This document shows positions 1 through 64,000 of a DNA stretch of 64,000 bases, piece after piece. Origin of the DNA: Mycolicibacterium sp. MU0050. GTDB taxonomy: Bacteria; Actinomycetota; Actinomycetes; Mycobacteriales; Mycobacteriaceae. The notes beneath the pieces were generated by a model. The model was not told the origin of the DNA. It made no database searches and saw only the letters and a program-made list of their open reading frames with translations. The stretch is from NCBI RefSeq assembly GCF_963378085.1, contig NZ_OY726395.1, forward strand, positions 3,162,001 through 3,226,000. Direction: 5' to 3'. Both the position numbers and the translations under genes were made by a program. The first letter of the stretch is position 1. Each line of letters opens with the position of its first letter.

Positions 1-373
1 CCGCCTCCGGCGCGGCCGGCCAGGCGTAGTGACCGACCGTCAGCGCGATGGCGGCGCAGGACGCGGTCTTGCCGACGATGAAACCCCAACCCGCCAGATA
101 GCCCCAGAAGTCGCCGAGCCGACGCCGGCCGTAGATGTAGGCGCCTCCGGACACCGGATAGCGAATGGCCAGCCGCGCCGTCGACAGGGCATTGCAGGAC
201 GCGACGAGCGCGGCGACGGCGAGCCCGAGCAGCAGGCCCGGACCGGCGGCCTGGGCCGCCGGGGCCAGCGCGGCGAAGATGCCGGCGCCCAGCATCGCGC
301 CCATACCCAGCACGGCGGCGTCGACGAGTCCGAGCCTGCGGGGCAAGCCAACTGGCGTCACGGGCGCGACCAT
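1..373 (-). CDS. Amino acid permease, APC superfamily (3' part outside the window)
   Basis: Only the first 124 residues are visible; the gene runs off the left edge. The protein begins MVAPVTPVGLPRRLGLVDA and continues into a glycine-rich first membrane segment with the GAMLGAGIF motif typical of helix 1 of APC transporters, where the backbone binds the substrate amino group. Two more hydrophobic helices follow, separated by the short charged stretch RLAIRYPVSGGAYIYGRRRLGDF, quoted here only as RYPVSGGAYIYGRRRLG, which resembles the family's helix 2-3 region. It would be a cytoplasmic membrane importer or exchanger of amino acids. The start is the ATG at 373; no strong ribosome binding site is visible. 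Substrate cannot be told. The next gene is divergent, so the two genes share about 48 bases of upstream DNA. Confidence 0.8.
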   Translation of the reverse strand, partial: MVAPVTPVGLPRRLGLVDAAVLGMGAMLGAGIFAALAPAAQAAGPGLLLGLAVAALVASCNALSTARLAIRYPVSGGAYIYGRRRLGDFWGYLAGWGFIVGKTASCAAIALTVGHYAWPAAPEA

Positions 374-421
374 ACTGCTCCCTTGGCCCCTCCGCGCGCC
401 GAGACCTGCCACACTGACGCG

Positions 422-919
422 ATGGGAACCAATCAGCGCGCACAGATCGTCATGTCCGCCGACGAGATCACCGAATTCGTCGCCACCAGCCGCACCGGGA
501 CGCTGGCCACCGTCGGCGCCGACGGGCAGCCGCATCTGGTGGCCATGTGGTACGGGATCGTCGACGGCGAGATCTGGCTGGAGACCAAGATGAAGTCCCA
601 GAAAGCGGTGAACCTGCGCCGAGATCCCCGGTTCACGTTCATGATCGAGGCCGGCGACACCTACGACAGCCTGCGCGGCGTGTCCTTCGAGGGCACCACC
701 GAGATCACCGACGACCCCGACACCATTCTGCGCGTGGGCATCAGCGTGTGGGAGCGCTACACCGGGCCCTACACCGACGACATGCGGCCCGCAGTGGACA
801 TGATGATGAACAAGCGGGTGGCCGTGCGGTTGATCACCACCCGCACCCGGTCCTGGGATCACCGCAAGCTCGGAATGCCCGCGATGCCACTGTCCGGTTC
901 GACGGCGCCCCAGCCCTGA
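422..919 (+). CDS. PPOX-class F420/flavin-dependent family protein
   Basis: A 165-residue split-barrel protein of the pyridoxamine-phosphate-oxidase-like (PPOX/FDOR) family. The N-terminal part carries TGTLATVGADGQPHLVAMWY, the usual first strands of the barrel, followed by a basic segment (KSQKAVNLRRDPRFTFMIEAG) that in relatives contacts the phosphate tail of the cofactor. Mycobacterial members of this size mostly bind F420 or FMN and act as small-molecule reductases or oxidases; the substrate is unknown. The start at 422 gives the length expected for the family (M. tuberculosis Rv2991 is a close match in length and position, from memory). The open frame reaches further upstream without family similarity, so the longer version was not used. 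It is followed by two tRNA genes on the other strand. Confidence 0.85.
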   Translation: MGTNQRAQIVMSADEITEFVATSRTGTLATVGADGQPHLVAMWYGIVDGEIWLETKMKSQKAVNLRRDPRFTFMIEAGDTYDSLRGVSFEGTTEITDDPDTILRVGISVWERYTGPYTDDMRPAVDMMMNKRVAVRLITTRTRSWDHRKLGMPAMPLSGSTAPQP

Positions 920-970
920 GACCACCGAGAGACGAGTTCGGCCGGGCCCTGCAGGGCCCGGCCGATTTTG

Positions 971-1043
971 TACCCCCGATGGGATTCGAACCCACGCTAC
1001 CGCCGTGAGAGGGCGGCGTCCTAGGCCGCTAGACGACGGGGGC
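971..1043 (-). tRNA. tRNA-Glu (anticodon CTC)
   Basis: The complement folds as a complete 73-nt tRNA: acceptor GCCCCCG pairing with CGGGGGT (one G-U), a five-pair anticodon stem CCGCC/GGCGG with loop CTCTCAC giving anticodon CTC, and a T arm with GGTTCGAATCC. The discriminator base is A. CCA is not encoded. The C34 anticodon means it is not a substrate for U34 thiolation by MnmA. Confidence 0.95.
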
Positions 1044-1061
1044 TAGAACTTTCGGAGGCCC

Positions 1062-1067
1062 AGCATA
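1062..1067 (-). promoter_or_regulatory. -10 box for tRNA-Glu
   Basis: TATGCT on the minus strand lies 18 bases before the tRNA-Glu 5' end, with a weak TTAGGC 18 bases further upstream. It suggests that the two adjacent tRNA genes can be transcribed separately. Confidence 0.4.
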
Positions 1068-1115
1068 ACCCAACCTGTGCGGCTGGCCTAATCCTCCGAA
1101 TCGCTTCGTTTTCCG

Positions 1116-1187
1116 CTGGGGTACCAGGACTCGAACCTAGAATGGCTGAACCAGAATCAGCTGTGTTGCCAATTACACCATACCCCA
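1116..1187 (-). tRNA. tRNA-Gln (anticodon CTG)
   Basis: The complement folds as a 72-nt tRNA: acceptor TGGGGTA pairing with TACCCCA, anticodon stem GCTGA/TCAGC with loop TTCTGGT giving anticodon CTG, and T-loop GGTTCGAGTCC. The discriminator is G and CCA is not encoded. The first acceptor pair is U-A, the identity feature recognised by GatCAB in bacteria that make Gln-tRNA by transamidation (established for the family). It lies between tRNA-Glu and gltX, and gatCAB is found at 19.5-23.9 kb. Confidence 0.95.
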
Positions 1188-1206
1188 AAGGTGACCTATT
1201 CCCGCT

Positions 1207-1255
1207 GGTGAGAGCGCTTTTCGGCGTTTTCACGCCGTCCGGATGCGTTCTCACC
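1207..1255. terminator. Nested stem-loop between gltX and tRNA-Gln
   Basis: An inner perfect hairpin (CGGCGT / ACGCCG, 1222-1227 and 1232-1237) has a GAAA tetraloop on the minus strand. It sits inside an outer 11-position inverted repeat (1207-1217 with 1245-1255) that has one mismatch on the minus strand and a G-U on the plus strand. It lies just downstream of gltX and upstream of tRNA-Gln. It could end the gltX transcript or set up processing of a gltX-tRNA precursor; there is no U-run. Confidence 0.5.
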
Positions 1256-1313
1256 GGCCGTCCTGGGCCGAAGAGCAGATTACCAAAGATTCCCGGGCCG
1301 ATTTACCAGGGGA

Positions 1314-2780
1314 TCACCCGAGGCTCTCGCGCGCCGCCCGCAACCGCGCCAAGCTGCGGTCGGAGCCCAGCAATTGCATCGACTCGAACAGCGGCGGACT
1401 CACCAGCGACCCGGTGACGGCCACCCGCACCGGACCGAACGCCTTGCGCGGTTTCAGCTCCAGACCGTCGATCAGGGCGGCCTTCAGCGCGGCCTCGATC
1501 GTCTCGGTGGACCACTGCGCGGCACCGTCGAGCGCCGCCACCGCGGCGTCGAGCACCGGCGCCGCCTCGGGCTTGAGTTCCTTGCCGGCGGCCTTCGGGT
1601 CGATCTCGTAGGAATCGTCGTCGAAGAACTTCAGCAGGTCCCAGGCGTCGCCGAGCACCACCACCCGCGTCTGGACCAAACCGGCCGCCTCGGCGAAGCC
1701 GGCCTCGTCGAGTCCGGTGCGGTGCCCGTGGGCGTCGAAGTAGGTCCGCAGTCGCGCGGTGAATTCGGCCGGGTCGAGCAGCCGAAGATGCTCGGCGTTG
1801 AGCGCGTCGGCCTTCTTCTGGTCGAAGCGCGCCGGGTTGGAATTGACGTCGACGACGTCGAACGCCGCGACCATCTCCTCGAGACTGAAGATGTCCCGAT
1901 CGTCGGCGATCGACCAGCCCAACAGCGCAAGGTAATTGAGCAGACCCTCGGGGATGAAACCGCGATCGCGATGCAGGAACAGATTGGACTGCGGGTCGCG
2001 CTTGGACAGCTTCTTGTTGCCCTCGCCGAGGACCGACGGCAGGTGCGCGAACTGCGGGGTGGCCTCGGCGACCCCGATCCGGATCAGCGCGGCATACAGC
2101 GCCAACTGCCGCGGCGTCGACGGCAGCAGATCCTCGCCGCGCAACACGTGGGTGATCTTCATCATGGCGTCGTCGACGGGGTTGACCAAGGTGTACAACG
2201 GATCTCCGCTGCCCCGGGTCAACGCGAAGTCGGGCACCGAACCCGCCGGATAGGTGGTCTCGCCGCGGACCAGGTCATGCCAGGTCAGGTCGGTGTCCGG
2301 CATCCGGAGACGCACAACGGGTTTGCGGCCCTCGGCGCGGAAGGCCGCGCGCTGCTCCTCGGTCAGGTCGCGATCGAAGTTGTCGTAGCCCAGCTTGGGG
2401 TTGCGACCGGCCGCGACATGACGCGCCTCGACCTCCTCGGCGGTCGAGAAGGCCTCGTAGGCCTCCCCCGCCGCCAACAGCCGCTCGATCACGTCGAGGT
2501 AGATGTCGCGGCGCTGCGACTGCCGGTAGGGCCCGTACGGGCCGCCCACCTCGGGGCCTTCGTCCCAGTCCAGGCCCAGCCAACGCAGCGCGTCCAGCAG
2601 CGCCAGGTAGCTTTCCTCGCTGTCCCGCGCGGCGTCGGTGTCCTCGATCCGGAACACGAACGTGCCACCGGTGTGGCGGGCGTAGGCCCAGTTGAACAGC
2701 GCGGTGCGGATCAGCCCGACGTGCGGGGTGCCCGTCGGAGACGGACAGAACCGAACCCGGACATTCGAAGTGGTCGACAT
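1314..2780 (-). CDS. gltX: Glutamyl-tRNA synthetase
   Basis: A 488-residue class I synthetase that activates glutamate and charges tRNA-Glu. Because mycobacteria lack a GlnRS, the enzyme is expected to charge tRNA-Gln with glutamate too (family knowledge). Visible are the N-terminal [12 protein letters not shown] with the HIGH-type signature HVGL at residues 20-23, and the KMSKS-type loop GNKKLSKRD in the middle; the C-terminal part is the helical anticodon-binding region. Two ATG codons stand in tandem (2783 and 2780); the second is preferred because AAGGA lies five bases before it. The start overlaps the stop of the upstream FAA-hydrolase gene (TGATG), so the two are probably cotranscribed. 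Length matches M. tuberculosis GltX. Confidence 0.97.
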
Positions 2781-3556
2781 CATTTTCCTTTGCGCACAAC
2801 GGGATTGGTCAGGGTGCCGATTCCCGATACGGTGATGCTGACGGTGTCGCCGTCCTCGATGGGCCCGACCCCTTCCGGCGTGCCGGTCAGGATGAGGTCG
2901 CCGGGCAGCAGGGTCATCACCGACGAGACCCACTCGACGATGGCCCCGACGTCGTGGATCATCAGCGCGGTGTTGGACTGCTGGCGCAGTTGGCCGTTGA
3001 CCTCGGTGCGCAGCTCCAGGTCACTGGGATCGAGGTCGGTGACGATCCACGGGCCCACCGGGCAGAAGGTGTCGTGCCCCTTGGCCCGCGTCCACTGTCC
3101 GTCGTGCTTCTGCTGATCGCGCGCGGACACGTCGTTGGCAATCGTGTAGCCGAGGATGTTCTCGGCGGCCCGCGCGGCCGGCACGTCCTTGCAGGGGCGG
3201 CCGATGACGGCGGCCAGCTCGCCCTCGTGGTGCACCGGGTTGGCCCCGGCGGGTAACTGGATGGGCAGCCCGGGCCCGATGATGGCGGTGTTGGGCTTGA
3301 GGAAGATCACCGGATCCTCCGGCGCCACCCCGCCCATCTCCTCGGCGTGCGCGGCATAGTTCTTGCCCATGCAGATCACCTTGCTGGCCAGGATGGGGGC
3401 GAGCAGCCGGACATCGGCCAGCGGCCACGACCGGCCGGTGAACGTCGGTGTGCCGAAGGGGTGTTCGGCGATTTCTTTGCAGACCGCCTCCTCGACGTCC
3501 CCTTCGATACTGACGAAGGCGACGCCGTCGGGGCTGGCGATTCGACCCAGGCGCAT
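2780..3556 (-). CDS. Fumarylacetoacetate hydrolase family protein
   Basis: A 258-residue FAH-superfamily protein, the group that includes 2-hydroxyhepta-2,4-diene-1,7-dioate isomerases, acylpyruvases and oxaloacetate tautomerases. The family's metal site is visible: the central [11 protein letters not shown] supplies the acidic metal ligands, NDVSARDQQ and [12 protein letters not shown] follow in the normal order, and LTGTPEGVG closes the active site. The length is that of the single-domain type. It lies directly upstream of gltX with the stop and start overlapping by one base, a fixed pair in mycobacteria, although no metabolic link to tRNA charging is obvious. The ATG at 3556 is six bases after a TAGTCT box, so the mRNA is probably leaderless. 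Exact substrate unknown. Confidence 0.9.
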
Positions 3557-3562
3557 TGGTCC

Positions 3563-3568
3563 AGACTA
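3563..3568 (-). promoter_or_regulatory. -10 box, leaderless FAA hydrolase-gltX transcript
   Basis: TAGTCT ends six bases before the ATG at 3556, placing the transcription start on or next to the A of the start codon. Confidence 0.55.
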
Positions 3569-3589
3569 GTCACCGCCGTACAGCGGGCC

Positions 3590-4204
3590 TCAGCTGCGCC
3601 GACGTGCGGTGACCATCGTCACCAGAAAATCCTCGAGGTGTTCGCGGGTGATGTCCAGCTCGCCCCGCAGCCAGCCGGTGACCAGCTCGAAACCGCCGGC
3701 AACCAGGGTCAGCGCGGCCAGGTCCATGTCGGGGTCCAGCGCCTGCTGGCCGGCGAGCAGGGCCCGGCCCTGGTCGGACATGATCTGCGCCAGCGACTTG
3801 ACCAGATCGCGTCGCCGGGCCCGCAGTCCCTCGGTGGCCTGCGACCCGATGAGCAGCGGCCCGCGACGCGGGTCCGCCGTCAGATGCCGCAGGCCGGTGC
3901 CGATCGCCGCACGCGCCCGCACCGCCGGATCGGGGGCGCTGTCGGCGATCGCGGCGAGCATCGCCGTCGAGGCCAACACGATCTGCTCGTCGAACAGGGC
4001 CAACAGCAATTCGTCTGTGGTGCGGAAGCTTTCGTAGAAGTACCGGTCGTTGAGCCGGGCGGCCGAACACACCCCCCGCACGGTGATCCCGCCGACCCCA
4101 ACGTCCGGAACAAGGTCCAACGCCGCGGCCATCAGGGCGGTCCGCCGCTTCGAGCGACGCTCGGTGGAGGTGGCGCCGCCGTAGGTGCGCGCCCGGGTCG
4201 ACAT
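3590..4204 (-). CDS. TetR-family transcriptional regulator
   Basis: A 204-residue regulator. A basic N-terminal tail (STERRSKRRTALMAAALDL) leads into a helix-turn-helix in which GVGGITVRGVCSAARLNDRYFYESF matches the TetR consensus, here quoted in part as ITVRGVCSAARLNDRYFYE. The C-terminal two thirds are helical and variable, as expected for the ligand-binding and dimer domain. The start chosen is the ATG at 4204; upstream sequence in the frame has no similarity to the family. It is divergent from the MpaB-type oxygenase gene, and an 18-bp palindrome lies between them (4248-4265). The simplest reading is that it represses its neighbour, as LcpR-type regulators do next to rubber oxygenases in other actinomycetes (inference). 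Confidence 0.88.
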   Translation of the reverse strand: MSTRARTYGGATSTERRSKRRTALMAAALDLVPDVGVGGITVRGVCSAARLNDRYFYESFRTTDELLLALFDEQIVLASTAMLAAIADSAPDPAVRARAAIGTGLRHLTADPRRGPLLIGSQATEGLRARRRDLVKSLAQIMSDQGRALLAGQQALDPDMDLAALTLVAGGFELVTGWLRGELDITREHLEDFLVTMVTARRRS

Positions 4205-4229
4205 GCCGTTGATTGTCGCATCCGCTCCC

Positions 4230-4258
4230 TTGACCGACCCGCCATTCTGGTGAAGACT
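4230..4258 (+). promoter_or_regulatory. Candidate promoter of the MpaB-type oxygenase
   Basis: TTGACC at 4230-4235 is followed 17 bases later by AAGACT at 4253-4258. The -35 is good and the -10 is weak. The -10 lies inside the palindrome at 4248-4265, a normal position for a repressor site. Confidence 0.45.
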
Positions 4259-4265
4259 GTCACCA
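4248..4265. promoter_or_regulatory. Palindromic operator candidate (TetR site)
   Basis: TGGTGA-AGACTG-TCACCA is a perfect inverted repeat with six-base arms and a six-base spacer, in the 85-bp gap between the divergent TetR and oxygenase genes. It covers the candidate -10 of the oxygenase. Confidence 0.6.
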
Positions 4266-4289
4266 AATAGACGGAAGGTTGCGTTACCG

Positions 4290-5498
4290 ATGGAGTCTGC
4301 GCTCGACAAACTGCCGAATCCGCCGGCGTTGACGGAGTTCCCGTTCAACCTGTTCATGCGGCTGCTACCCGGCGGGGACGTGCGGGCCACCGCCCCGCAA
4401 CGCGAGTCGTTTCGCCGCTTCGCCGACCTCGGCGATCCGCTGGCCGACGACCTGGTCGCGATGATGCAGCGGCTTCCGACCGGGCAGGGCCGGGCGATGA
4501 TCGAAACCGCCGTCGAGCAGGGCATCGACGCCGTGCCGGACCCGCCAGAGGAGCTGGTGGCCTTCTTCGCTTCCGTCGACGATCAGCCGTACTGGCTCGA
4601 CCACGACAAGCTCGCGCTGGCCGCGCGGGTCAGCATGCGCACCGGCGTGGTCGGCATCGGCCTGGCGCTGCCCGGACTGGCGCTGACCGGCGGGTATCTG
4701 GCCTCGAAGGCCGACAAGCCGCTGGTGGGCACCGGCGACCTGCGGCGGATGGCCCCGCGTCGCCTCAACGAGACGGCGGCCTGGTACATCGACGTGACCT
4801 CACCGGGCGGGCTGGACCGCTTCGCCGACGGTTTCACCGGCACGCTGCGGGTGCGGCTGATGCACGCCCTGGTGCGCGCGGCGATGAACCGGCGCGCCGA
4901 CTGGGATTACGAGTACTGGGACACCCCGGTCAACCAGGTGCAGCTGGCGGGCACGCTGATGTTGTTCTCGCTGGCCAACCTCGCCGGCTGCCAGGCCATG
5001 GGGATGCGGTTCTCCGACCGCGAACGCGATGCGGTGTTCCACTTCTGGCGCTATGTCGGGCTGCTTATGGGCGTGCATCCGGAGCTGGTCCCCACCTCCG
5101 AGGCCGACACCTGGCGGCTGTTCTGGCTGGAGGCCGACAGCGAGTTCGAACCGGACGACGACTCCTTCCTGCTCGCCCAGGCGCTGCACGCCGACCGAAA
5201 TGAGGGCTGGGCCACCGAACTGGCCCGCGCGTACCTGTCCTCTTACAGCCGGCTGGTCCTGGGCAAGACCAACGCCGACCGCCTCGGCCTGGTCGACAAC
5301 AAGGGGTTGCAGGCCGCCGTACTGGCCACCTCGGCGGTCAACCGGGCCCTGGAGTACCGGCGCCTGCTTCCCGGAATGACCTGGCTCAGTGAGGAATTGG
5401 GTCAGCGCGCCCGAAAGGGTCTGGTGTCGCGCGGCCTGATGGAGACCGGCGGCGACCGCAGCTACCGCCGGCATGACAACCTGGCCGCAGCGGGATAG
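4290..5498 (+). CDS. Oxygenase MpaB / rubber-oxygenase (Lcp) family protein, DUF2236
   Basis: A 402-residue protein of the family that holds the latex clearing protein Lcp and fungal MpaB, b-type haem oxygenases that cleave polyisoprenoid or terpenoid double bonds. The motif RVRLMHALVR puts a histidine at residue 192 in the setting of the axial haem ligand of Lcp. The upstream LRRMAPRRLNETAAW and the downstream DTPVNQVQLAGTLMLFS are also family-like. No export signal is visible, so unlike secreted Lcp proteins it is probably cytoplasmic. The start ATG at 4290 follows GGAAGG by about 11 bases. The divergent TetR and the operator over its promoter suggest an inducible enzyme. Substrate unknown; rubber cleavage should not be assumed. 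Confidence 0.8.
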   Translation: MESALDKLPNPPALTEFPFNLFMRLLPGGDVRATAPQRESFRRFADLGDPLADDLVAMMQRLPTGQGRAMIETAVEQGIDAVPDPPEELVAFFASVDDQPYWLDHDKLALAARVSMRTGVVGIGLALPGLALTGGYLASKADKPLVGTGDLRRMAPRRLNETAAWYIDVTSPGGLDRFADGFTGTLRVRLMHALVRAAMNRRADWDYEYWDTPVNQVQLAGTLMLFSLANLAGCQAMGMRFSDRERDAVFHFWRYVGLLMGVHPELVPTSEADTWRLFWLEADSEFEPDDDSFLLAQALHADRNEGWATELARAYLSSYSRLVLGKTNADRLGLVDNKGLQAAVLATSAVNRALEYRRLLPGMTWLSEELGQRARKGLVSRGLMETGGDRSYRRHDNLAAAG

Positions 5499-5588
5499 CC
5501 ACCCACCGTTCATCTCCGGTACCCGAACCGCTCACCTCGACCCGCCACGCTCACCCTCGCTGACGCGCGGACGACTGGAGGCGGCAAG

Positions 5589-7901
5589 GTGGCACGAGCG
5601 AACATCGGTACGACCCTGGCGGCGGTGAGCGCGACAGCGCTGCTGGCCGCCGGTTGTTCACACTCGGAACCGGCGGGCCCCTCCCCCATCGACTGGGACC
5701 TGCCCACCGCGCAGCGCTACCACCGCCTGGCCACCTACCCGGTGTACCTGAACCGTCCGGCCGGCGAGCCGGCCGAGACCGAGACCGTCGCGGAGATCTC
5801 GGCGGTCACCGAGGACGGCAACACCGTCATCTACACCGACGCGACGGCCAAACGCGTCGGGTTCATCGACATCACCGACCCGACGAACCCGGTGGGCCGG
5901 GGCACGCTCTCGCTGGCCGAGCTCGGCAACGACGATGACCAACCCACCTCCGTCGCGGTGGCCGGCGAGCACCTGATCGTCGTGATCGACACCACCGGCG
6001 GCGATTTCGCCAACCCGTCGGGACGCATCGACGTCGTCCGCATCGCGGACCGCACCCGCGTGCACAGCATCGACCTTGGCGGCCAACCGGATTCGATCGC
6101 GGTCAGCCCCGACGGGTCGTTTGCCGCGATCGCCGTCGAGAACCAGCGCGACGAAGAGTTGGCCCCTCCCGGCGGCGAGGAGGGCGACCTGCCGCAACCG
6201 CCGACGGGCTTCGTCACGATCGTCGACCTCGACGGGACCCCGCAGCAATGGTCGCCGCGCAAGGTCGAGTTCGACGTCGAGGCCGCCCGCGCGGCCGGGC
6301 TGGACACCCCCGAGGACCTGGAACCCGAGTACGTCAGCATCAACTCGCGTGGCGAAATCGCCGTGACACTGCAGGAGAACAACGGCATCGCCGTCATCGA
6401 CGGGCCGACCGGTGCGGTCCGGACCATCTTCTCGGCCGGAACCCAGTCGGTCGACGGCATCGACACCGCCGAGGACGGCAGGATCGATCAGACCGGATCC
6501 ATCACCGACCTCCCGCGCGAGCCCGACGCGATCGCCTGGGCCGACGACACCCACGTCGCGACCGCGAACGAGGGTGACTGGAAGGGCGGCACCCGCGGCT
6601 GGACGGTGTTCGACGCCGCCACCGGCGACGTGGTCTGGGACGCCGGCAGCTCGTTCTCCGAACTCGCCGTGCTGACGGGGCTGCACATCGAGAGCCGTGC
6701 GGAGTCCAAGGGTCCCGAGCCCGAGGGGCTCACGGTCACCGAGATCGACGGCCGCCCAATGCTGTTGGTCGGATCCGAGCGCAGCAACTTCGTCGCCGCC
6801 TACGACATCGGCGACGTCACGGCCCCGGTTTTCCGCCAGGTGCTGCCGGCCACCAACGGGCCGGAGGGACTGCTGCCCATCCCCGGGCGCAACCTGTTCG
6901 TCATCGCTTCCGAGGCCGATGACGCGCAGGCCCGAATCCGCGCCGCGGTCACCGTTTACGGCTACGGCGACGCCTTCGCCGCCGACGGTGGGGTGCCGGC
7001 GTTCCCGTCGATCGTCTCGGGCGCCGTCGACGGCGTCCCGATCGGGTGGGGCGCGCTCGGCGCCCTGAGCGCCGATCCGATGGACGAGGACCGGCTGCTG
7101 ACCGCCACCGACGACGCCTACGGCCCGGCCCGGGTGCTCGGGGTGGACGTGTCGAAGTCCCCCGCATTGATCGATCGCGAGCTCGTCATCACCGAGAACG
7201 GCACGCCGGTGACCCTCGACATCGAGGGGCTGGCCGCCCGTCCTGACGGCGGGTTCTACCTGGCCGTCGAGGGCGCCGAGGGGCCGGGGAACGCCTTGGT
7301 GAGCGTGGCCGCCGACGGCGCGATCCGGGAGCGGATCGCGCTGCCCGCCGACATCGCAGCCGAGTTGGGCAGCCAGGGCCTCGAAGGGGTCGCCGTCGAC
7401 GGGGACACCGTCTGGGTCGCACTGCAGCGCGAGCTGTCCACCGACCCGACCGGTGTGGCCCGGATCGGCAGATACACCCCGGACTCGGGCCGATGGGATT
7501 GGTACGGCTACCCATTGGAGACCACCGAACATCCGGACGACTGGATCGGGCTCTCGGAGATCGCCGTGCACGACGGCGCCCTGTTGGTCGTCGAGCGCGA
7601 CAAACTCAACGGCCCCGACGCCCGGGTGAAGGCGCTGTATTCGGTCGAGATTCCCAGCGCGGCCGGGGTTGCCGCTGCCGCCGACCAGCCGCCGATGCTG
7701 GCCAAGACGCCGGCCCGCGACCTGCGGCCGGATCTGCGGGCCACCCGCGGGTGGGTGCAGGAGAAGGTCGAGGGGGCCGCGGTGGCCGGCAACGGGCGGT
7801 TGTACGTCGTGACCGACAACGACGGCCTCGACGACGCCTCCGGCGAGACGGTGTTCCTGGATCTGGGGCCGGCGGCCGACGCCCTGCGTGGCGGGCGGTG
7901 A
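5589..7901 (+). CDS. Phytase-like esterase-domain lipoprotein
   Basis: A 770-residue exported lipoprotein. The N-terminus MARANIGTTLAAVSATALLA ends in the lipobox LAAGC, so the mature protein is anchored through a lipidated cysteine outside the membrane. The first half looks like a beta-propeller of the choice-of-anchor I type (repeated strands with ADRTRVHSIDLGGQPDSIAV and AIAWADDTHVATANEGDWK). The second half (DIEGLAARPDGGFYLAVEGAEG, SQGLEGVAVDGDTVWVALQRE) matches the phytase-like domain often called esterase-like activity of phytase family. The GTG start at 5589 follows GGAGG by seven bases. The role, perhaps release of phosphate or esters outside the cell, is inferred only from the fold. 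The MFS gene downstream starts about 60 bases later and may be cotranscribed. Confidence 0.8.
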   Translation: MARANIGTTLAAVSATALLAAGCSHSEPAGPSPIDWDLPTAQRYHRLATYPVYLNRPAGEPAETETVAEISAVTEDGNTVIYTDATAKRVGFIDITDPTNPVGRGTLSLAELGNDDDQPTSVAVAGEHLIVVIDTTGGDFANPSGRIDVVRIADRTRVHSIDLGGQPDSIAVSPDGSFAAIAVENQRDEELAPPGGEEGDLPQPPTGFVTIVDLDGTPQQWSPRKVEFDVEAARAAGLDTPEDLEPEYVSINSRGEIAVTLQENNGIAVIDGPTGAVRTIFSAGTQSVDGIDTAEDGRIDQTGSITDLPREPDAIAWADDTHVATANEGDWKGGTRGWTVFDAATGDVVWDAGSSFSELAVLTGLHIESRAESKGPEPEGLTVTEIDGRPMLLVGSERSNFVAAYDIGDVTAPVFRQVLPATNGPEGLLPIPGRNLFVIASEADDAQARIRAAVTVYGYGDAFAADGGVPAFPSIVSGAVDGVPIGWGALGALSADPMDEDRLLTATDDAYGPARVLGVDVSKSPALIDRELVITENGTPVTLDIEGLAARPDGGFYLAVEGAEGPGNALVSVAADGAIRERIALPADIAAELGSQGLEGVAVDGDTVWVALQRELSTDPTGVARIGRYTPDSGRWDWYGYPLETTEHPDDWIGLSEIAVHDGALLVVERDKLNGPDARVKALYSVEIPSAAGVAAAADQPPMLAKTPARDLRPDLRATRGWVQEKVEGAAVAGNGRLYVVTDNDGLDDASGETVFLDLGPAADALRGGR

Positions 7902-7905
7902 CCGC

Positions 7906-7922
7906 GTCTCAGACTCTGAGAC
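7906..7922. repeat. 17-bp perfect palindrome upstream of the MFS gene
   Basis: GTCTCAGA-C-TCTGAGAC has eight-base perfect arms around one base. It lies five bases after the lipoprotein stop codon and 41 bases before the MFS start, so it could be an operator for the transporter or a short hairpin in the intergenic RNA. Confidence 0.5.
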
Positions 7923-7962
7923 TGATTTCCGCGATGCTGGGACTAGGGGCACCATTGGCTGG

Positions 7963-9150
7963 GTGACCGCCGGCGACATCAGCACCCGACGCCGCTGGTC
8001 GATGCTGGTCATCGCGCTCGCCGCCACGTTGTTCGCCAACGTCTTCATCAACGGTGCGGCGTTTCTGATCCCGACCCTGCACAGTGAGCGCGGCCTGGAC
8101 TTCGCCCAGGCCGGACTGATCGTCGCGATGCCCAGCTTCGGGATGGTGGTGACGCTGCTCGCCTGGGGGTACGTGGTGGACCGCGTCGGTGAACGGCTGG
8201 TGCTCGCCGCCGGATCGGCGCTGACCGCGGCCGCCGCCCTCGGCGCCGCCCGGGTCGACTCGCTGCCGGAGGTCGCGGCGTTCCTGTTCCTGGGCGGGAT
8301 GGCCGCGGCCAGCAGCAACACCGCGAGCGCCCGGGTGGTGGTCGGCTGGTTCCCGCCGCACCAACGCGGACTGGTGATGGGCATCCGCCAGACCGCGCAA
8401 CCGCTCGGCGTGGCGTTGGGCGCCTTGGTGATTCCGCAGCTGGCCGAGTCCCGCGGGGTGTCGGCGGCGCTGTTGTTCCCGGCCGGGGTGTGCGCGCTGG
8501 CCGCGGTGATCACGGCCGTCGGCGTGCTCGACCCGCCGCGGCCGCCCCGCTCCGAGGCCGACCACCGCGATCTGGCCAACCCCTACCGCGGGTCACGGAC
8601 GCTGTGGCGGATCCATGCCGTGTCGGTGCTGCTGGTCATCCCACAGTCGCTGGTGTGGACCTTCACCCTGGTCTGGCTGATGGCCGACCGCGGGTGGTCG
8701 GCGGCCTCGGCCGGCGCCATCGTCACCCTGGCCCAGATCCTGGGCGCCGCAGGCAGAATCGCCGCGGGCCGCTGGTCGGACATCGTGGGCTCCCGGTTAC
8801 GGCCGATCCGCGTCATCGCCTTCGCCGCGGCGGTCGCGATGGGCCTGCTGGCCGTGACCGATCACCTGGATTGGCCGGTGGCGATCGTCATCATGATGGT
8901 CGCCTCGACGGTGACGGTCTCCGACAACGGCCTGGCGTTCACCGCGATCGCCGAGATCGCCGGCCCGTTCTGGAGCGGACGGGCCCTCGGCATGCAGAAC
9001 ACCGCCCAGCTGTTCACCACCGGCGTGGTGCCCCCGGCGTTCGGCGCCCTGATCGGGGTCGCCGGATTTCCGGCGGCCTTCGCCGTGTGCGCGCTGTTTC
9101 CGCTCCTGGCGATCCCGCTGGTACCGGTCCGCGACGATCCGATGCGCTAG
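7963..9150 (+). CDS. Major facilitator superfamily transporter
   Basis: A 395-residue membrane protein with twelve hydrophobic segments and a central hydrophilic stretch ([17 protein letters not shown]). The loop between helices 2 and 3 reads [16 protein letters not shown], the D-R-x-G MFS signature, and the equivalent in the second half reads [16 protein letters not shown]. The GTG at 7963 gives [16 protein letters not shown] directly before the first helix; an ATG at 7888 in the same frame overlaps the upstream gene and adds 25 residues without membrane character, so it was rejected. It resembles Rv2994 in position. The substrate cannot be told. Its stop codon TAG and that of the convergent leuB share the same CTAG. 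Confidence 0.88.
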
Positions 9151-10157
9151 AGCCGCGCCAGGATCCGTTCGCCGACCTGCGCCGTCGAGAGCGGCTCGTC
9201 GCCGCGGGTGGCCAGGTGCTGCTCCACCGCCTTGTCGACCCGCTCGGCCGCGCCCTCCTCGCCGACGTGCGCCAGCAGCAGCGCCACCGACATCACCGCG
9301 GCCGTCGGATCCGCGATGCCCTGACCGGCGATGTCCGGGGCGCTGCCGTGCACCGGTTCGAACATCGACGGATTCGCGCGGGTGGCGTCGATATTGCCGC
9401 TGGCGGCCAGTCCGATACCGCCGCACACCGCAGCGGCCAGGTCGGTCACGATGTCGCCGAACAGGTTGTCGGTGACGATCACGTCGAAGCGGCCGGGATC
9501 GGTCACCAGGTGGATGGTGGCGGCGTCGATGTGCTGGTAGGCGACCTCGACGTCGGGGTACTCGCGAGCGACCTCGTCGACCACCCGCGACCACAGGCTG
9601 CCGGCGAAGGACAACACGTTGGTCTTGTGCACCAGCGTCACATGCTTGCGGCGGCCCGCGGCCCGCGCGAAGGCGTCCCGCACCACCCGTTGCACACCGA
9701 AGGCGGTGTTGACGCTGACCTCCGTGGCCACCTCGTGCGGCGTGCCGACCCGCAGCGCGCCGCCGTTGCCGGTGTACGGCCCCTCGGTGCCCTCGCGCAC
9801 CACCACGAAGTCGATCTCCGGCGCGCCGGACAGCGGGCTGCTCACCCCGGGGTACAACCGCGACGGCCGCAGGTTGATGTGGTGGTCGAGCGCGAAGCGC
9901 AGCTTGAGCAGCAACCCGCGCTCGAGCACGCCCGGCGGCACCGACGGATCGCCGATGGCGCCGAGCAGGATCGCGTCGTGCTCCTTGAGTTCCTCGATGG
10001 TCGACTCGGTGAGCAGTTCCCCGGTCGCGTGATACCGACGCGCCCCGAGGTCGTATTCGACCTTCTGGACCCCGGGCAACACGGCGTCGAGCACCTTGGT
10101 CGCCTCGGCGATGACCTCCGGTCCGATGCCGTCTCCGGCGATGACTGCCAACTTCAT
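9147..10157 (-). CDS. leuB: 3-isopropylmalate dehydrogenase
   Basis: A 336-residue enzyme that oxidises and decarboxylates 3-isopropylmalate to 2-oxoisocaproate with NAD+, in leucine synthesis. It begins [19 protein letters not shown], the usual first strand of the isopropylmalate/isocitrate dehydrogenase fold. Substrate-binding arginines lie in [25 protein letters not shown], quoted in part as [17 protein letters not shown]. The metal and substrate aspartates are in [30 protein letters not shown] binds NAD. The length equals the M. tuberculosis protein. GAGGGG lies ten bases before the ATG. It is 46 bases downstream of serA on the same strand, so an operon is likely. It ends in a CTAG shared with the convergent MFS gene. 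Confidence 0.97.
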
Positions 10158-10203
10158 GCGCGATACCCCTCGTTGCTGCGCTGTGCCTGGTCTGCGGGCC
10201 CGG

Positions 10204-11790
10204 TCATGACAGGTCGACCACTTGCAGCGTCGCCGCTTCGACCGCGGCCGCGATGGCGGCCCGGACGTCCTCGGGCACGTCCCGGTCGATCCGCAGCATG
10301 ATGGTGGCGCCCACACCGTCGGAGTCCTGGCTGAGCTGGGCGGCCTCGATGTTGACGCCGGCCTCGCCGAGCAGCGTGCCGATCTTGCCCAGCGCACCGG
10401 GTTGGTCGCTGTAGTTGATGAGCAGGTTCTCGCCCTCGGCGCGCAGGTCGAAGTTGCGGCCATTGATCTGGACGATCTTCTCGACCTGCTGCGGCCCGGA
10501 CAGCGTTCCGGAGACGTTCACCGCCGACCCGTCGGCGTGCACCGCACGGACGTCGACCACGCTGCGGTGGTTCGGGCTCTCGGTGGCGGTCGCCAGATCG
10601 GTGCTCACCCCGCGCACCTTCGCCAGCGCCGGAGCGTTCACGAAGGTCACCGGGTCGTCGAGGACCGTGGAGAACAGGCCGCGCAGCGCCGAAAGCTGAA
10701 GTATGTCAACGTCTTCCGACGCCAGCTCGCCGCGGACCGTGACCGTCAGGTTGACCGGCGGCTCGGCGGCCAGGTTGCCGACCAGCACGCCCAGCTTGCG
10801 GACCAGCTCCAGCCAGGGGGCGACCTCCTCGCCGACGGGACCGCCGGCCACGTTGACCGCGTCCGGGACGAACTCACCGGCCAACGCCAGCTTCACGCTG
10901 GCGGCGACGTCGGTGCCGGCCCGATCCTGGGCCTCCTCGGTCGAGGCGCCCAGGTGCGGGGTGACGACCACCTGCGGCAGGTCGAACAGCGGGCTGTCGG
11001 TGCACGGCTCGGTGGCGAACACGTCCAGACCGGCCGCGCGGACCCGCCCGGCGGTGATCGCGTCGGCCAGCGCCTGCTCGTCGATCAGGCCGCCGCGGGC
11101 CGCGTTGACGATCACCACGCCCGGCTTGACCTTCCGCAGCGCCTCGGTGCCGATCAGCCCGGCGGTCTCGGGGGTCTTGGGCAGGTGCACCGAGATGAAG
11201 TCGGCGCGGGCCAGCAGGTCGTCCAGCGGCATCATCTCGATGCCCAGCTGCGCGGCGCGGGCCGGCGGCACGTACGGGTCGTAGGCGATGACCTCGGTGC
11301 CGAAGGCCGCCAGCCGCTGGGCCACCAGCTGGCCGATGCGGCCCAGCCCCACCACGCCGACGGTCTTGCCGAAGATCTCCGTTCCGGAGAATGCGGAACG
11401 CTTCCAGGTCCGCTCCCGCAGCGTCGCGTCGGCGGCGGGGATCTGGCGGGCGGCGGCCAGCATCAGCGCCAGCGCGTGCTCGGCGGCACTGTGGATGTTC
11501 GAGGTCGGGGCGTTGACCACCAGGACGCCGCGCGCGGTGGCGGCGTCGACGTCGACGTTGTCGAGCCCGACGCCGGCGCGGGCGACGATCTTGAGCCGGG
11601 GCGCGGCGGCCAGCACTTCCTCGTCCACCGTGGTCGCCGAGCGCACCAGCAGCGCGTCGGCCTCCGGCACGGCGGCCAGCAGCTTTTCCCGGTCCGGTCC
11701 GTCCACCCAGCGGATTTCGACCTGGTCTCCCAGGGCTTCCACGGTGGAGGCGGCCAGCTTGTCGGCGATCAGTACAACGGGCAAACTCAC
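10204..11790 (-). CDS. serA: D-3-phosphoglycerate dehydrogenase
   Basis: A 528-residue enzyme that oxidises 3-phosphoglycerate to 3-phosphohydroxypyruvate, the first step of serine synthesis. The N-terminal two thirds form the D-isomer-specific dehydrogenase: the NAD motif [14 protein letters not shown] near residue 150, [13 protein letters not shown], and the catalytic-histidine segment [12 protein letters not shown]. The remaining part is the long mycobacterial type with an intervening regulatory domain and a C-terminal ACT domain ([20 protein letters not shown]), the site of serine feedback. It starts at a GTG at 11790, six bases after TAGGCT, so the mRNA is probably leaderless. serB, a later enzyme of the pathway, is at 54.2 kb. 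Confidence 0.97.
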
Positions 11791-11796
11791 CCGGAC

Positions 11797-11802
11797 AGCC
11801 TA
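11797..11802 (-). promoter_or_regulatory. -10 box, leaderless serA transcript
   Basis: TAGGCT ends six bases before the GTG start at 11790. Confidence 0.55.
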
Positions 11803-11865
11803 ATGGGCGGTAATTTCGGGGGCGAGGGCAGGAGCGTCGGGGCCGGCACGCGATCAGGAGGGGAC

Positions 11866-13290
11866 ATGGACGTCACGGTCGTCGGAAGCGGCCCGAACGG
11901 GCTGGCGGCGGCGGTGATCTGCGCGCGGGCCGGGCTGGCGGTGCGGGTGATCGAAGCCCAGCCGACGGTCGGTGGCGGCGCCCGCACGCTGCCCGACCCG
12001 GAGTTCCCGGGGGTCTCCCACGACATCTGCTCGGCCGTGCATCCGCTGGCGCTGGCCTCCCCGTTCTTCGCCGAATTCGACCTGCCCGCCCGCGGAGTCA
12101 CCCTGACCGCGCCCGAGGTCTCCTACGCCAACCCGATGCCCGGCCACCCGGCCGCGATCGGCTACCGCGACCTGGACCGCACCTGCGACGAACTCGACGA
12201 CGGCGCCTCGTGGCGGCGACTGCTCGGCCCCTTGGTCGACGACTACGCCGACGTGGTCGGCCTGATCCTGGGCGACAAGCGGTCACTGCCGCCGGTGGCG
12301 GCGGCCCTGCGCTTCGGTCCCCGACTGTTGGTGCAGGGCAGCCCGGCCTGGAACACGCTGGCCGGCGAGGATGCCCGCGCTCTGTTCAGCGGCGTTGCCG
12401 CACATGCGATTTCGCGGATGCCGTCATTGGTGAGCGCGGGCGCCGGGCTGATGCTGGCCAGCCTGGCCCACACGGTCGGGTGGCCGATACCCACCGGCGG
12501 GTCGCAGGCCATACCCGACGCCCTGGTGGCGGACCTGCGCGCGCACGGCGGTGAAGTGGTGCTCGGCGAGGAGGTCACCGATCCGCCGCCGGGCGTGGTG
12601 ATCTACGACACCGCCCCCACCGCGCTGCTGGACATCTACGGCGAGCGGATGCCGGCCGGCTACGCACGCACGCTGCGGCGCTACCGCTACGGCCCGGGCG
12701 TGGCGAAGGTCGACTTCGTGCTCAGCGGCGACATCGGTTGGCGTGACGAACGTCTGGCCGGCGCCGCGACGCTGCACCTCGGCGGCGAGCGGGCGATGAT
12801 GGCGCGCGCCGAGCGCGACATCGCCGCGGGCCGCCACGCCGAGTGGCCGATGATCCTGGCCGCACTGCCACACCTGGCGGACCCGGGCCGCATCGATGCC
12901 CAGGGTCGCCGCCCGCTGTGGACCTACGCCCACGTGCCGGCCGGTTCGCCGATCGACCAGGCCGAGACGGTGACCAAGGTTTTCGAGCGGTTCGCGCCGG
13001 GGTTCCGGGATCTGGTGGTCGGCGTGCGCAGCGTGCCGGCCGCCGGCCTGTCGGCGCACAACGCCAACCTGGTCGGCGGCGACATCGGGGTGGGCGGGGC
13101 CAACATGTTCAGCGCGTTCACCGGTCCGGCGCTGCGCTGGAATCCGTGGTCGACGCCGATTCCCCAGGCGTACCTGTGTTCCTCGGCGACCCCGCCGGGC
13201 AGCGGCGTGCACGGAATGGCCGGCTACTACGCGGCGCGCACCGTGCTGCGCCGCGAGTTCGGCCTGGGTCTACCGACGATTTCGGCGTGA
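11866..13290 (+). CDS. Phytoene-desaturase-like NAD(P)/FAD oxidoreductase
   Basis: A 474-residue flavoprotein of the phytoene dehydrogenase / amine oxidase class. The N-terminus MDVTVVGSGPNGLAAAVICA is the dinucleotide-binding fold, followed by RVIEAQPTVGGGARTLPDPE with the glutamate that binds the FAD ribose. The C-terminus has the second FAD segment (NLVGGDIGVGGANMF and YLCSSATPPGSGVHGMAGYYAA). The start ATG at 11866 follows AGGAGGGG by five bases. There are no carotenoid genes nearby, so its substrate is open. It is an orphan between serA and ilvC and matches Rv2997 in position. Its stop codon lies inside the left arm of a long perfect hairpin (13278-13326). Confidence 0.85.
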   Translation: MDVTVVGSGPNGLAAAVICARAGLAVRVIEAQPTVGGGARTLPDPEFPGVSHDICSAVHPLALASPFFAEFDLPARGVTLTAPEVSYANPMPGHPAAIGYRDLDRTCDELDDGASWRRLLGPLVDDYADVVGLILGDKRSLPPVAAALRFGPRLLVQGSPAWNTLAGEDARALFSGVAAHAISRMPSLVSAGAGLMLASLAHTVGWPIPTGGSQAIPDALVADLRAHGGEVVLGEEVTDPPPGVVIYDTAPTALLDIYGERMPAGYARTLRRYRYGPGVAKVDFVLSGDIGWRDERLAGAATLHLGGERAMMARAERDIAAGRHAEWPMILAALPHLADPGRIDAQGRRPLWTYAHVPAGSPIDQAETVTKVFERFAPGFRDLVVGVRSVPAAGLSAHNANLVGGDIGVGGANMFSAFTGPALRWNPWSTPIPQAYLCSSATPPGSGVHGMAGYYAARTVLRREFGLGLPTISA

Positions 13291-13326
13291 TTTCCCACGC
13301 TCACCGTGGGAAATCACGCCGAAATC
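13278..13326. terminator. Bidirectional hairpin terminator with 22-bp perfect arms
   Basis: Bases 13278-13299 are the exact reverse complement of 13305-13326, with a five-base loop (CTCAC). The hairpin sits between the convergent FAD oxidoreductase and ilvC genes and includes the stop codon of the former. Either strand forms the same stem. No U-run follows on either side, which is common for mycobacterial terminators. Confidence 0.7.
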
Positions 13327-13338
13327 AGTGGTGCGGCG

Positions 13339-14373
<1,035 letters not shown>

Positions 14374-14401
14374 CTATCTATCCTTTTGGTGTACCGGGGT
14401 G

Positions 14402-14917
14402 TTATTTCGTCGAGCCGATACCGCGGGGCCCGCGAGCCAGCGAAACGACGCCGGACTGCACGATCTCACGGATACCGTACGGCTCCAGCACGCGCAGCAG
14501 CGCGCCGATCTTCTCCTGGGTGCCGGTGGCCTCGATGGTGAGCGACTCCGTGGAAACGTCAACGACCTTGGCGCGGAACAGGTTGACGGCCTCGATCACC
14601 TGACTGCGGGTGCCGGCATCGGCGCGGACCTTGATCAGCGCCAGCTCCCGCGAGACCGAGTTCTCCTCGTCCTGCTCGACGATCTTGATCACGTTGATCA
14701 ACTTGTTGAGCTGCTTGGTGATCTGTTCGAGCGGGAAGTCCTCGACCGACACCACGATCGTCATCCGCGACATGTTCTTCTGTTCGGTGGGGCCCACCGC
14801 CAGCGACTTGATGTTGAAGCCGCGCCGGGAGAACAGCGCCGACACCCGCGCGAGCACGCCGGGCTTGTCCTCGACGAGCACCGACAGCGTGTGCGTGGTG
14901 ACTCCAGATGTGCCCAT
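14402..14917 (-). CDS. ilvN: Acetolactate synthase small (regulatory) subunit
   Basis: A 171-residue regulatory subunit. The N-terminal ACT domain begins TLSVLVEDKPGVLARVSALF, the site of valine feedback in the family; the C-terminal half (ALIKVRADAGTRSQVIEAVNLF) is the usual second ACT-like domain. It activates the IlvB catalytic subunit. The ATG at 14917 overlaps the ilvB stop (TGATG), so the two subunits are translationally coupled. Confidence 0.97.
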   Translation of the reverse strand: MGTSGVTTHTLSVLVEDKPGVLARVSALFSRRGFNIKSLAVGPTEQKNMSRMTIVVSVEDFPLEQITKQLNKLINVIKIVEQDEENSVSRELALIKVRADAGTRSQVIEAVNLFRAKVVDVSTESLTIEATGTQEKIGALLRVLEPYGIREIVQSGVVSLARGPRGIGSTK

Positions 14918-16755
14918 CAGACCTGATCCTCGTTGTCGAACAGCGGACGGATGTCGCGTGCGGCCATGATCTCGTCGTTGCCGGTGCCGGCGGCCACCAT
15001 CGGCCACACCTGCGCGTCGGCGCCGACGATGAAGTCGATGACCACGGGCCGGTCGTTGATGGCGCGGGCCTGGTTGATGACGTCCTCGACGTCTTCGGCA
15101 CGCTCACAACGCAATCCGACGCAGCCGAGCGCCTCGGCCAGCTTGACGAAGTCCGGGATGCGCTGGCTGTGCGTGGCCAGGTCGGTCTGGCTGTACCGCT
15201 CCCCGTAGAACAGCGTCTGCCACTGCCGCACCATGCCCAGGTTGCCGTTGTTGATCAGCGCGACCTTGATGGGCGCACCCTCGATGGCGCAGGTGGCCAG
15301 CTCCTGGTTGGTCATCTGGAAGCAGCCGTCGCCGTCGATGGCCCACACCTCGGCCTCCGGGCGCGCCATCTTGGCGCCCATGGCCGCCGGCACCGCGAAG
15401 CCCATGGTGCCCAGACCACCGGAATTCAGCCAGGTGCGCGGCTTTTCGTAGGAGATGAACTGCGCGGCCCACATCTGGTGCTGGCCGACACCGGCGACAT
15501 AGATCGCATCCGAACCCGCGATCTCGCCGAGCTTCTCGATGACGAACTCCGGGCTCAGGCTGCCGTCGCTCTGCGGTCCGTAGCTCAGCGGGTAGGTGGA
15601 CCGGACGCCGGCCAGGTACTCCCACCACTGATCCATCTTGATGTTGCCGGGCACGTCGTCGCGGCGCAGCGCCGCGATCAGGTCGGCGATGACGGCCTTG
15701 GCGTCGCCCACGATCGGGACGTCGGCGTGCCGGTTCTTGCCGATCTCGGCCGGGTCGATGTCGGCGTGAATCACCTTGGCCTCGGGCGCAAACGAGTCCA
15801 GCTGCCCGGTGACCCGGTCGTCGAACCGGGTGCCGAGCGCGATCAGCAGGTCGCTGCGCTGCAGGGCGGCCACGGCAGCGACCGTGCCGTGCATCCCGGG
15901 CATCCCGAGGTGCTGCGGATGGCTGTCCGGGAACGCTCCGCGGGCCATCAACGTGGTCACCACCGGGATCCCGGTCAGCTCCGCCAGCTCCAGCAACTCG
16001 GCGCTGGCCTCGCCGCGGATGATGCCGCCGCCGACGTACAGCACCGGCTTGCGGGCCGCGGCGATCAGCTTGGCCGCCTCCCGGATCTGGCGGTTGTGCG
16101 GCTTGGTGTTCGGCTTGTAGCCGGGCAGGTCGGTCTCCGGCGGCCAGCTGAAGGTGCACTGGCCCTGCAGCACGTCCTTGGGGATGTCGACCAGGACCGC
16201 GCCGGGGCGGCCCGAGGAGGCGATGTGGAACGCCTCGGCGATCACCCGCGGGATGTCGTCACCGGTGCGCACCAGGAAGTTGTGCTTGGTGATGGGCATC
16301 GTGATGCCGGAGATGTCGGCCTCTTGGAAGGCGTCGGTGCCGATCAGCCCGCGGCCCACCTGACCGGTGATGGCCACCACCGGGATGGAGTCCATCTGCG
16401 CGTCGGCCAGCGGCGTGACCAGGTTGGTCGCCCCGGGCCCGGAGGTGGCCATCATGACGCCGACCTTGCCGGTGGCGTGCGCGTAGCCGCTGGCCGCGTG
16501 GCCGGCGCCCTGCTCGTGGCGCACCAACACGTGGCGCAGCTTCCGGGAATCGAACAGTGGGTCGTAGACCGGCAGCACCGCACCGCCCGGGATGCCGAAA
16601 ATGGTGTCGACGCCCATCTCCTCGAGCGAGCGCACCACCGACTGGGCGCCGGTCATCTGCTGCGGCGGGACCCGTTGGCCCGAACCGGAGGGAGTGCCGT
16701 TGGCGGGCTTGGGTGCGGTCACCGTTGCGGGCGGTCGCGTGGTGGGTGCGCTCAC
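14917..16755 (-). CDS. ilvB: Acetolactate synthase large (catalytic) subunit
   Basis: A 612-residue thiamine-diphosphate enzyme that condenses two pyruvates, or pyruvate and 2-oxobutyrate, the first common step of branched-chain amino acid synthesis. The catalytic glutamate is in [20 protein letters not shown]. The central domain contains the FAD-binding region, and the C-terminal [15 protein letters not shown] with [12 protein letters not shown] is the thiamine-diphosphate/magnesium motif. The start is the GTG at 16755 ([13 protein letters not shown]), with AAGGA seven bases upstream; the frame stays open to 16833, but that extension covers leader RNA next to the attenuator. The first 50 residues are a disordered mycobacterial extension. 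Expression is probably controlled by the attenuator 76 bases upstream. Confidence 0.97.
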
Positions 16756-16831
16756 GATGTGTCCTTGCTCGTGTTCTGGGCTGGTGTTCTGGAGTTCGGT
16801 GTCGATGCGGGGCGTTGGCCCCTTGGCAAAC

Positions 16832-16867
16832 AAAAAACCCCCGGTCAGCTACTGCTGCACGAGGGTT
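16832..16867 (-). terminator. Attenuator terminator of the ilvBNC leader
   Basis: On the minus strand, AACCCTCG (16867-16860) pairs with CGGGGGTT (16843-16836), with one G-U, around an inner CAGC/GCTG stem, and is followed at once by a T-run. It lies 49 bases after the leader peptide stop and 76 bases before the ilvB start. Confidence 0.85.
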
Positions 16868-16934
16868 GCGCGTTGATGCTCGTAGGCTCGGCCTTGGGAG
16901 TGGCCTCGCTAGACCTTACGCGGCACCAACGCGC
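16868..16934 (-). promoter_or_regulatory. Competing leader pairing of the ilv attenuator
   Basis: GCGCGTTG inside the leader peptide gene (16934-16927) is the exact complement of CAACGCGC (16875-16868), which touches the terminator stem. A further ACGAG (16883-16879) can pair with CTCGT (16863-16859) in the terminator's left arm. These are candidates for the pause and antiterminator stems; which one forms has not been tested. Confidence 0.55.
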
Positions 16935-16969
16935 CGGCTTACTACTACGAGAATCTCGCGGGTGGTCAT
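16916..16969 (-). CDS. ilvBNC leader peptide
   Basis: A 17-codon open frame encoding MTTREILVVVSRRVGAA, with Ile-Leu-Val-Val-Val in a row at codons 6-10 (16954-16940). It lies just upstream of an intrinsic terminator and the ilvB gene. Ribosome stalling at these codons when isoleucine, leucine or valine is short would favour read-through, the classic attenuation logic known for ilv operons, including those of corynebacteria. There is no ribosome binding site; a promoter box ends eight bases before the ATG, so the peptide is probably translated from a leaderless RNA end. Confidence 0.85.
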   Translation of the reverse strand: MTTREILVVVSRRVGAA

Positions 16970-16977
16970 AGCCCACG

Positions 16978-17007
16978 ACGGTAGCCCTCGTCCGGGGTTC
17001 GCGTCAA
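16978..17007 (-). promoter_or_regulatory. Promoter of the ilvBNC leader and operon
   Basis: TTGACG (17007-17002) and TACCGT (16983-16978) are separated by 18 bases. The start point falls within about three bases of the leader peptide ATG at 16969. It is the best -35/-10 pair in the window. Confidence 0.7.
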
Positions 17008-17058
17008 ATTGCTTGACCTGCGCGGACGGCAATCGCGGCGGGCGGGCAAGATGGCGGC

Positions 17059-17439
17059 ATGGCTACACCCGATGCTCCCGTGGTGATCCGGATGTCGCCG
17101 ATGGCCCACGTGGCCGTCGCGTTCGTGGCGTTCGCCATGCTGCTGCCCGTTCTCGCGCTGCCGTGGCTTACGCCGATGCTGATCATTCCGGTGCTCGCAT
17201 CGGTGGCCATCGTGCGCCTGCGCACGGTGGCAAAGCGGGACACCGTGACCGCGCGTTCGCTGCTGAAGAGCACCACGGTGGGCTGGGACGAGATCAAGGG
17301 CCTGAAGTTCGTCAAGGGGTCCTGGGCGCGCGCGGAGCTGCGCAACGGCCGGGAGCTCTCCCTTCCGGCGGTGTCGTTCTCCACGTTGCCGCTGCTCGCC
17401 GCGGCCAGCGGCGGACGGGTGCCCAACCCGTACCAGTGA
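17059..17439 (+). CDS. PH-domain (DUF2581-like) small membrane protein, Cfp6 type
   Basis: A 126-residue protein. Two hydrophobic segments (AVAFVAFAMLLPVLALPWL, then MLIIPVLASVAIVRL) form a membrane hairpin near the N-terminus. A short bacterial PH-like domain follows (ARSLLKSTTVGWDEIKGLKF, ELRNGRELSLPAVSFSTLP). It corresponds in position and character to Rv3004, known as Cfp6 for its appearance in culture filtrate. The function is unknown; such proteins probably sit in the cytoplasmic membrane. It is divergent from the ilv operon, and the DoxX-family gene ends three bases beyond its stop on the opposite strand. Confidence 0.8.
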   Translation: MATPDAPVVIRMSPMAHVAVAFVAFAMLLPVLALPWLTPMLIIPVLASVAIVRLRTVAKRDTVTARSLLKSTTVGWDEIKGLKFVKGSWARAELRNGRELSLPAVSFSTLPLLAAASGGRVPNPYQ

Positions 17440-17442
17440 GCG

Positions 17443-18273
17443 TCAGCCCAGCGGATTGGCTCCGTTGAGCAGCACCCACACCGCGATGCCGCCGCCGACG
17501 CCGAGCAGCAACGCCACGAACGAACCGATGAACGGCCGACGGGCCCACCCGCGACCCGCGTCGAACCCGTACCGGCCGGGCCCGATCAGGATGATCGCGG
17601 CGGCGACCACGATGAGCGTCAACTCGAACTCGTGGCCCTCGGGCAGGAAGAACTCGAAGCGCCCGGGGTCCTGCTGGGTCATGACGCCCGCCAGCAGCCC
17701 GTTGATCAGGTAGGCCAGCGCGGCCGCGGCGGCCAGCGGGGTGAACAGCCCGAGCACCAGCAGCAGCCCGGCCACGATCTCGGTGCCGGCGGCGATGTAG
17801 GTCAGCAGTTCGGCGTGCCGATAGCCCAGGTCGGCCAGCCCGTCGCCGAAGCTGCCCAGTCCGGATCCGCCCCACCAGCCGAACGCCTTCTGCAGCCCGT
17901 GCACGATCAGCAGCGCGCCGAAGCCCGCGCGCAGCAGTAGCAGCCCCAGGTCCTGGGTGCCGCGGCGGCCGGCGCGGCGGACCGCCTCGTAGTCGTCGGG
18001 TTCGATGGCCGCGGGCCCCACCGCCGGCGGGCGGCCGTCGTGCGGCGCCACGTAGGGCAACGGCTCCGGATCGTTGAGGAGGCTGTAGCCCGTCGAGGAC
18101 GGCGTCGATCCGTACGGTGGTATGGCGGTGGTCTCGAAATCGCCGCCATAGCCATCCGACGGCATGTCATCCTCGGGGTCGACCAGGCTGGCCGAGCTGG
18201 GCCGCGAGGAACCGGCCCCGGACGCCGAATCGTCCGGCCGCTGCCAGCTTGGGTCATGCGATGGGCTCGTCAC
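17443..18273 (-). CDS. DoxX-family membrane protein
   Basis: A 276-residue protein. The first 110 residues are acidic, proline- and serine-rich and probably disordered and cytoplasmic (TSPSHDPSWQRPDDSASG, YGGDFETTAIPPYGS). The rest has four to five membrane helices with the DoxX pattern, starting LGLLLLRAGFGALLIVHGLQ and including HAELLTYIAAGTEIVAGLLL, quoted in part as LLTYIAAGTEIVAGLLL. DoxX proteins in mycobacteria take part in membrane-associated redox stress responses (family knowledge); this member's partner is unknown. The GTG start at 18273 lies seven bases after TACCCT, so it is probably leaderless. It matches Rv3005c in place and length. Confidence 0.85.
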   Translation of the reverse strand: MTSPSHDPSWQRPDDSASGAGSSRPSSASLVDPEDDMPSDGYGGDFETTAIPPYGSTPSSTGYSLLNDPEPLPYVAPHDGRPPAVGPAAIEPDDYEAVRRAGRRGTQDLGLLLLRAGFGALLIVHGLQKAFGWWGGSGLGSFGDGLADLGYRHAELLTYIAAGTEIVAGLLLVLGLFTPLAAAAALAYLINGLLAGVMTQQDPGRFEFFLPEGHEFELTLIVVAAAIILIGPGRYGFDAGRGWARRPFIGSFVALLLGVGGGIAVWVLLNGANPLG

Positions 18274-18280
18274 GCTTGCC

Positions 18281-18286
18281 AGGGTA
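18281..18286 (-). promoter_or_regulatory. -10 box, leaderless DoxX gene
   Basis: TACCCT ends seven bases before the GTG start at 18273. Confidence 0.5.
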
Positions 18287-18387
18287 AGTCCAACCCTGCT
18301 CAGAACCCGGTATTTGCGGCCCGCTTTCGAGTACCTATATCGGAAGGTGACCCAACAGGCCCGTGGCGGGCACCGCGGGGCGATCCG

Positions 18388-18393
18388 TAACCT
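18388..18393 (+). promoter_or_regulatory. -10 box, leaderless lppZ
   Basis: TAACCT ends six bases before the ATG at 18400. Confidence 0.5.
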
Positions 18394-18399
18394 GGCTGC

Positions 18400-19530
18400 A
18401 TGCAGATCCGCCGTCGGGTGCCGCGCGCGCTGACCGCAACGTGTGCGGTGCTGTTCCTGTTCGCCGCGGCGGGCACCGGGTGCGCACGCTTCGACGACGC
18501 CATGTCGCAGCCGTTCACCACCGAGCCCGAACTCAAGCCGCCGACCACGTCGACCCCGCCTCCCCCGCCACCGCTGCCGGGCAAGCCGTTCCCGAAGGAG
18601 TGCCCCGCGACCGGCGTCATGCAGGGCTGCCTGGGCAGCACCAGCGGACTGATCATGGGCCCGACCGGCAAGACCGCCCTGGTGGCCGAGCGCACCACCG
18701 GCGCGATCAAAGAAGTCGCGATCGCCGCCGAGCCCAAGGTGGTGGCCACCATCCCCGTCGACGGCTCCGGCGACGGCGGCCTGCTGGACATCATCAAGTC
18801 GCCGACCTACGGGCAGGACGGGCTGATGTACGCCTACATCAGCACCCCGACCGACAACCGGGTGGTGCGGATCGCCGCCGGCGACGTCCCCAAGGATCTG
18901 CTCACCGGAATTCCCAAGGGCGCCAACAACAATGCCGGGTCACTGATCTTCACCAGCCCCACCACGCTGCTGGTGCAGACCGGCGACGCCGGGGACCCCG
19001 GGCTGGCCGCCGACCCGAATTCGCTGGCGGGCAAGCTGCTGCGGATCGAGCAGCCGACCACCATCGATCAGGCGCCGTTGACCACCGCCCTGTCCGGTCT
19101 GGGCGGCGCGGGCGGCATGTGCACCGACCCGGCCGACGGCTCGCTGTATGTCACCGACCGCACCCCCACCGCCGACCGCCTGCAGCGGATCACCAAGGAT
19201 TCCAAGACCTCCACGGTGTGGACCTGGCCGGACCGCCCCGGTGTCGCCGGGTGCGCGGCACTGGACGGCACAGTGCTGGTGAACCTGGTCGACACCAAGC
19301 AGACCGTCGCCGTGCGGCTGGCCCCCGAAACCGGGGCCGTCACCGGGGATCCCGAGGTGGTCCGCGACGGCCAGCACGGTCACGCGTGGGCCGTCCGGCT
19401 CTCACCGGACGGCAACGTGTGGGGCGCGACGGTCAACCGGACCGCCGGGGATCCCGACAAGCTCGACGACGTGGTGTTCCCGCTGTTCCCCGAGGGCGGC
19501 TTCCCCCGCAACGAGGCGGACATCACCTAG
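18400..19530 (+). CDS. lppZ: Lipoprotein LppZ, PQQ-type sugar dehydrogenase fold
   Basis: A 376-residue lipoprotein. The signal MQIRRRVPRALTATCAVLFL leads to the lipobox AGTGC. A proline-rich linker (PPTTSTPPPPPPLPGKPFP) precedes a beta-propeller of the glucose/sorbosone dehydrogenase type, seen in GDGGLLDIIKSPTYGQDGLM, TTLLVQTGDAGDPGLAADPN and GHAWAVRLSPDGNVWGATVN. It would be anchored outside the membrane. Whether it binds PQQ or has enzymatic activity is not shown by the sequence; the M. tuberculosis protein is a known surface antigen. It is convergent with gatB, 12 bases away. Confidence 0.88.
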   Translation: MQIRRRVPRALTATCAVLFLFAAAGTGCARFDDAMSQPFTTEPELKPPTTSTPPPPPPLPGKPFPKECPATGVMQGCLGSTSGLIMGPTGKTALVAERTTGAIKEVAIAAEPKVVATIPVDGSGDGGLLDIIKSPTYGQDGLMYAYISTPTDNRVVRIAAGDVPKDLLTGIPKGANNNAGSLIFTSPTTLLVQTGDAGDPGLAADPNSLAGKLLRIEQPTTIDQAPLTTALSGLGGAGGMCTDPADGSLYVTDRTPTADRLQRITKDSKTSTVWTWPDRPGVAGCAALDGTVLVNLVDTKQTVAVRLAPETGAVTGDPEVVRDGQHGHAWAVRLSPDGNVWGATVNRTAGDPDKLDDVVFPLFPEGGFPRNEADIT

Positions 19531-19542
19531 GGGTTCAGGGGT

Positions 19543-21066
19543 TCAGCCCTTTTCGACCGCGGCCATCACCAGTTCGCGCACCCGCGCGGCGTCGGCCTGG
19601 CCCTTGGTGGCCTTCATCACCGCGCCGACGATGGCGCCCGCCGCTTGCACCTTGCCGCCCCGGATCTTCTCGACGACGTCGGGGTTGGCGGCCAGCGCCT
19701 CGTCGACGGCGGCCTGGATCAGCCCGTCGTCGCGGACCAGCGCCAGACCGCGGGCCGTCATCACCGCCTCGGGTTCGCCCTCGCCGGCCAGTACCCCCTC
19801 GATCACCTGGCGGGCCAGCTTGTTGGACAGCTTGCCGTCGTCGACCAGCTTGACCACGGCCGCCACCTGCGCGGGTGTGATGGGCAGGGCGTCGAGTTCC
19901 ACCCCGGCCTCGTTGGCCTTCTGCACCAGGAAGTTGCCCCACCAGGCGCGGGCGGCCTCGCTGGGGGCGCCGGCGGCCACGGTCGCCGTGACCAGCTCGA
20001 CGGCGCCGGCGTTGACCAGGTCACGCATCACCTCGTCGGAGATTCCCCAGTCCTCCTGGATTCGCTTGCGCGCCAACCAGGGCAGCTCACCGATGGTGCC
20101 GCGCAAGCGTTCGATGAGCTCCGGGCTGGGCGCGACGGGCTCGAGGTCCGGCTCCGGGAAATAGCGGTAGTCCTCGGCGGTCTCCTTGGTGCGACCGGGG
20201 CTGGTGTAGCCGTCCTCGTGGAAGTGCCGGGTTTCCTGGGTGACGGTCCCGCCGGCCTCGAGCACGGCGGCCTGACGGCGCATCTCGTAGCGCACCGCGA
20301 CCTCGACGCTCTTGAGCGAGTTGACGTTCTTGGTCTCGGTGCGGGTGCCGAATTCCTTGGCGCCCTTGGGCTTCAGCGAGACGTTGGAGTCACAGCGCAT
20401 CGACCCCTGGTCCATGCGGACATCGGACACGCCGAGCGAGCGCAGCAGATCGCGCAGCGCCGTCACGTAGGCGCGGGCGATCTCGGGTGCGCGCTCACCG
20501 GTGCCCTCGATCGGCTTGGTGACGATCTCGATCAGCGGCACGCCGGCCCGGTTGAAGTCCGCCAGCGAGGTGGTGGCGCCCGCGATCCGGCCGGTGTCGC
20601 TGCCGAGGTGGGTCAGCTTGCCGGTGTCCTCCTCCATGTGCGCCCGCTCGATCTCGATCCGCCAGGTGCTGCCGTCGTCGAGGGGCACGTCGAGGTAGCC
20701 GTCGATCGCAATCGGCTCGTCGTACTGGGAGATCTGGTAGTTCTTGGGCTGATCCGGGTAGAAGTAGTTCTTCCGCGCAAACCGACCCCACGGCGCGATC
20801 TGGCAGTTCAGCGCCAGTCCGATGCGGATCGCCGACTCGACGGCGGACTCGTTGAGCACGGGCAGCGCGCCGGGCAGTCCCAGGCACACCGGGCACACCA
20901 GGGTGTTGGGTTCGGCGCCGAACCGGTTGGCGCAGCCGCAGAACATCTTGGTGGCCGTCGACAGTTCGACGTGCACCTCCATGCCCATCACGGGGTCGTA
21001 CCGCGCGATCACGTCGTCGTAGTCGAGCAACTCGGCTTCGGCCGTCTGGGTACGCGCAGCTGTCAT
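19543..21066 (-). CDS. gatB: Aspartyl/glutamyl-tRNA(Asn/Gln) amidotransferase subunit B
   Basis: A 507-residue subunit that binds misacylated Glu-tRNA(Gln), phosphorylates the carboxylate with ATP and receives ammonia from GatA. It begins with the catalytic-cradle part ([19 protein letters not shown]), continues through [13 protein letters not shown] and ends with the YqeY-like tail ([20 protein letters not shown]) that grips the tRNA elbow. Cys residues in CGCANRF and CPVCLGLPG fit the family's zinc site. The ATG at 21066 lies six bases after TAGGAT, so gatB is probably leaderless and has its own promoter although gatC, gatA and pfkA lie directly upstream on the same strand. Confidence 0.97.
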
Positions 21067-21072
21067 ACCGCG

Positions 21073-21078
21073 ATCCTA
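21073..21078 (-). promoter_or_regulatory. -10 box, leaderless gatB
   Basis: TAGGAT ends six bases before the ATG at 21066, in the 25-bp gap after pfkA. Confidence 0.55.
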
Positions 21079-21091
21079 GTTGGGCGCGATT

Positions 21092-22123
21092 TCAGCCGAA
21101 GAAAGCGGCCGCGTCGTCGTAGCGGCTCTGCGGCACCAGCTTCAACTGCGCGGTGGCCTCGGCCAACGGGACCCGGCCGATGTCCTCGCCGCGCAGCGAC
21201 ACCATCATCCCGTACTCGCCGGCGTGCGCGGCGTCGGCGGCGTTGACCCCGAACCGGGTGGCCAGCACCCGGTCGTAGGCGGTGGGCTTGCCACCGCGCT
21301 GCACATGCCCGAGGACCGTGACCCGCACGTCCTTCTTGATCCGCTTCTCCACCTCGAGGCCCAGCTGCTGGGCGACGCCGGTGAACCGCTCGTGGCCGAA
21401 CTCGTCGAGGCCGCCCTGGCGCAGCTGCATGGTGCCCTCGGCGGGTTTGGCGCCCTCGGCGACGACGCAGATGAAGTGGGAGTCACCGCGCACGAAGCGC
21501 GCCTTGATCAGCCGGCACACCTCTTCGACGTCGAAGGGCTGCTCGGGGATCAGGATCATGTGCGCACCGGAGGCCAGCCCGGAGTTCAGTGCGATCCAGC
21601 CGGCGTGCCGGCCCATCACCTCCACCAGCATCACCCGCTGGTGCGACTCGGCCGTGCTGTGCAGCCGGTCGATCGCCTCGGTCGCGATCATCAGCGCCGT
21701 GTCATGCCCGAATGTCACGTCGGTGCAGTCGATGTCGTTGTCGATGGTCTTGGGCACTCCGACCACCGGCACGCCCTCCTCGGACAGCCAGTTGGCCGCG
21801 GTCAGCGTGCCCTCGCCGCCGATCGGGATGAGCACGTCGATCCCGTTGTCGTCGAGGGTCTGCTTGATCTGGTCGAGCCCGGCGCGCAGCTTCTCGGGGT
21901 TGACCCGCGCGGTGCCCAGCATGGTGCCGCCCTTGGCCAGCAGCCGGTCGTTGCGGTCGTCGTTGACCAGCTGCACGCGGCGGTTCTCCAACAGCCCGCG
22001 CCAGCCGTCCTCGAAACCGACCACCGTCGAGCCGTAGCGCGCGTCGCAGGTCCGCACCACCGCCCGGATGACCGCATTCAAACCTGGACAGTCGCCGCCT
22101 CCGGTGAGCACTCCAATCCGCAT
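21092..22123 (-). CDS. pfkA: 6-phosphofructokinase, ATP type group III
   Basis: A 343-residue kinase that phosphorylates fructose 6-phosphate, the committed step of glycolysis. It begins [20 protein letters not shown], the nucleotide-binding loop. The segment [10 protein letters not shown] has glycine where pyrophosphate-dependent enzymes carry aspartate, and VPKTIDNDI has lysine as in actinobacterial ATP-PFKs, a combination that points to ATP as donor. The proton acceptor aspartate is in [11 protein letters not shown] and the substrate segment is [13 protein letters not shown]. The ATG at 22123 was chosen because GGAG lies four bases before it; another ATG nine bases upstream has no such site. 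It is 18 bases after gatA. Confidence 0.95.
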
Positions 22124-22141
22124 GTGCTCCATCTAACCGGT

Positions 22142-23632
22142 TTACAGCGCGGTTGGCAGCGGGCCCCTCGCGGCCTCGTACGCCGCACCCACGCGGTAGA
22201 GCCGGTCGTCGGCCAGCGCCGGCGCCATGATCTGCAGGCCCACCGGCAGGTTGTCGTCGGGCGACAGCCCCGAGGGCACCGACATGCCGCAGTGCCCGGC
22301 GAGGTTCAACGGCAGCGTGCACAGGTCGAACAGGTACATCGCCAGCGGGTCGTCGACCTTCTCCCCGAGCCGGAACGCGGTGGTCGGGGTGGCCGGCGAC
22401 ACCAGCACGTCGACGGACTTGTAGGCCTCGTCGAGGTCGCGGGCGATCAGGGTGCGTACCTTCTGGGCCTGGTTGTAGTACGCGTCGTAGTACCCCGCCG
22501 ACAGCGCGTAGGTACCGATCATGATGCGGCGCTTGACTTCTGGGCCGAAGCCGGCGGCCCGGGTCAGCGCCATGACCTCCTCGGCGCTGCGCGTGCCGTC
22601 GTCACCAACCCGCAGGCCGTAGCGCATGGCGTCGAAGCGGGCCAGGTTGCTGGACACCTCGGACGGGAGGATCAGGTAGTAGGCGGCCATCGAGTAGTCG
22701 ATGTGCGGGCAGTCGACCTCGCTGACCTCCGCGCCGAGCTCGCGCAGCTGGTCGACGGCGGCGTTGAACGACGACAGCACGCCCTGCTGGTAGCCCTCGC
22801 CGCGGTGCAGCTGGGACACCACGCCCACCCGGACGCCCTTGAGGTCGCCGGTCGCGCCGGCCTTGGCCGCGGCCACCACGTCGGGCACCGCCGCCTGTAC
22901 CGACGTCGAATCGCGCGGGTCGTGGCCGGCGATCACCTCGTGCAGCAGCGCGGTGTCGAGCACCGTGCGGGCGCAGGGCCCGCCCTGGTCCAGCGACGAG
23001 GCGCAGGCGATCAGCCCGTACCGGCTGACGGTGCCGTAGGTGGGCTTCACCCCGACCGTGGCGGTCAGCGCCGCGGGCTGCCGGATCGAGCCGCCGGTGT
23101 CCGAACCGATGGCCAGCGGCGCCTGGAAGGCCGCCAGGGCGGCCGCACTGCCGCCGCCGGAGCCGCCGGGCACCCGCTCGGTGTCCCACGGGTTGCGCGT
23201 GGGGCCGTAGGCCGAGTTCTCGGTGGAGGAGCCCATGGCGAACTCGTCCATGTTGGTCTTGCCCAGGATCGGCAGGCCCGCGGCCCGCAGCCGCTCGGTC
23301 ACCGTCGCGTCGTACGGCGAGTTCCAGCCCTCCAGGATCTTCGATCCGCAGGTGGTGGGCATGTCGGTGGTGGTGAACACGTCCTTGAGCGCCAGCGGGA
23401 CCCCGGCCAGCGCCGACGGCAACTCTTCGCCTCCGGCGACCCGCTTGTCGATCGCCGCGGCGGTGGCCAGCGCCTGCTCGCCGGCGACGTGCAGAAACGC
23501 GTTGTACTGACCGTCGGTGCGGTCGATCTGCTCCAGACAGGCCGCGGTGGCCTCGGTGGAGGAGACTTCCTTGGCCGCGATCTTGGCGGCGAGGTCGGCG
23601 GCGGACAGCCGGACCAGGTCGGCGTTGCTCAC
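22142..23632 (-). CDS. gatA: Aspartyl/glutamyl-tRNA(Asn/Gln) amidotransferase subunit A
   Basis: A 496-residue amidase-signature enzyme that frees ammonia from glutamine for GatB. The Ser-cisSer-Lys triad is visible: the lysine in [12 protein letters not shown], the first serine in [14 protein letters not shown], and the nucleophile region [19 protein letters not shown]. It starts at a GTG (23632) that overlaps the gatC stop as GTGA, the usual coupling within gatCA. Length and order match M. tuberculosis. Confidence 0.97.
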
Positions 23633-23928
23633 TGGCTCTCCCCCAGGATCTGCGGAACCTCGAAGCGGCCCTCGGCGGCGCGGGGGGCCGCGGCCAGCGC
23701 CTCCTGCTGGGTCAGGCTGGGTTGCACCGTGTCCGGGCGGGTGACGTTGACGTCCTTGAGCGGATTGTCGGTGGCCTCGACATCGGTGACGTCGACGGCC
23801 TGGATCTGGCTGACGTGATCGAGGATCGCGCCGAGCTGGCCGGAGAAGCCGTCCAGCTCGTCATCGGTCAGCGCCAGGCGGGCCAGCCGCGCCAGGTGGG
23901 CGACATCATCTCGGGAGATCTGCGACAC
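23629..23928 (-). CDS. gatC: Aspartyl/glutamyl-tRNA(Asn/Gln) amidotransferase subunit C
   Basis: A 99-residue linker subunit that wraps around GatA and GatB and keeps the complex together. The family signature [17 protein letters not shown] lies near the N-terminus and [12 protein letters not shown] in the middle; the C-terminus [10 protein letters not shown] is the conserved tail. The GTG at 23928 is used because [15 protein letters not shown] matches the family start, while the upstream extension does not. It heads gatC-gatA-pfkA. Confidence 0.95.
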
Positions 23929-24018
23929 GAGCGCCAAGCCTAGTCGGTGCCGGGCCGGCACCCCGAACAGGCGGGACTGTTCTCGGCGGACGGCGGGCGG
24001 CTGTGAAAAAGTGTGCGC

Positions 24019-24678
24019 GTGCCTTCCTATCTACTGCGGGTCCGACTCGACGACCGGCCGGGCAGCCTCGGCTCCCTGGCCGTGGCGTTGGGATCCGCGG
24101 GTGCCGACATCCTGTCGCTGGACGTGGTCGAGCGGGCGTCGGGCTACGCCATCGACGACCTGGTGGTCGACCTGCCCGCCGGCGCCATGCCCGACACCCT
24201 GATCACGGCCGCCGAGGCGCTCAAAGGCATCCGGGTGGAATCGATCCGGCCCCACACCGGACTGCTCGAGGCGCACCGCGAACTCGAACTGATCGACCGC
24301 GTCGCGGCCGCCGGCAACCGGGCCGCGCGGCTGCAGGTGCTCGTCGACGAGGCGCCGCGGGTGCTGCGCGTGGGCTGGTGCACGGTGCTCCGCGTGGCCG
24401 AGTCGGGGCTGCAACGGGTGGCCGGAAGTCCCAGCGCGCCCGAGACCCGACCCGATTCGGCGCCCTGGCTGCCGCTGGCGTCGGCGCAGGCCCTCGACGG
24501 CACCGCCGACTGGGTGCCGCAGCTGTGGCGCGACATGGACACCACGTTGGCCGCGGCCCCGCTGGGCGAGCAGCACACCGCGGTCGTCCTGGGCCGTCCC
24601 GGCGGGCCCGACTTCCGGCCCTCGGAGGTGGCCCGGCTGGGCTACCTGGCCGGCATCGTCGCGACCATCCTGGCCTGA
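24019..24678 (+). CDS. ACT-domain protein
   Basis: A 219-residue protein (Rv3013 type). The N-terminal domain [20 protein letters not shown] is an ACT fold, the small ligand-binding domain common in amino acid sensors. The rest ([37 protein letters not shown]) is conserved in mycobacteria but without a named fold. No DNA-binding or catalytic domain is visible. Its place next to the amidotransferase genes hints at amino-acid sensing, but this is inference. GTG codons at 24013 and 24019 are both possible starts; the second matches the start remembered for the M. tuberculosis protein. Confidence 0.8.
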
Positions 24679-24697
24679 ATCCGGCTGACCGCGAACC

Positions 24698-24827
24698 TTA
24701 TTCGCTGTTGCTGCCGGAGGCGTTGGCATTGCCGAGCGCCTCGCGCAGCCGATCCAGCGGGTCGCCGGTGTTGCGCGTCGGCCAGTTCCGTCGGATTGGG
24801 CTGCACTCGTACGCGTGCAGTCGTCAT
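24698..24827 (-). pseudogene. Micro-gene with a frame break just after the start codon
   Basis: AGGAGGAG lies five bases before an ATG at 24827, 22 bases downstream of the upstream gene's stop, an ideal start site. After ATG ACG A the reading frame with strong GC bias at third positions is shifted: from 24820 it runs 40 codons to a TAA at 24698 and encodes LHAYECSPIRRNWPTRNTGD followed by PLDRLREALGNANASGSNSE. The frame that the ATG opens has poor codon bias and no sense as a protein. The span is 130 bases, one more than a whole number of codons, so a single extra base near 24821 would explain it. It may be a decayed gene, a sequencing error or a real frameshift; function unknown. Confidence 0.5.
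24801..24820. repeat. 20-bp near-perfect palindrome at the micro-gene start
   Basis: CTGCACTCGTACGCGTGCAG reads the same on both strands except for one mismatched pair. It begins eight bases inside the micro-gene, at the point where the reading frame changes. It may be a hairpin or a protein site. Confidence 0.45.
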
Positions 24828-24849
24828 CTGTTCTCCTCCTGCGGGACGG

Positions 24850-25986
24850 TCAGCCGAACGTGACGACCGGCGGATCCTGCGACATGTCGACCGAGCCGCT
24901 CACGAACGGCGAGACGGTGCCGCTCTTCGGCCCGCTTCTGGTGTCGATCGACACCGGGAATTCCACGCTGGCCAGGCTGAAGCGATAACGCATCTCGTAG
25001 GTGTTGAAGTGATTCAGGTCCAGCGCGGGGATCTCGGGCTGACCCCAGGACGCCGACCCGTCGATGGCGCCGGGTTCGTTGACGCCGTTCGGGCACGACG
25101 GCGGCTTGAGCGCCGAGGATCGGGTGCACTTGATGATCGCGTCGCGGACGGCCTTCTCGGCCGCCTTCCGTCCGGCATCGCTGACGCCGACCTCGATGCG
25201 GAGGTTGAACACCGAGGAGTACCCGGACAGTCCGTTGAGCAGCAGCGGTTCGGAGGTCACCGACAGATTCGGGTTGGTGGTGCCGATGTCGAGCCAGCCC
25301 GGGAACACGTAGAACGCCGAGGTGGGCAACGGTTTACCGAACAAGGTCACGTTGGAGAGGGACTTGTCCTGGGTGTTCACCGGGGGCTTTTCCACCTTGG
25401 CCGCCGCCATCTGCAGCTTCCACTCCTTGCCGGAGCGCTTCAGCATCAAGGTTTCGTCGGACACCTGATCGCCGAAGTTCACCGCAACGTGCACGGTGCC
25501 CATGCTGTACGCGGTCGCCGAGTCGTCGTTGAGAATCTTGATGTTGGTGATCGGCGCCTTCTCGATCTGCTTCTTGAGGATCTCGTCGGTGAGGAACTCC
25601 TTGGAGCCGGGCTGACCGTCGCTGTAGGACAGCGCTGCCTCCGCGTCGCCGCGGGCCAGGGCCTCGAGGTAACCCTTGACGACATCGCCGGCGGTGCCGG
25701 ACTTGCCGTCCTCGCCGCCGCCGGCGAGGGCGATCACGGCGACGATGACGGCGATCAGCAGCACCGCCGCACCGGCGACGAGCGTGATGATCAGCGGCTT
25801 GCGGTTCTTCGGGGGCGGACCGGTGAAGGGCGGCGGCGGACCCCAGTTACCCTGCCCGGACCAATTCGGCCCCGCCGGCGGTGGCGCCCAGCCGGGCGGC
25901 GGTCCACCCGGTGGCGGCGGCCCGCCGACCGGATTGGGGCCACCGTAGCCGCCCTGAGGTCCGTGGTTACCCGGCCAATTGGTCAC
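24850..25986 (-). CDS. Proline-rich single-pass membrane protein with DUF4878-like domain
   Basis: A 378-residue protein. The first 65 residues are a proline/glycine-rich cytoplasmic tail (GGPPPPGGPPPGWAPPPAGP), followed by one membrane helix (PLIITLVAGAAVLLIAVIVA). The extracellular part starts with DVVKGYLEALARGDAEAALS, a DUF4878/NTF2-like fold seen in many mycobacterial envelope proteins. A second beta-rich region (LFGKPLPTSAFYVFPGWLDI, VEFPVSIDTRSGPKSGTVSP) follows. Function unknown; such proteins often lie near transporters or cell-wall enzymes. The GTG start at 25986 has GGAGG seven bases upstream. A TAGAAT box at 26108-26113 suggests a leader of about 115 bases. Confidence 0.75.
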   Translation of the reverse strand: MTNWPGNHGPQGGYGGPNPVGGPPPPGGPPPGWAPPPAGPNWSGQGNWGPPPPFTGPPPKNRKPLIITLVAGAAVLLIAVIVAVIALAGGGEDGKSGTAGDVVKGYLEALARGDAEAALSYSDGQPGSKEFLTDEILKKQIEKAPITNIKILNDDSATAYSMGTVHVAVNFGDQVSDETLMLKRSGKEWKLQMAAAKVEKPPVNTQDKSLSNVTLFGKPLPTSAFYVFPGWLDIGTTNPNLSVTSEPLLLNGLSGYSSVFNLRIEVGVSDAGRKAAEKAVRDAIIKCTRSSALKPPSCPNGVNEPGAIDGSASWGQPEIPALDLNHFNTYEMRYRFSLASVEFPVSIDTRSGPKSGTVSPFVSGSVDMSQDPPVVTFG

Positions 25987-26107
25987 GCGGCTGCCTCCGC
26001 CCTGGTGCCTGACACGTGCTGAGAACCCCCACAACCACTGCCCCCCGAAGACCCCGGAGCAGCCCCATCCCGGTTGGAATCGCCCCGACGGCGACTCGAC
26101 TGGGAGC

Positions 26108-26113
26108 ATTCTA
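26108..26113 (-). promoter_or_regulatory. -10 box upstream of the DUF4878-like gene
   Basis: TAGAAT on the minus strand lies 121 bases before the start codon, within the 205-bp gap after the SDR gene. No good -35 was seen. The rest of this gap holds no gene that I can recognise. Confidence 0.4.
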
Positions 26114-26191
26114 ACCACGTTGTGGCGACGTCTTCGCACCAAGTCGGGCGGCCCCCAGCAACCATCCGTGGGCACCGCGGCCCACCGCGTA

Positions 26192-27013
26192 TCACATCGC
26201 CGCGTTGCCGGCGTCCACCGGAAGCGCCGTGCCGGTGATGTACCGGGACTTCGGACCGGCCAACCACACAACGGCGTTCGTGACGTCCTGCGCCTCGACG
26301 AACGGCACGGGCAACAGGTTGCCGGCCATCGCCGTCGAGGGCGCGCTGCCGGCAAAGACATTGGCCATGTGCTCGTTCATGATCATCGGCGTCGCGACGC
26401 CGGTGGGATGCACCGAATTCACCCGAATGTTGTGTTGGGCATAGGCATTCGCCGCCGACCGCATGAGTCCGACGACGCCGTGCTTGGACGCGGCGTAGGC
26501 GAACATCGCGGCGCTGCCGTCACCGCCGCGGCCCACCAGTCCCTGCATGGAGCTGGTCAGGATGATTGAACCGCCGCGGCCCTTCCGGATGATCGACGGC
26601 GCGGTGGCCGCGATGGTGTGCCACACGCCGTTGAGGTTGGTGTCCACGATGGTGCGGTAGAGCTCTTCGTCGTCGGGGTCGGGCAGTCCCATCGCGACCA
26701 CGCCGGCGTTGGCCACCACGATGTCCACCTCACCGAGTTCGTCGATCCCGCTCTGCACGCCCGCACGCAACTCGGCGAGGTCGCGGACGTCGGCGATCAC
26801 CGGGACCACCCGGCGCCCGGTGGCGCGGACCAGCTCCGCGGTCTCCTCCAGGTCCTCCTTGGTGGCCATCGGGTATGGGATGTGTTCGACGTCGGCGCAC
26901 CGGTCGATCGCGATGATGTCGGCACCCTCGGCGGCCAGCGCGACGGCGTGGCTTCGGCCCTGCCCCCGCCCGGCACCGGTGATGACCGCGACGCTGTTGT
27001 CCAGTTCTGCCAT
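26192..27013 (-). CDS. Mycofactocin-type SDR family oxidoreductase
   Basis: A 273-residue short-chain dehydrogenase. The cofactor motif is TGAGRGQGRSHAVALA, the catalytic tetrad is visible as ILTSSMQGLVG with the Ser, and YAASKHGVVGLM with Tyr and Lys. After strand 2 (IIAIDRCADVEHIPYPMATK, then EDLEETAELVRATGR) it carries the insertion typical of SDRs whose nicotinamide is buried and recycled by the peptide-derived cofactor mycofactocin (family knowledge). Substrates of such enzymes are alcohols, terpenols or steroids; this one's is unknown. GCAGGAC lies before the ATG at 27013. It is 32 bases downstream of ligA on the same strand. No mycofactocin biosynthesis genes are in the window. Confidence 0.85.
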   Translation of the reverse strand: MAELDNSVAVITGAGRGQGRSHAVALAAEGADIIAIDRCADVEHIPYPMATKEDLEETAELVRATGRRVVPVIADVRDLAELRAGVQSGIDELGEVDIVVANAGVVAMGLPDPDDEELYRTIVDTNLNGVWHTIAATAPSIIRKGRGGSIILTSSMQGLVGRGGDGSAAMFAYAASKHGVVGLMRSAANAYAQHNIRVNSVHPTGVATPMIMNEHMANVFAGSAPSTAMAGNLLPVPFVEAQDVTNAVVWLAGPKSRYITGTALPVDAGNAAM

Positions 27014-27045
27014 GTCCTGCCTTCGGTTTCGGTGTGGGTCCGGGT

Positions 27046-29148
<2,103 letters not shown>

Positions 29149-29172
29149 ACCAAGTCCGCCGACACCGGCACT

Positions 29173-29178
29173 TATGCT
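29173..29178 (+). promoter_or_regulatory. -10 box, leaderless YjbR gene
   Basis: TATGCT ends six bases before the ATG at 29185. Confidence 0.5.
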
Positions 29179-29184
29179 GCGCAT

Positions 29185-29586
29185 ATGCCTCATCCGATCA
29201 TGTTCGACGACGACGATCCGGCCCTGGCCGAGCTGCGGCGCATCGCGCTGGACTTCCCCGGCGCCGCCGAGAAGGTGTCATTCGGCCGGCCGGTGTTCCA
29301 CGCGCCGAAGATGTTCGCGATGTACGGCGGCACCTGCAAGACCACCGGCGAGATGGTCGCCTTCCCGCATTCGGTGCTGGTGAAGGTCGACGAGGCCGAA
29401 CGCCCGGCCCTCGAACAGGACCCCCGGTTCTTCTTCCCGATGTACCTGGGCCCCTTCGGCTGGCTCGGCCTGGACCTCACCGCCGCCGCGGTGGATTGGG
29501 ACGAGGTCACCGAACTGGTGGACGCCTCCTTCCGCCTGGCGGCGGCCAAGAAGCTGGTCAAGGAACTGGACGCGCGCCGGCGTTAG
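29185..29586 (+). CDS. MmcQ/YjbR family protein
   Basis: A 133-residue protein of the YjbR family, a double-wing fold with possible DNA-binding character. Family features are AELRRIALDFPGAAEKVSFG near the N-terminus, VLVKVDEAERPALEQDPRFF in the middle, and the conserved P-x-Y-L-G-x-x-G-W-L-G pattern as FPMYLGPFGWLGLDL. The C-terminal helix (AAAKKLVKELDARRR) is basic. The biochemical role of the family is not established. It is divergent from ligA and its stop overlaps the stop of the convergent ArsR gene. Confidence 0.85.
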   Translation: MPHPIMFDDDDPALAELRRIALDFPGAAEKVSFGRPVFHAPKMFAMYGGTCKTTGEMVAFPHSVLVKVDEAERPALEQDPRFFFPMYLGPFGWLGLDLTAAAVDWDEVTELVDASFRLAAAKKLVKELDARRR

Positions 29587-29912
29587 TCGGGGTCGGTCTC
29601 GACGAAGGCGCGCAGGCGGTCGATGCGTTGGTCCCACCGCCGCGACAGCGCATCGAGGTAGTCCCCGGCCGCGGTCAGCGATTCGGGCTGCAGGGTCCAG
29701 ATCCGTTCCCGCCCGCGCTTTTCGCTGCGTACCAGGCCGGCCGTTTCCAGCACCGCGAGGTGCTTGGTCGCGGCCTGCCGGGTAGCCGGGATCGCCTCGG
29801 TGAGCGCGGAGGTGGAGCAGGGTCCGGCATCACACAACCGGATGATGATCCGCAGCCGGTTGGGGTCGCCGAGGGCATCGAAGACCGGTGCCGGCGCCGC
29901 GGCTAGGCCCAT
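29583..29912 (-). CDS. ArsR-family transcriptional regulator
   Basis: A 109-residue winged-helix repressor. The opening FDALGDPNRLRIIIRLCDAG and the recognition region ATRQAATKHLAVLETAGLVR are typical ArsR; RSEKRGRERIWTLQPESL forms the wing. No cysteine-based metal motif of the ELCVC kind is present, so it probably does not sense metals. The gene overlaps the SRPBCC gene upstream by 10 bases. ArsR-SRPBCC pairs are common in actinobacteria, where the small protein may bind a lipid or aromatic ligand and the pair is self-regulated (family knowledge). A likely operator is at 30443-30462. Confidence 0.88.
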   Translation of the reverse strand: MGLAAAPAPVFDALGDPNRLRIIIRLCDAGPCSTSALTEAIPATRQAATKHLAVLETAGLVRSEKRGRERIWTLQPESLTAAGDYLDALSRRWDQRIDRLRAFVETDPD

Positions 29913-30385
29913 TGGGCGGCGGTCACGTAACGACCGATCAGCTTCAGCTGCTCGGCCCAGCCCTGGGAGTTGTCCGAGAATGCGCCGGCGCGACGGTCGG
30001 CGGGCAGCGCATCGAAACCCGACTCGACGATCTGCAGCAGCACCCCGTCATCGACCTCGGACAAGGTGAACTCGACCAGGGTGGTCAGGTCCGCGAACTG
30101 CTCCCCCGCCAACGGATTCCAGCGAAAGCTGAAGTAGCACTGGGGTTCGACAGCGACGATGTGCAAGACGAACGGCTGCTCGTCGTGCGCCTGCTGCGCC
30201 GCGGCGACCTCGTCGTCGACGGCGGTGCCCGTCATGGCGCACGACAGCGACTCCCCCGCGGCGAACGGCCCGTCGACACGCATGCCGAACCAGGTGCCGA
30301 ACTGTTCGGAGTCGCTGATGGCGCGCCACACGCGGTCCAGTGGTGCGCGCAGCACCGCGCTCTTCTCGATGCGATCGGTGGACAT
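29903..30385 (-). CDS. SRPBCC (AHSA1-like) protein
   Basis: A 160-residue START/SRPBCC-fold protein. It opens KSAVLRAPLDRVWRAISDSE with the usual first strand and helix, and has the family's W-N-P pattern in YFSFRWNPLAGEQFADLTTL. The C-terminal long helix (FSDNSQGWAEQLKLIGRYV) closes the ligand cavity. The ligand is unknown. It is the first gene of the operon with the ArsR regulator. GGAGG lies nine bases before the ATG at 30385 and can be masked by a CCTCCA/TGGAGG hairpin (30395-30417), which may limit translation. Confidence 0.85.
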   Translation of the reverse strand: MSTDRIEKSAVLRAPLDRVWRAISDSEQFGTWFGMRVDGPFAAGESLSCAMTGTAVDDEVAAAQQAHDEQPFVLHIVAVEPQCYFSFRWNPLAGEQFADLTTLVEFTLSEVDDGVLLQIVESGFDALPADRRAGAFSDNSQGWAEQLKLIGRYVTAAQWA

Positions 30386-30394
30386 GATATGCAA

Positions 30395-30417
30395 CCTCCA
30401 AGTTTCCTTTGTGGAGG
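30395..30417 (-). promoter_or_regulatory. Hairpin covering the ribosome binding site of the SRPBCC gene
   Basis: CCTCCA and TGGAGG pair across an 11-base loop in the mRNA; the second arm contains the GGAGG used for the start at 30385. Confidence 0.4.
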
Positions 30418-30442
30418 CCACACTAAGCCTGACATCGTCATC

Positions 30443-30462
30443 ACGCAACCTTTTAGTTGCGT
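30443..30462. promoter_or_regulatory. Operator candidate of the ArsR-SRPBCC operon
   Basis: ACGCAAC-CTTTTA-GTTGCGT is a perfect inverted repeat with seven-base arms, 57 bases upstream of the SRPBCC start. An AT-rich centre and such arms are usual for ArsR-family sites. Confidence 0.65.
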
Positions 30463-30477
30463 ATCGGCGCGGTGGAT

Positions 30478-31488
30478 TCAGATGGACTCGGGGTCGGCCA
30501 CCAGTCCGTCGGCCACCTGCTGGCACAACTCCACCGCGCGCCGCGCCCACTGCGGGGTCGTGCCGGCCAGCCCGCAGGCCGGCGTCACCCCGATGCGCTC
30601 GGCCAGGATCGCGCGGCCGAAGCCCAGCCGATCGGTGACCGCGGCGAGCGCACCGGCCACCTGCTCGACCGACGGACGTTGGGCCGGTTCGACCGCCGGG
30701 ACCGCCCCCAGCAGCACGGTGCGGCCGGCCTCCAGAAACTCGCCCAGGTGATCGAGGTCGGCGGGCCCCAGCGCGGCGACATCCACCGAGACGGCACCTA
30801 TCTCACTGCGCCGCAACACGTTCCAGGGGATATCCGCGGCGCAACAATGGAGGACCGCAGCCTGCCCCGCCCGGCCGACACAGCGGTCGATCAACTCGAC
30901 GGCCAGCGCCTCGTCGACCGGGTGCACCGGGTTCAGGCTGGTGACGCCGCGCAGCCGTCCGGCCAGCGCGGCGGGCAACGTCGGCTCGTCGAATTGCACG
31001 ACCACCTCGGTGTCCAGCCGGCGGACCAGCTCCGCACGATGGGCGGCCACGCCCTCGGCCAGGGACTCGGCCAGGTCGCGCACCGCACCCGGATCGGTGA
31101 TCGCGCGGTGTCCGTTACCGAGTTCGAGCTCCGCGGCCAGCGTGATGGGGCCGGGGGCCTGGACCTTCACCCGGCGGCCCGACCCCCGCAGCCCGGCGAG
31201 CTCCCAGGCCTCTTCGAGCGCGTCCATGTCCTCGCCGAGCAGGCTGACGGCCCGGCGGGCCACCGCCCCACCGCGGGCGACCACCCGGTAACCGCGCGGG
31301 ACGGTGTCGATCGCGATGTCGACCAGCAGCGCGCCCGCCCGGCCGATCAGGTCCGCCCCGATCCCCCGGGCGGGCAGCTCGACCAGGTGGGTCATCGAAT
31401 GCAGCTCGCCCACAACGATTTCGGCGGCCTGCCGCGGCGCGGTACCGGGCCAGGAGCCGATCCCGGTCGCGGTGGCGAAAATACTCAC
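30478..31488 (-). CDS. MetE C-terminal-like protein (short methionine synthase type)
   Basis: A 336-residue protein that matches only the catalytic C-terminal barrel of cobalamin-independent methionine synthase; the N-terminal folate-binding half is missing. Zinc-ligand positions are conserved: the His and Cys in VLHCCAADIPW and the last Cys in GVTPACGLAGTT; FDEPTLPAAL and SVDVAALGPADLDHLGEFLE supply other barrel strands. Relatives without the N-terminal half can accept methyl groups from donors other than methyl-folate polyglutamate. Whether this one makes methionine is not known. It corresponds to Rv3015c in place and length. The GTG start at 31488 lies six bases after TACGGT, so it is probably leaderless. 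Confidence 0.8.
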   Translation of the reverse strand: MSIFATATGIGSWPGTAPRQAAEIVVGELHSMTHLVELPARGIGADLIGRAGALLVDIAIDTVPRGYRVVARGGAVARRAVSLLGEDMDALEEAWELAGLRGSGRRVKVQAPGPITLAAELELGNGHRAITDPGAVRDLAESLAEGVAAHRAELVRRLDTEVVVQFDEPTLPAALAGRLRGVTSLNPVHPVDEALAVELIDRCVGRAGQAAVLHCCAADIPWNVLRRSEIGAVSVDVAALGPADLDHLGEFLEAGRTVLLGAVPAVEPAQRPSVEQVAGALAAVTDRLGFGRAILAERIGVTPACGLAGTTPQWARRAVELCQQVADGLVADPESI

Positions 31489-31494
31489 CGGCCA

Positions 31495-31500
31495 ACCGTA
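31495..31500 (-). promoter_or_regulatory. -10 box, leaderless MetE-like gene
   Basis: TACGGT ends six bases before the GTG at 31488, 11 bases from the box of the divergent lipoprotein gene. Confidence 0.5.
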
Positions 31501-31511
31501 TGGGATGGGAC

Positions 31512-31517
31512 TAGAGT
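31512..31517 (+). promoter_or_regulatory. -10 box, leaderless LpqA-type gene
   Basis: TAGAGT ends seven bases before the GTG at 31525. Confidence 0.5.
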
Positions 31518-31524
31518 TCGACAC

Positions 31525-32160
31525 GTGGGCCTCATCGTTCGGCTGCTCGGCTGGTGTGTCCTCGCACTGGCCCTGCCGGCATGCACCACCGTGGTCGACG
31601 GGCGGGCGTCCGCCCCCGCCGACGCGGGCCCGTGGTCGCCGCCGCTGGTCGACGCCCGTGCCGTACTGCTGGATCTGAACTCGATGCGGGGCATCACCGG
31701 GGCGGGCACGGACCTCTCGGTGATCCCGTCGATGGACACCCCCTACCCCGTCGACATCACCCCGCTGGCCGACGAGGCGCCGCCGCCGTGCCGGTTCCTC
31801 TTCGCCGAGACCGCGACCTTCGGCACCAGCATCGACGACTTCCACAAGATCAGCTATCAGAGCCCGCCCGACGCCGGGTTGATCTCGCAGGCCGCCGCGG
31901 TCTACGTCGATCCGCCGACCGCGCGGGCGGTGTTCGACGAGTTGACGCACGCGGCCACCGATTGCGCCCAGACGCCTTTCGGCCAGACCTATCTGGGCGA
32001 GCTGCGCTCCGACGACCGGTCGCTGCGCACCCGGGCGGGCGAGTGCGGCCGCGACTATCGGCTCAAGGCGGTGGTGCTCGCCGAGGTGACGTTCTGCGCG
32101 TTCGGCGAATCGGTCTCCGACATCGTGCTGGCGAACCTGCTCGGCGGCGTCCCGGAGTGA
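31525..32160 (+). CDS. lpqA: Lipoprotein, LpqA type, PknH-sensor-like domain
   Basis: A 211-residue lipoprotein with a short signal (MGLIVRLLGWCVLALALPAC) ending in the lipobox ALPAC. The mature part (DARAVLLDLNSMRGITGAGT, PPCRFLFAETATFGTSIDDF, FHKISYQSPP) matches the PknH sensor-type domain shared by several mycobacterial lipoproteins; four cysteines could form two disulfides. It would sit on the outer face of the membrane; the ligand is unknown. The name follows the position of LpqA (Rv3016) next to the MetE-like gene and is tentative. The start codons of the two divergent genes are only 36 bases apart. Confidence 0.75.
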   Translation: MGLIVRLLGWCVLALALPACTTVVDGRASAPADAGPWSPPLVDARAVLLDLNSMRGITGAGTDLSVIPSMDTPYPVDITPLADEAPPPCRFLFAETATFGTSIDDFHKISYQSPPDAGLISQAAAVYVDPPTARAVFDELTHAATDCAQTPFGQTYLGELRSDDRSLRTRAGECGRDYRLKAVVLAEVTFCAFGESVSDIVLANLLGGVPE

Positions 32161-32167
32161 GGCCCGC

Positions 32168-32926
32168 TCAGGCCCGAATCACCCTGGGGCCCAACGCCTC
32201 GTAACGCTGGGCCTCGACGGCGGGCAACTCGGTTCCGGTGACGATGGTCTCGAACTGGGCGATCTCGGCGAACCGGGCGAAGTGGTCGACGCCGAACTTG
32301 GAGTGCGCGGCGACGAGCACGCTGCGCCGGGACGCCCGCACGGCCGCCTGCTTCACCGCGGCCACCGCGGGGTCGGGGGTGGTCAGCCCGTGCTCGAGCG
32401 ACACCCCGTTGGTGCCCAGATAAGCCAGGTCGATCTGCAGGGTCTGCAGCCGGCTGACCGCCCAGTGGTCGACGGTGGCCAACGTCCTGCCGCGCAGCCG
32501 CCCACCGAGCAGCAGCACCGTCACGCTGGTGCTGTCGGCGAGTGCCTCGGCCGCCAGCAGCGACGACGTGACCACCGTCAGCGCGCTGTCGGTGAGCCGC
32601 TCGGCGATCAGCCGCGGGCTGAAACCCTCGTCCAGGTAGACCGTTTCGGCGCCGTGGACCAGTCCCGCGGCCGCCCCGGCGATCCGGTGCTTCTGCGCGA
32701 GGTCGACCTGACTGCGGTACTGCAGGCCGGACTCGAACCCGGCCGTCTCCACAGCGATCGCCCCGCCGTGCACCCGCTTGAGCAACCGCCGGCCCGCCAG
32801 GACCTTCAGATCACGGCGGATCGTCTCGCTCGCGACCCCGAGTTCGTCGGCCAGGGCGCCGACCTCGACCCGTTCCCGGGTCCGGGCGAACTCGACGATC
32901 CGGGCCTGTCTGCTCTCCGAATCCAC
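32168..32926 (-). CDS. DeoR/GlpR-family regulator of the hexitol PTS
   Basis: A 252-residue sugar-phosphate-responsive repressor. The helix-turn-helix is in VEVGALADELGVASETIRRD followed by KVLAGRRLLKRVHGGA, the classic DeoR signature with its winged HGGA end. The effector domain of the ISOCOT fold follows, with LDEGFSPRLIAERL, VVTSSLLAAEALA and AYLGTNGVSLEHGLTTPDP. In this family phosphorylated sugars relieve repression (family knowledge). The GTG start is at 32926, 13 bases after the PTS gene, so it is the second gene of that operon and probably regulates it. Likely sites are the direct repeats at 34985-35023. Confidence 0.88.
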   Translation of the reverse strand: MDSESRQARIVEFARTRERVEVGALADELGVASETIRRDLKVLAGRRLLKRVHGGAIAVETAGFESGLQYRSQVDLAQKHRIAGAAAGLVHGAETVYLDEGFSPRLIAERLTDSALTVVTSSLLAAEALADSTSVTVLLLGGRLRGRTLATVDHWAVSRLQTLQIDLAYLGTNGVSLEHGLTTPDPAVAAVKQAAVRASRRSVLVAAHSKFGVDHFARFAEIAQFETIVTGTELPAVEAQRYEALGPRVIRA

Positions 32927-32939
32927 TGGCCGTCACCAC

Positions 32940-34919
32940 CTACCGCCCGGCCAGCACGGCCCGCACCTCTTCGGCTGTGGTGGCCGTGCGCAGCCGGTCC
33001 ACCTCGTCGGCCTTGAGGAACACCTGCGCGATCCGGGTCAGCAACGCCATGTGGTCCTTGCCCGCGCCCGCGATGCCGACGACGAACTCGGCCGGCTTGC
33101 CGTTCCAATCGATGGGCTCGACGTAGCGCACGAACGACATGCCGGTGCGCAGGATGCTGTCCTTGGCCTCGTTGGTGCCGTGCGGAATTGCCAGGCCGTT
33201 GCCCATGTAGGTCGACACCGAGGTCTCCCGTTCGTGCATGGCGGCGACGTACGACGGCTCGACCGCGCCCGCGGCCACCAGCAACCGGCCCGCCTCCTCG
33301 ATGGCGTCCGCACTGGTGCGCGCGGCGCCGTCCAACACGATCGATTCCAACCGCAGCACGTCCGCACCGGATTCGGCGTCCGGCTCCGGGGCCGGTTCCG
33401 AGTCGGGCTCGGCGGCCGAGCCGCCGGCCCCCAGCAGCTCCACGATCTCGTCGTACCGCGGACTCGACATGAAGTCGTCGACCGAGATGTGCACGGCCGA
33501 AGGTGTTTTCAGGCGTGCCCGGTCGGTCAGGTCGCGGTGGGTGACCACCATCCCGTAGCTGTCGGTAAGGTTGGCGATGGACTGGTTGGTGACCTTCACC
33601 TCGCGGTGCCCGGCCTGCTGCACCTTCTTCCGCAGCACCGAGGCCCCCATCGCCGAGGAGCCCATGCCCGCGTCGCAGGCGAACACGATGCTGGTGATCG
33701 GTCCGCGTGGGCCGCCGTCCACGAGTTGGGCGGCCACGCTGGATTTCTTGCCCTTCATGGACTCCATCTCGGCGGTGGCCGCGGCCAGGTCGGGTTCCTC
33801 GGCGGCCCGGTCGGTCTTGAGCAGCAGTGCCGCCACCGCGAAGGACACCGCGGTGGCGCCCAGCACGGCCAGCGTCACGCCCAGGAAGCTGCCGGTTGCC
33901 GTCTGCGCGTAGATCGCGATGATCGAGCCGGGCGCCGCGGGCGCCCGCAGGCCGGAGTTGAACAACACGTTGATGAACACGCCGGCCATGCCGCCGAGGA
34001 TGGCCGCGGCGATCAGCTTGGGCTTCATCAGGACGTACGGGAAGTAGATCTCGTGAATTCCGCCGAAGAACTGGATGATCGCCGCGCCGGGCGCCGAGGC
34101 GCGCGCCATGCCGCGCCCGAACACCATGTAGGCCAGCAGGATTCCCAGGCCGGGCCCGGGGTTGGTCTCCAGGAGGAACAGGATCGACTTGCCGGTCTCG
34201 AGCGCCTGGGTGGAGCCCAGCGGGGTCAGCACGCCGTGGTTGATCGCGTTGTTGAGGAACAGCACCTTGGCGGGCTCGATGAAGATCGAGGTCAGCGGCA
34301 ACAGGTCGTTGTCCACCAGGAAGTCCACCGCGTTACCGGCGGCCCGGGTGAACGACGAAACGATGGGCCCGATGCCGAAGAAGCCGAAGATGGCCAGGAA
34401 CATCCCCAGGATGCCGGCCGAGAAGTTGTCGACCAGCATCTCGAAGCCCGGCCGGATCTTGCCTTCCCAGAGTTCGTCGGCCTTCTTCATCAGCCAACCG
34501 CCGAGCGGTCCCATGATCATCGCGCCCATGAACATCGGCACGTCGGCGCCGGCGACCACGCCGATGGTGGCGATGGCGCCGACCACGCCGCCGCGCACGC
34601 CGTAGACCATCCGGCCGCCGGTCGCGCCGATCAGCAGCGGCAGCAGATAGGTGATCATCGGCGCGACCACACCGCCGTCCGCGAAGGCCCCCCAGCCGCC
34701 GATCTTGGCGACCCAGCCGTCGGGGTCGCGCAGCGCCTCGAAGAGGCCGGCCAGCCAGCCGGTCTCGATGAACAGTGCGGTGATCAGTCCCCAGGCGATG
34801 AACGCGCCGATGTTGGGCATGACCATGTTCGACAGTGCGGTGCCGAGTTTCTGCACCCGGACCCGCAGGCCGGTGCGCGGTGCTGACGCTTCGGGTGACG
34901 ACGCTTCCAGGGTGGACAA
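32940..34919 (-). CDS. mtlA: Mannitol-type PTS enzyme IICBA
   Basis: A 659-residue fusion that imports and phosphorylates a hexitol, most likely mannitol. EIIC spans about residues 20-370 with membrane helices and the substrate signature GGIHEIYFPY (286-295). EIIB follows with the phosphocysteine at 415 in FACDAGMGSSAMGAS. A linker rich in Glu, Pro and Ala (about 500-520) leads to EIIA with the phosphohistidine at 580 in GLAIPHGTNEAK. All three active residues are present, so one protein carries the whole relay from HPr to the sugar. EI and HPr are not in the window. The ATG start is at 34919; a CRP-like site lies 27 bases upstream. Specificity for mannitol is inferred from the family signature. 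Confidence 0.88.
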   Translation of the reverse strand: MSTLEASSPEASAPRTGLRVRVQKLGTALSNMVMPNIGAFIAWGLITALFIETGWLAGLFEALRDPDGWVAKIGGWGAFADGGVVAPMITYLLPLLIGATGGRMVYGVRGGVVGAIATIGVVAGADVPMFMGAMIMGPLGGWLMKKADELWEGKIRPGFEMLVDNFSAGILGMFLAIFGFFGIGPIVSSFTRAAGNAVDFLVDNDLLPLTSIFIEPAKVLFLNNAINHGVLTPLGSTQALETGKSILFLLETNPGPGLGILLAYMVFGRGMARASAPGAAIIQFFGGIHEIYFPYVLMKPKLIAAAILGGMAGVFINVLFNSGLRAPAAPGSIIAIYAQTATGSFLGVTLAVLGATAVSFAVAALLLKTDRAAEEPDLAAATAEMESMKGKKSSVAAQLVDGGPRGPITSIVFACDAGMGSSAMGASVLRKKVQQAGHREVKVTNQSIANLTDSYGMVVTHRDLTDRARLKTPSAVHISVDDFMSSPRYDEIVELLGAGGSAAEPDSEPAPEPDAESGADVLRLESIVLDGAARTSADAIEEAGRLLVAAGAVEPSYVAAMHERETSVSTYMGNGLAIPHGTNEAKDSILRTGMSFVRYVEPIDWNGKPAEFVVGIAGAGKDHMALLTRIAQVFLKADEVDRLRTATTAEEVRAVLAGR

Positions 34920-34945
34920 CTGAGGACCTCCGGTCTCGGCGCGAC

Positions 34946-34961
34946 AGTGATGCCAGTCACA
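34946..34961. promoter_or_regulatory. CRP-like site in the PTS/dehydrogenase intergenic region
   Basis: AGTGA-TGCCAG-TCACA matches the TGTGA-N6-TCACA consensus at nine of ten positions. It lies 27 bases before the PTS start codon and 167 bases before the divergent dehydrogenase. Confidence 0.6.
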
Positions 34962-34984
34962 TCACCTGCTTGCAGTAAACCCCA

Positions 34985-35023
34985 CAAACGGGCACATCGG
35001 CAAGCATTCGGGCGCAAACGGGC
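34985..35023. promoter_or_regulatory. Direct repeats, candidate DeoR operators
   Basis: CAAACGGGC occurs at 34985-34993 and again at 35015-35023, exactly 30 bases apart, about three helical turns. A related GTGCCCGG, the reverse complement of CCGGGCAC, follows at about 35042. DeoR repressors commonly bind such repeats. The rest of the 208-bp gap shows no gene. Confidence 0.5.
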
Positions 35024-35127
35024 GGACTATTTGGTGGTTTTGTGCCCGGATTGCGGTTATGGTCACTAGAGTGCTGTCAGGTTCACCCCTCGTGCACACC
35101 CCGATCCGACGCCGGAAGGACCCCACC

Positions 35128-36186
35128 ATGCAGGCCCTGCGCTTCTACGCACCCGAGGACGTCCGCCTCGAAGACGTCCCCGAACCGACCTGCGGCCCCG
35201 ACGAGATCAAGCTGCGGGTGCGCAACTGCTCCACCTGTGGCACCGACGTCAAGATCTTCTACAACGGCCACCAGAACCTCTCCCCGCCGCGCATCATCGG
35301 CCACGAGATCGCCGGCGAGGTGGTGGAGGTCGGCGCCGACGTCAACTCCACCTACGGCTCCAACTGGCAGGTGGGCGATCGCGCCCAGGTGATCGCCGCG
35401 GTGCCGTGCGGCGAGTGTCACGAATGCCGCAAGGGCTGGATGGCGGTGTGCCAGAACCAGACCTCGATGGGCTACCAGTACGACGGGGGCTTCGCCGAGT
35501 ACATGATCGTGCCCAAGCAGGTGCTCAAAGTCGATGGGCTGAACCGGATTCCGGACAACGTCGGTTACGACGAGGCGTCCGCCGCCGAACCGTTCGCCTG
35601 CGCCATCAACGCTCAGGATCTGCTCGGGATCGAGGAGGGCGACACCGTGGTGGTGTTCGGCGCGGGCCCGATCGGCTGCATGCACATCCGCATCGCGCGC
35701 GGTGTGCACAAGTGCGGCCCGATCTATCTCGTCGACGTCAACGAGGCCCGGTTGAAGATGTCGGCCGACGCGGTGTCACCCGACGAGATCATCGACGGCT
35801 CCAAGGTCGACGTCGTCGAGCGCGTCATGGAGCTGACCGGTGGCCGCGGCGCCGACGTCGTCATCACCGCCACGGCCGCCAACGTCGCCCAGGAGCAGGC
35901 CATCGCGATGGCCGCCCGCAACGGGCGCATCTCGTTCTTCGGCGGGCTGCCCAAGAACAACCCGACCATCACCTGCGACTCCAACGTGGTGCACTACCGG
36001 CAGTTGCACATCCACGGCGCCAACGGCTCGGCGCCGGAGCACAACAAGCGGGCGCTGGAGTACATCTCGACCGGGCAGGTGCCGGTCAAGGACCTCATCA
36101 CCCGGCATGTGCCGCTGGCGCAGGTGCTCGACGCCTTTCAGATCGTGAAGAACGGCGAGGCCATCAAGGTCACCGTCGAGCCGTAG
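35128..36186 (+). CDS. Zinc-dependent medium-chain dehydrogenase (sorbitol/hexitol type)
   Basis: A 352-residue MDR enzyme. Catalytic zinc ligands are the Cys in [11 protein letters not shown] and the His-Glu of [11 protein letters not shown]; the structural zinc site is [15 protein letters not shown] with four cysteines. The NAD fold is [19 protein letters not shown]. Relatives oxidise polyols or polyol phosphates (sorbitol, galactitol 1-phosphate, threonine). Divergence from a hexitol PTS suggests oxidation of the imported hexitol phosphate to a ketose phosphate (inference). The ATG at 35128 follows GGAAGGA. Its last 17 bases overlap the end of the convergent mnmA. Confidence 0.82.
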
Positions 36187-37249
36187 CGCCGATCGTCGCG
36201 CTGGCCAGCACCTCGTCGCCGGCGGGGTCGGGGCGGTAGAGCACCATGGTCTGCCCGCGCGCCACCCCCCGCAGCGGGGTGTGCAGGCGCATCCGCAACT
36301 CACCGTCGACCACCTCGGCCACCCCGGGCGCCAGGCCGCCGTGGGCCCGCACCTGAACCTCGCATTCGACCAGCCCTGCCAAGGGATTACCGGAGGTGAA
36401 GACGGGACGCTCTCCCGTCAAGCCGACGACGTCGAGGTCCTCGACCGACCCGACCCGCACGGTGCCGGAGTCGGCGTCGATCTCCGTGACGTAGCGCGGC
36501 GCTCCGTCGGGCCCCGGCCCGGCGATGCCGAGCCCCTTGCGCTGCCCGATCGTGAACCCGTGCACCCCGTCGTGTTCGGCCAGCACGGCCCCGCCGGCAT
36601 CGACCACGGCGCCGGGGCGCACGCCGATCCGGGCGCCGAGGAAAGCGCGGGTGTCCCCGGACGGGATGAAGCAGATGTCGTGGCTTTCGGCCTTGCTCGC
36701 CACGGCCAGGCCGCGGCGGGCGGCCTCGGCGCGGATCTCCGGCTTGGCGGTGTCCCCCACCGGGAAGGCCGCGTGCCGCAACTGCTCCGCGGTCAGCACC
36801 GCCAGCACGTAGGACTGGTCCTTGTCCGCGTCGACCGCGCGGCGCAGCCGACCCTCGGCCAGCCGGGCGTAGTGACCGGTGGCCACCGCGTCGAAACCGA
36901 GCGCCAGCGCGCGGGCCGACAGCGCCGAGAACTTGATCCGCTCGTTGCACCGCACACAGGGGTTCGGTGTCTCGCCGCGGGCGTAGGACTCGACGAAGTC
37001 GTCGATCACGTCTTCTTTGAAGCGGTCCGCGAAATCCCAGACGTAGAAAGGGATCCCGAGCACATCGGCGACCCGCCGGGCATCGGCCGCGTCCTCCTTC
37101 GAACAGCAGCCGCGCGAACCGGTGCGCAGGGTGCCCGGTGCCGAGGACAGCGCCAGGTGCACCCCCACCACGTCGTGTCCGGCGTCGACCATCCGTGCGG
37201 CGGCGACCGAGGAATCCACCCCGCCGCTCATGGCCGCCAACACCTTCAT
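36170..37249 (-). CDS. mnmA: tRNA 2-thiouridylase MnmA
   Basis: A 359-residue enzyme that makes 2-thiouridine at U34 of tRNA-Lys, -Glu and -Gln. The ATP-binding PP-loop is [14 protein letters not shown], the catalytic cysteines are in [12 protein letters not shown] and [15 protein letters not shown], and the C-terminal part is the tRNA-binding beta barrel ([13 protein letters not shown]). Its sulfur comes from a cysteine desulfurase, and the upstream gene is exactly that, overlapping by one base (TGATG). The two tRNAs seen in this window have C34 and are not substrates. Confidence 0.96.
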
Positions 37250-38442
37250 CAGCGCGGCACCCCCGCGCTGGCCAGCGCGGCCTGCCGCGCCCGTTGCACC
37301 GCCGCCGGCAGCACCCGCAGCGCCGCGTCGACGTCGGCGTCGACGCTGGTGTGCCCCAGCGACAGTCGGATGGAACCGCGGGCGGCGGCCGGATCGGCCC
37401 CCATCGCCAGCAACACGTGCGACGGCTGCGCCACCCCGGCCGTGCACGCCGACCCGGTGGAGCACTCGATCCCGTTGGCGTCCAACAACATCAGCAGGGA
37501 GTCACCCTCACAGCCGCGGAAGGTGAAGTGCGCGTTGCCCGGCAGCCGGTGGGTGCGCGAACCGTTGACCACCACGTCGTCGATCGAGCCGAGCACCCCG
37601 TCGATCAGCCGGTCACGCAATTCGCGAAGCCGGGCGCCGCCGGCCTCCTGGGCGTCGACGGCGAGACGCAAGGCGACGGCCATCGCGACCGCGCCCGCGA
37701 CATCCGGTGTGCCCGAACGCACGTCCCGCTCCTGACCACCGCCGTGCGACAGCGGTACGCAGGCGGCGTCGCGGCGCAGCAGCAGCGCGCCCACCCCGGT
37801 GGGGCCGCCGAACTTGTGCGCGGTCAGACTCAGCGCCGCGCAACCGCTATCGGCGAACCCGACCGGCAGGTGACCGACGGCCTGCACCGCGTCGGTGTGC
37901 ATCGGGACGTCGAACTCCGCGGCCACCGCGGCCAACTCGTCGATCGCCATGACGGTGCCCACCTCGTTGTTGGCCCACATGATGGAGATCAGCGCGACGT
38001 CGTCGTGCTCCTCGAGCACGGTGCGCAGGGCGCCCGGGGCCACCGCGCCGTCGGCGTCGGTGGGTACGAAGGTGACCGCGGCGCCCTCGTGTTCGGCGAG
38101 CCAGGCGACCGCGTCGAGCACCGCGTGATGCTCGACCCCGGTGGTGACGATGCGGCGGCGGCGCTCGTCGGCGTCGCGGCGCGCCCAGAACATGCCCTTG
38201 ATCGCGAGGTTGTCGCTCTCGGTGCCGCCCGCGGTGAAGATCACCTCGGAGGGCCGGGCGCCGAGCGCCGCGGCGATGGTCTCCCGGGACTCCTCCATCC
38301 GGCGGCGGGCCGCGCGGCCCGCGGTGTGCAGGGACGAGGCGTTTCCGACAGTGCCCAGGACCGCCGTCATCGCCTCGATGGCAGCGGGGTACATCGGGGT
38401 GGTGGCGGCGTGGTCGAGATACACCGAAGGGGCGGGGCTCAT
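37249..38442 (-). CDS. iscS: Cysteine desulfurase, IscS/NifS type
   Basis: A 397-residue PLP enzyme that takes sulfur from cysteine. [19 protein letters not shown] is the family's N-terminal signature, the PLP lysine is in [17 protein letters not shown], and the persulfide cysteine lies in the loop [18 protein letters not shown]. Coupled to mnmA by overlapping stop and start, it is likely the sulfur donor for tRNA thiolation and perhaps for other pathways, since no isc scaffold genes are nearby. Length fits M. tuberculosis IscS. Confidence 0.94.
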
Positions 38443-38487
38443 GACCCGTCCAGGGTACCCGCCGATCCGCTCGGCCCCACTCGCGAG

Positions 38488-39321
38488 TCAGGCGGCCAGC
38501 GCGTGCCCCACCGGCGCCACCCCGACCACGGCGGGACGCACCGCGGTTTCGCAGCGGCGGGCCAGTTCCCGCCGGTCCGCCCCGGGCAGCTGCAGGGACT
38601 CGACCCGGACGTGCGCCACGGTGCGCCGCGCCACCACCAGGCGACACAGCGAAGCCCACAGGGTGTCCTCGCCGATGTAGGCCGGCACCGTCGAGGCGCT
38701 GCCGTCGCGGTGGTGATATGTCAGCCGCAGGGGCTGTGCGGGGCGTTCGGCGTCGATGGCGGCCTGGAACATCGCCGGGTGGAACCGGCCGTAGCCCAGC
38801 CCGCACCAGGTGGTGCCCTCCGGGAACGCGACCACCGTCTGCCCCGCCCGCAGCCGCTGGGCCACCGTGGCCACCACCGCCGGCAGCCGGCGCAGGCTGC
38901 TGCGCTCGATCGGGATCACCTTCATGAGCCGGGCCACCACTCCCAGCGCCGGCCACCGCACCATTTCCGCCTTGGCCACGAAGGAGCCGGGCAGCACCGC
39001 GCCGATGGTGAAGATGTCCACCCAGGACACGTGCCCCGCGACCACCAGCACGCCGCGCAGGTTGCGAATCGGCCCGCCGGAGACCGTGATCCGCACGCCG
39101 AGCGCGCGCAGCATCAGGCGGCAATAGCCGCGTTGCAGATGCGAACGGCCCGGCAGCGGGACCGCCAGCAGCGGCAGCGCGGGCAGCAGCACCATCGCCA
39201 GGGTCGCGCGCAGCACCACCCGCGCCGCGATCACCGCTGCCCGGTCGCCCGGCGCCGCACCGGCGCGCAGGCAGGCCTCGGTGCAGGAGGCCCGGGGCAG
39301 CCAGGCGTGTTCGGCGGGCAT
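38488..39321 (-). CDS. 1-acyl-glycerol-phosphate-type acyltransferase (PlsC family)
   Basis: A 277-residue membrane-associated acyltransferase. Motif I H-x4-D is present as GHVSWVDIFTIG, motif III as VVAFPEGTTWCGLG, and VIPIERSS is motif II-like. A hydrophobic stretch near residue 40 (LRATLAMVLLPALPLLAVPL) anchors it. It directly follows a GNAT-like acyltransferase gene with TGATG overlap. That gene pair has the arrangement of OlsB and OlsA, which make ornithine lipids: OlsB N-acylates ornithine and OlsA adds the second acyl chain. This role is inferred. An ordinary phosphatidate synthesis role is the alternative. Confidence 0.85.
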   Translation of the reverse strand: MPAEHAWLPRASCTEACLRAGAAPGDRAAVIAARVVLRATLAMVLLPALPLLAVPLPGRSHLQRGYCRLMLRALGVRITVSGGPIRNLRGVLVVAGHVSWVDIFTIGAVLPGSFVAKAEMVRWPALGVVARLMKVIPIERSSLRRLPAVVATVAQRLRAGQTVVAFPEGTTWCGLGYGRFHPAMFQAAIDAERPAQPLRLTYHHRDGSASTVPAYIGEDTLWASLCRLVVARRTVAHVRVESLQLPGADRRELARRCETAVRPAVVGVAPVGHALAA

Positions 39322-40142
39322 CACAGCCCCGACTCCGCTCGCGCGGCCATGGATCGCAGCCTGCGCAGGTAGCGGGTGTCCGCGCGACTCTTCGCCAGCA
39401 GCGCGGGAAAGTCCCCGACGCCGAACTCCGGGTCGTACGCGGGTTCGCCGCATACCTGGGCGCCCAGTCGCAGATAGCCGCGCAGCAGCGGCGGCAGGCC
39501 GGGGCGGGCCGGCGGTTCGATGTCGTCGAGTCCACGACCCCCGATGACCACCGGGTGGTAGGGATACACGGTGTGCTCGGGGGCCGCCGGGTGCCGTCGG
39601 GTCACGATGTCGCGGACGCCGCGGATCTGGGCGCCCGGCGCGTCGTCGTCGGGGCCCGCCACCGGGACCGAGACGCAGCCGGCCACGTAGTCGTAATCAC
39701 AGCGGTCCAGGTAGGCCAGGATCCCGGTCCACATCATCAGCACCACCGCGCCGTTGCGATGCTCGGCGCGGACCACCGCGCGGCCCATCTCCACCAGCGA
39801 CGGCCGCAGCGCATCCCAGCCGCCGACGTCGAATTCCGTTGCGGTGTAAAGGCCCCCGGCCGCGATCGCCCCCGGCGGCGGCAGCATGCGGTAGCAGCCC
39901 ACCAGCTCGCCGGTGGTGTCGTCACGGACCAACAGGTGATCGCAGAACTCGTCGAACTCGTCGTGGTCGCGCCCGTCGGGCGTGGCCGCGAGCCCGAACC
40001 CCGGCTCGGTGCTGAACACGTCGTGCCGCAGCCGCTGGGCGGCCTCGATCAGCTCGGCGTCGGTGGACAGCAGCAGCGAATAGCGGGCCGCGCCGGCCGG
40101 GGCGGATTGCTCGGCGGGAATGAGGACGGCTGCAGTGCTCAT
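39321..40142 (-). CDS. GNAT-like N-acyltransferase (OlsB/hemolysin-type)
   Basis: A 273-residue acyltransferase. RYSLLLSTDAELIEAAQRLR followed by HDVFSTEPGF matches the start of OlsB-type proteins; DHLLVRDDTTGELVGCYRML and VEMGRAVVRAEHRNGAVVLM are the central GNAT-like strands where the acyl donor binds. Family members transfer 3-hydroxyacyl groups from acyl carrier protein to the alpha-amino group of ornithine or lysine. Coupled to the PlsC-type gene downstream. The start is the ATG at 40142; a longer open frame upstream lacks similarity. Confidence 0.8.
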   Translation of the reverse strand: MSTAAVLIPAEQSAPAGAARYSLLLSTDAELIEAAQRLRHDVFSTEPGFGLAATPDGRDHDEFDEFCDHLLVRDDTTGELVGCYRMLPPPGAIAAGGLYTATEFDVGGWDALRPSLVEMGRAVVRAEHRNGAVVLMMWTGILAYLDRCDYDYVAGCVSVPVAGPDDDAPGAQIRGVRDIVTRRHPAAPEHTVYPYHPVVIGGRGLDDIEPPARPGLPPLLRGYLRLGAQVCGEPAYDPEFGVGDFPALLAKSRADTRYLRRLRSMAARAESGL

Positions 40143-40237
40143 GGCCTGCACGTTCGCGCAGCCACCGGGCGTGGCGGCAAGCAATGCGTGACGTGTTCGT
40201 GAGCGTCAGATGACGAGTTGAGGTGCGCACGAAACAA

Positions 40238-40270
40238 AATCGCCCTTCTCCGCAAGGGAGAAGGGCGATT
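40238..40270 (-). terminator. Rho-independent terminator of etfBA
   Basis: AATCGCCCTTCTCC (40238-40251) pairs perfectly with 40257-40270 around a five-base loop, and on the minus strand the stem is followed by TTTTGTTT. It lies 19 bases after the etfA stop. Confidence 0.9.
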
Positions 40271-40289
40271 CTGGTCAGCGTGCTCGAGA

Positions 40290-41246
40290 TCAGCCCTTGC
40301 GAGCCTTGACCGCCTCGGTCAGCTGCGGGGACACGTTGAACAGGTCGCCCACGATGCCGTAGTCGGCGATCTCGAAGATCGGCGCCTCTTCGTCCTTGTT
40401 GACCGCGACGATGGTCTTCGAGGTCTGCATGCCGGCGCGGTGCTGGATGGCCCCGGAGATGCCCAGGGCGATGTACAGCTGCGGCGACACGGTCTTGCCG
40501 GTCTGACCGATCTGGAACTGGCCCGGGTAGTAACCCGAGTCCACCGCCGCACGCGAGGCGCCGACGGCCGCGCCGAGGGCGTCGGCGAGTTCCTCGACCA
40601 CCGAGAACTTCTCGGCGGATCCCACGCCACGACCACCGGCGACGACGACCGAGGCCTCGGTCAGCTCCGGACGGTCACCGGCCACCGCGGGCTCGCGGGC
40701 GGTGATCTTGGTGGCGTTCTCGGCCTGCGCGGGCACCTCGACGGTGACCTGCTCGCCGGCACCGGCGGTGGGGGCCGCCTCGATGGCACCCGGACGCACG
40801 GTGATGACCGGCGCGTCGCCGTTGGCCTGGGCCTCGACGGTGTAGGCGCCACCGAAGATCGAGTGGGTGCCCTTGGCGCCCTCCTTGACCTCGACGACGT
40901 CGACCAGCAGGCCGGAGCCCTGCCGCGCGGCCAACCGGCCGGCGATCTCCTTGCCGTCGGCGTTGGCGGCGATCAGCACCGCGGCCGGCGAGCTCTGCTC
41001 GACCAGCGCGGCCAGCACGTCGACGTACGGCGTGATGAGGAAGTTGTCCACATCCTCGGACTCGGCGACGTAGATCTTGGCGGCACCGGCCGCCTTGAGC
41101 TCGTCGACCAGACCGGCCGCGGTGCCGGGGGCGCCCACCACGACGGCGGAGGGCTCACCCAGCACGTTGGCGGCGGTGATCAGTTCGGCGGTGACCTTCT
41201 TGAGGGCACCTTCGGCGTGCTCAACGAGCACAAGTACTTCAGCCAT
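40290..41246 (-). CDS. etfA: Electron transfer flavoprotein alpha subunit
   Basis: A 318-residue subunit that binds FAD and passes electrons from acyl-CoA and other dehydrogenases to the respiratory chain. It begins [20 protein letters not shown]. The C-terminal FAD domain includes [40 protein letters not shown] and [20 protein letters not shown]. It follows etfB by 36 bases and shares its promoter. Known as FixB in M. tuberculosis annotation. Confidence 0.96.
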
Positions 41247-41282
41247 GGATTCTTAGCCTCTTTGCTCTGAGTTGGAAGTCGC

Positions 41283-42074
41283 TTAGATCAGCTTCTGCGC
41301 GACCAGGTAGTCGGCGATCTTGGTGCCGCCGTCGCCCTCGTCGGTGATCTTCTCGCCCGCGGTCTTGGGCGGCTTGGGGGTCGACGACAGCACGGTCGAA
41401 CCGGCGTTGGCCACGCCCACCTCGTCACCCTCGACGCCGATCTCGGCCAGGGTCAGGGTGGTGACTTCCTTCTTCTTGGCGGCCATGATGCCCTTGAAGG
41501 ACGGGAAGCGCGGCTCGTTGATCTTCTCGTTGACGCTGACCACGGCGGGCAGCGTGGCCTCGAGGGTGAAGACACCCTCGTCGGTCTCGCGCTCGCCGGT
41601 GACCTTGCCGCCCTCGACGTTGAGCTTGCGCACGTGGGTCAGCTGCGGCAGGCCCAGGTACTCGGCGATGATCGCCGGGACGGCACCGCCGACGCCGTCG
41701 GTGGCCTCGTTGCCGGCGATGACCAGCTCGGTGCCCTCGATGGTGCCCAGCGCGCGGGCCAGCGCCCAGCCGGTCTGGATGACGTCGGAACCGTGCATCC
41801 CTTCGTCATTGAGGTGCACCGCCTTGTCGGCACCCATCGACAGGGCCTTGCGGATCGCCTCGGTGGCGCGCTCGGGTCCGGCGGTGAGCACCGTGACAGT
41901 GCTGTCGCCGCCTTCCCTCTCCTTGATCAGCAGCGCCTCTTCCACGGCGCGCTCGTTGATCTCGTCCAGCACGGCGTCAGCGGCCTCACGATCCAGCGTG
42001 AAGTCGCCGTCGGACAGCTTGCGCTCCGACCACGTGTCTGGGACCTGTTTGATCAGGACCACGATGTTCGTCAT
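41283..42074 (-). CDS. etfB: Electron transfer flavoprotein beta subunit
   Basis: A 263-residue subunit of the ETF heterodimer, which binds AMP as structural cofactor. MTNIVVLIKQVPDTWSERKL is the typical start, and the AMP-binding loop is VIAGNEATDGVGGAVPAIIA. The recognition loop for partner dehydrogenases is near KINEPRFPSFKGIMAAKKKE. The ATG at 42074 is chosen by similarity; AGGAGG lies 13 bases upstream, further than usual. A palindrome over the -10 (42167-42184) suggests that a repressor controls the operon. Confidence 0.96.
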   Translation of the reverse strand: MTNIVVLIKQVPDTWSERKLSDGDFTLDREAADAVLDEINERAVEEALLIKEREGGDSTVTVLTAGPERATEAIRKALSMGADKAVHLNDEGMHGSDVIQTGWALARALGTIEGTELVIAGNEATDGVGGAVPAIIAEYLGLPQLTHVRKLNVEGGKVTGERETDEGVFTLEATLPAVVSVNEKINEPRFPSFKGIMAAKKKEVTTLTLAEIGVEGDEVGVANAGSTVLSSTPKPPKTAGEKITDEGDGGTKIADYLVAQKLI

Positions 42075-42166
42075 GACTCTGGTTCGTCCTCCTCGACGGG
42101 CCCCACGGCGGCGGCAACCGCTGTGAGTAACTTTGTGCCTCGGGCCAGTGTTCGTCCCACCTCGCA

Positions 42167-42184
42167 ATGTTACTAGCCGGTAAC
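42167..42184 (-). promoter_or_regulatory. etfBA -10 box with overlapping palindrome
   Basis: TAACAT (42172-42167, minus strand) lies in the palindrome GTTAC-TAGCCG-GTAAC (42169-42184). The palindrome and -10 overlap, as for a repressor site. Transcription would start about 84 bases before etfB. Confidence 0.5.
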
Positions 42185-42303
42185 TTTTGGTGGTCCGCTT
42201 GTACACCATAACCGAGCACGCTGCATGTTCTTACCCTCCGGTCACCCGCTATCACAGCGCGGCGCTGTGTCACCTGAGCGCTTCGGGTTAGCCTGCCTGC
42301 ACC

Positions 42304-43134
42304 ATGAGCGCATTCGTGACCGACGGTCCAGTTGACCCGAATCCTGCCGAGCAGCCGCCACAGCCCGGCACCGTGCCGCCGTCGGAATTGCCGCTCACCG
42401 GGGAGCGAACCATCCCCGGTCTCGACGTCGAGAACTATTGGTTCCGCCGTCACGAGGTCGTCTACCTGCAGTTAGCGCCCCTGTGCGCCGATCGGGAGGT
42501 GCTCGAGGCCGGCTTCGGCGAGGGCTACGGCGCCGACCTGCTCGCCGGGGTCGCCCGGCGCGTCATCGGCGTCGATTACGACGAGTCCGCGGTCGCCCAC
42601 GTCCGCTCCCGCTACCCCCGGGTGGAGGCGCGCCAGGGCAACCTCGCCGAACTTCCGCTCGCCGACTCCTCGGTCGACGTTGTGGTCAACTTGCAGGTCA
42701 TCGAACATCTGTGGGATCAGTCACAATTTGTCGCCGAATGCCGGCGCGTGTTGCGCCCGGGCGGCATGTTGCTGATGTCCACGCCCAACCGGATCACCTT
42801 CACCCCCGGCAGCGACACCCCGATCAATCCCTTCCACACCCGCGAACTCAACGCCGCCGAGCTGACCGAGCTGCTGGTCGAGGGCGGATTCACGGTCGAA
42901 CGGCTCTGCGGCGTCTTTCACGGGCCGGCGTTGCGCGCGCTCGACGACAAGCACGGCGGATCGATCATCGACGCCCAGATCGCCCGGGCCCTGGCCGACG
43001 CGCCCTGGCCCGAGGAGTTGCTCGCCGACGTCGCCGCCGTGGCGAGCGCGGACTTCGACCTGCTCGACGCCGCCGACGACGGCGTCGACATTGACGCGAG
43101 CCTGGATCTGGTCGCCGTCGCGGTGCGGCCATGA
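42304..43134 (+). CDS. SAM-dependent methyltransferase of the methylglucose lipopolysaccharide locus
   Basis: A 276-residue class I methyltransferase. The SAM motif is VLEAGFGEGYGADLLAGVAR, followed by an acidic strand end in RVIGVDYDESAV and the motif VVVNLQVIEHLWDQSQFVAE, quoted in part as VVVNLQVIEHLWDQ. It heads a cluster with a GH57 enzyme and a GT4 glucosyltransferase, the order of Rv3030-Rv3032, which make 6-O-methylglucose lipopolysaccharides. In that pathway methyltransferases cap the glucose units. Assignment to this role rests on neighbours. The first 40 residues are proline-rich and poorly conserved. Confidence 0.85.
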   Translation: MSAFVTDGPVDPNPAEQPPQPGTVPPSELPLTGERTIPGLDVENYWFRRHEVVYLQLAPLCADREVLEAGFGEGYGADLLAGVARRVIGVDYDESAVAHVRSRYPRVEARQGNLAELPLADSSVDVVVNLQVIEHLWDQSQFVAECRRVLRPGGMLLMSTPNRITFTPGSDTPINPFHTRELNAAELTELLVEGGFTVERLCGVFHGPALRALDDKHGGSIIDAQIARALADAPWPEELLADVAAVASADFDLLDAADDGVDIDASLDLVAVAVRP

Positions 43135-44672
43135 CCGCGCCGGTCCCGGGCATGTTCAGCCTGGTGCTGCACACCCACCTGCCATGGTTGGCGCACCACG
43201 GGCGCTGGCCCGTCGGCGAGGAGTGGCTCTACCAGTCGTGGTCGGCCTGCTACCTGCCGCTGATGCGGGTGCTGCGCCGCCTCGCCGCCGAAGACCGCCG
43301 GGGCGTGCTCACGCTCGGCCTGACCCCGGTGGTGACCGCGCAGCTCGACGACCCGTACTGCCTCGACGGCATGCACCACTGGCTGGCGAACTGGCAGCTG
43401 CGCGCCCTGGAGGCGACCACCCTGACCGGTGATGGCTCAGACGCGTTGCGGGAGTTCGGGATTCGCGAACACGCCCACGCCGACGAGGCCCTCGAGGACT
43501 TCACCACGCTGTGGCGGCACGGCGGCAGCCCGCTGCTGCGCGAGCTGATCGACGCCGGCACCCTCGAACTGCTCGGCGGTCCCCTGGCCCATCCGTTCCA
43601 GCCGCTGCTGGCGCCGCGCCTGCGCGAGTTCGCGCTGCGCGAGGGGTTGGCCGACGCCCAGCAGCGCTTCGCCCACACCCCGTCGGGTATCTGGGCCCCG
43701 GAGTGCGCCTATGCGCCCGGGATGGAGACCGGATACGCGGCCGCCGGCGTCACGCACTTCATGGTGGACGGGCCGTCGCTGCACGGCGACACCGCGCTGG
43801 GCCGTCCGGTGGGTGACACCGACGTGCTGGCCTTCGGACGCGACCTGCAGGTCAGCTACCGGGTCTGGTCGCCGAAGTCCGGCTATCCGGGCCACGGCGC
43901 CTACCGCGACTTCCACACCTACGACCACACCACCGGGCTGAAGCCCGCGCGGGTGACCGGGCGCAAGGTGGCCTCCGAGGACAAAGCGCCCTACGACCCA
44001 CCGCGCGCCGAGGCCGCCGTCGACGCCCACGTCGCCGACTTCGTCGAGGTGATCCGGCGCCGGCTGATCTCCGAATCCGAGCGCATCGGCCGGCCGGCCC
44101 ACGTGGTCGCCGCCTTCGACACCGAGTTGTTCGGTCACTGGTGGTACGAGGGTCCGATGTGGCTGGAGCGGGTCCTGCGCGCGCTGCCCGAGGCCGGCAT
44201 CCAGCTCGGCACGCTGCGCGACGCCGCCGCCGCCGGTTACACCGGCACCCCGGTCGAATTGCCGCCCAGCTCTTGGGGTTCCGGCAAGGACTGGCAGGTG
44301 TGGTCCGGCGAGCAGGTCGCCGACCTGGTGCAGCTGAACGCCGAGGTGGTCGACACCGCGCTGGCGTCGGTGGACAAGGCGCTGGCCCAGGCCGGCGGCC
44401 CGGGCCGGCCCCCCGCCCGCGACCACGTGGCCGACCAGATTCTGCGCGAGACCCTGCTGACGGTGTCCAGCGACTGGCCGTTCATGGTCAGCAAGGATTC
44501 CGCGGCCGAGTACGCGCGCTACCGCGCGCATCTGCATGCGCACGCCACGCGCGAGATGGCCGCCGCGCTGGACTCCGGGCGTCGCGACGCGGCCATCCGC
44601 CTCGCCGAGAACTGGAACCGCGCCGACGGCCTGTTCGGCGCGCTGGACGCCCGGCGGTTGCCCCGGCCATGA
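43131..44672 (+). CDS. GH57 1,4-alpha-glucan branching enzyme
   Basis: A 513-residue glycoside hydrolase family 57 protein that would branch alpha-1,4-glucan of methylglucose lipopolysaccharide. The five family regions are visible: LVLHTHLPWLAHHGRWPVGE, then GGPLAHPFQPLL, the nucleophile glutamate in SGIWAPECAYAPG, the acid/base aspartate in VAAFDTELFGHWWYEGP, and SSDWPFMVSKDSAAEYA. No signal peptide, so it is cytoplasmic. The start ATG overlaps the methyltransferase stop (ATGA), so the two are coupled. Confidence 0.92.
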   Translation: MTAPVPGMFSLVLHTHLPWLAHHGRWPVGEEWLYQSWSACYLPLMRVLRRLAAEDRRGVLTLGLTPVVTAQLDDPYCLDGMHHWLANWQLRALEATTLTGDGSDALREFGIREHAHADEALEDFTTLWRHGGSPLLRELIDAGTLELLGGPLAHPFQPLLAPRLREFALREGLADAQQRFAHTPSGIWAPECAYAPGMETGYAAAGVTHFMVDGPSLHGDTALGRPVGDTDVLAFGRDLQVSYRVWSPKSGYPGHGAYRDFHTYDHTTGLKPARVTGRKVASEDKAPYDPPRAEAAVDAHVADFVEVIRRRLISESERIGRPAHVVAAFDTELFGHWWYEGPMWLERVLRALPEAGIQLGTLRDAAAAGYTGTPVELPPSSWGSGKDWQVWSGEQVADLVQLNAEVVDTALASVDKALAQAGGPGRPPARDHVADQILRETLLTVSSDWPFMVSKDSAAEYARYRAHLHAHATREMAAALDSGRRDAAIRLAENWNRADGLFGALDARRLPRP

Positions 44673-44766
44673 CCCCGTCCTCTTCGCGCGAGCGTGCATG
44701 TCCCCGGCCGACACGCCGCGCAATTGCCGTAGTTTCCGCACACTCGATCCGTTGTGAGGCGCGCCA

Positions 44767-45996
44767 GTGAGAATCCTGATGGTGTCGTGGGAGTACCCGC
44801 CGGTGGTGATCGGCGGCCTCGGCCGGCACGTGCATCACCTGGCGACCGACCTGGCCGCGGCCGGCCACGAGGTGGTGGTGCTGTCCCGCCGGCCGACCGA
44901 CACCGATCCCAGCACGCACCCGTCCACCGACGAGGTCGCCGAGGGGGTGCGCGTCATCGCCGCCGCACAGGACCCGCACGAGTTCGCCTTCGGCACCGAC
45001 ATGATGGCCTGGACGCTGGCGATGGGCCACGCCATGGTGCGCTCGGGCCTGACGTTGCGCGACTGGCAGCCCGACCTCGTGCACGCCCACGACTGGCTGG
45101 TGGCACACCCGGCGATCGCGCTGGCCGAATTCTTCGATGTGCCACTGGTTTCCACCATCCACGCCACCGAGGCCGGCCGACACTCCGGCTGGATCTCCGG
45201 CCCGGTCAGCCGCCAGGTGCATGCGCTGGAGTCCTGGCTGGTGCACGAATCGGATTCGCTGATCGCCTGTTCGGAGTCGATGCGCGAGGAGATCACCCGC
45301 CTGTTCGGGCCCGGCCTGTCCGAGATCACCGTGATCCCCAACGGAATCGACACCGCCGGCTGGCCGTTCGCGCAGCGCCGGCCGCACGAGGGGCCCCCGG
45401 AATTGCTGTACTTCGGCCGGCTCGAATACGAGAAGGGCGTCCACGAGGCCATCGCCGCCCTGCCGCGCATCCGCCGGGCATACCCCGGGACCACCCTGAC
45501 CATCGCCGGGGACGGCACCCAGCTGGACTGGCTCATCGAGTTGGCGCGCAAACACAAGGTACGCAAGGCAACCAAGTTCATCGGTCGCGTGGACCATCAG
45601 GAACTGCTGCGGCTGCTGCATCGGGCCGACGCGGCGGTGCTGCCCTCGCACTACGAACCGTTCGGCATCGTGGCGCTCGAGGCCGCCGCGGCCGGCACCC
45701 CCCTGGTGACCTCCAACGTCGGCGGGCTGGGCGAGGCGGTCATCGACGGGTTCACCGGGGTGTCGTGTCCCCCGCGCGACGTCGGCGCGCTGGCCGCGGC
45801 GGTGCGAACGGTGCTCGCCGACCCGGCCGCCGCGCAACGCCGCGCCGTGGCCGCGCGGGAGCGCCTGACCGCCGACTTCTCCTGGTCGACGGTGGCCGAC
45901 GCCACCTCGCAGGTCTACCTGGCGTCCAAGCGCGCCGAGCGGGAACCGCAGCGGCGCCGCGTCATCGTGGAGCGTCCGCTGCCCGACTACGGCTGA
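44767..45996 (+). CDS. GT4 alpha-1,4-glucosyltransferase (Rv3032 type)
   Basis: A 409-residue glycosyltransferase of family 4 with two Rossmann domains. RILMVSWEYPPVVIGGLGRH is the acceptor-side glycine loop, PNGIDTAGWPF is a GT4 landmark, and the E-x7-E motif is in SHYEPFGIVALEAAAAGTPL. The M. tuberculosis homologue extends methylglucose lipopolysaccharide and also helps capsular glucan synthesis (established). It starts at a GTG at 44767. The 94-bp gap after the GH57 gene holds no gene. Confidence 0.92.
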   Translation: MRILMVSWEYPPVVIGGLGRHVHHLATDLAAAGHEVVVLSRRPTDTDPSTHPSTDEVAEGVRVIAAAQDPHEFAFGTDMMAWTLAMGHAMVRSGLTLRDWQPDLVHAHDWLVAHPAIALAEFFDVPLVSTIHATEAGRHSGWISGPVSRQVHALESWLVHESDSLIACSESMREEITRLFGPGLSEITVIPNGIDTAGWPFAQRRPHEGPPELLYFGRLEYEKGVHEAIAALPRIRRAYPGTTLTIAGDGTQLDWLIELARKHKVRKATKFIGRVDHQELLRLLHRADAAVLPSHYEPFGIVALEAAAAGTPLVTSNVGGLGEAVIDGFTGVSCPPRDVGALAAAVRTVLADPAAAQRRAVAARERLTADFSWSTVADATSQVYLASKRAEREPQRRRVIVERPLPDYG

Positions 45997-46017
45997 AGCC
46001 CGCGGGCCGCGGCGCGG

Positions 46018-46755
46018 TCAGCGGGCGGCTTTCTTCCGTTCGATGTCGGCCAGCGCGGCGGCCAGCTCGGCGCGCTGCGCCGCCGAGTTCTCCCAGGCCA
46101 GCTTGCGGTTCTTGACCACCTTCGCCGGCGCGCCCACGGCGATCGAGAAGTCCGGCACCTCGCCGCGGACCACCGCGTGCGAACCCAACACGCAGCCGCG
46201 TCCGATCGAGGTGCCGCGCAGGACGCTGACCTTGGCCGCGACCCAGGTGTCCGGGCCGATCCGCACGGGGCTCTTCACGATGCCCTGGTCTTTGATCGGC
46301 AGGTTGATGTCGTCCATCTTGTGGTCGAAGTCCACGATGTAGCACCAGTCCGCCATCAGCACCGAATCGCCGAGCTCGATGTCCAGGTAGGTGTTGATCA
46401 CGTTGTCCCGGCCGAGTACCACCTTGTCGCCGATGCGCAGCGAACCCTCGTGACACCGGATGGTGTTCTTGTCGCCGATGTGCACCCAGCGCCCGATCTC
46501 CATCTGGGACAGCTCGGGGGTCGCCTGGATCTCCACGTCCTTGCCCAGGAAGACCATTCCCCGGGTGATGATGTGCGGGTTGGCCAGCTTGAACTTCAGC
46601 AGCCGCCAGTACCGGACCAGGTACCACGGCGTGTAGGCGCGGTTGGCCAGCACCCATTTCAGCGATGCGCGCGTCAGAAACTTGGCCTGCCGCGGATCGC
46701 GCAGCCGCGAACCCCGCCACCGCTTGTGGATTGGTGCACCCCACATGGTCGTCAT
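46018..46755 (-). CDS. Hexapeptide-repeat acyltransferase (LbH fold)
   Basis: A 245-residue left-handed beta-helix protein. Hexapeptide repeats start near VEIQATPELSQMEIGRWVHI and continue through GDKVVLGRDNVINTYLDIEL to GPDTWVAAKVSVLRGTSIGR and GCVLGSHAVVRGEVP, ending GAPAKVVKNRKLAWE. The histidine in VDFDHKMDD may be the catalytic base. Position opposite the methylglucan genes (Rv3034c type) makes sugar or glucan acylation likely, but this is inference. The ATG at 46755 is used; a second ATG three codons on is equally near the TATGCT box at 46764-46769. Confidence 0.8.
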   Translation of the reverse strand: MTTMWGAPIHKRWRGSRLRDPRQAKFLTRASLKWVLANRAYTPWYLVRYWRLLKFKLANPHIITRGMVFLGKDVEIQATPELSQMEIGRWVHIGDKNTIRCHEGSLRIGDKVVLGRDNVINTYLDIELGDSVLMADWCYIVDFDHKMDDINLPIKDQGIVKSPVRIGPDTWVAAKVSVLRGTSIGRGCVLGSHAVVRGEVPDFSIAVGAPAKVVKNRKLAWENSAAQRAELAAALADIERKKAAR

Positions 46756-46871
46756 GGGCGGGAAGCATACGCGAGCGCCGAACCTCGACGGGTTACCCTC
46801 GGTGGACTTCGACCGTGACGGCCGACCTCGAACGACGGGCTCATCCGAGCCGACCGGAAAGGACTTCCCTG

Positions 46872-48164
46872 GTGCTTCGGCGACTTGCTGCACTGGCATC
46901 CGCCTCCCTGGTCGCCGTGGTGGTAGTGGCCGGCTGCGCGGACACCGATCCGTGGGTGCACGCCGCCCCGGCCGACGGCTGGCCCGCGCCCTACGCCGAC
47001 GCGGCCAACAGCAGCTACACCGACACCGCGGGCGCCCGGGACCTGGAGCCCGCGTGGACCCGGTCGGTCAAGGGTGAACTCGGCGCCGGGGTGGCCCTCG
47101 GCGCCTTCGGCTACCTGGCCGCCAACGCCCAGACCGAGGCCGGGTGCTCGCTGATGGTGTGGGAGAACGACAACAACGCGCGCCAACGCTGGTGTACCCG
47201 GCTGGCCCAGGGCGGCGGGTTCGGCGGGCCGTTGTTCGACGGGTTCGACAACCTCTACGTCGGCCAGCCCGGGGCCATGCTGTCCTTCCCGCCCACGCAG
47301 TGGATCCGGTGGCGTCAGCAGGTGATCGGGATGCCCCTGACACCAAGGCTTCTGGGGAACGGCGAGCTGCTGGTGGTCACGCATCTGGGTCAGGTGCTGG
47401 TGTTCGACGCGCACCGCGGCACCGTGGTGGGCAATCCGATCGACCTGGTCGACGGCGTCGACCCGACCGATCCGCAGCGTGGTCTCGACGACTGCGCCCC
47501 GGCTCGGTCGCGTTGTCCCGTCGCGGCCCCGCCGGCCTTCTCCCCGGCGTCGGGCATCATCGTGCTGAGCCTGTGGCAGCCCGGGGCGTCCGCGGCCACC
47601 CTGGTCGGCCTGCGCTACCGGCAGGGCCAGAACCCCTTGCTGACGCGGGAGTGGACCAGCGACGCCGTCGCGGCCGGGGTGCTGGCCGCGCCGACCCTGT
47701 CCGCCGACGGCGCCACCGTCTACGTCAACGGCCGGGACCGGAAACTGTGGGCGTTGAACGCCGACGACGGCGAGGTGAAGTGGTCGGTGCCGCTGAACCA
47801 TCTGGCGCAGACCCCGCCGACGGTGTCCCCCGACGGCACGCTGCTGGCCGGCGGCGGCCCGGACGCCGTCCTGACCGGCATCGAGGACCTCGGCGATAAG
47901 GCCGAAATCCGTTGGCGGCGAGGCGATGTCGAGAACCTGACCTCGGCCGGCCAGGCCGGAGCCGAGGTCGCCTACACGGTGGTCAGCGACGAGGGGGCCG
48001 ACGGTCTGGCGTTGCTGGTGTTCGATCCGCGCGACGGCGAGACGATCAACAGTTATCCGCTGCGCGGGGCCACCGGATTTCCGGTCGGGGTCGCCGTCGG
48101 CGCCGACGGTCGGGTGGTCGCCGCGACCAGCGACGGGCAGGTCTACGGCTTCGACGCCCGCTGA
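46872..48164 (+). CDS. PQQ-like beta-propeller lipoprotein
   Basis: A 430-residue lipoprotein. Signal MLRRLAALASASLVAVVVVA ends in lipobox VVAGC. The mature protein is a beta-propeller with PQQ-like repeats: VWENDNNARQRWCTRLAQGG, GNGELLVVTHLGQVLVFDAH, VYVNGRDRKLWALNADDGEV and VVAATSDGQVYGFDAR. Such folds may bind ligands or hold complexes together and need not use PQQ. It would sit outside the membrane. The GTG start at 46872 follows AAGGA by eight bases. It matches Rv3035 in position; the function is unknown. Confidence 0.82.
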   Translation: MLRRLAALASASLVAVVVVAGCADTDPWVHAAPADGWPAPYADAANSSYTDTAGARDLEPAWTRSVKGELGAGVALGAFGYLAANAQTEAGCSLMVWENDNNARQRWCTRLAQGGGFGGPLFDGFDNLYVGQPGAMLSFPPTQWIRWRQQVIGMPLTPRLLGNGELLVVTHLGQVLVFDAHRGTVVGNPIDLVDGVDPTDPQRGLDDCAPARSRCPVAAPPAFSPASGIIVLSLWQPGASAATLVGLRYRQGQNPLLTREWTSDAVAAGVLAAPTLSADGATVYVNGRDRKLWALNADDGEVKWSVPLNHLAQTPPTVSPDGTLLAGGGPDAVLTGIEDLGDKAEIRWRRGDVENLTSAGQAGAEVAYTVVSDEGADGLALLVFDPRDGETINSYPLRGATGFPVGVAVGADGRVVAATSDGQVYGFDAR

Positions 48165-48171
48165 GACGGCC

Positions 48172-48864
48172 TCAGGCCAACAGCGGGCCGACGGCCGTGC
48201 GCGGCAGGCTGACCTCGAACACGCCTGCCGTCTCGGCCAGCAGCGCCCCGCGGTCGAAGAAGAAGATCAACGCATCATCGGTGAGCGCGAAGTTCTGATA
48301 GGCCCGCGGATCCAGTCCGGCTCCTGCCGGGATCGGCTCGGCCGCCCCGAACTGCTTGCTCACCTCGCCCTGCACCAACGCGCGCAGCACCGGAAACGGC
48401 TCGACGTCCGGGCGGAACAAGGTGTCGATGGTGACGGGCTCGCGCAGCCCGTTGTCCCAGGTGAACGTCTTGTAGAAGGTCGCGGCGCGCGGGCCGCCCA
48501 CGTCCTCGTAGGTTTCCAGGACCACCGACCGGGTGTCCCGCGGCCCGACGGCCGCGCCGTACTCGCGGGCCCGCATCTCCAGCGCGTACGGGCGCGAGCG
48601 CGCATCCGGGGTCTGGGCCACGTTGAGGAAGCCGTCGCGGGTCTGCCGGACGTAGTCGTGCAGCGCTTCGGCGTCCGGGTAGGTGGCCGGGAAGCTGAGG
48701 TCCACCCGGTAACCGGGATCGGACCGCAGAATCTGGCACACCTGTTCCACTTGGGTGGCGTCGAGGTCGGCACACGTCGGCGCCGCGGCGGCCGCGGAGC
48801 CGGCGCTGAGCAGGGCACCGAGGGTCAGGACGGCCGCGGCCGTGGCCACCGAGCGGTTACGCAT
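48172..48864 (-). CDS. Secreted MPT64-like protein (DUF3298), copy A
   Basis: A 230-residue secreted protein (Rv3036c, TB22.2 type). A Sec signal (MRNRSVATAAAVLTLGALLS) is cut near AGSAAAAA. The mature part matches the MPT64/RsiV-like family: YRVDLSFPATYPDAEALHDY, VVLETYEDVGGPRAATFYKT and YQNFALTDDALIFFFDRGAL. Two cysteines near the N-terminus can form a disulfide. The M. tuberculosis homologue is a culture-filtrate protein with reported esterase activity. The start is six bases after TATCGT. A paralogue lies directly upstream. Confidence 0.85.
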   Translation of the reverse strand: MRNRSVATAAAVLTLGALLSAGSAAAAAPTCADLDATQVEQVCQILRSDPGYRVDLSFPATYPDAEALHDYVRQTRDGFLNVAQTPDARSRPYALEMRAREYGAAVGPRDTRSVVLETYEDVGGPRAATFYKTFTWDNGLREPVTIDTLFRPDVEPFPVLRALVQGEVSKQFGAAEPIPAGAGLDPRAYQNFALTDDALIFFFDRGALLAETAGVFEVSLPRTAVGPLLA

Positions 48865-48870
48865 CCCGAC

Positions 48871-48876
48871 ACGATA
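48871..48876 (-). promoter_or_regulatory. -10 box, leaderless MPT64-like gene A
   Basis: TATCGT ends six bases before the ATG at 48864. Confidence 0.5.
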
Positions 48877-48907
48877 CCGAGCCGGCGCGCGGGGCCCGGG
48901 CGGCAAG

Positions 48908-49582
48908 TCAAAGGGCCAGCGGGGGCAACTGGTCGCGCGGTAGCGCCACGGCGTGCGCGCCGGCGGCCCCGGCCATGAGCACGCCGCGATCGAAGTAGAA
49001 GATCAGCTCCTCGGGTGTGACCGCGAAGCTCTGGTAGTTGGCGGCGTCCAGACCGGCCTTCGGCGACACCGGGTCGGCGACGTCGAGCCGGTCGGCCAGC
49101 GCGCGCTGCACCAGCGGGTAGATCGCGTCGAGCGGACGGGTCTCGGGGGCGAACAGGGTCTCGAAGGTGAGCGGACGCTGCCGCGCCAGGTCGTAGTTGA
49201 ACGTCTGATACCACGACGACGGGTGCGCGCCGCCGACGTTCTGGTACACCTCGAACGCGACCGACCGGGTGGTCTCGGTGCGGTGCTCGGTGGCCTGGAT
49301 CTCCATCCGGTACGGCCGGTTGTGCGCGCGTCGGTCCTGTGCCGTTTCGACGAAGCGGTCGCGGGTGGTGGTGACGAACTCGGTGATGGCGCCCTGGTCC
49401 GGATAATCCACGGGGAAGGCGATATTCAGCTCGTAGTCGGTGCGCGCCTCGTGCGTCCGGCACAGCCCGTCCTCGGTGCGGGTGCCGCCGAGATCGCTGC
49501 ACCCGTCGGCGGCGGCGACCGGCGGCGCCCACCCGAGCAGGGCGGCCGCGAGCAGCGCGGTGAGCAACCAGAGCCGGGCCAT
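48908..49582 (-). CDS. Secreted MPT64-like protein (DUF3298), copy B
   Basis: A 224-residue tandem paralogue of the preceding gene. Signal MARLWLLTALLAAALLGWAP ends near PVAAAD. The mature part shares the family pattern (YELNIAFPVDYPDQGAITEF, FEVYQNVGGAHPSSWYQTFN, YQSFAVTPEELIFYFDRGVL) with the cysteine pair in the N-terminal segment (DGCSDLGG and DGLCRTHE). The two copies differ along their whole length, so the duplication is old. Each copy has its own TANNNT box. M. tuberculosis has one TB22.2 gene here, from memory. Confidence 0.85.
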   Translation of the reverse strand: MARLWLLTALLAAALLGWAPPVAAADGCSDLGGTRTEDGLCRTHEARTDYELNIAFPVDYPDQGAITEFVTTTRDRFVETAQDRRAHNRPYRMEIQATEHRTETTRSVAFEVYQNVGGAHPSSWYQTFNYDLARQRPLTFETLFAPETRPLDAIYPLVQRALADRLDVADPVSPKAGLDAANYQSFAVTPEELIFYFDRGVLMAGAAGAHAVALPRDQLPPLAL

Positions 49583-49588
49583 GGCCCG

Positions 49589-49594
49589 AGCCTA
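49589..49594 (-). promoter_or_regulatory. -10 box, leaderless MPT64-like gene B
   Basis: TAGGCT ends six bases before the ATG at 49582. Its first three bases are also the stop codon of the upstream methyltransferase gene. Confidence 0.5.
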
Positions 49595-50788
49595 GTCCCG
49601 CGTGGCCGGCGCCCGGCTCGAACGGCAGATGAATGCGACAGCGCGGGCGGCCCGGCCGGTGCCGATGCGGGTGATCACCACCGACAACGGGGTGCCGCCG
49701 CGGGGCCGCAGCCGGCGCCGCAGCGCATCGGGGTCTACCCGCACCCCGCGCACCAGGATCTCCAGGGCACCACAGTCCAGCGTCGAAAGCGCTTGCCGCA
49801 ATGCCTTTTCGGTGAACGGGAGCTGGTCGATGACCTCGAAGCCACGCACTCCCGGCGGCACCGCGTCGCCGGTGAGGTAGGCGATGTCGGGGTCCAACTG
49901 CCACAGTCCGTGCCGCGCGCCGTAGTGGCGCACCAGCCCGGCACGCACCACCGCGCCGTCCGGGTCGACGATCCAGCGACCCGCCGGGCCGACCCCGCAG
50001 TCGTCGTCGGCGGCGTCGGTGAGCTGTTCCCCGGAATCGAGCAGGCTGGCCCGCCGGGCGACCCCGGGCTCGGCCAGGCCCGCCGACCACAGACACGCCT
50101 CCCGCACCGAGCCCTGCCACGACGTGATCTCGATCTCACCGCGGAAGCCCATGTCCCCCAAGGCCTCGAAGTCGATTCCGGGCGCGCACTTGACCACCAG
50201 GTCGCGGCCGGCGTAGACCGCGAGCAGGTCGTCGAGGGCCGGGGCGTAGTCCCGCGGGTCGAACCGACGCCGCCCGGCGCTGCGCCGCGCCGGGTCGGCG
50301 ACGACGACGGTGTCGGCGGTGATCGGTGCCAGTGCGTCGGCGCGACACAGCAGCACGGGGGCGTCGGCGAGATTGTGCCGGGCCATCGCCAGCCGGACGG
50401 GGTCGGTGTCGCTGCCGACGACGGCGGTCGCGCTGCCGTGCAACGCGGCCAGTTCGGCACCGATCGAACAGGTGACGTCGGAGACCGCGCGGCCGGCCAG
50501 GCGGCGCGCCCGATGCGCCGCGACCGGGGCCGCGGTGGCCTGCTGCAGCGCCTCGTCGGTGAACAGCCAGCCCTGCGCGCCGGGCAGCTTCTGCGCCGAT
50601 CTGCGGCGCAGCAGGGTGGTCTCCACCAGGACGGCGGTGTGCTCGCCGTAGCGGGCCCGCACGGCGGCGATGTCGGCGATGCGGTCGCCGGCCAGCGGCA
50701 GCGCGGCAACCTCGGCCAGGGCCGCCGCACCCCGCGGCGACGTCAGGAACTCGACGTCGTCGAGGGTGAACGCCAGCCCGGAGCTCAG
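49592..50788 (-). CDS. Class I SAM-dependent methyltransferase with THUMP-like domain
   Basis: A protein of about 398 residues (Rv3037c type). The Rossmann methyltransferase core is in VSDVTCSIGAELAALHGSAT, VVGSDTDPVRLAMARHNLAD and DTVVVADPARRSAGRRRFDP, where the D-P-A-R resembles the DPP-type catalytic loop of RNA methyltransferases. The C-terminal part is called THUMP-like and may bind RNA; the target is unknown. No ATG, GTG or TTG lies near the conserved start (SSGLAFTLDDVEFL). A CTG at 50788 overlaps the upstream stop as CTGA, in the same way as the ATGA and GTGA junctions nearby, and is proposed; a CTG at 50776 is the alternative. Confidence 0.75.
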   Translation of the reverse strand: MSSGLAFTLDDVEFLTSPRGAAALAEVAALPLAGDRIADIAAVRARYGEHTAVLVETTLLRRRSAQKLPGAQGWLFTDEALQQATAAPVAAHRARRLAGRAVSDVTCSIGAELAALHGSATAVVGSDTDPVRLAMARHNLADAPVLLCRADALAPITADTVVVADPARRSAGRRRFDPRDYAPALDDLLAVYAGRDLVVKCAPGIDFEALGDMGFRGEIEITSWQGSVREACLWSAGLAEPGVARRASLLDSGEQLTDAADDDCGVGPAGRWIVDPDGAVVRAGLVRHYGARHGLWQLDPDIAYLTGDAVPPGVRGFEVIDQLPFTEKALRQALSTLDCGALEILVRGVRVDPDALRRRLRPRGGTPLSVVITRIGTGRAARAVAFICRSSRAPATRD

Positions 50789-51783
50789 GTTCCGGCGGGT
50801 TCGGCAGCCGAACCGGGCTTCACCCCGGTCACCATCACGTTGTAGAACCAGCCCTTGGGCACCACCCGACGCCACACGTTCGCGTCGACCCAGCTCAGGG
50901 AGGTCCAGCTGCCGAAGGCGAACTTCGCCCAACCCCAGCCGAGCTTGCCCGGCGGCACCGCGGCCTCGAACGTCCGCACCGGCCAGCCGAGCATCGCGGC
51001 GGTGAACTCCTCGCTGGCCGTGCGCACCTCGACGGCGCCGGCGTTGGTGGCCATCCGCTCGAGATCGGCGGGATCGAAGGTGTGCAGGTCCACGACGGCC
51101 TCCAGGGCCGCGGCGCGGGAGGACTCGTCGAGTTCGGTCTGCGGGCGGCGCCAGTCCCGCAGGAACGGCAGCTTCGTGATGTTGGTGGCGGCGTGCCAGG
51201 TCAGCGTCGACAGCTCCCGCGCGTACCGGTTGCCCACGGTGGTGGGCTCGCCGGCGAAGATGAACCGTCCGCCCGGCTTGAGCACCCGGACCACCTCGCG
51301 CAGCGACAGTTCGACGTCGGGGATGTGGTGCAGCACGGCGTGGCCGACCACCAGGTCGAAGGTGTTGTCCTCGTAGGGGATGCCCTCCGCATCGGCGACA
51401 CGGCCGTCGATGTCCAGGCCGAGGCCCTGGCCGTTGCGGGTGGCGACCTTGACCATGCCCGGGGACAGGTCGGTGACCGAGCCTCGGCGGGCAACCCCGG
51501 CCTGGATCAGGTTGAGCAGGAAGAAGCCGGTGCCGCAGCCCAATTCGAGGGCCCGGTCGTAGGGCAGTTCGCGCTGCACCTCTTCCGGTACCGCGGCATC
51601 GAAACGGCCCCGGGCATAGTCGACGCACCGCTGGTCATACGAGATGGACCACTTGTCGTCGTAGCTCTCGGCCTCCCAGTCGTGGTAGAGCACCTGGGCG
51701 AGCTTGCTGTCCTTCATGGCGGCTTCGACCTGCTCCGCGGTGGCGTGCGGGTTGGGCGCCGGTGATTCGTGCGTGCTGGTCAT
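50785..51783 (-). CDS. SAM-dependent methyltransferase
   Basis: A 332-residue class I methyltransferase (Rv3038c type). The SAM motif is ALELGCGTGFFLLNLIQAG, followed by VTDLSPGMVKVA, DAEGIPYEDNTFDLVVGHAV and VLKPGGRFIFAGEP, all usual for small-molecule methyltransferases. The last 120 residues (PADLERMATNAGAVEVRTAS) are a lid-like domain that probably sets specificity. The substrate is unknown. A TAGGCT box ends eight bases before the ATG at 51783. It overlaps the start of the THUMP-like gene, so the two likely form an operon. Confidence 0.85.
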   Translation of the reverse strand: MTSTHESPAPNPHATAEQVEAAMKDSKLAQVLYHDWEAESYDDKWSISYDQRCVDYARGRFDAAVPEEVQRELPYDRALELGCGTGFFLLNLIQAGVARRGSVTDLSPGMVKVATRNGQGLGLDIDGRVADAEGIPYEDNTFDLVVGHAVLHHIPDVELSLREVVRVLKPGGRFIFAGEPTTVGNRYARELSTLTWHAATNITKLPFLRDWRRPQTELDESSRAAALEAVVDLHTFDPADLERMATNAGAVEVRTASEEFTAAMLGWPVRTFEAAVPPGKLGWGWAKFAFGSWTSLSWVDANVWRRVVPKGWFYNVMVTGVKPGSAAEPAGT

Positions 51784-51794
51784 GGAAAGTCAGC

Positions 51795-52517
51795 CTAAAC
51801 GGTGGTGCCGGCCGCGAAGACATCCAGGTAGCGTCGGCGCCGCTCGTCAGCGTCGCACCGGCCGTCGATCATGTCCTTGGCGGCGGCCACCGCCACCGCG
51901 GGCGCCCGCAGGTAGCGCCGGGCCCGCGCGCACGCGGCGTCGTACACCGCGTCGGGGGCCACCAGCTGATCCAGCAGGCCCATGGCGGCCGCCTCCTCGG
52001 CGTCCACGAAGCGCCCGCTGAACACCATGTCCTTGGCGTGCCCGGGCCCGACCGCGGCCGCCAGCCGGTCCAGCGCCGCGCCGTCGGGGATCAGATCCGC
52101 GAGGATCTCCGAGGCCGCGACCTTGACGTTGTCCCCGGCCACCCGCCAGTCCGCGGCCAGCGCCAGCGTCAGCCCCGCACCCAGCGCGTACCCGGTGACC
52201 GCGGCGATCGTGGGTTTCGGGATCGCCGCTACGGCACCGATCGCGGCGTCGCGCACCGCCGCCGCGGTGGCCGCTTCCGCGGCGGACAGCGTGCGCAGTT
52301 CCGGCACGTCGTCGCCGGCGGAGAAGATCTCGTGTCCCCCGAACAGGATCACCACCGCGATGTCTTCCCGGGCGGCGACGTGCTCGGCGGTGGCAGCCAC
52401 CTCGCGGTACATCTGCCGGGTCAGCGCGTTGCTCGGCGGCCGGGACAGCCAGATGGTGCCGATGCCCGGCTGCTGGGCGTCGGTGTGCAGGCTGACGAAC
52501 TCGTGGCCGCCGGTCAC
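51795..52517 (-). CDS. echA17: Enoyl-CoA hydratase/isomerase family protein (EchA17 type)
   Basis: A 240-residue crotonase-fold protein. Oxyanion-hole segments are [15 protein letters not shown] and [20 protein letters not shown]. Of the two acid residues used by mammalian hydratase, the second fits [12 protein letters not shown], but at the first position (GCEL in the reference) this protein has GLTL, a threonine. It may therefore not be a true hydratase; isomerase, hydrolase or altered hydratase activity are possible. The GTG start overlaps the Nudix gene's stop (GTGA), so it is the third gene of ABC-Nudix-crotonase. Confidence 0.85.
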
Positions 52518-53320
52518 GGAGCGCGTCCGGCCCGGGCGGCGTTGTAGCGCTCGCTGTCGAAGAACTCGATCTCCCAGTTGCCGTTCGCCTCGGTCAGGTG
52601 CGGCTGCACGGGGACGATCTGGCGTTCGACGGCCAGGATGTCGGCGACCGAGCGGCCACCGGCCAGCGAGTCCAGCTGCGTCCAGGTCGGCGGCAGCAGG
52701 AAGATGCGCTGGGCGGCGAACTCGGCCAGCGCGGCCTCGGGCTTGGCCCACGCCACCCGGTCGGACTCGGTGTTCTCACCGTCGGCCAGCTGACCTGGCG
52801 GCAGCGCGCCGACAAAGAAGTAGGTGTCGTAGCGGCGGGTGCGTTCCTCCTCGGGCGTCACCCAGTTGGCCCACGGGCGCAACAGGTCGGCCCGCAGCAT
52901 CAGCTTCTCGCTGCGCAGAAAGTCCCCGAACGACAGCGAGTTGTCGGCCAGCGCCTTGCGCGCCTGCCGGTAGACGCTCGCGTCGTCGACCAGCAGGTCG
53001 GGGTCGTCGGCGGCCCCGGCGAACAGCACGCCGGATTCCTCGAACGTCTCCCGGGCCGCCGCGCACACCAGGGCCAGGGCCAGGTCCTCGTCGACACCCA
53101 GGCGCTGCGCCCACCACGACGGCGGCGGACCGTGCCAGTCGATGTCGGCGTTGCGGTCCCGGTCGTCGACCCCGCCGCCGGGGAAGACCACCACGCCACC
53201 GACGAACTCCATCGCGCGATGCCGACGCATCAGGAACACCTCGGTGCCGTCGGCCTCCTCCCGCACCAGCATCACCGTGGCGGCCGGGCGGACGGGAAGC
53301 GGCTCGGGTCGGTCGCTCAT
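52514..53320 (-). CDS. Nudix hydrolase
   Basis: A 268-residue Nudix protein (Rv3040c type). The glycine loop [17 protein letters not shown] is followed, after an insertion of about 40 residues, by the helix with the catalytic glutamates [14 protein letters not shown] (RE-x2-EE-xG). The long insertion before the box resembles the NUDT19/RNA-type subfamily, some of which hydrolyse CoA or its esters; next to a crotonase gene that is attractive but unproven. It overlaps both neighbours by four bases. Confidence 0.87.
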
Positions 53321-54168
53321 GCGCGTCTCCTGTGTGCGGCGCGACTACGCACGCGTCGCGCGAAATAACGGCCGTCGATGGTGTCGACGGTGATGGCCTG
53401 TCCGAAGGCCTTGGACAGGTTCTCCGAGGTCAACACGTCGGGCAACAGGCCGCTGGCCACCGTCTGCCCCTCGGCGAGCAGCAGGCAGTGGGTGAATCCC
53501 GGCGGGATCTCCTCGACATGATGGGTGACCAGGACGATGGCCGGTGCGTCGGGGTCGGCGGCCAGGTCGGCCATCCGGGCGACGAGTTCCTCGCGCCCCC
53601 CGAGATCGAGGCCGGCGCCCGGCTCGTCGAGCAGCAGCAGTTCAGGATCGGTCATCAACGACCGCGCGATGAGCACCCGTTTGCGCTCGCCCTCCGAGAG
53701 GGTGCCGTAGGTGCGATCGGCGAGGTGTTCGCCGCCGACGCTTTCCAGCATGTCGACGGCCTGGGCGTAGTCCATGTCCTCGTAGCGTTCCCGCCAGCGC
53801 CCCAGCACCGAGTAACCCGCCGACACCACGAGGTCGCGCACCACCTCGTCGTCGGGGACCCGCTGCGACAACGCGGAGGAGGACAGCCCCACCCTGGCTC
53901 GCAGCTCCGAGACGTCGATGCGGCCCAGCCGCTCCCCCAGCACGAAGGCGGTCCCGGACGACGGGTGTTCGGTGGCGGCGGCCATGCGCAACAGCGAGGT
54001 CTTCCCGGCGCCGTTGGGGCCCACGACCACCCAGCGCTCGTCGAGTTCGACCTGCCAGTTCAGCGGTCCGACGAGGTTGCGCCCGCCGCGGCGCAACGCC
54101 ACGTCGCGGAAGTCGATCAACAGGTCGGCGTCGGTGACGTCGGCTGGGTCAAGGTCGGCTTCGGGCAC
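53317..54168 (-). CDS. ABC transporter ATP-binding protein
   Basis: A 283-residue ATPase. Walker A is VVGPNGAGKTSLLRM, the signature motif is YGTLSEGERKRVLIARSL, Walker B is ELLLLDEPGAGLDLGG and the switch histidine is in VLVTHHVEEIPPGF. No permease gene is adjacent; it may work with a permease elsewhere or in a non-transport role like some stand-alone ATPases (Rv3041c type, also described as alone). The GTG start at 54168 is six bases after TACCAT, probably leaderless, and heads the ABC-Nudix-crotonase operon. Confidence 0.9.
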   Translation of the reverse strand: MPEADLDPADVTDADLLIDFRDVALRRGGRNLVGPLNWQVELDERWVVVGPNGAGKTSLLRMAAATEHPSSGTAFVLGERLGRIDVSELRARVGLSSSALSQRVPDDEVVRDLVVSAGYSVLGRWRERYEDMDYAQAVDMLESVGGEHLADRTYGTLSEGERKRVLIARSLMTDPELLLLDEPGAGLDLGGREELVARMADLAADPDAPAIVLVTHHVEEIPPGFTHCLLLAEGQTVASGLLPDVLTSENLSKAFGQAITVDTIDGRYFARRVRSRAAHRRRA

Positions 54169-54174
54169 TCGACC

Positions 54175-54180
54175 ATGGTA
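54175..54180 (-). promoter_or_regulatory. -10 box, leaderless ABC ATPase gene
   Basis: TACCAT ends six bases before the GTG at 54168. Confidence 0.5.
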
Positions 54181-54199
54181 GTCATGCGATTTGCAGGAG

Positions 54200-57237
<3,038 letters not shown>

Positions 57238-57256
57238 TTAGATCTTCTGTGCCTGA

Positions 57257-57285
57257 ATCCTATCCCCCATCTCCGTCGCTGTCGG
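57257..57285 (-). promoter_or_regulatory. Candidate ctaD promoter
   Basis: TAGGAT (57262-57257) lies 17 bases after CCGACA (57285-57280) on the minus strand, about 65 bases before the ctaD start. The remaining gap up to fecB shows no gene. Confidence 0.4.
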
Positions 57286-57375
57286 CGCGGGTCCGACAAT
57301 CTGTCGTAGATGTCGCGATCAGGGCCACTCGGACCGGCTCCGACCTGCTGTTCCGAGGCGGGCGCGCCGGGGTGT

Positions 57376-57381
57376 TACCGT
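57376..57381 (+). promoter_or_regulatory. -10 box, leaderless fecB
   Basis: TACCGT ends seven bases before the GTG at 57389. Confidence 0.5.
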
Positions 57382-57388
57382 CGGGTCC

Positions 57389-58462
57389 GTGCCGATTCGC
57401 ACCACTTCCGTCGCTCTGGCCGCAGCGTTGGCGTTGCTGGTTTCCGGTTGTTCGCAGCCGCAGGGCCAGACCCCGGTCCCGCCGTCGGCCCCCGTGATCA
57501 CCAGTACGACGACGATCGCCGGGGCCGGCGTGTTGGGCAATCAGCGTCGGCCCGACGAGTCCTGCGCCGCCGAACCCGCCGCGGCCGACCCCGGCGACGA
57601 CGTCCGCCGGGTGCCCAGCGGCACCGAGCGCGGCGACGTGGACGTGCCGGCCGACCCGCAGCGCATCGTGGTGCTCGCCGGTGAGCAGCTCGACGTGTTG
57701 TGCGCGCTCGGGCTGCAGTCACGGATCGTGGCGGCGGCGCCGGCCGACGGGGCGCAGGCGCAGCCCTCCTATCTGGGCACCGTGATTCACGAACTGCCCG
57801 CGGTGGGCTCGGGCACCGGGATCGACGCGGCGGCGATCGCGGCGGCCGAACCCGACCTGATTCTCGGCTCGCGCGCGCTGACCCCGCAGGCCTACGGCGA
57901 GCTGTCGGCGATTGCGCCCACAGTGTTCACCGGCGCCGCGGGCGCCGACTGGCGGGACACTGTGCGCACCGTCGGGGCGGCCACCGGCCGCGCCGGAGCC
58001 GCCCACGACGTGGTGGCGAACTTCGACGAGGACGCCGAACAGGCCGGGATCGCCAACGACGCGACGCATTTCCAGGCCTCCGTCGTGCAGTTCACCGAGG
58101 ACACCGTGCGGGTGTTCGGCGCGGAGAACTTCCCGGCCAGCGTGCTGGCCGCGGTGGGCGTGGATCGCCCTGCGGCACAACGCTTCACCGACAAACCGTT
58201 CGAGGAGATCGACATCACCGACCTCGACAAGGCGGACTTCTCGGCCGTCGAGGCCGACATCGTGTACGTGTCGTTCGCCTCCCCGGCGGCCAAGGACCAC
58301 GCCCCCGCGGTGCTGGGCAGCGATGCCTGGCGCGCGCTGTCGGCCAACCGGGACAACCGGGTGTTCATCGTCAACAACGAGGTCTGGCAGACGGGTCAGG
58401 GTCCGGTCGCGGCCCGCGGCATCCTCGAGGATCTGCGCTGGCTCAACGCGCCCATCAACTAG
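57389..58462 (+). CDS. fecB: Iron-siderophore substrate-binding lipoprotein
   Basis: A 357-residue lipoprotein of the periplasmic-binding-protein class III (FecB/FepB) type. The lipobox LLVSGC puts the lipidated cysteine at residue 21, followed by a proline/threonine-rich linker. Two lobes joined by a long helix are seen in QRIVVLAGEQLDVLCALGLQ, AIAAAEPDLILGSRALTPQA and DKADFSAVEADIVYVSFASP. The M. tuberculosis homologue binds carboxymycobactin or haem (known). No permease gene is adjacent, as in M. tuberculosis. The GTG start is used; it lies seven bases after a -10 box. Confidence 0.9.
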   Translation: MPIRTTSVALAAALALLVSGCSQPQGQTPVPPSAPVITSTTTIAGAGVLGNQRRPDESCAAEPAAADPGDDVRRVPSGTERGDVDVPADPQRIVVLAGEQLDVLCALGLQSRIVAAAPADGAQAQPSYLGTVIHELPAVGSGTGIDAAAIAAAEPDLILGSRALTPQAYGELSAIAPTVFTGAAGADWRDTVRTVGAATGRAGAAHDVVANFDEDAEQAGIANDATHFQASVVQFTEDTVRVFGAENFPASVLAAVGVDRPAAQRFTDKPFEEIDITDLDKADFSAVEADIVYVSFASPAAKDHAPAVLGSDAWRALSANRDNRVFIVNNEVWQTGQGPVAARGILEDLRWLNAPIN

Positions 58463-58512
58463 CGGCCCGCGCGGCCCAAACGTCCACTCGTAGATCTCGA
58501 GAGAGGCCCATC

Positions 58513-58788
58513 GTGTTCCACGTGCTCAAGCTCACCTACCTGCAACCGCTCGACGTCGTCGACCAGACCCGCCCCGCGCACGTGGCGTGGATCCAGCGGG
58601 AGATCGAGGCGGGCCGGCTGCTGCTGGCCGGGCGCCAGGAGTCGCAGCAGGGTGGGGTGCTGATTACCGCCGACATCGACACCGCCGAGGCCGAGAGGTT
58701 GATGGCCGAGGACCCCTACCAGCTGGCCGGGTTGGTGAGCTACGAACGTCTGAGCTTCAACGGGGCGCTGCGCGCCGACTGCCTGTAG
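58513..58788 (+). CDS. YCII-related domain protein
   Basis: A 91-residue dimeric ferredoxin-like fold protein. The core pattern is in RPAHVAWIQREIEAGRLLLA and DPYQLAGLVSYERLSFN; a His at the end of the first helix and an Asp in the turn are the conserved putative active-site pair of the family. GAGAGG lies six bases before the GTG at 58513. It is 50 bases after fecB and 53 before adhC, probably in one transcript. Function unknown; some relatives dechlorinate or isomerise small molecules. Confidence 0.8.
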   Translation: MFHVLKLTYLQPLDVVDQTRPAHVAWIQREIEAGRLLLAGRQESQQGGVLITADIDTAEAERLMAEDPYQLAGLVSYERLSFNGALRADCL

Positions 58789-58841
58789 CCGCGGATTCTG
58801 TAACCATGGGGTAGCGACGATACGAAAGAGGGCACGCAAAT

Positions 58842-59891
58842 ATGACCACGACAGTTTCGGCCTACGCCGCCACCTCGGCCACCGACCCGCTCACCAAGAC
58901 CACCATCGAGCGACGCGCCCCCGGCCCCCACGACGTGGCCTTCGACATCAAGTTCGCCGGGATCTGCCACTCCGACATCCACACCGTCAAGGGCGAGTGG
59001 GGCCGCCCGAACTACCCGGTGGTCCCCGGCCACGAGATCGCCGGTGTGGTCACCGAAGTCGGTTCGGCCGTCACCAAATTCAAGGTCGGCGATCACGTCG
59101 GCGTCGGATGCTTCGTCGACTCCTGCCGCGAGTGCGACAGCTGTAAGGCCGGCCTGGAGCAGTACTGCACCACCCGGGGTGGCATGCGCGGCACCTACAA
59201 CTCGACCGAGCGCGACGGCAGCCCCACCTACGGTGGCTACAGCACCGCCATGGTCGTCGACGAGAACTACGTGTTGCGCATCCCGGAGTCCATCCCGCTG
59301 GACAAGGCCGCTCCCCTGCTGTGCGCCGGGATCACGGTGTACTCGCCGCTGCGGCACTGGAACGCCGGCCCCGGCAAGCGCGTCGCCGTGATCGGGCTCG
59401 GCGGCCTCGGGCACATGGCCGTCAAGATCGGCGTCGCGATGGGTGCCGAGGTGACGGTGCTCAGCCAGTCCCTCAAGAAGATGGAGGACGGTCTGCGGCT
59501 GGGCGCCTCGGCGTACCACGCGACCAGCGACCCCGACACCTTCAAGAAGCTCGCCGGCAGTTTCGACCTCATCATCAACACCGTGTCGGCGAACCTGGAC
59601 ATGTCCGCCTACCTGAACCTGCTGGCGCTGGACGGCACGCTGGTGGAACTCGGCGCGCCGGAGAAGCCGCTGGTGGTGCCGTTCTTCCCGCTGGGCGCGA
59701 TGCGTCGCAGCCTGGCCGGCTCGATGATCGGCGGCATCCCCGAAACCCAGGAGATGCTCGATTTCTGCGCCGAGCACGACGTCACCCCGGAGATCGAGGT
59801 GATCGACGCGTCGTACATCAACGAGGCCTACGAGCGGGTCGTCTCCAGCGACGTCCGCTACCGCTTCGTCATCGACGCGTCGACCATCTGA
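58842..59891 (+). CDS. adhC: NAD(P)-dependent alcohol dehydrogenase, zinc type
   Basis: A 349-residue cinnamyl-alcohol-dehydrogenase-type enzyme. Catalytic zinc ligands are the Cys and His in [14 protein letters not shown] and [11 protein letters not shown], and the structural zinc site has four cysteines in [15 protein letters not shown]. The cofactor loop is [20 protein letters not shown]. Close relatives use NADPH and reduce a range of aldehydes. The homologous AdhC of mycobacteria is well known; the natural substrate is not certain. The ATG at 58842 has GAAAGAGGG upstream. It is convergent with nrdF. Confidence 0.93.
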
Positions 59892-59916
59892 TCACGCGAC
59901 CGGGCCGACGGCTGGG

Positions 59917-62494
<2,578 letters not shown>

Positions 62495-62500
62495 GCGACC

Positions 62501-62506
62501 ACGCTA
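62501..62506 (-). promoter_or_regulatory. -10 box, leaderless monooxygenase gene
   Basis: TAGCGT ends six bases before the ATG at 62494. Confidence 0.55.
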
Positions 62507-62535
62507 CCCGCCCTATGCGGAACCGGCGGTACCGG

Positions 62536-63288
62536 CTACTTCGCCTCCGCCCCGTCGCGCGGGACGGCCTGGTGAATCGGCAGGTCAGGATCGATTTTGA
62601 TGCCCAGCAGCGCCGTCGTGCCGATGATCGCACCCATCATGATCGTGGTCAGATGCTCGATGAATTTGTCGCGCGGCATCCGTCGGGGGCTGTCCGGGCT
62701 GGGTCCCAGCCACCAGTCGGTCGACGACGCCGCGGTGCCGAACGTCGCGAACGCGGCCAGTTCCATCGCCTGGCGGTCGAGCTCCATCTCGCGCAGCTCG
62801 TTGTTGAACAGTTCGGCCATTGCCAGGGTGATCTCGCGGCCCTCGTTGACCGCCCGCATGGTGGCCTCGGCCTGCTCCGGAAAACGGCCCTGCAGGACGA
62901 ATCGCACCACGTTGGGATGTTCGTCCACCAGGTACACGTACTGCTCGATGCTGCGCTTGATGACCTCGCTGGCCGAATCGGTGGCCAGGTTGATCACCGG
63001 GAAGATCTCGGCCCAGAGCATGTCGCGCAATCGCTCGCCGATCGCCTGGAACAGGTCCGCCTTGTCCGTGAAGTGGCGGTAGATCTTCGGTTTGGCCGTT
63101 CCGGCCTCCTCGGCGATCTCGCGCACGCTGACTTCCGGGCCGCGTTGGTCGATGGCGCGGAAGGCGGCATCGACGATTTGGGACCGCACCTGCTTGCGGT
63201 GCTCCCGCCAGCGCTCGCTGCGGGCGTCGACCTTCGGCCCGGCGGCGGTCTCACCGCCCGGCTTCGGCTTGGGTCGAGGCACGCGCAC
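62536..63288 (-). CDS. TetR-family transcriptional regulator
   Basis: A 250-residue regulator (Rv3050c type). A basic, proline-rich N-terminus (RVPRPKPKPGGETAAGPKVD) precedes the helix-turn-helix VSVREIAEEAGTAKPKIYRH followed by FTDKADLFQAIGERLRD. The large C-terminal domain is rich in helices and holds the ligand pocket. The GTG at 63288 lies seven bases after TACAGT; an in-frame GTG at 63297 falls inside that box. It probably controls the monooxygenase 41 bases downstream, but no clear operator was found. Confidence 0.87.
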   Translation of the reverse strand: MRVPRPKPKPGGETAAGPKVDARSERWREHRKQVRSQIVDAAFRAIDQRGPEVSVREIAEEAGTAKPKIYRHFTDKADLFQAIGERLRDMLWAEIFPVINLATDSASEVIKRSIEQYVYLVDEHPNVVRFVLQGRFPEQAEATMRAVNEGREITLAMAELFNNELREMELDRQAMELAAFATFGTAASSTDWWLGPSPDSPRRMPRDKFIEHLTTIMMGAIIGTTALLGIKIDPDLPIHQAVPRDGAEAK

Positions 63289-63295
63289 GCCCAGC

Positions 63296-63301
63296 ACTGT
63301 A
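63296..63301 (-). promoter_or_regulatory. -10 box, leaderless TetR gene
   Basis: TACAGT ends seven bases before the GTG at 63288. The gap from 63302 to the flavoprotein start at 63521 holds no gene that I can recognise. Confidence 0.5.
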
Positions 63302-63520
63302 CTCCCACCGGCGCGCTGACCTGGCACAACAGCCCATACACGCCGGTGCGTCGGCAATGACATGGGTCACAGATTGGTCAGCAATGGCGAAACAAGTTGA
63401 AACCCAAAGTATTTGGCCGCTACGCGCGTCGACACCGGCGAGCAGCGCCGCGGCGTACGCTTAACATGGCGAAAGAGTCCAGCAGCAACCGAAACGACCA
63501 GCAGCGAAACGGGACCATTT

Positions 63521-64000
63521 GTGACGCAGCGATTCGACGTGGCGATCGCCGGCGGAGGACCGGCAGGCTCGGCGGCAGCGTGGCAGGCGGCGCAGGCCGG
63601 GGCACGCGTGATAGTGCTGGACAAGGCGGACTTCCCCCGCGACAAGCCCTGCGGCGACGGCCTGACCGCACGCGCGGTGAGCTATCTGCAGAAGATGGGG
63701 CTGGCCCCGGAGGTCAGCAAGTTCCACCGCGTCGACCGGGTCACCGTGTTCAGCCCCAGCCAGTGGGAGCTGTCGTTCCCCCAACGCCCCGGCATGCCCA
63801 ACCACGGCCATACCGTCAGCCGCACCGAACTCGACATGCTGCTGCTCAAGCACGCCGAGTCCGCCGGGGTCACCGTGCGGCAGTCGGCGGAGGTCGCCGG
63901 CCCCGAACTCGACGACCGCGAACGCGTCACGGGAGTGGTGCTCAAAAGCGGCGAGAAGGTCCTCGCGGATGCGGTGATCGCCGCCGACGGCGCCTACTCC
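63521..64000 (+). CDS. Geranylgeranyl reductase family flavoprotein (3' part outside the window)
   Basis: The first 160 residues of an FAD-dependent reductase. The N-terminus TQRFDVAIAGGGPAGSAAAW is the FAD-binding fold, DKADFPRDKPCGDGLTARAV is the geranylgeranyl-reductase signature with its P-C-G-D-G motif, and TVSRTELDMLLLKHAESAGV with VIAADGAYS follows in the usual order. Such enzymes saturate isoprenoid chains, such as the menaquinone side chain in mycobacteria (MenJ type). Which chain this one reduces is not clear from the visible part. A GTG start is used. M. tuberculosis has nrdE in this position, from memory. Confidence 0.85.
   Translation, partial: MTQRFDVAIAGGGPAGSAAAWQAAQAGARVIVLDKADFPRDKPCGDGLTARAVSYLQKMGLAPEVSKFHRVDRVTVFSPSQWELSFPQRPGMPNHGHTVSRTELDMLLLKHAESAGVTVRQSAEVAGPELDDRERVTGVVLKSGEKVLADAVIAADGAYS

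Follow-up and report, generated by a model that had tools for sequence, protein, structure and literature searches.

The ilvB-ilvN-ilvC operon on the minus strand of the window (the whole stretch of 64,000 nucleotides analyzed here) is preceded by a leader in which a helix, P1, directly adjoins the intrinsic terminator without sharing a nucleotide with it, and a touching, non-overlapping helix of this kind is found in nearly all leaders folded in this study. Like an antiterminator, P1 depends on ribosome stalling in our folding model, yet it appears to leave the terminator arm free. We regard the region as very probably an attenuator by which ilvBNC responds to branched-chain amino acids (BCAA), its peptide gene being leaderless or nearly so; this arrangement is already known in relatives, and the locus adds only a member to it. 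The first-pass annotation had proposed attenuation of ilvBNC, which is supported in this form, but P1 would not be the ordinary antiterminator implied there because the terminator 5' arm stays unoccupied.

The minus-strand leader comprises 214 nt from its ATG to ilvB and is flanked by the divergent gene at 17059 and by ilvB at 16755; the locus contains the following features:

17059, plus strand: divergent gene, the upstream neighbor of the leader
17002 to 17007, minus strand: -35 element TTGACG, by direct reading of the sequence
16978 to 16983, minus strand: -10 element TACCGT of the TANNNT type, at an 18-nt spacer from the -35, by direct reading
16970 to 16977, minus strand: 8-nt stretch from the -10 to the start codon, judged by the genus leaders and the spacing background of the own genome
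16916 to 16969, minus strand: leader peptide gene of 17 codons, MTTREILVVVSRRVGAA (ATG 16969-16967, TAA 16918-16916), from the sequence
16954 to 16940, minus strand: Ile-Leu-Val-Val-Val codon run of the leader peptide gene, from the sequence and the BCAA run of genus and family leaders
16923 to 16934, minus strand: 5' arm of helix P1 within the leader peptide gene, from the fold, covariation and shuffles
16868 to 16879, minus strand: 3' arm of helix P1, immediately adjoining the terminator, from the fold
16836 to 16867, minus strand: intrinsic terminator hairpin of 8 + 4 pairs with an internal loop, from the fold
16832 to 16837, minus strand: U-tract of six, by direct reading
16762 to 16766, minus strand: AAGGA, the likely Shine-Dalgarno site of ilvB, by direct reading
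14917 to 16755, minus strand: ilvB, acetolactate synthase large subunit, GTG start (NCBIfam NF005860, above cut-off)
14402 to 14926, minus strand: ilvN, acetolactate synthase small subunit, start approximate (NCBIfam NF008864, above cut-off)
13339 to 14364, minus strand: ilvC, ketol-acid reductoisomerase, start approximate (NCBIfam NF004017, above cut-off)

On the minus strand, promoter, leader peptide gene, P1, terminator, U-tract, AAGGA, and the GTG of ilvB follow each other in this order, with the U-tract ending at +138 and ilvB starting at +215 (counted from the leader ATG). The three genes behind the leader are each identified above an NCBIfam cut-off, and the upstream open reading frame (uORF) carries codons for Ile, Leu, and Val, the amino acids of its own operon's pathway. 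Reading and fold both place an intrinsic terminator with a U-tract between the uORF and ilvB, and the leader folds better than its dinucleotide shuffles (z = -3.72; 2 of 200 shuffles were equally good). The parts that the first-pass annotation had described are all present on the minus strand: the TTGACG and TACCGT elements 18 bases apart, the ATG, the 17-codon peptide with its Ile-Leu-Val-Val-Val run, and the terminator with its T-run (hairpin at 16867-16836, U-tract at 16837-16832). Its term "strong promoter" is not backed by a scan for E. coli-type promoters, which found none here; the -10 follows the TANNNT form of mycobacteria. The same scan listed no terminator at the leader because it disallows the internal loop, and an Rfam 15 cmscan of the window returned no family at gathering score in the leader, with two tRNAs as the only matches. 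Inverted repeats of at least 8 were not found by a repeat search of the promoter region. Back to back with the minus-strand -35 TTGAC lies a plus-strand TTGAC that faces the gene at 17059 (17003-17017, GTCAAATTGCTTGAC), for which no good plus-strand -10 was seen by eye at standard spacing. The plus strand also holds a 687-aa open frame (14908-16971) that runs antisense to both ilvB and the gene for the leader peptide and is most likely a mere by-product of G+C-rich coding sequence.

By DNA search, the leader was recovered from 113 of the 118 genus genomes, and 111 of these 113 loci could be parsed by a script that required a TTG -35 (TTGAC preferred), a spacer of 16 to 19 nt, a TANNNT -10, and a start 4 to 15 nt beyond it; the two unparsed loci, both clipped by contig ends, lacked a promoter match (L161) or a U-tract (L164). 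The -35 reads TTGAC followed by C, G, or T in all 111 parsed leaders, the spacer is 18 nt in 108, and the -10 is TACCGT in 102. From the -10 to the start, the distance is 8 nt in 102 of the 111, with 7 nt in 5, 6 nt in 2, and 9 and 14 nt in 1 each. Across the parsed leaders the uORF has 15 to 33 codons, and the end of the U-tract lies 107 to 156 nt from the start codon. The exact pattern TTGAC-N19-TACCGT-N8-ATG is present in 295 of 396 genomes of the genus (matches counted genome-wide, irrespective of their position relative to ilvB) and its mirror image in 2 (read from the table). The 33-codon uORF of L189 apparently arose by insertion ahead of the LVV run, and its promoter spacing, P1, and terminator are the same as in other leaders. 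A complete leader is also kept in two small genomes of 3.27 Mb (L186 in G114 and L168 in G074).

Among other genera of the family, loci came from 84 of 86 genomes (not included: G429, G478, and a further match in G418). A permissive scan, which allowed 3 to 12 nt and chose the upstream start where two were possible (GTG then ATG), found a BCAA uORF 6 to 8 nt from a TANNNT in 79 of these 84 loci, though a few of the 79 look spurious (e.g., L297 and L301); L253, L282, L298, L299, and L300 gave no uORF match. The commonest form has GTG at 7 nt (53 of 79), so the start is mostly GTG at 7 nt in these genera compared to mostly ATG at 8 nt in the genus itself, and several other-genus leaders have GTG with ATG immediately behind it. 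In a scan of 78 named loci, 49 gave no leader and ten of Streptomyces type carry TTGACA-N18-GAGGGT-N7-ATG or a close form, differing from the window leader by a -10 of GAGGGT or similar and a 7-nt gap. Thirteen of the 78 had been labeled as Shine-Dalgarno-led; the upstream DNA of 12 was inspected, and the label was withdrawn for the ten Streptomyces-type loci because their GGAGG-like match falls in the -10 region.

A background for the short gap between promoter and start codon was drawn from 464 kb of the own genome (the window plus 20 stretches of 20 kb) with candidate starts of 762 long frames. TANNNT-to-start gaps numbered 21 at 6 nt, 11 at 7 nt, 4 at 8 nt, and 6 at 9 nt, with a mean of 2.0 (range 0 to 5) at the other gaps from 2 to 30 nt and at most 2 in controls deep within frames. 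Leaderless starts in this genome peak at 6 to 7 nt from TANNNT; a gap of 8 nt borders on this peak, though taken alone its count does not leave the scatter. The leaderless case rests on the fixed gap in the genus and on mapped starts in relatives. Transcription of ilvL in C. glutamicum is reported to start one nucleotide from the start codon (PMC11857589, citing Morbach 2000), and S. lividans IlvL is described as transcribed leaderless (PMC8079986). The lack of any 5' UTR that had been suggested finds support in the fixed 8-nt genus gap and the relatives' starts and, in part only, in the own-genome background; what can be said is a 5' UTR of 0 to about 2 nt. Most likely, then, the ilv leader peptide is indeed leaderless here, or nearly so. 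This had also been presented as new, which these published starts in C. glutamicum and S. lividans contradict, as does the attenuation reported for M. tuberculosis ilvB1.

Helix P1 contains the 8-base complementary pair that had been placed between the peptide gene and the base of the terminator. The complement is exact (16934-16927 with 16875-16868) and forms the outer part of P1, which extends to 12 consecutive pairs including one G-U (16934-16923 with 16879-16868), but it shares no nucleotide with the terminator. The suggested covariation check of 16868-16875 against 16927-16934 was run on the whole of P1 (pairs 1 to 12) in 168 distinct leaders, 104 from the genus and 64 from other genera, leaving out L301 (no P1 anchor), L302 (no CCCTCG), and duplicates. 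Pairing exceeded the maximum of 300 shuffles at the 7th (0.905 versus 0.827), 9th (0.762 versus 0.565), and 10th pairs (0.649 versus 0.583), but not at the 6th, 8th, 11th, and 12th, while the 5th is on a par with the shuffles and pairs 1 to 4, being almost invariant, are uninformative. Paired double changes occur from the 5th to the 12th pair; at the 7th, the 164 aligned leaders include 68 with C-G, 62 with U-A, and 33 with U-G. These shuffles ignore relatedness and part of the covariation may equal one genus-level difference, so that it is support, not proof, for selection on P1 as RNA. RNAalifold retained only five P1 pairs over 164 leaders because the alignment splits the outer ones. Six of the 104 genus leaders translate the P1 arm in a different frame (CALVVA compared to RVGA elsewhere) with its nucleotides unchanged, which indicates that the RNA pairing is kept and not the peptide. 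The leaders L123, L134, and L154-L157 have two LVV runs each (MDNGMLVVAxCALVVA), the second stemming from the frame-shifted P1 arm. Among the 100 genus leaders with LV, the first pair of P1 follows the first base of the Leu codon by 17 nt in 90; among the 64 other-genus leaders, it does so by 14 nt in 57. This puts the start of P1 just beyond the edge of a ribosome with Leu in the A site (assuming a leading edge of 13 nt).

At its base, P1 ends where the first pair of the terminator begins. With the ribosome at Leu, the gap between the two helices in the minimum-energy fold is 0 nt in 163 of 168 leaders and 1 nt in the remaining 5. When the upstream part was shuffled, a gap of 0 arose in 42.6% of 1,680 folds, and a gap of 0 together with a helix of at least 6 pairs in 4.8%, compared to 161 of the 168 observed leaders. 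The six pairs of the terminator's CCCUCG form in 163 to 164 of 164 aligned leaders, and in L135 and L181, whose outer P1 pairs are missing through an apparent deletion, the terminator is still directly adjoining. Twenty-three named leaders were also folded (from 29 loci with a leader, omitting five genus members and the doubtful L079); they come from what we take to be Mycobacteriales, Pseudonocardiales, Streptomyces and relatives, Allonocardiopsis, and Intrasporangiaceae, and show a gap of 0 in 20 and of 1 in 3. P1 touches the terminator in the ten Streptomyces-type loci as it does here, with a gap of 0 in nine and of 1 in one. L301 has a gap of 0, and L302, which encodes a Corynebacterium-like peptide, a gap of 17 and not 0; no U-tract was recognized for L280, L294, L297, and L303 in the family folding. 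L237 and L249 lack the A between P1 and terminator, and one or two C seem to be contested by their two helices; the terminator probability at Leu is down to 0.17 here. Titles and abstract openings of the open-access papers retrieved yielded no antiterminator that touches its terminator without overlapping it.

The E. coli thr, leu, trp, ilvG, his, and ilvB attenuators, whose leader peptides are led by ribosome binding sites, share a peptide with regulatory codons, a stall-dependent helix, and a terminator with the leader studied here, but their stall-dependent helix occupies the terminator 5' arm while P1 leaves it free. We used these six as controls when folding the RNA before the terminator 3' arm exists, with the ribosome at each codon, and recording the share of the 5' arm that is paired upstream. 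At most regulatory codons, the hidden share was 1.00 for thr, 0.85 for leu, 0.71 for trp, 0.79 for ilvG, 0.79 for his, and 0.69 for ilvB. For the final codons in the run, it dropped to 0.61 for thr, 0.57 and 0.39 for ilvG, 0.67 for his, and 0.52 for ilvB, and with the ribosome at the stop codon it was at most 0.03 in five of the six (his, 0.78); in the drop at the final codons and the high stop value of his, the controls fall short of the ideal. At Leu and the next codon, the leaders hide on average 0.09 and 0.03 in the genus and 0.02 and 0.05 in other genera, and none of the 168 hides at least 0.5 of the arm at either codon; with the ribosome further along, at regulatory codon three or four, 24 of the 168 hide half or more. 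The mean hidden share is 0.27 (genus) and 0.36 (other genera) with the ribosome at the stop codon, and 0.54 and 0.45 without a ribosome. For the window leader, the hidden share is 0.27 with the ribosome at Leu and 0.00 with it at the first Val. Judged by the hidden share at each ribosome position, the terminator arm is thus freest at those codons at which a classical antiterminator would be expected to cover it. A stall-dependent helix on the terminator 5' arm, as defines the E. coli trp type, was not found at Leu or the codon after it, either for the window leader or across the 168 leaders.

Equilibrium folding was dropped as proof that an antiterminator is lacking, since proven E. coli attenuators look non-switching too (terminator probability 0.92 to 0.98 for thr, leu, and trp, with dips to about 0.62 to 0.74 for ilvG, his, and ilvB). 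In this low-power test, the terminator probability of the 104 genus leaders averages 0.94 at the LVV codons and is below 0.5 in none of them; without a ribosome, it is below 0.5 in 24 of 104.

The M. tuberculosis ilvB1NC leader resembles the present one in its BCAA uORF and intrinsic terminator before ilvB1 of the same operon. It is reported to yield large amounts of a short transcript, some 120 nt long, and to carry ribosome footprints on the uORF, and the operon is induced by an IlvB1 inhibitor, an induction that is abolished when LVVI is changed to AAAA; disruption of the terminator eases the vulnerability studied (PMC13236596, Eckartt et al. 2026). Different from our reading, the authors describe two mutually exclusive structures; the accessible portion of the paper neither terms the uORF leaderless nor discusses overlap, and it places the end of the U-tract at +126 and the gene start at +168 (PMC13236596), compared to +138 and +215 here, where counting starts at the leader ATG. 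C. glutamicum ilvBNC shares a start adjacent to the transcription start site, a terminator, and a short boundary between helices, and its leader peptide has three Val as here but differs otherwise; three boundary nucleotides are said to be common to its antiterminator and terminator, whereas here there are none (PMC11857589; PMC10272879 on the ilvB-II motif). The reportedly leaderless Streptomyces IlvL, MRTRILVLGKRVG, is a similar LVxGxRVG peptide (PMC8079986). For S. coelicolor, changes of ilvB leader codons were reportedly without effect (cited in PMC1262725), which would count against reading the leader as a codon-dependent attenuator. A 2005 study predicted leaders and terminators before Mycobacterium ilvB, the mode of regulation being called unclear, and its figure legends name only terminators for ilvB but both terminator and antiterminator for trp and leuS (PMC1262725). 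In M. abscessus, a uORF before ilvB is listed among the ribosome-protected ones (PMC4974804).

Judging by the spacing and the relatives' mapped starts, transcription would begin no more than about 2 nt from the leader ATG, with the ribosome loading on a bare 5' end. With charged Ile, Leu, and Val tRNAs in ample supply, it would reach the stop codon and cover the P1 5' arm, the terminator would form, and transcription would stop; under shortage, it would halt on the Leu/Val codons a short way before P1, which would leave P1 to form and RNA polymerase to read through. In our folds, P1 of the window leader forms in full with the ribosome at Leu or the first Val but not at the stop codon, and the codon dependence in M. 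tuberculosis would make the stalled state at Leu or the first Val the ON state if both leaders work alike. Since P1 takes no pairing partners from the terminator, we infer from the geometry that it may hinder the terminator by its bulk: the basal pairs of the terminator, next to the U-tract, could close only if P1, a stable helix that sits at the terminator base without any linker, were pulled into the RNA exit channel. We propose this steric step tentatively and give it somewhat less than an even chance. Speaking against it, a ribosome held at regulatory codon three or four would, with the 13-nt edge assumed, open 2 to 5 basal pairs of P1 and end the abutment.

A classical attenuator after the model of E. 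coli, or with a three-nucleotide boundary like C. glutamicum, would instead have P1 extended at its base into the AACCC of the terminator and so exclude the terminator by base pairing. At least 3 contiguous pairs can indeed be added to P1 in 64 of 104 genus leaders (with bulges of up to 2 nt), eight of them with a perfect extension of 5 pairs, and both the published M. tuberculosis model and the 24 leaders that hide at least half of the arm at the third or fourth regulatory codon agree with this reading. Yet only a single pair can be added in the window's own leader, and before the terminator 3' arm exists none of the 168 leaders covers half of the 5' arm with the ribosome at Leu or one codon further, compared to 0.69 to 1.00 over most regulatory codons in six of six E. 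coli controls, so that we find this reading unlikely, though it deserves serious consideration; a weaker base-pair competition is possible in those species where P1 can be extended into AACCC. We consider it improbable that P1 aids termination, with the touching hairpins acting as a stronger terminator and a stall at a late Val weakening the P1 base to allow read-through. The coexistence of both helices in the minimum-energy fold, the mention of double-adjacent hairpins as terminators (PMC8355165), and the opening of the P1 base by the later stalls would fit this idea, but P1 is most intact at the Leu/first Val stall, the expected ON state, and lost with the ribosome at the stop codon, the expected OFF state. 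M. tuberculosis reporters with the ilvB1 terminator reportedly terminate as well, their inclusion of P1 being unstated in the available text.

It is very improbable that transcription begins further upstream and that ribosomes loading on a 5' UTR reach the ATG: the E. coli-type scan saw no sigma-70-type promoter and the own-genome count of 8-nt gaps does not exceed scatter, as this alternative would have it, but the spacing is fixed in 102 of 111 genus leaders and is 6 to 8 nt in all 79 family-scan matches, and starts without a leader or with a single nucleotide are reported for ilvL of S. lividans and C. glutamicum. Scarcely credible is a chance arrangement in which the peptide is untranslated and the terminator merely insulates the operon, given that codons, spacing, and helix are conserved in genus and family and that ribosomes have been reported on the uORFs before ilvB1 of M. 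tuberculosis (as footprints) and ilvB of M. abscessus (as protection).

Returning to steric hindrance by P1, we see it as possible, if open to considerable doubt, that many actinobacterial ilvB leaders are of a different build, with an abutting, non-overlapping helix and antitermination by bulk. If so, antitermination would be set by the length of a linker and not by competing base pairs, and the terminators without antiterminator that the 2005 study listed for ilvB would be explained. If the touching helix is the switch, the textbook rule for finding antiterminators would miss a class, and the question of where the antiterminator of actinobacterial ilvB leaders lies would have a simple, testable answer.
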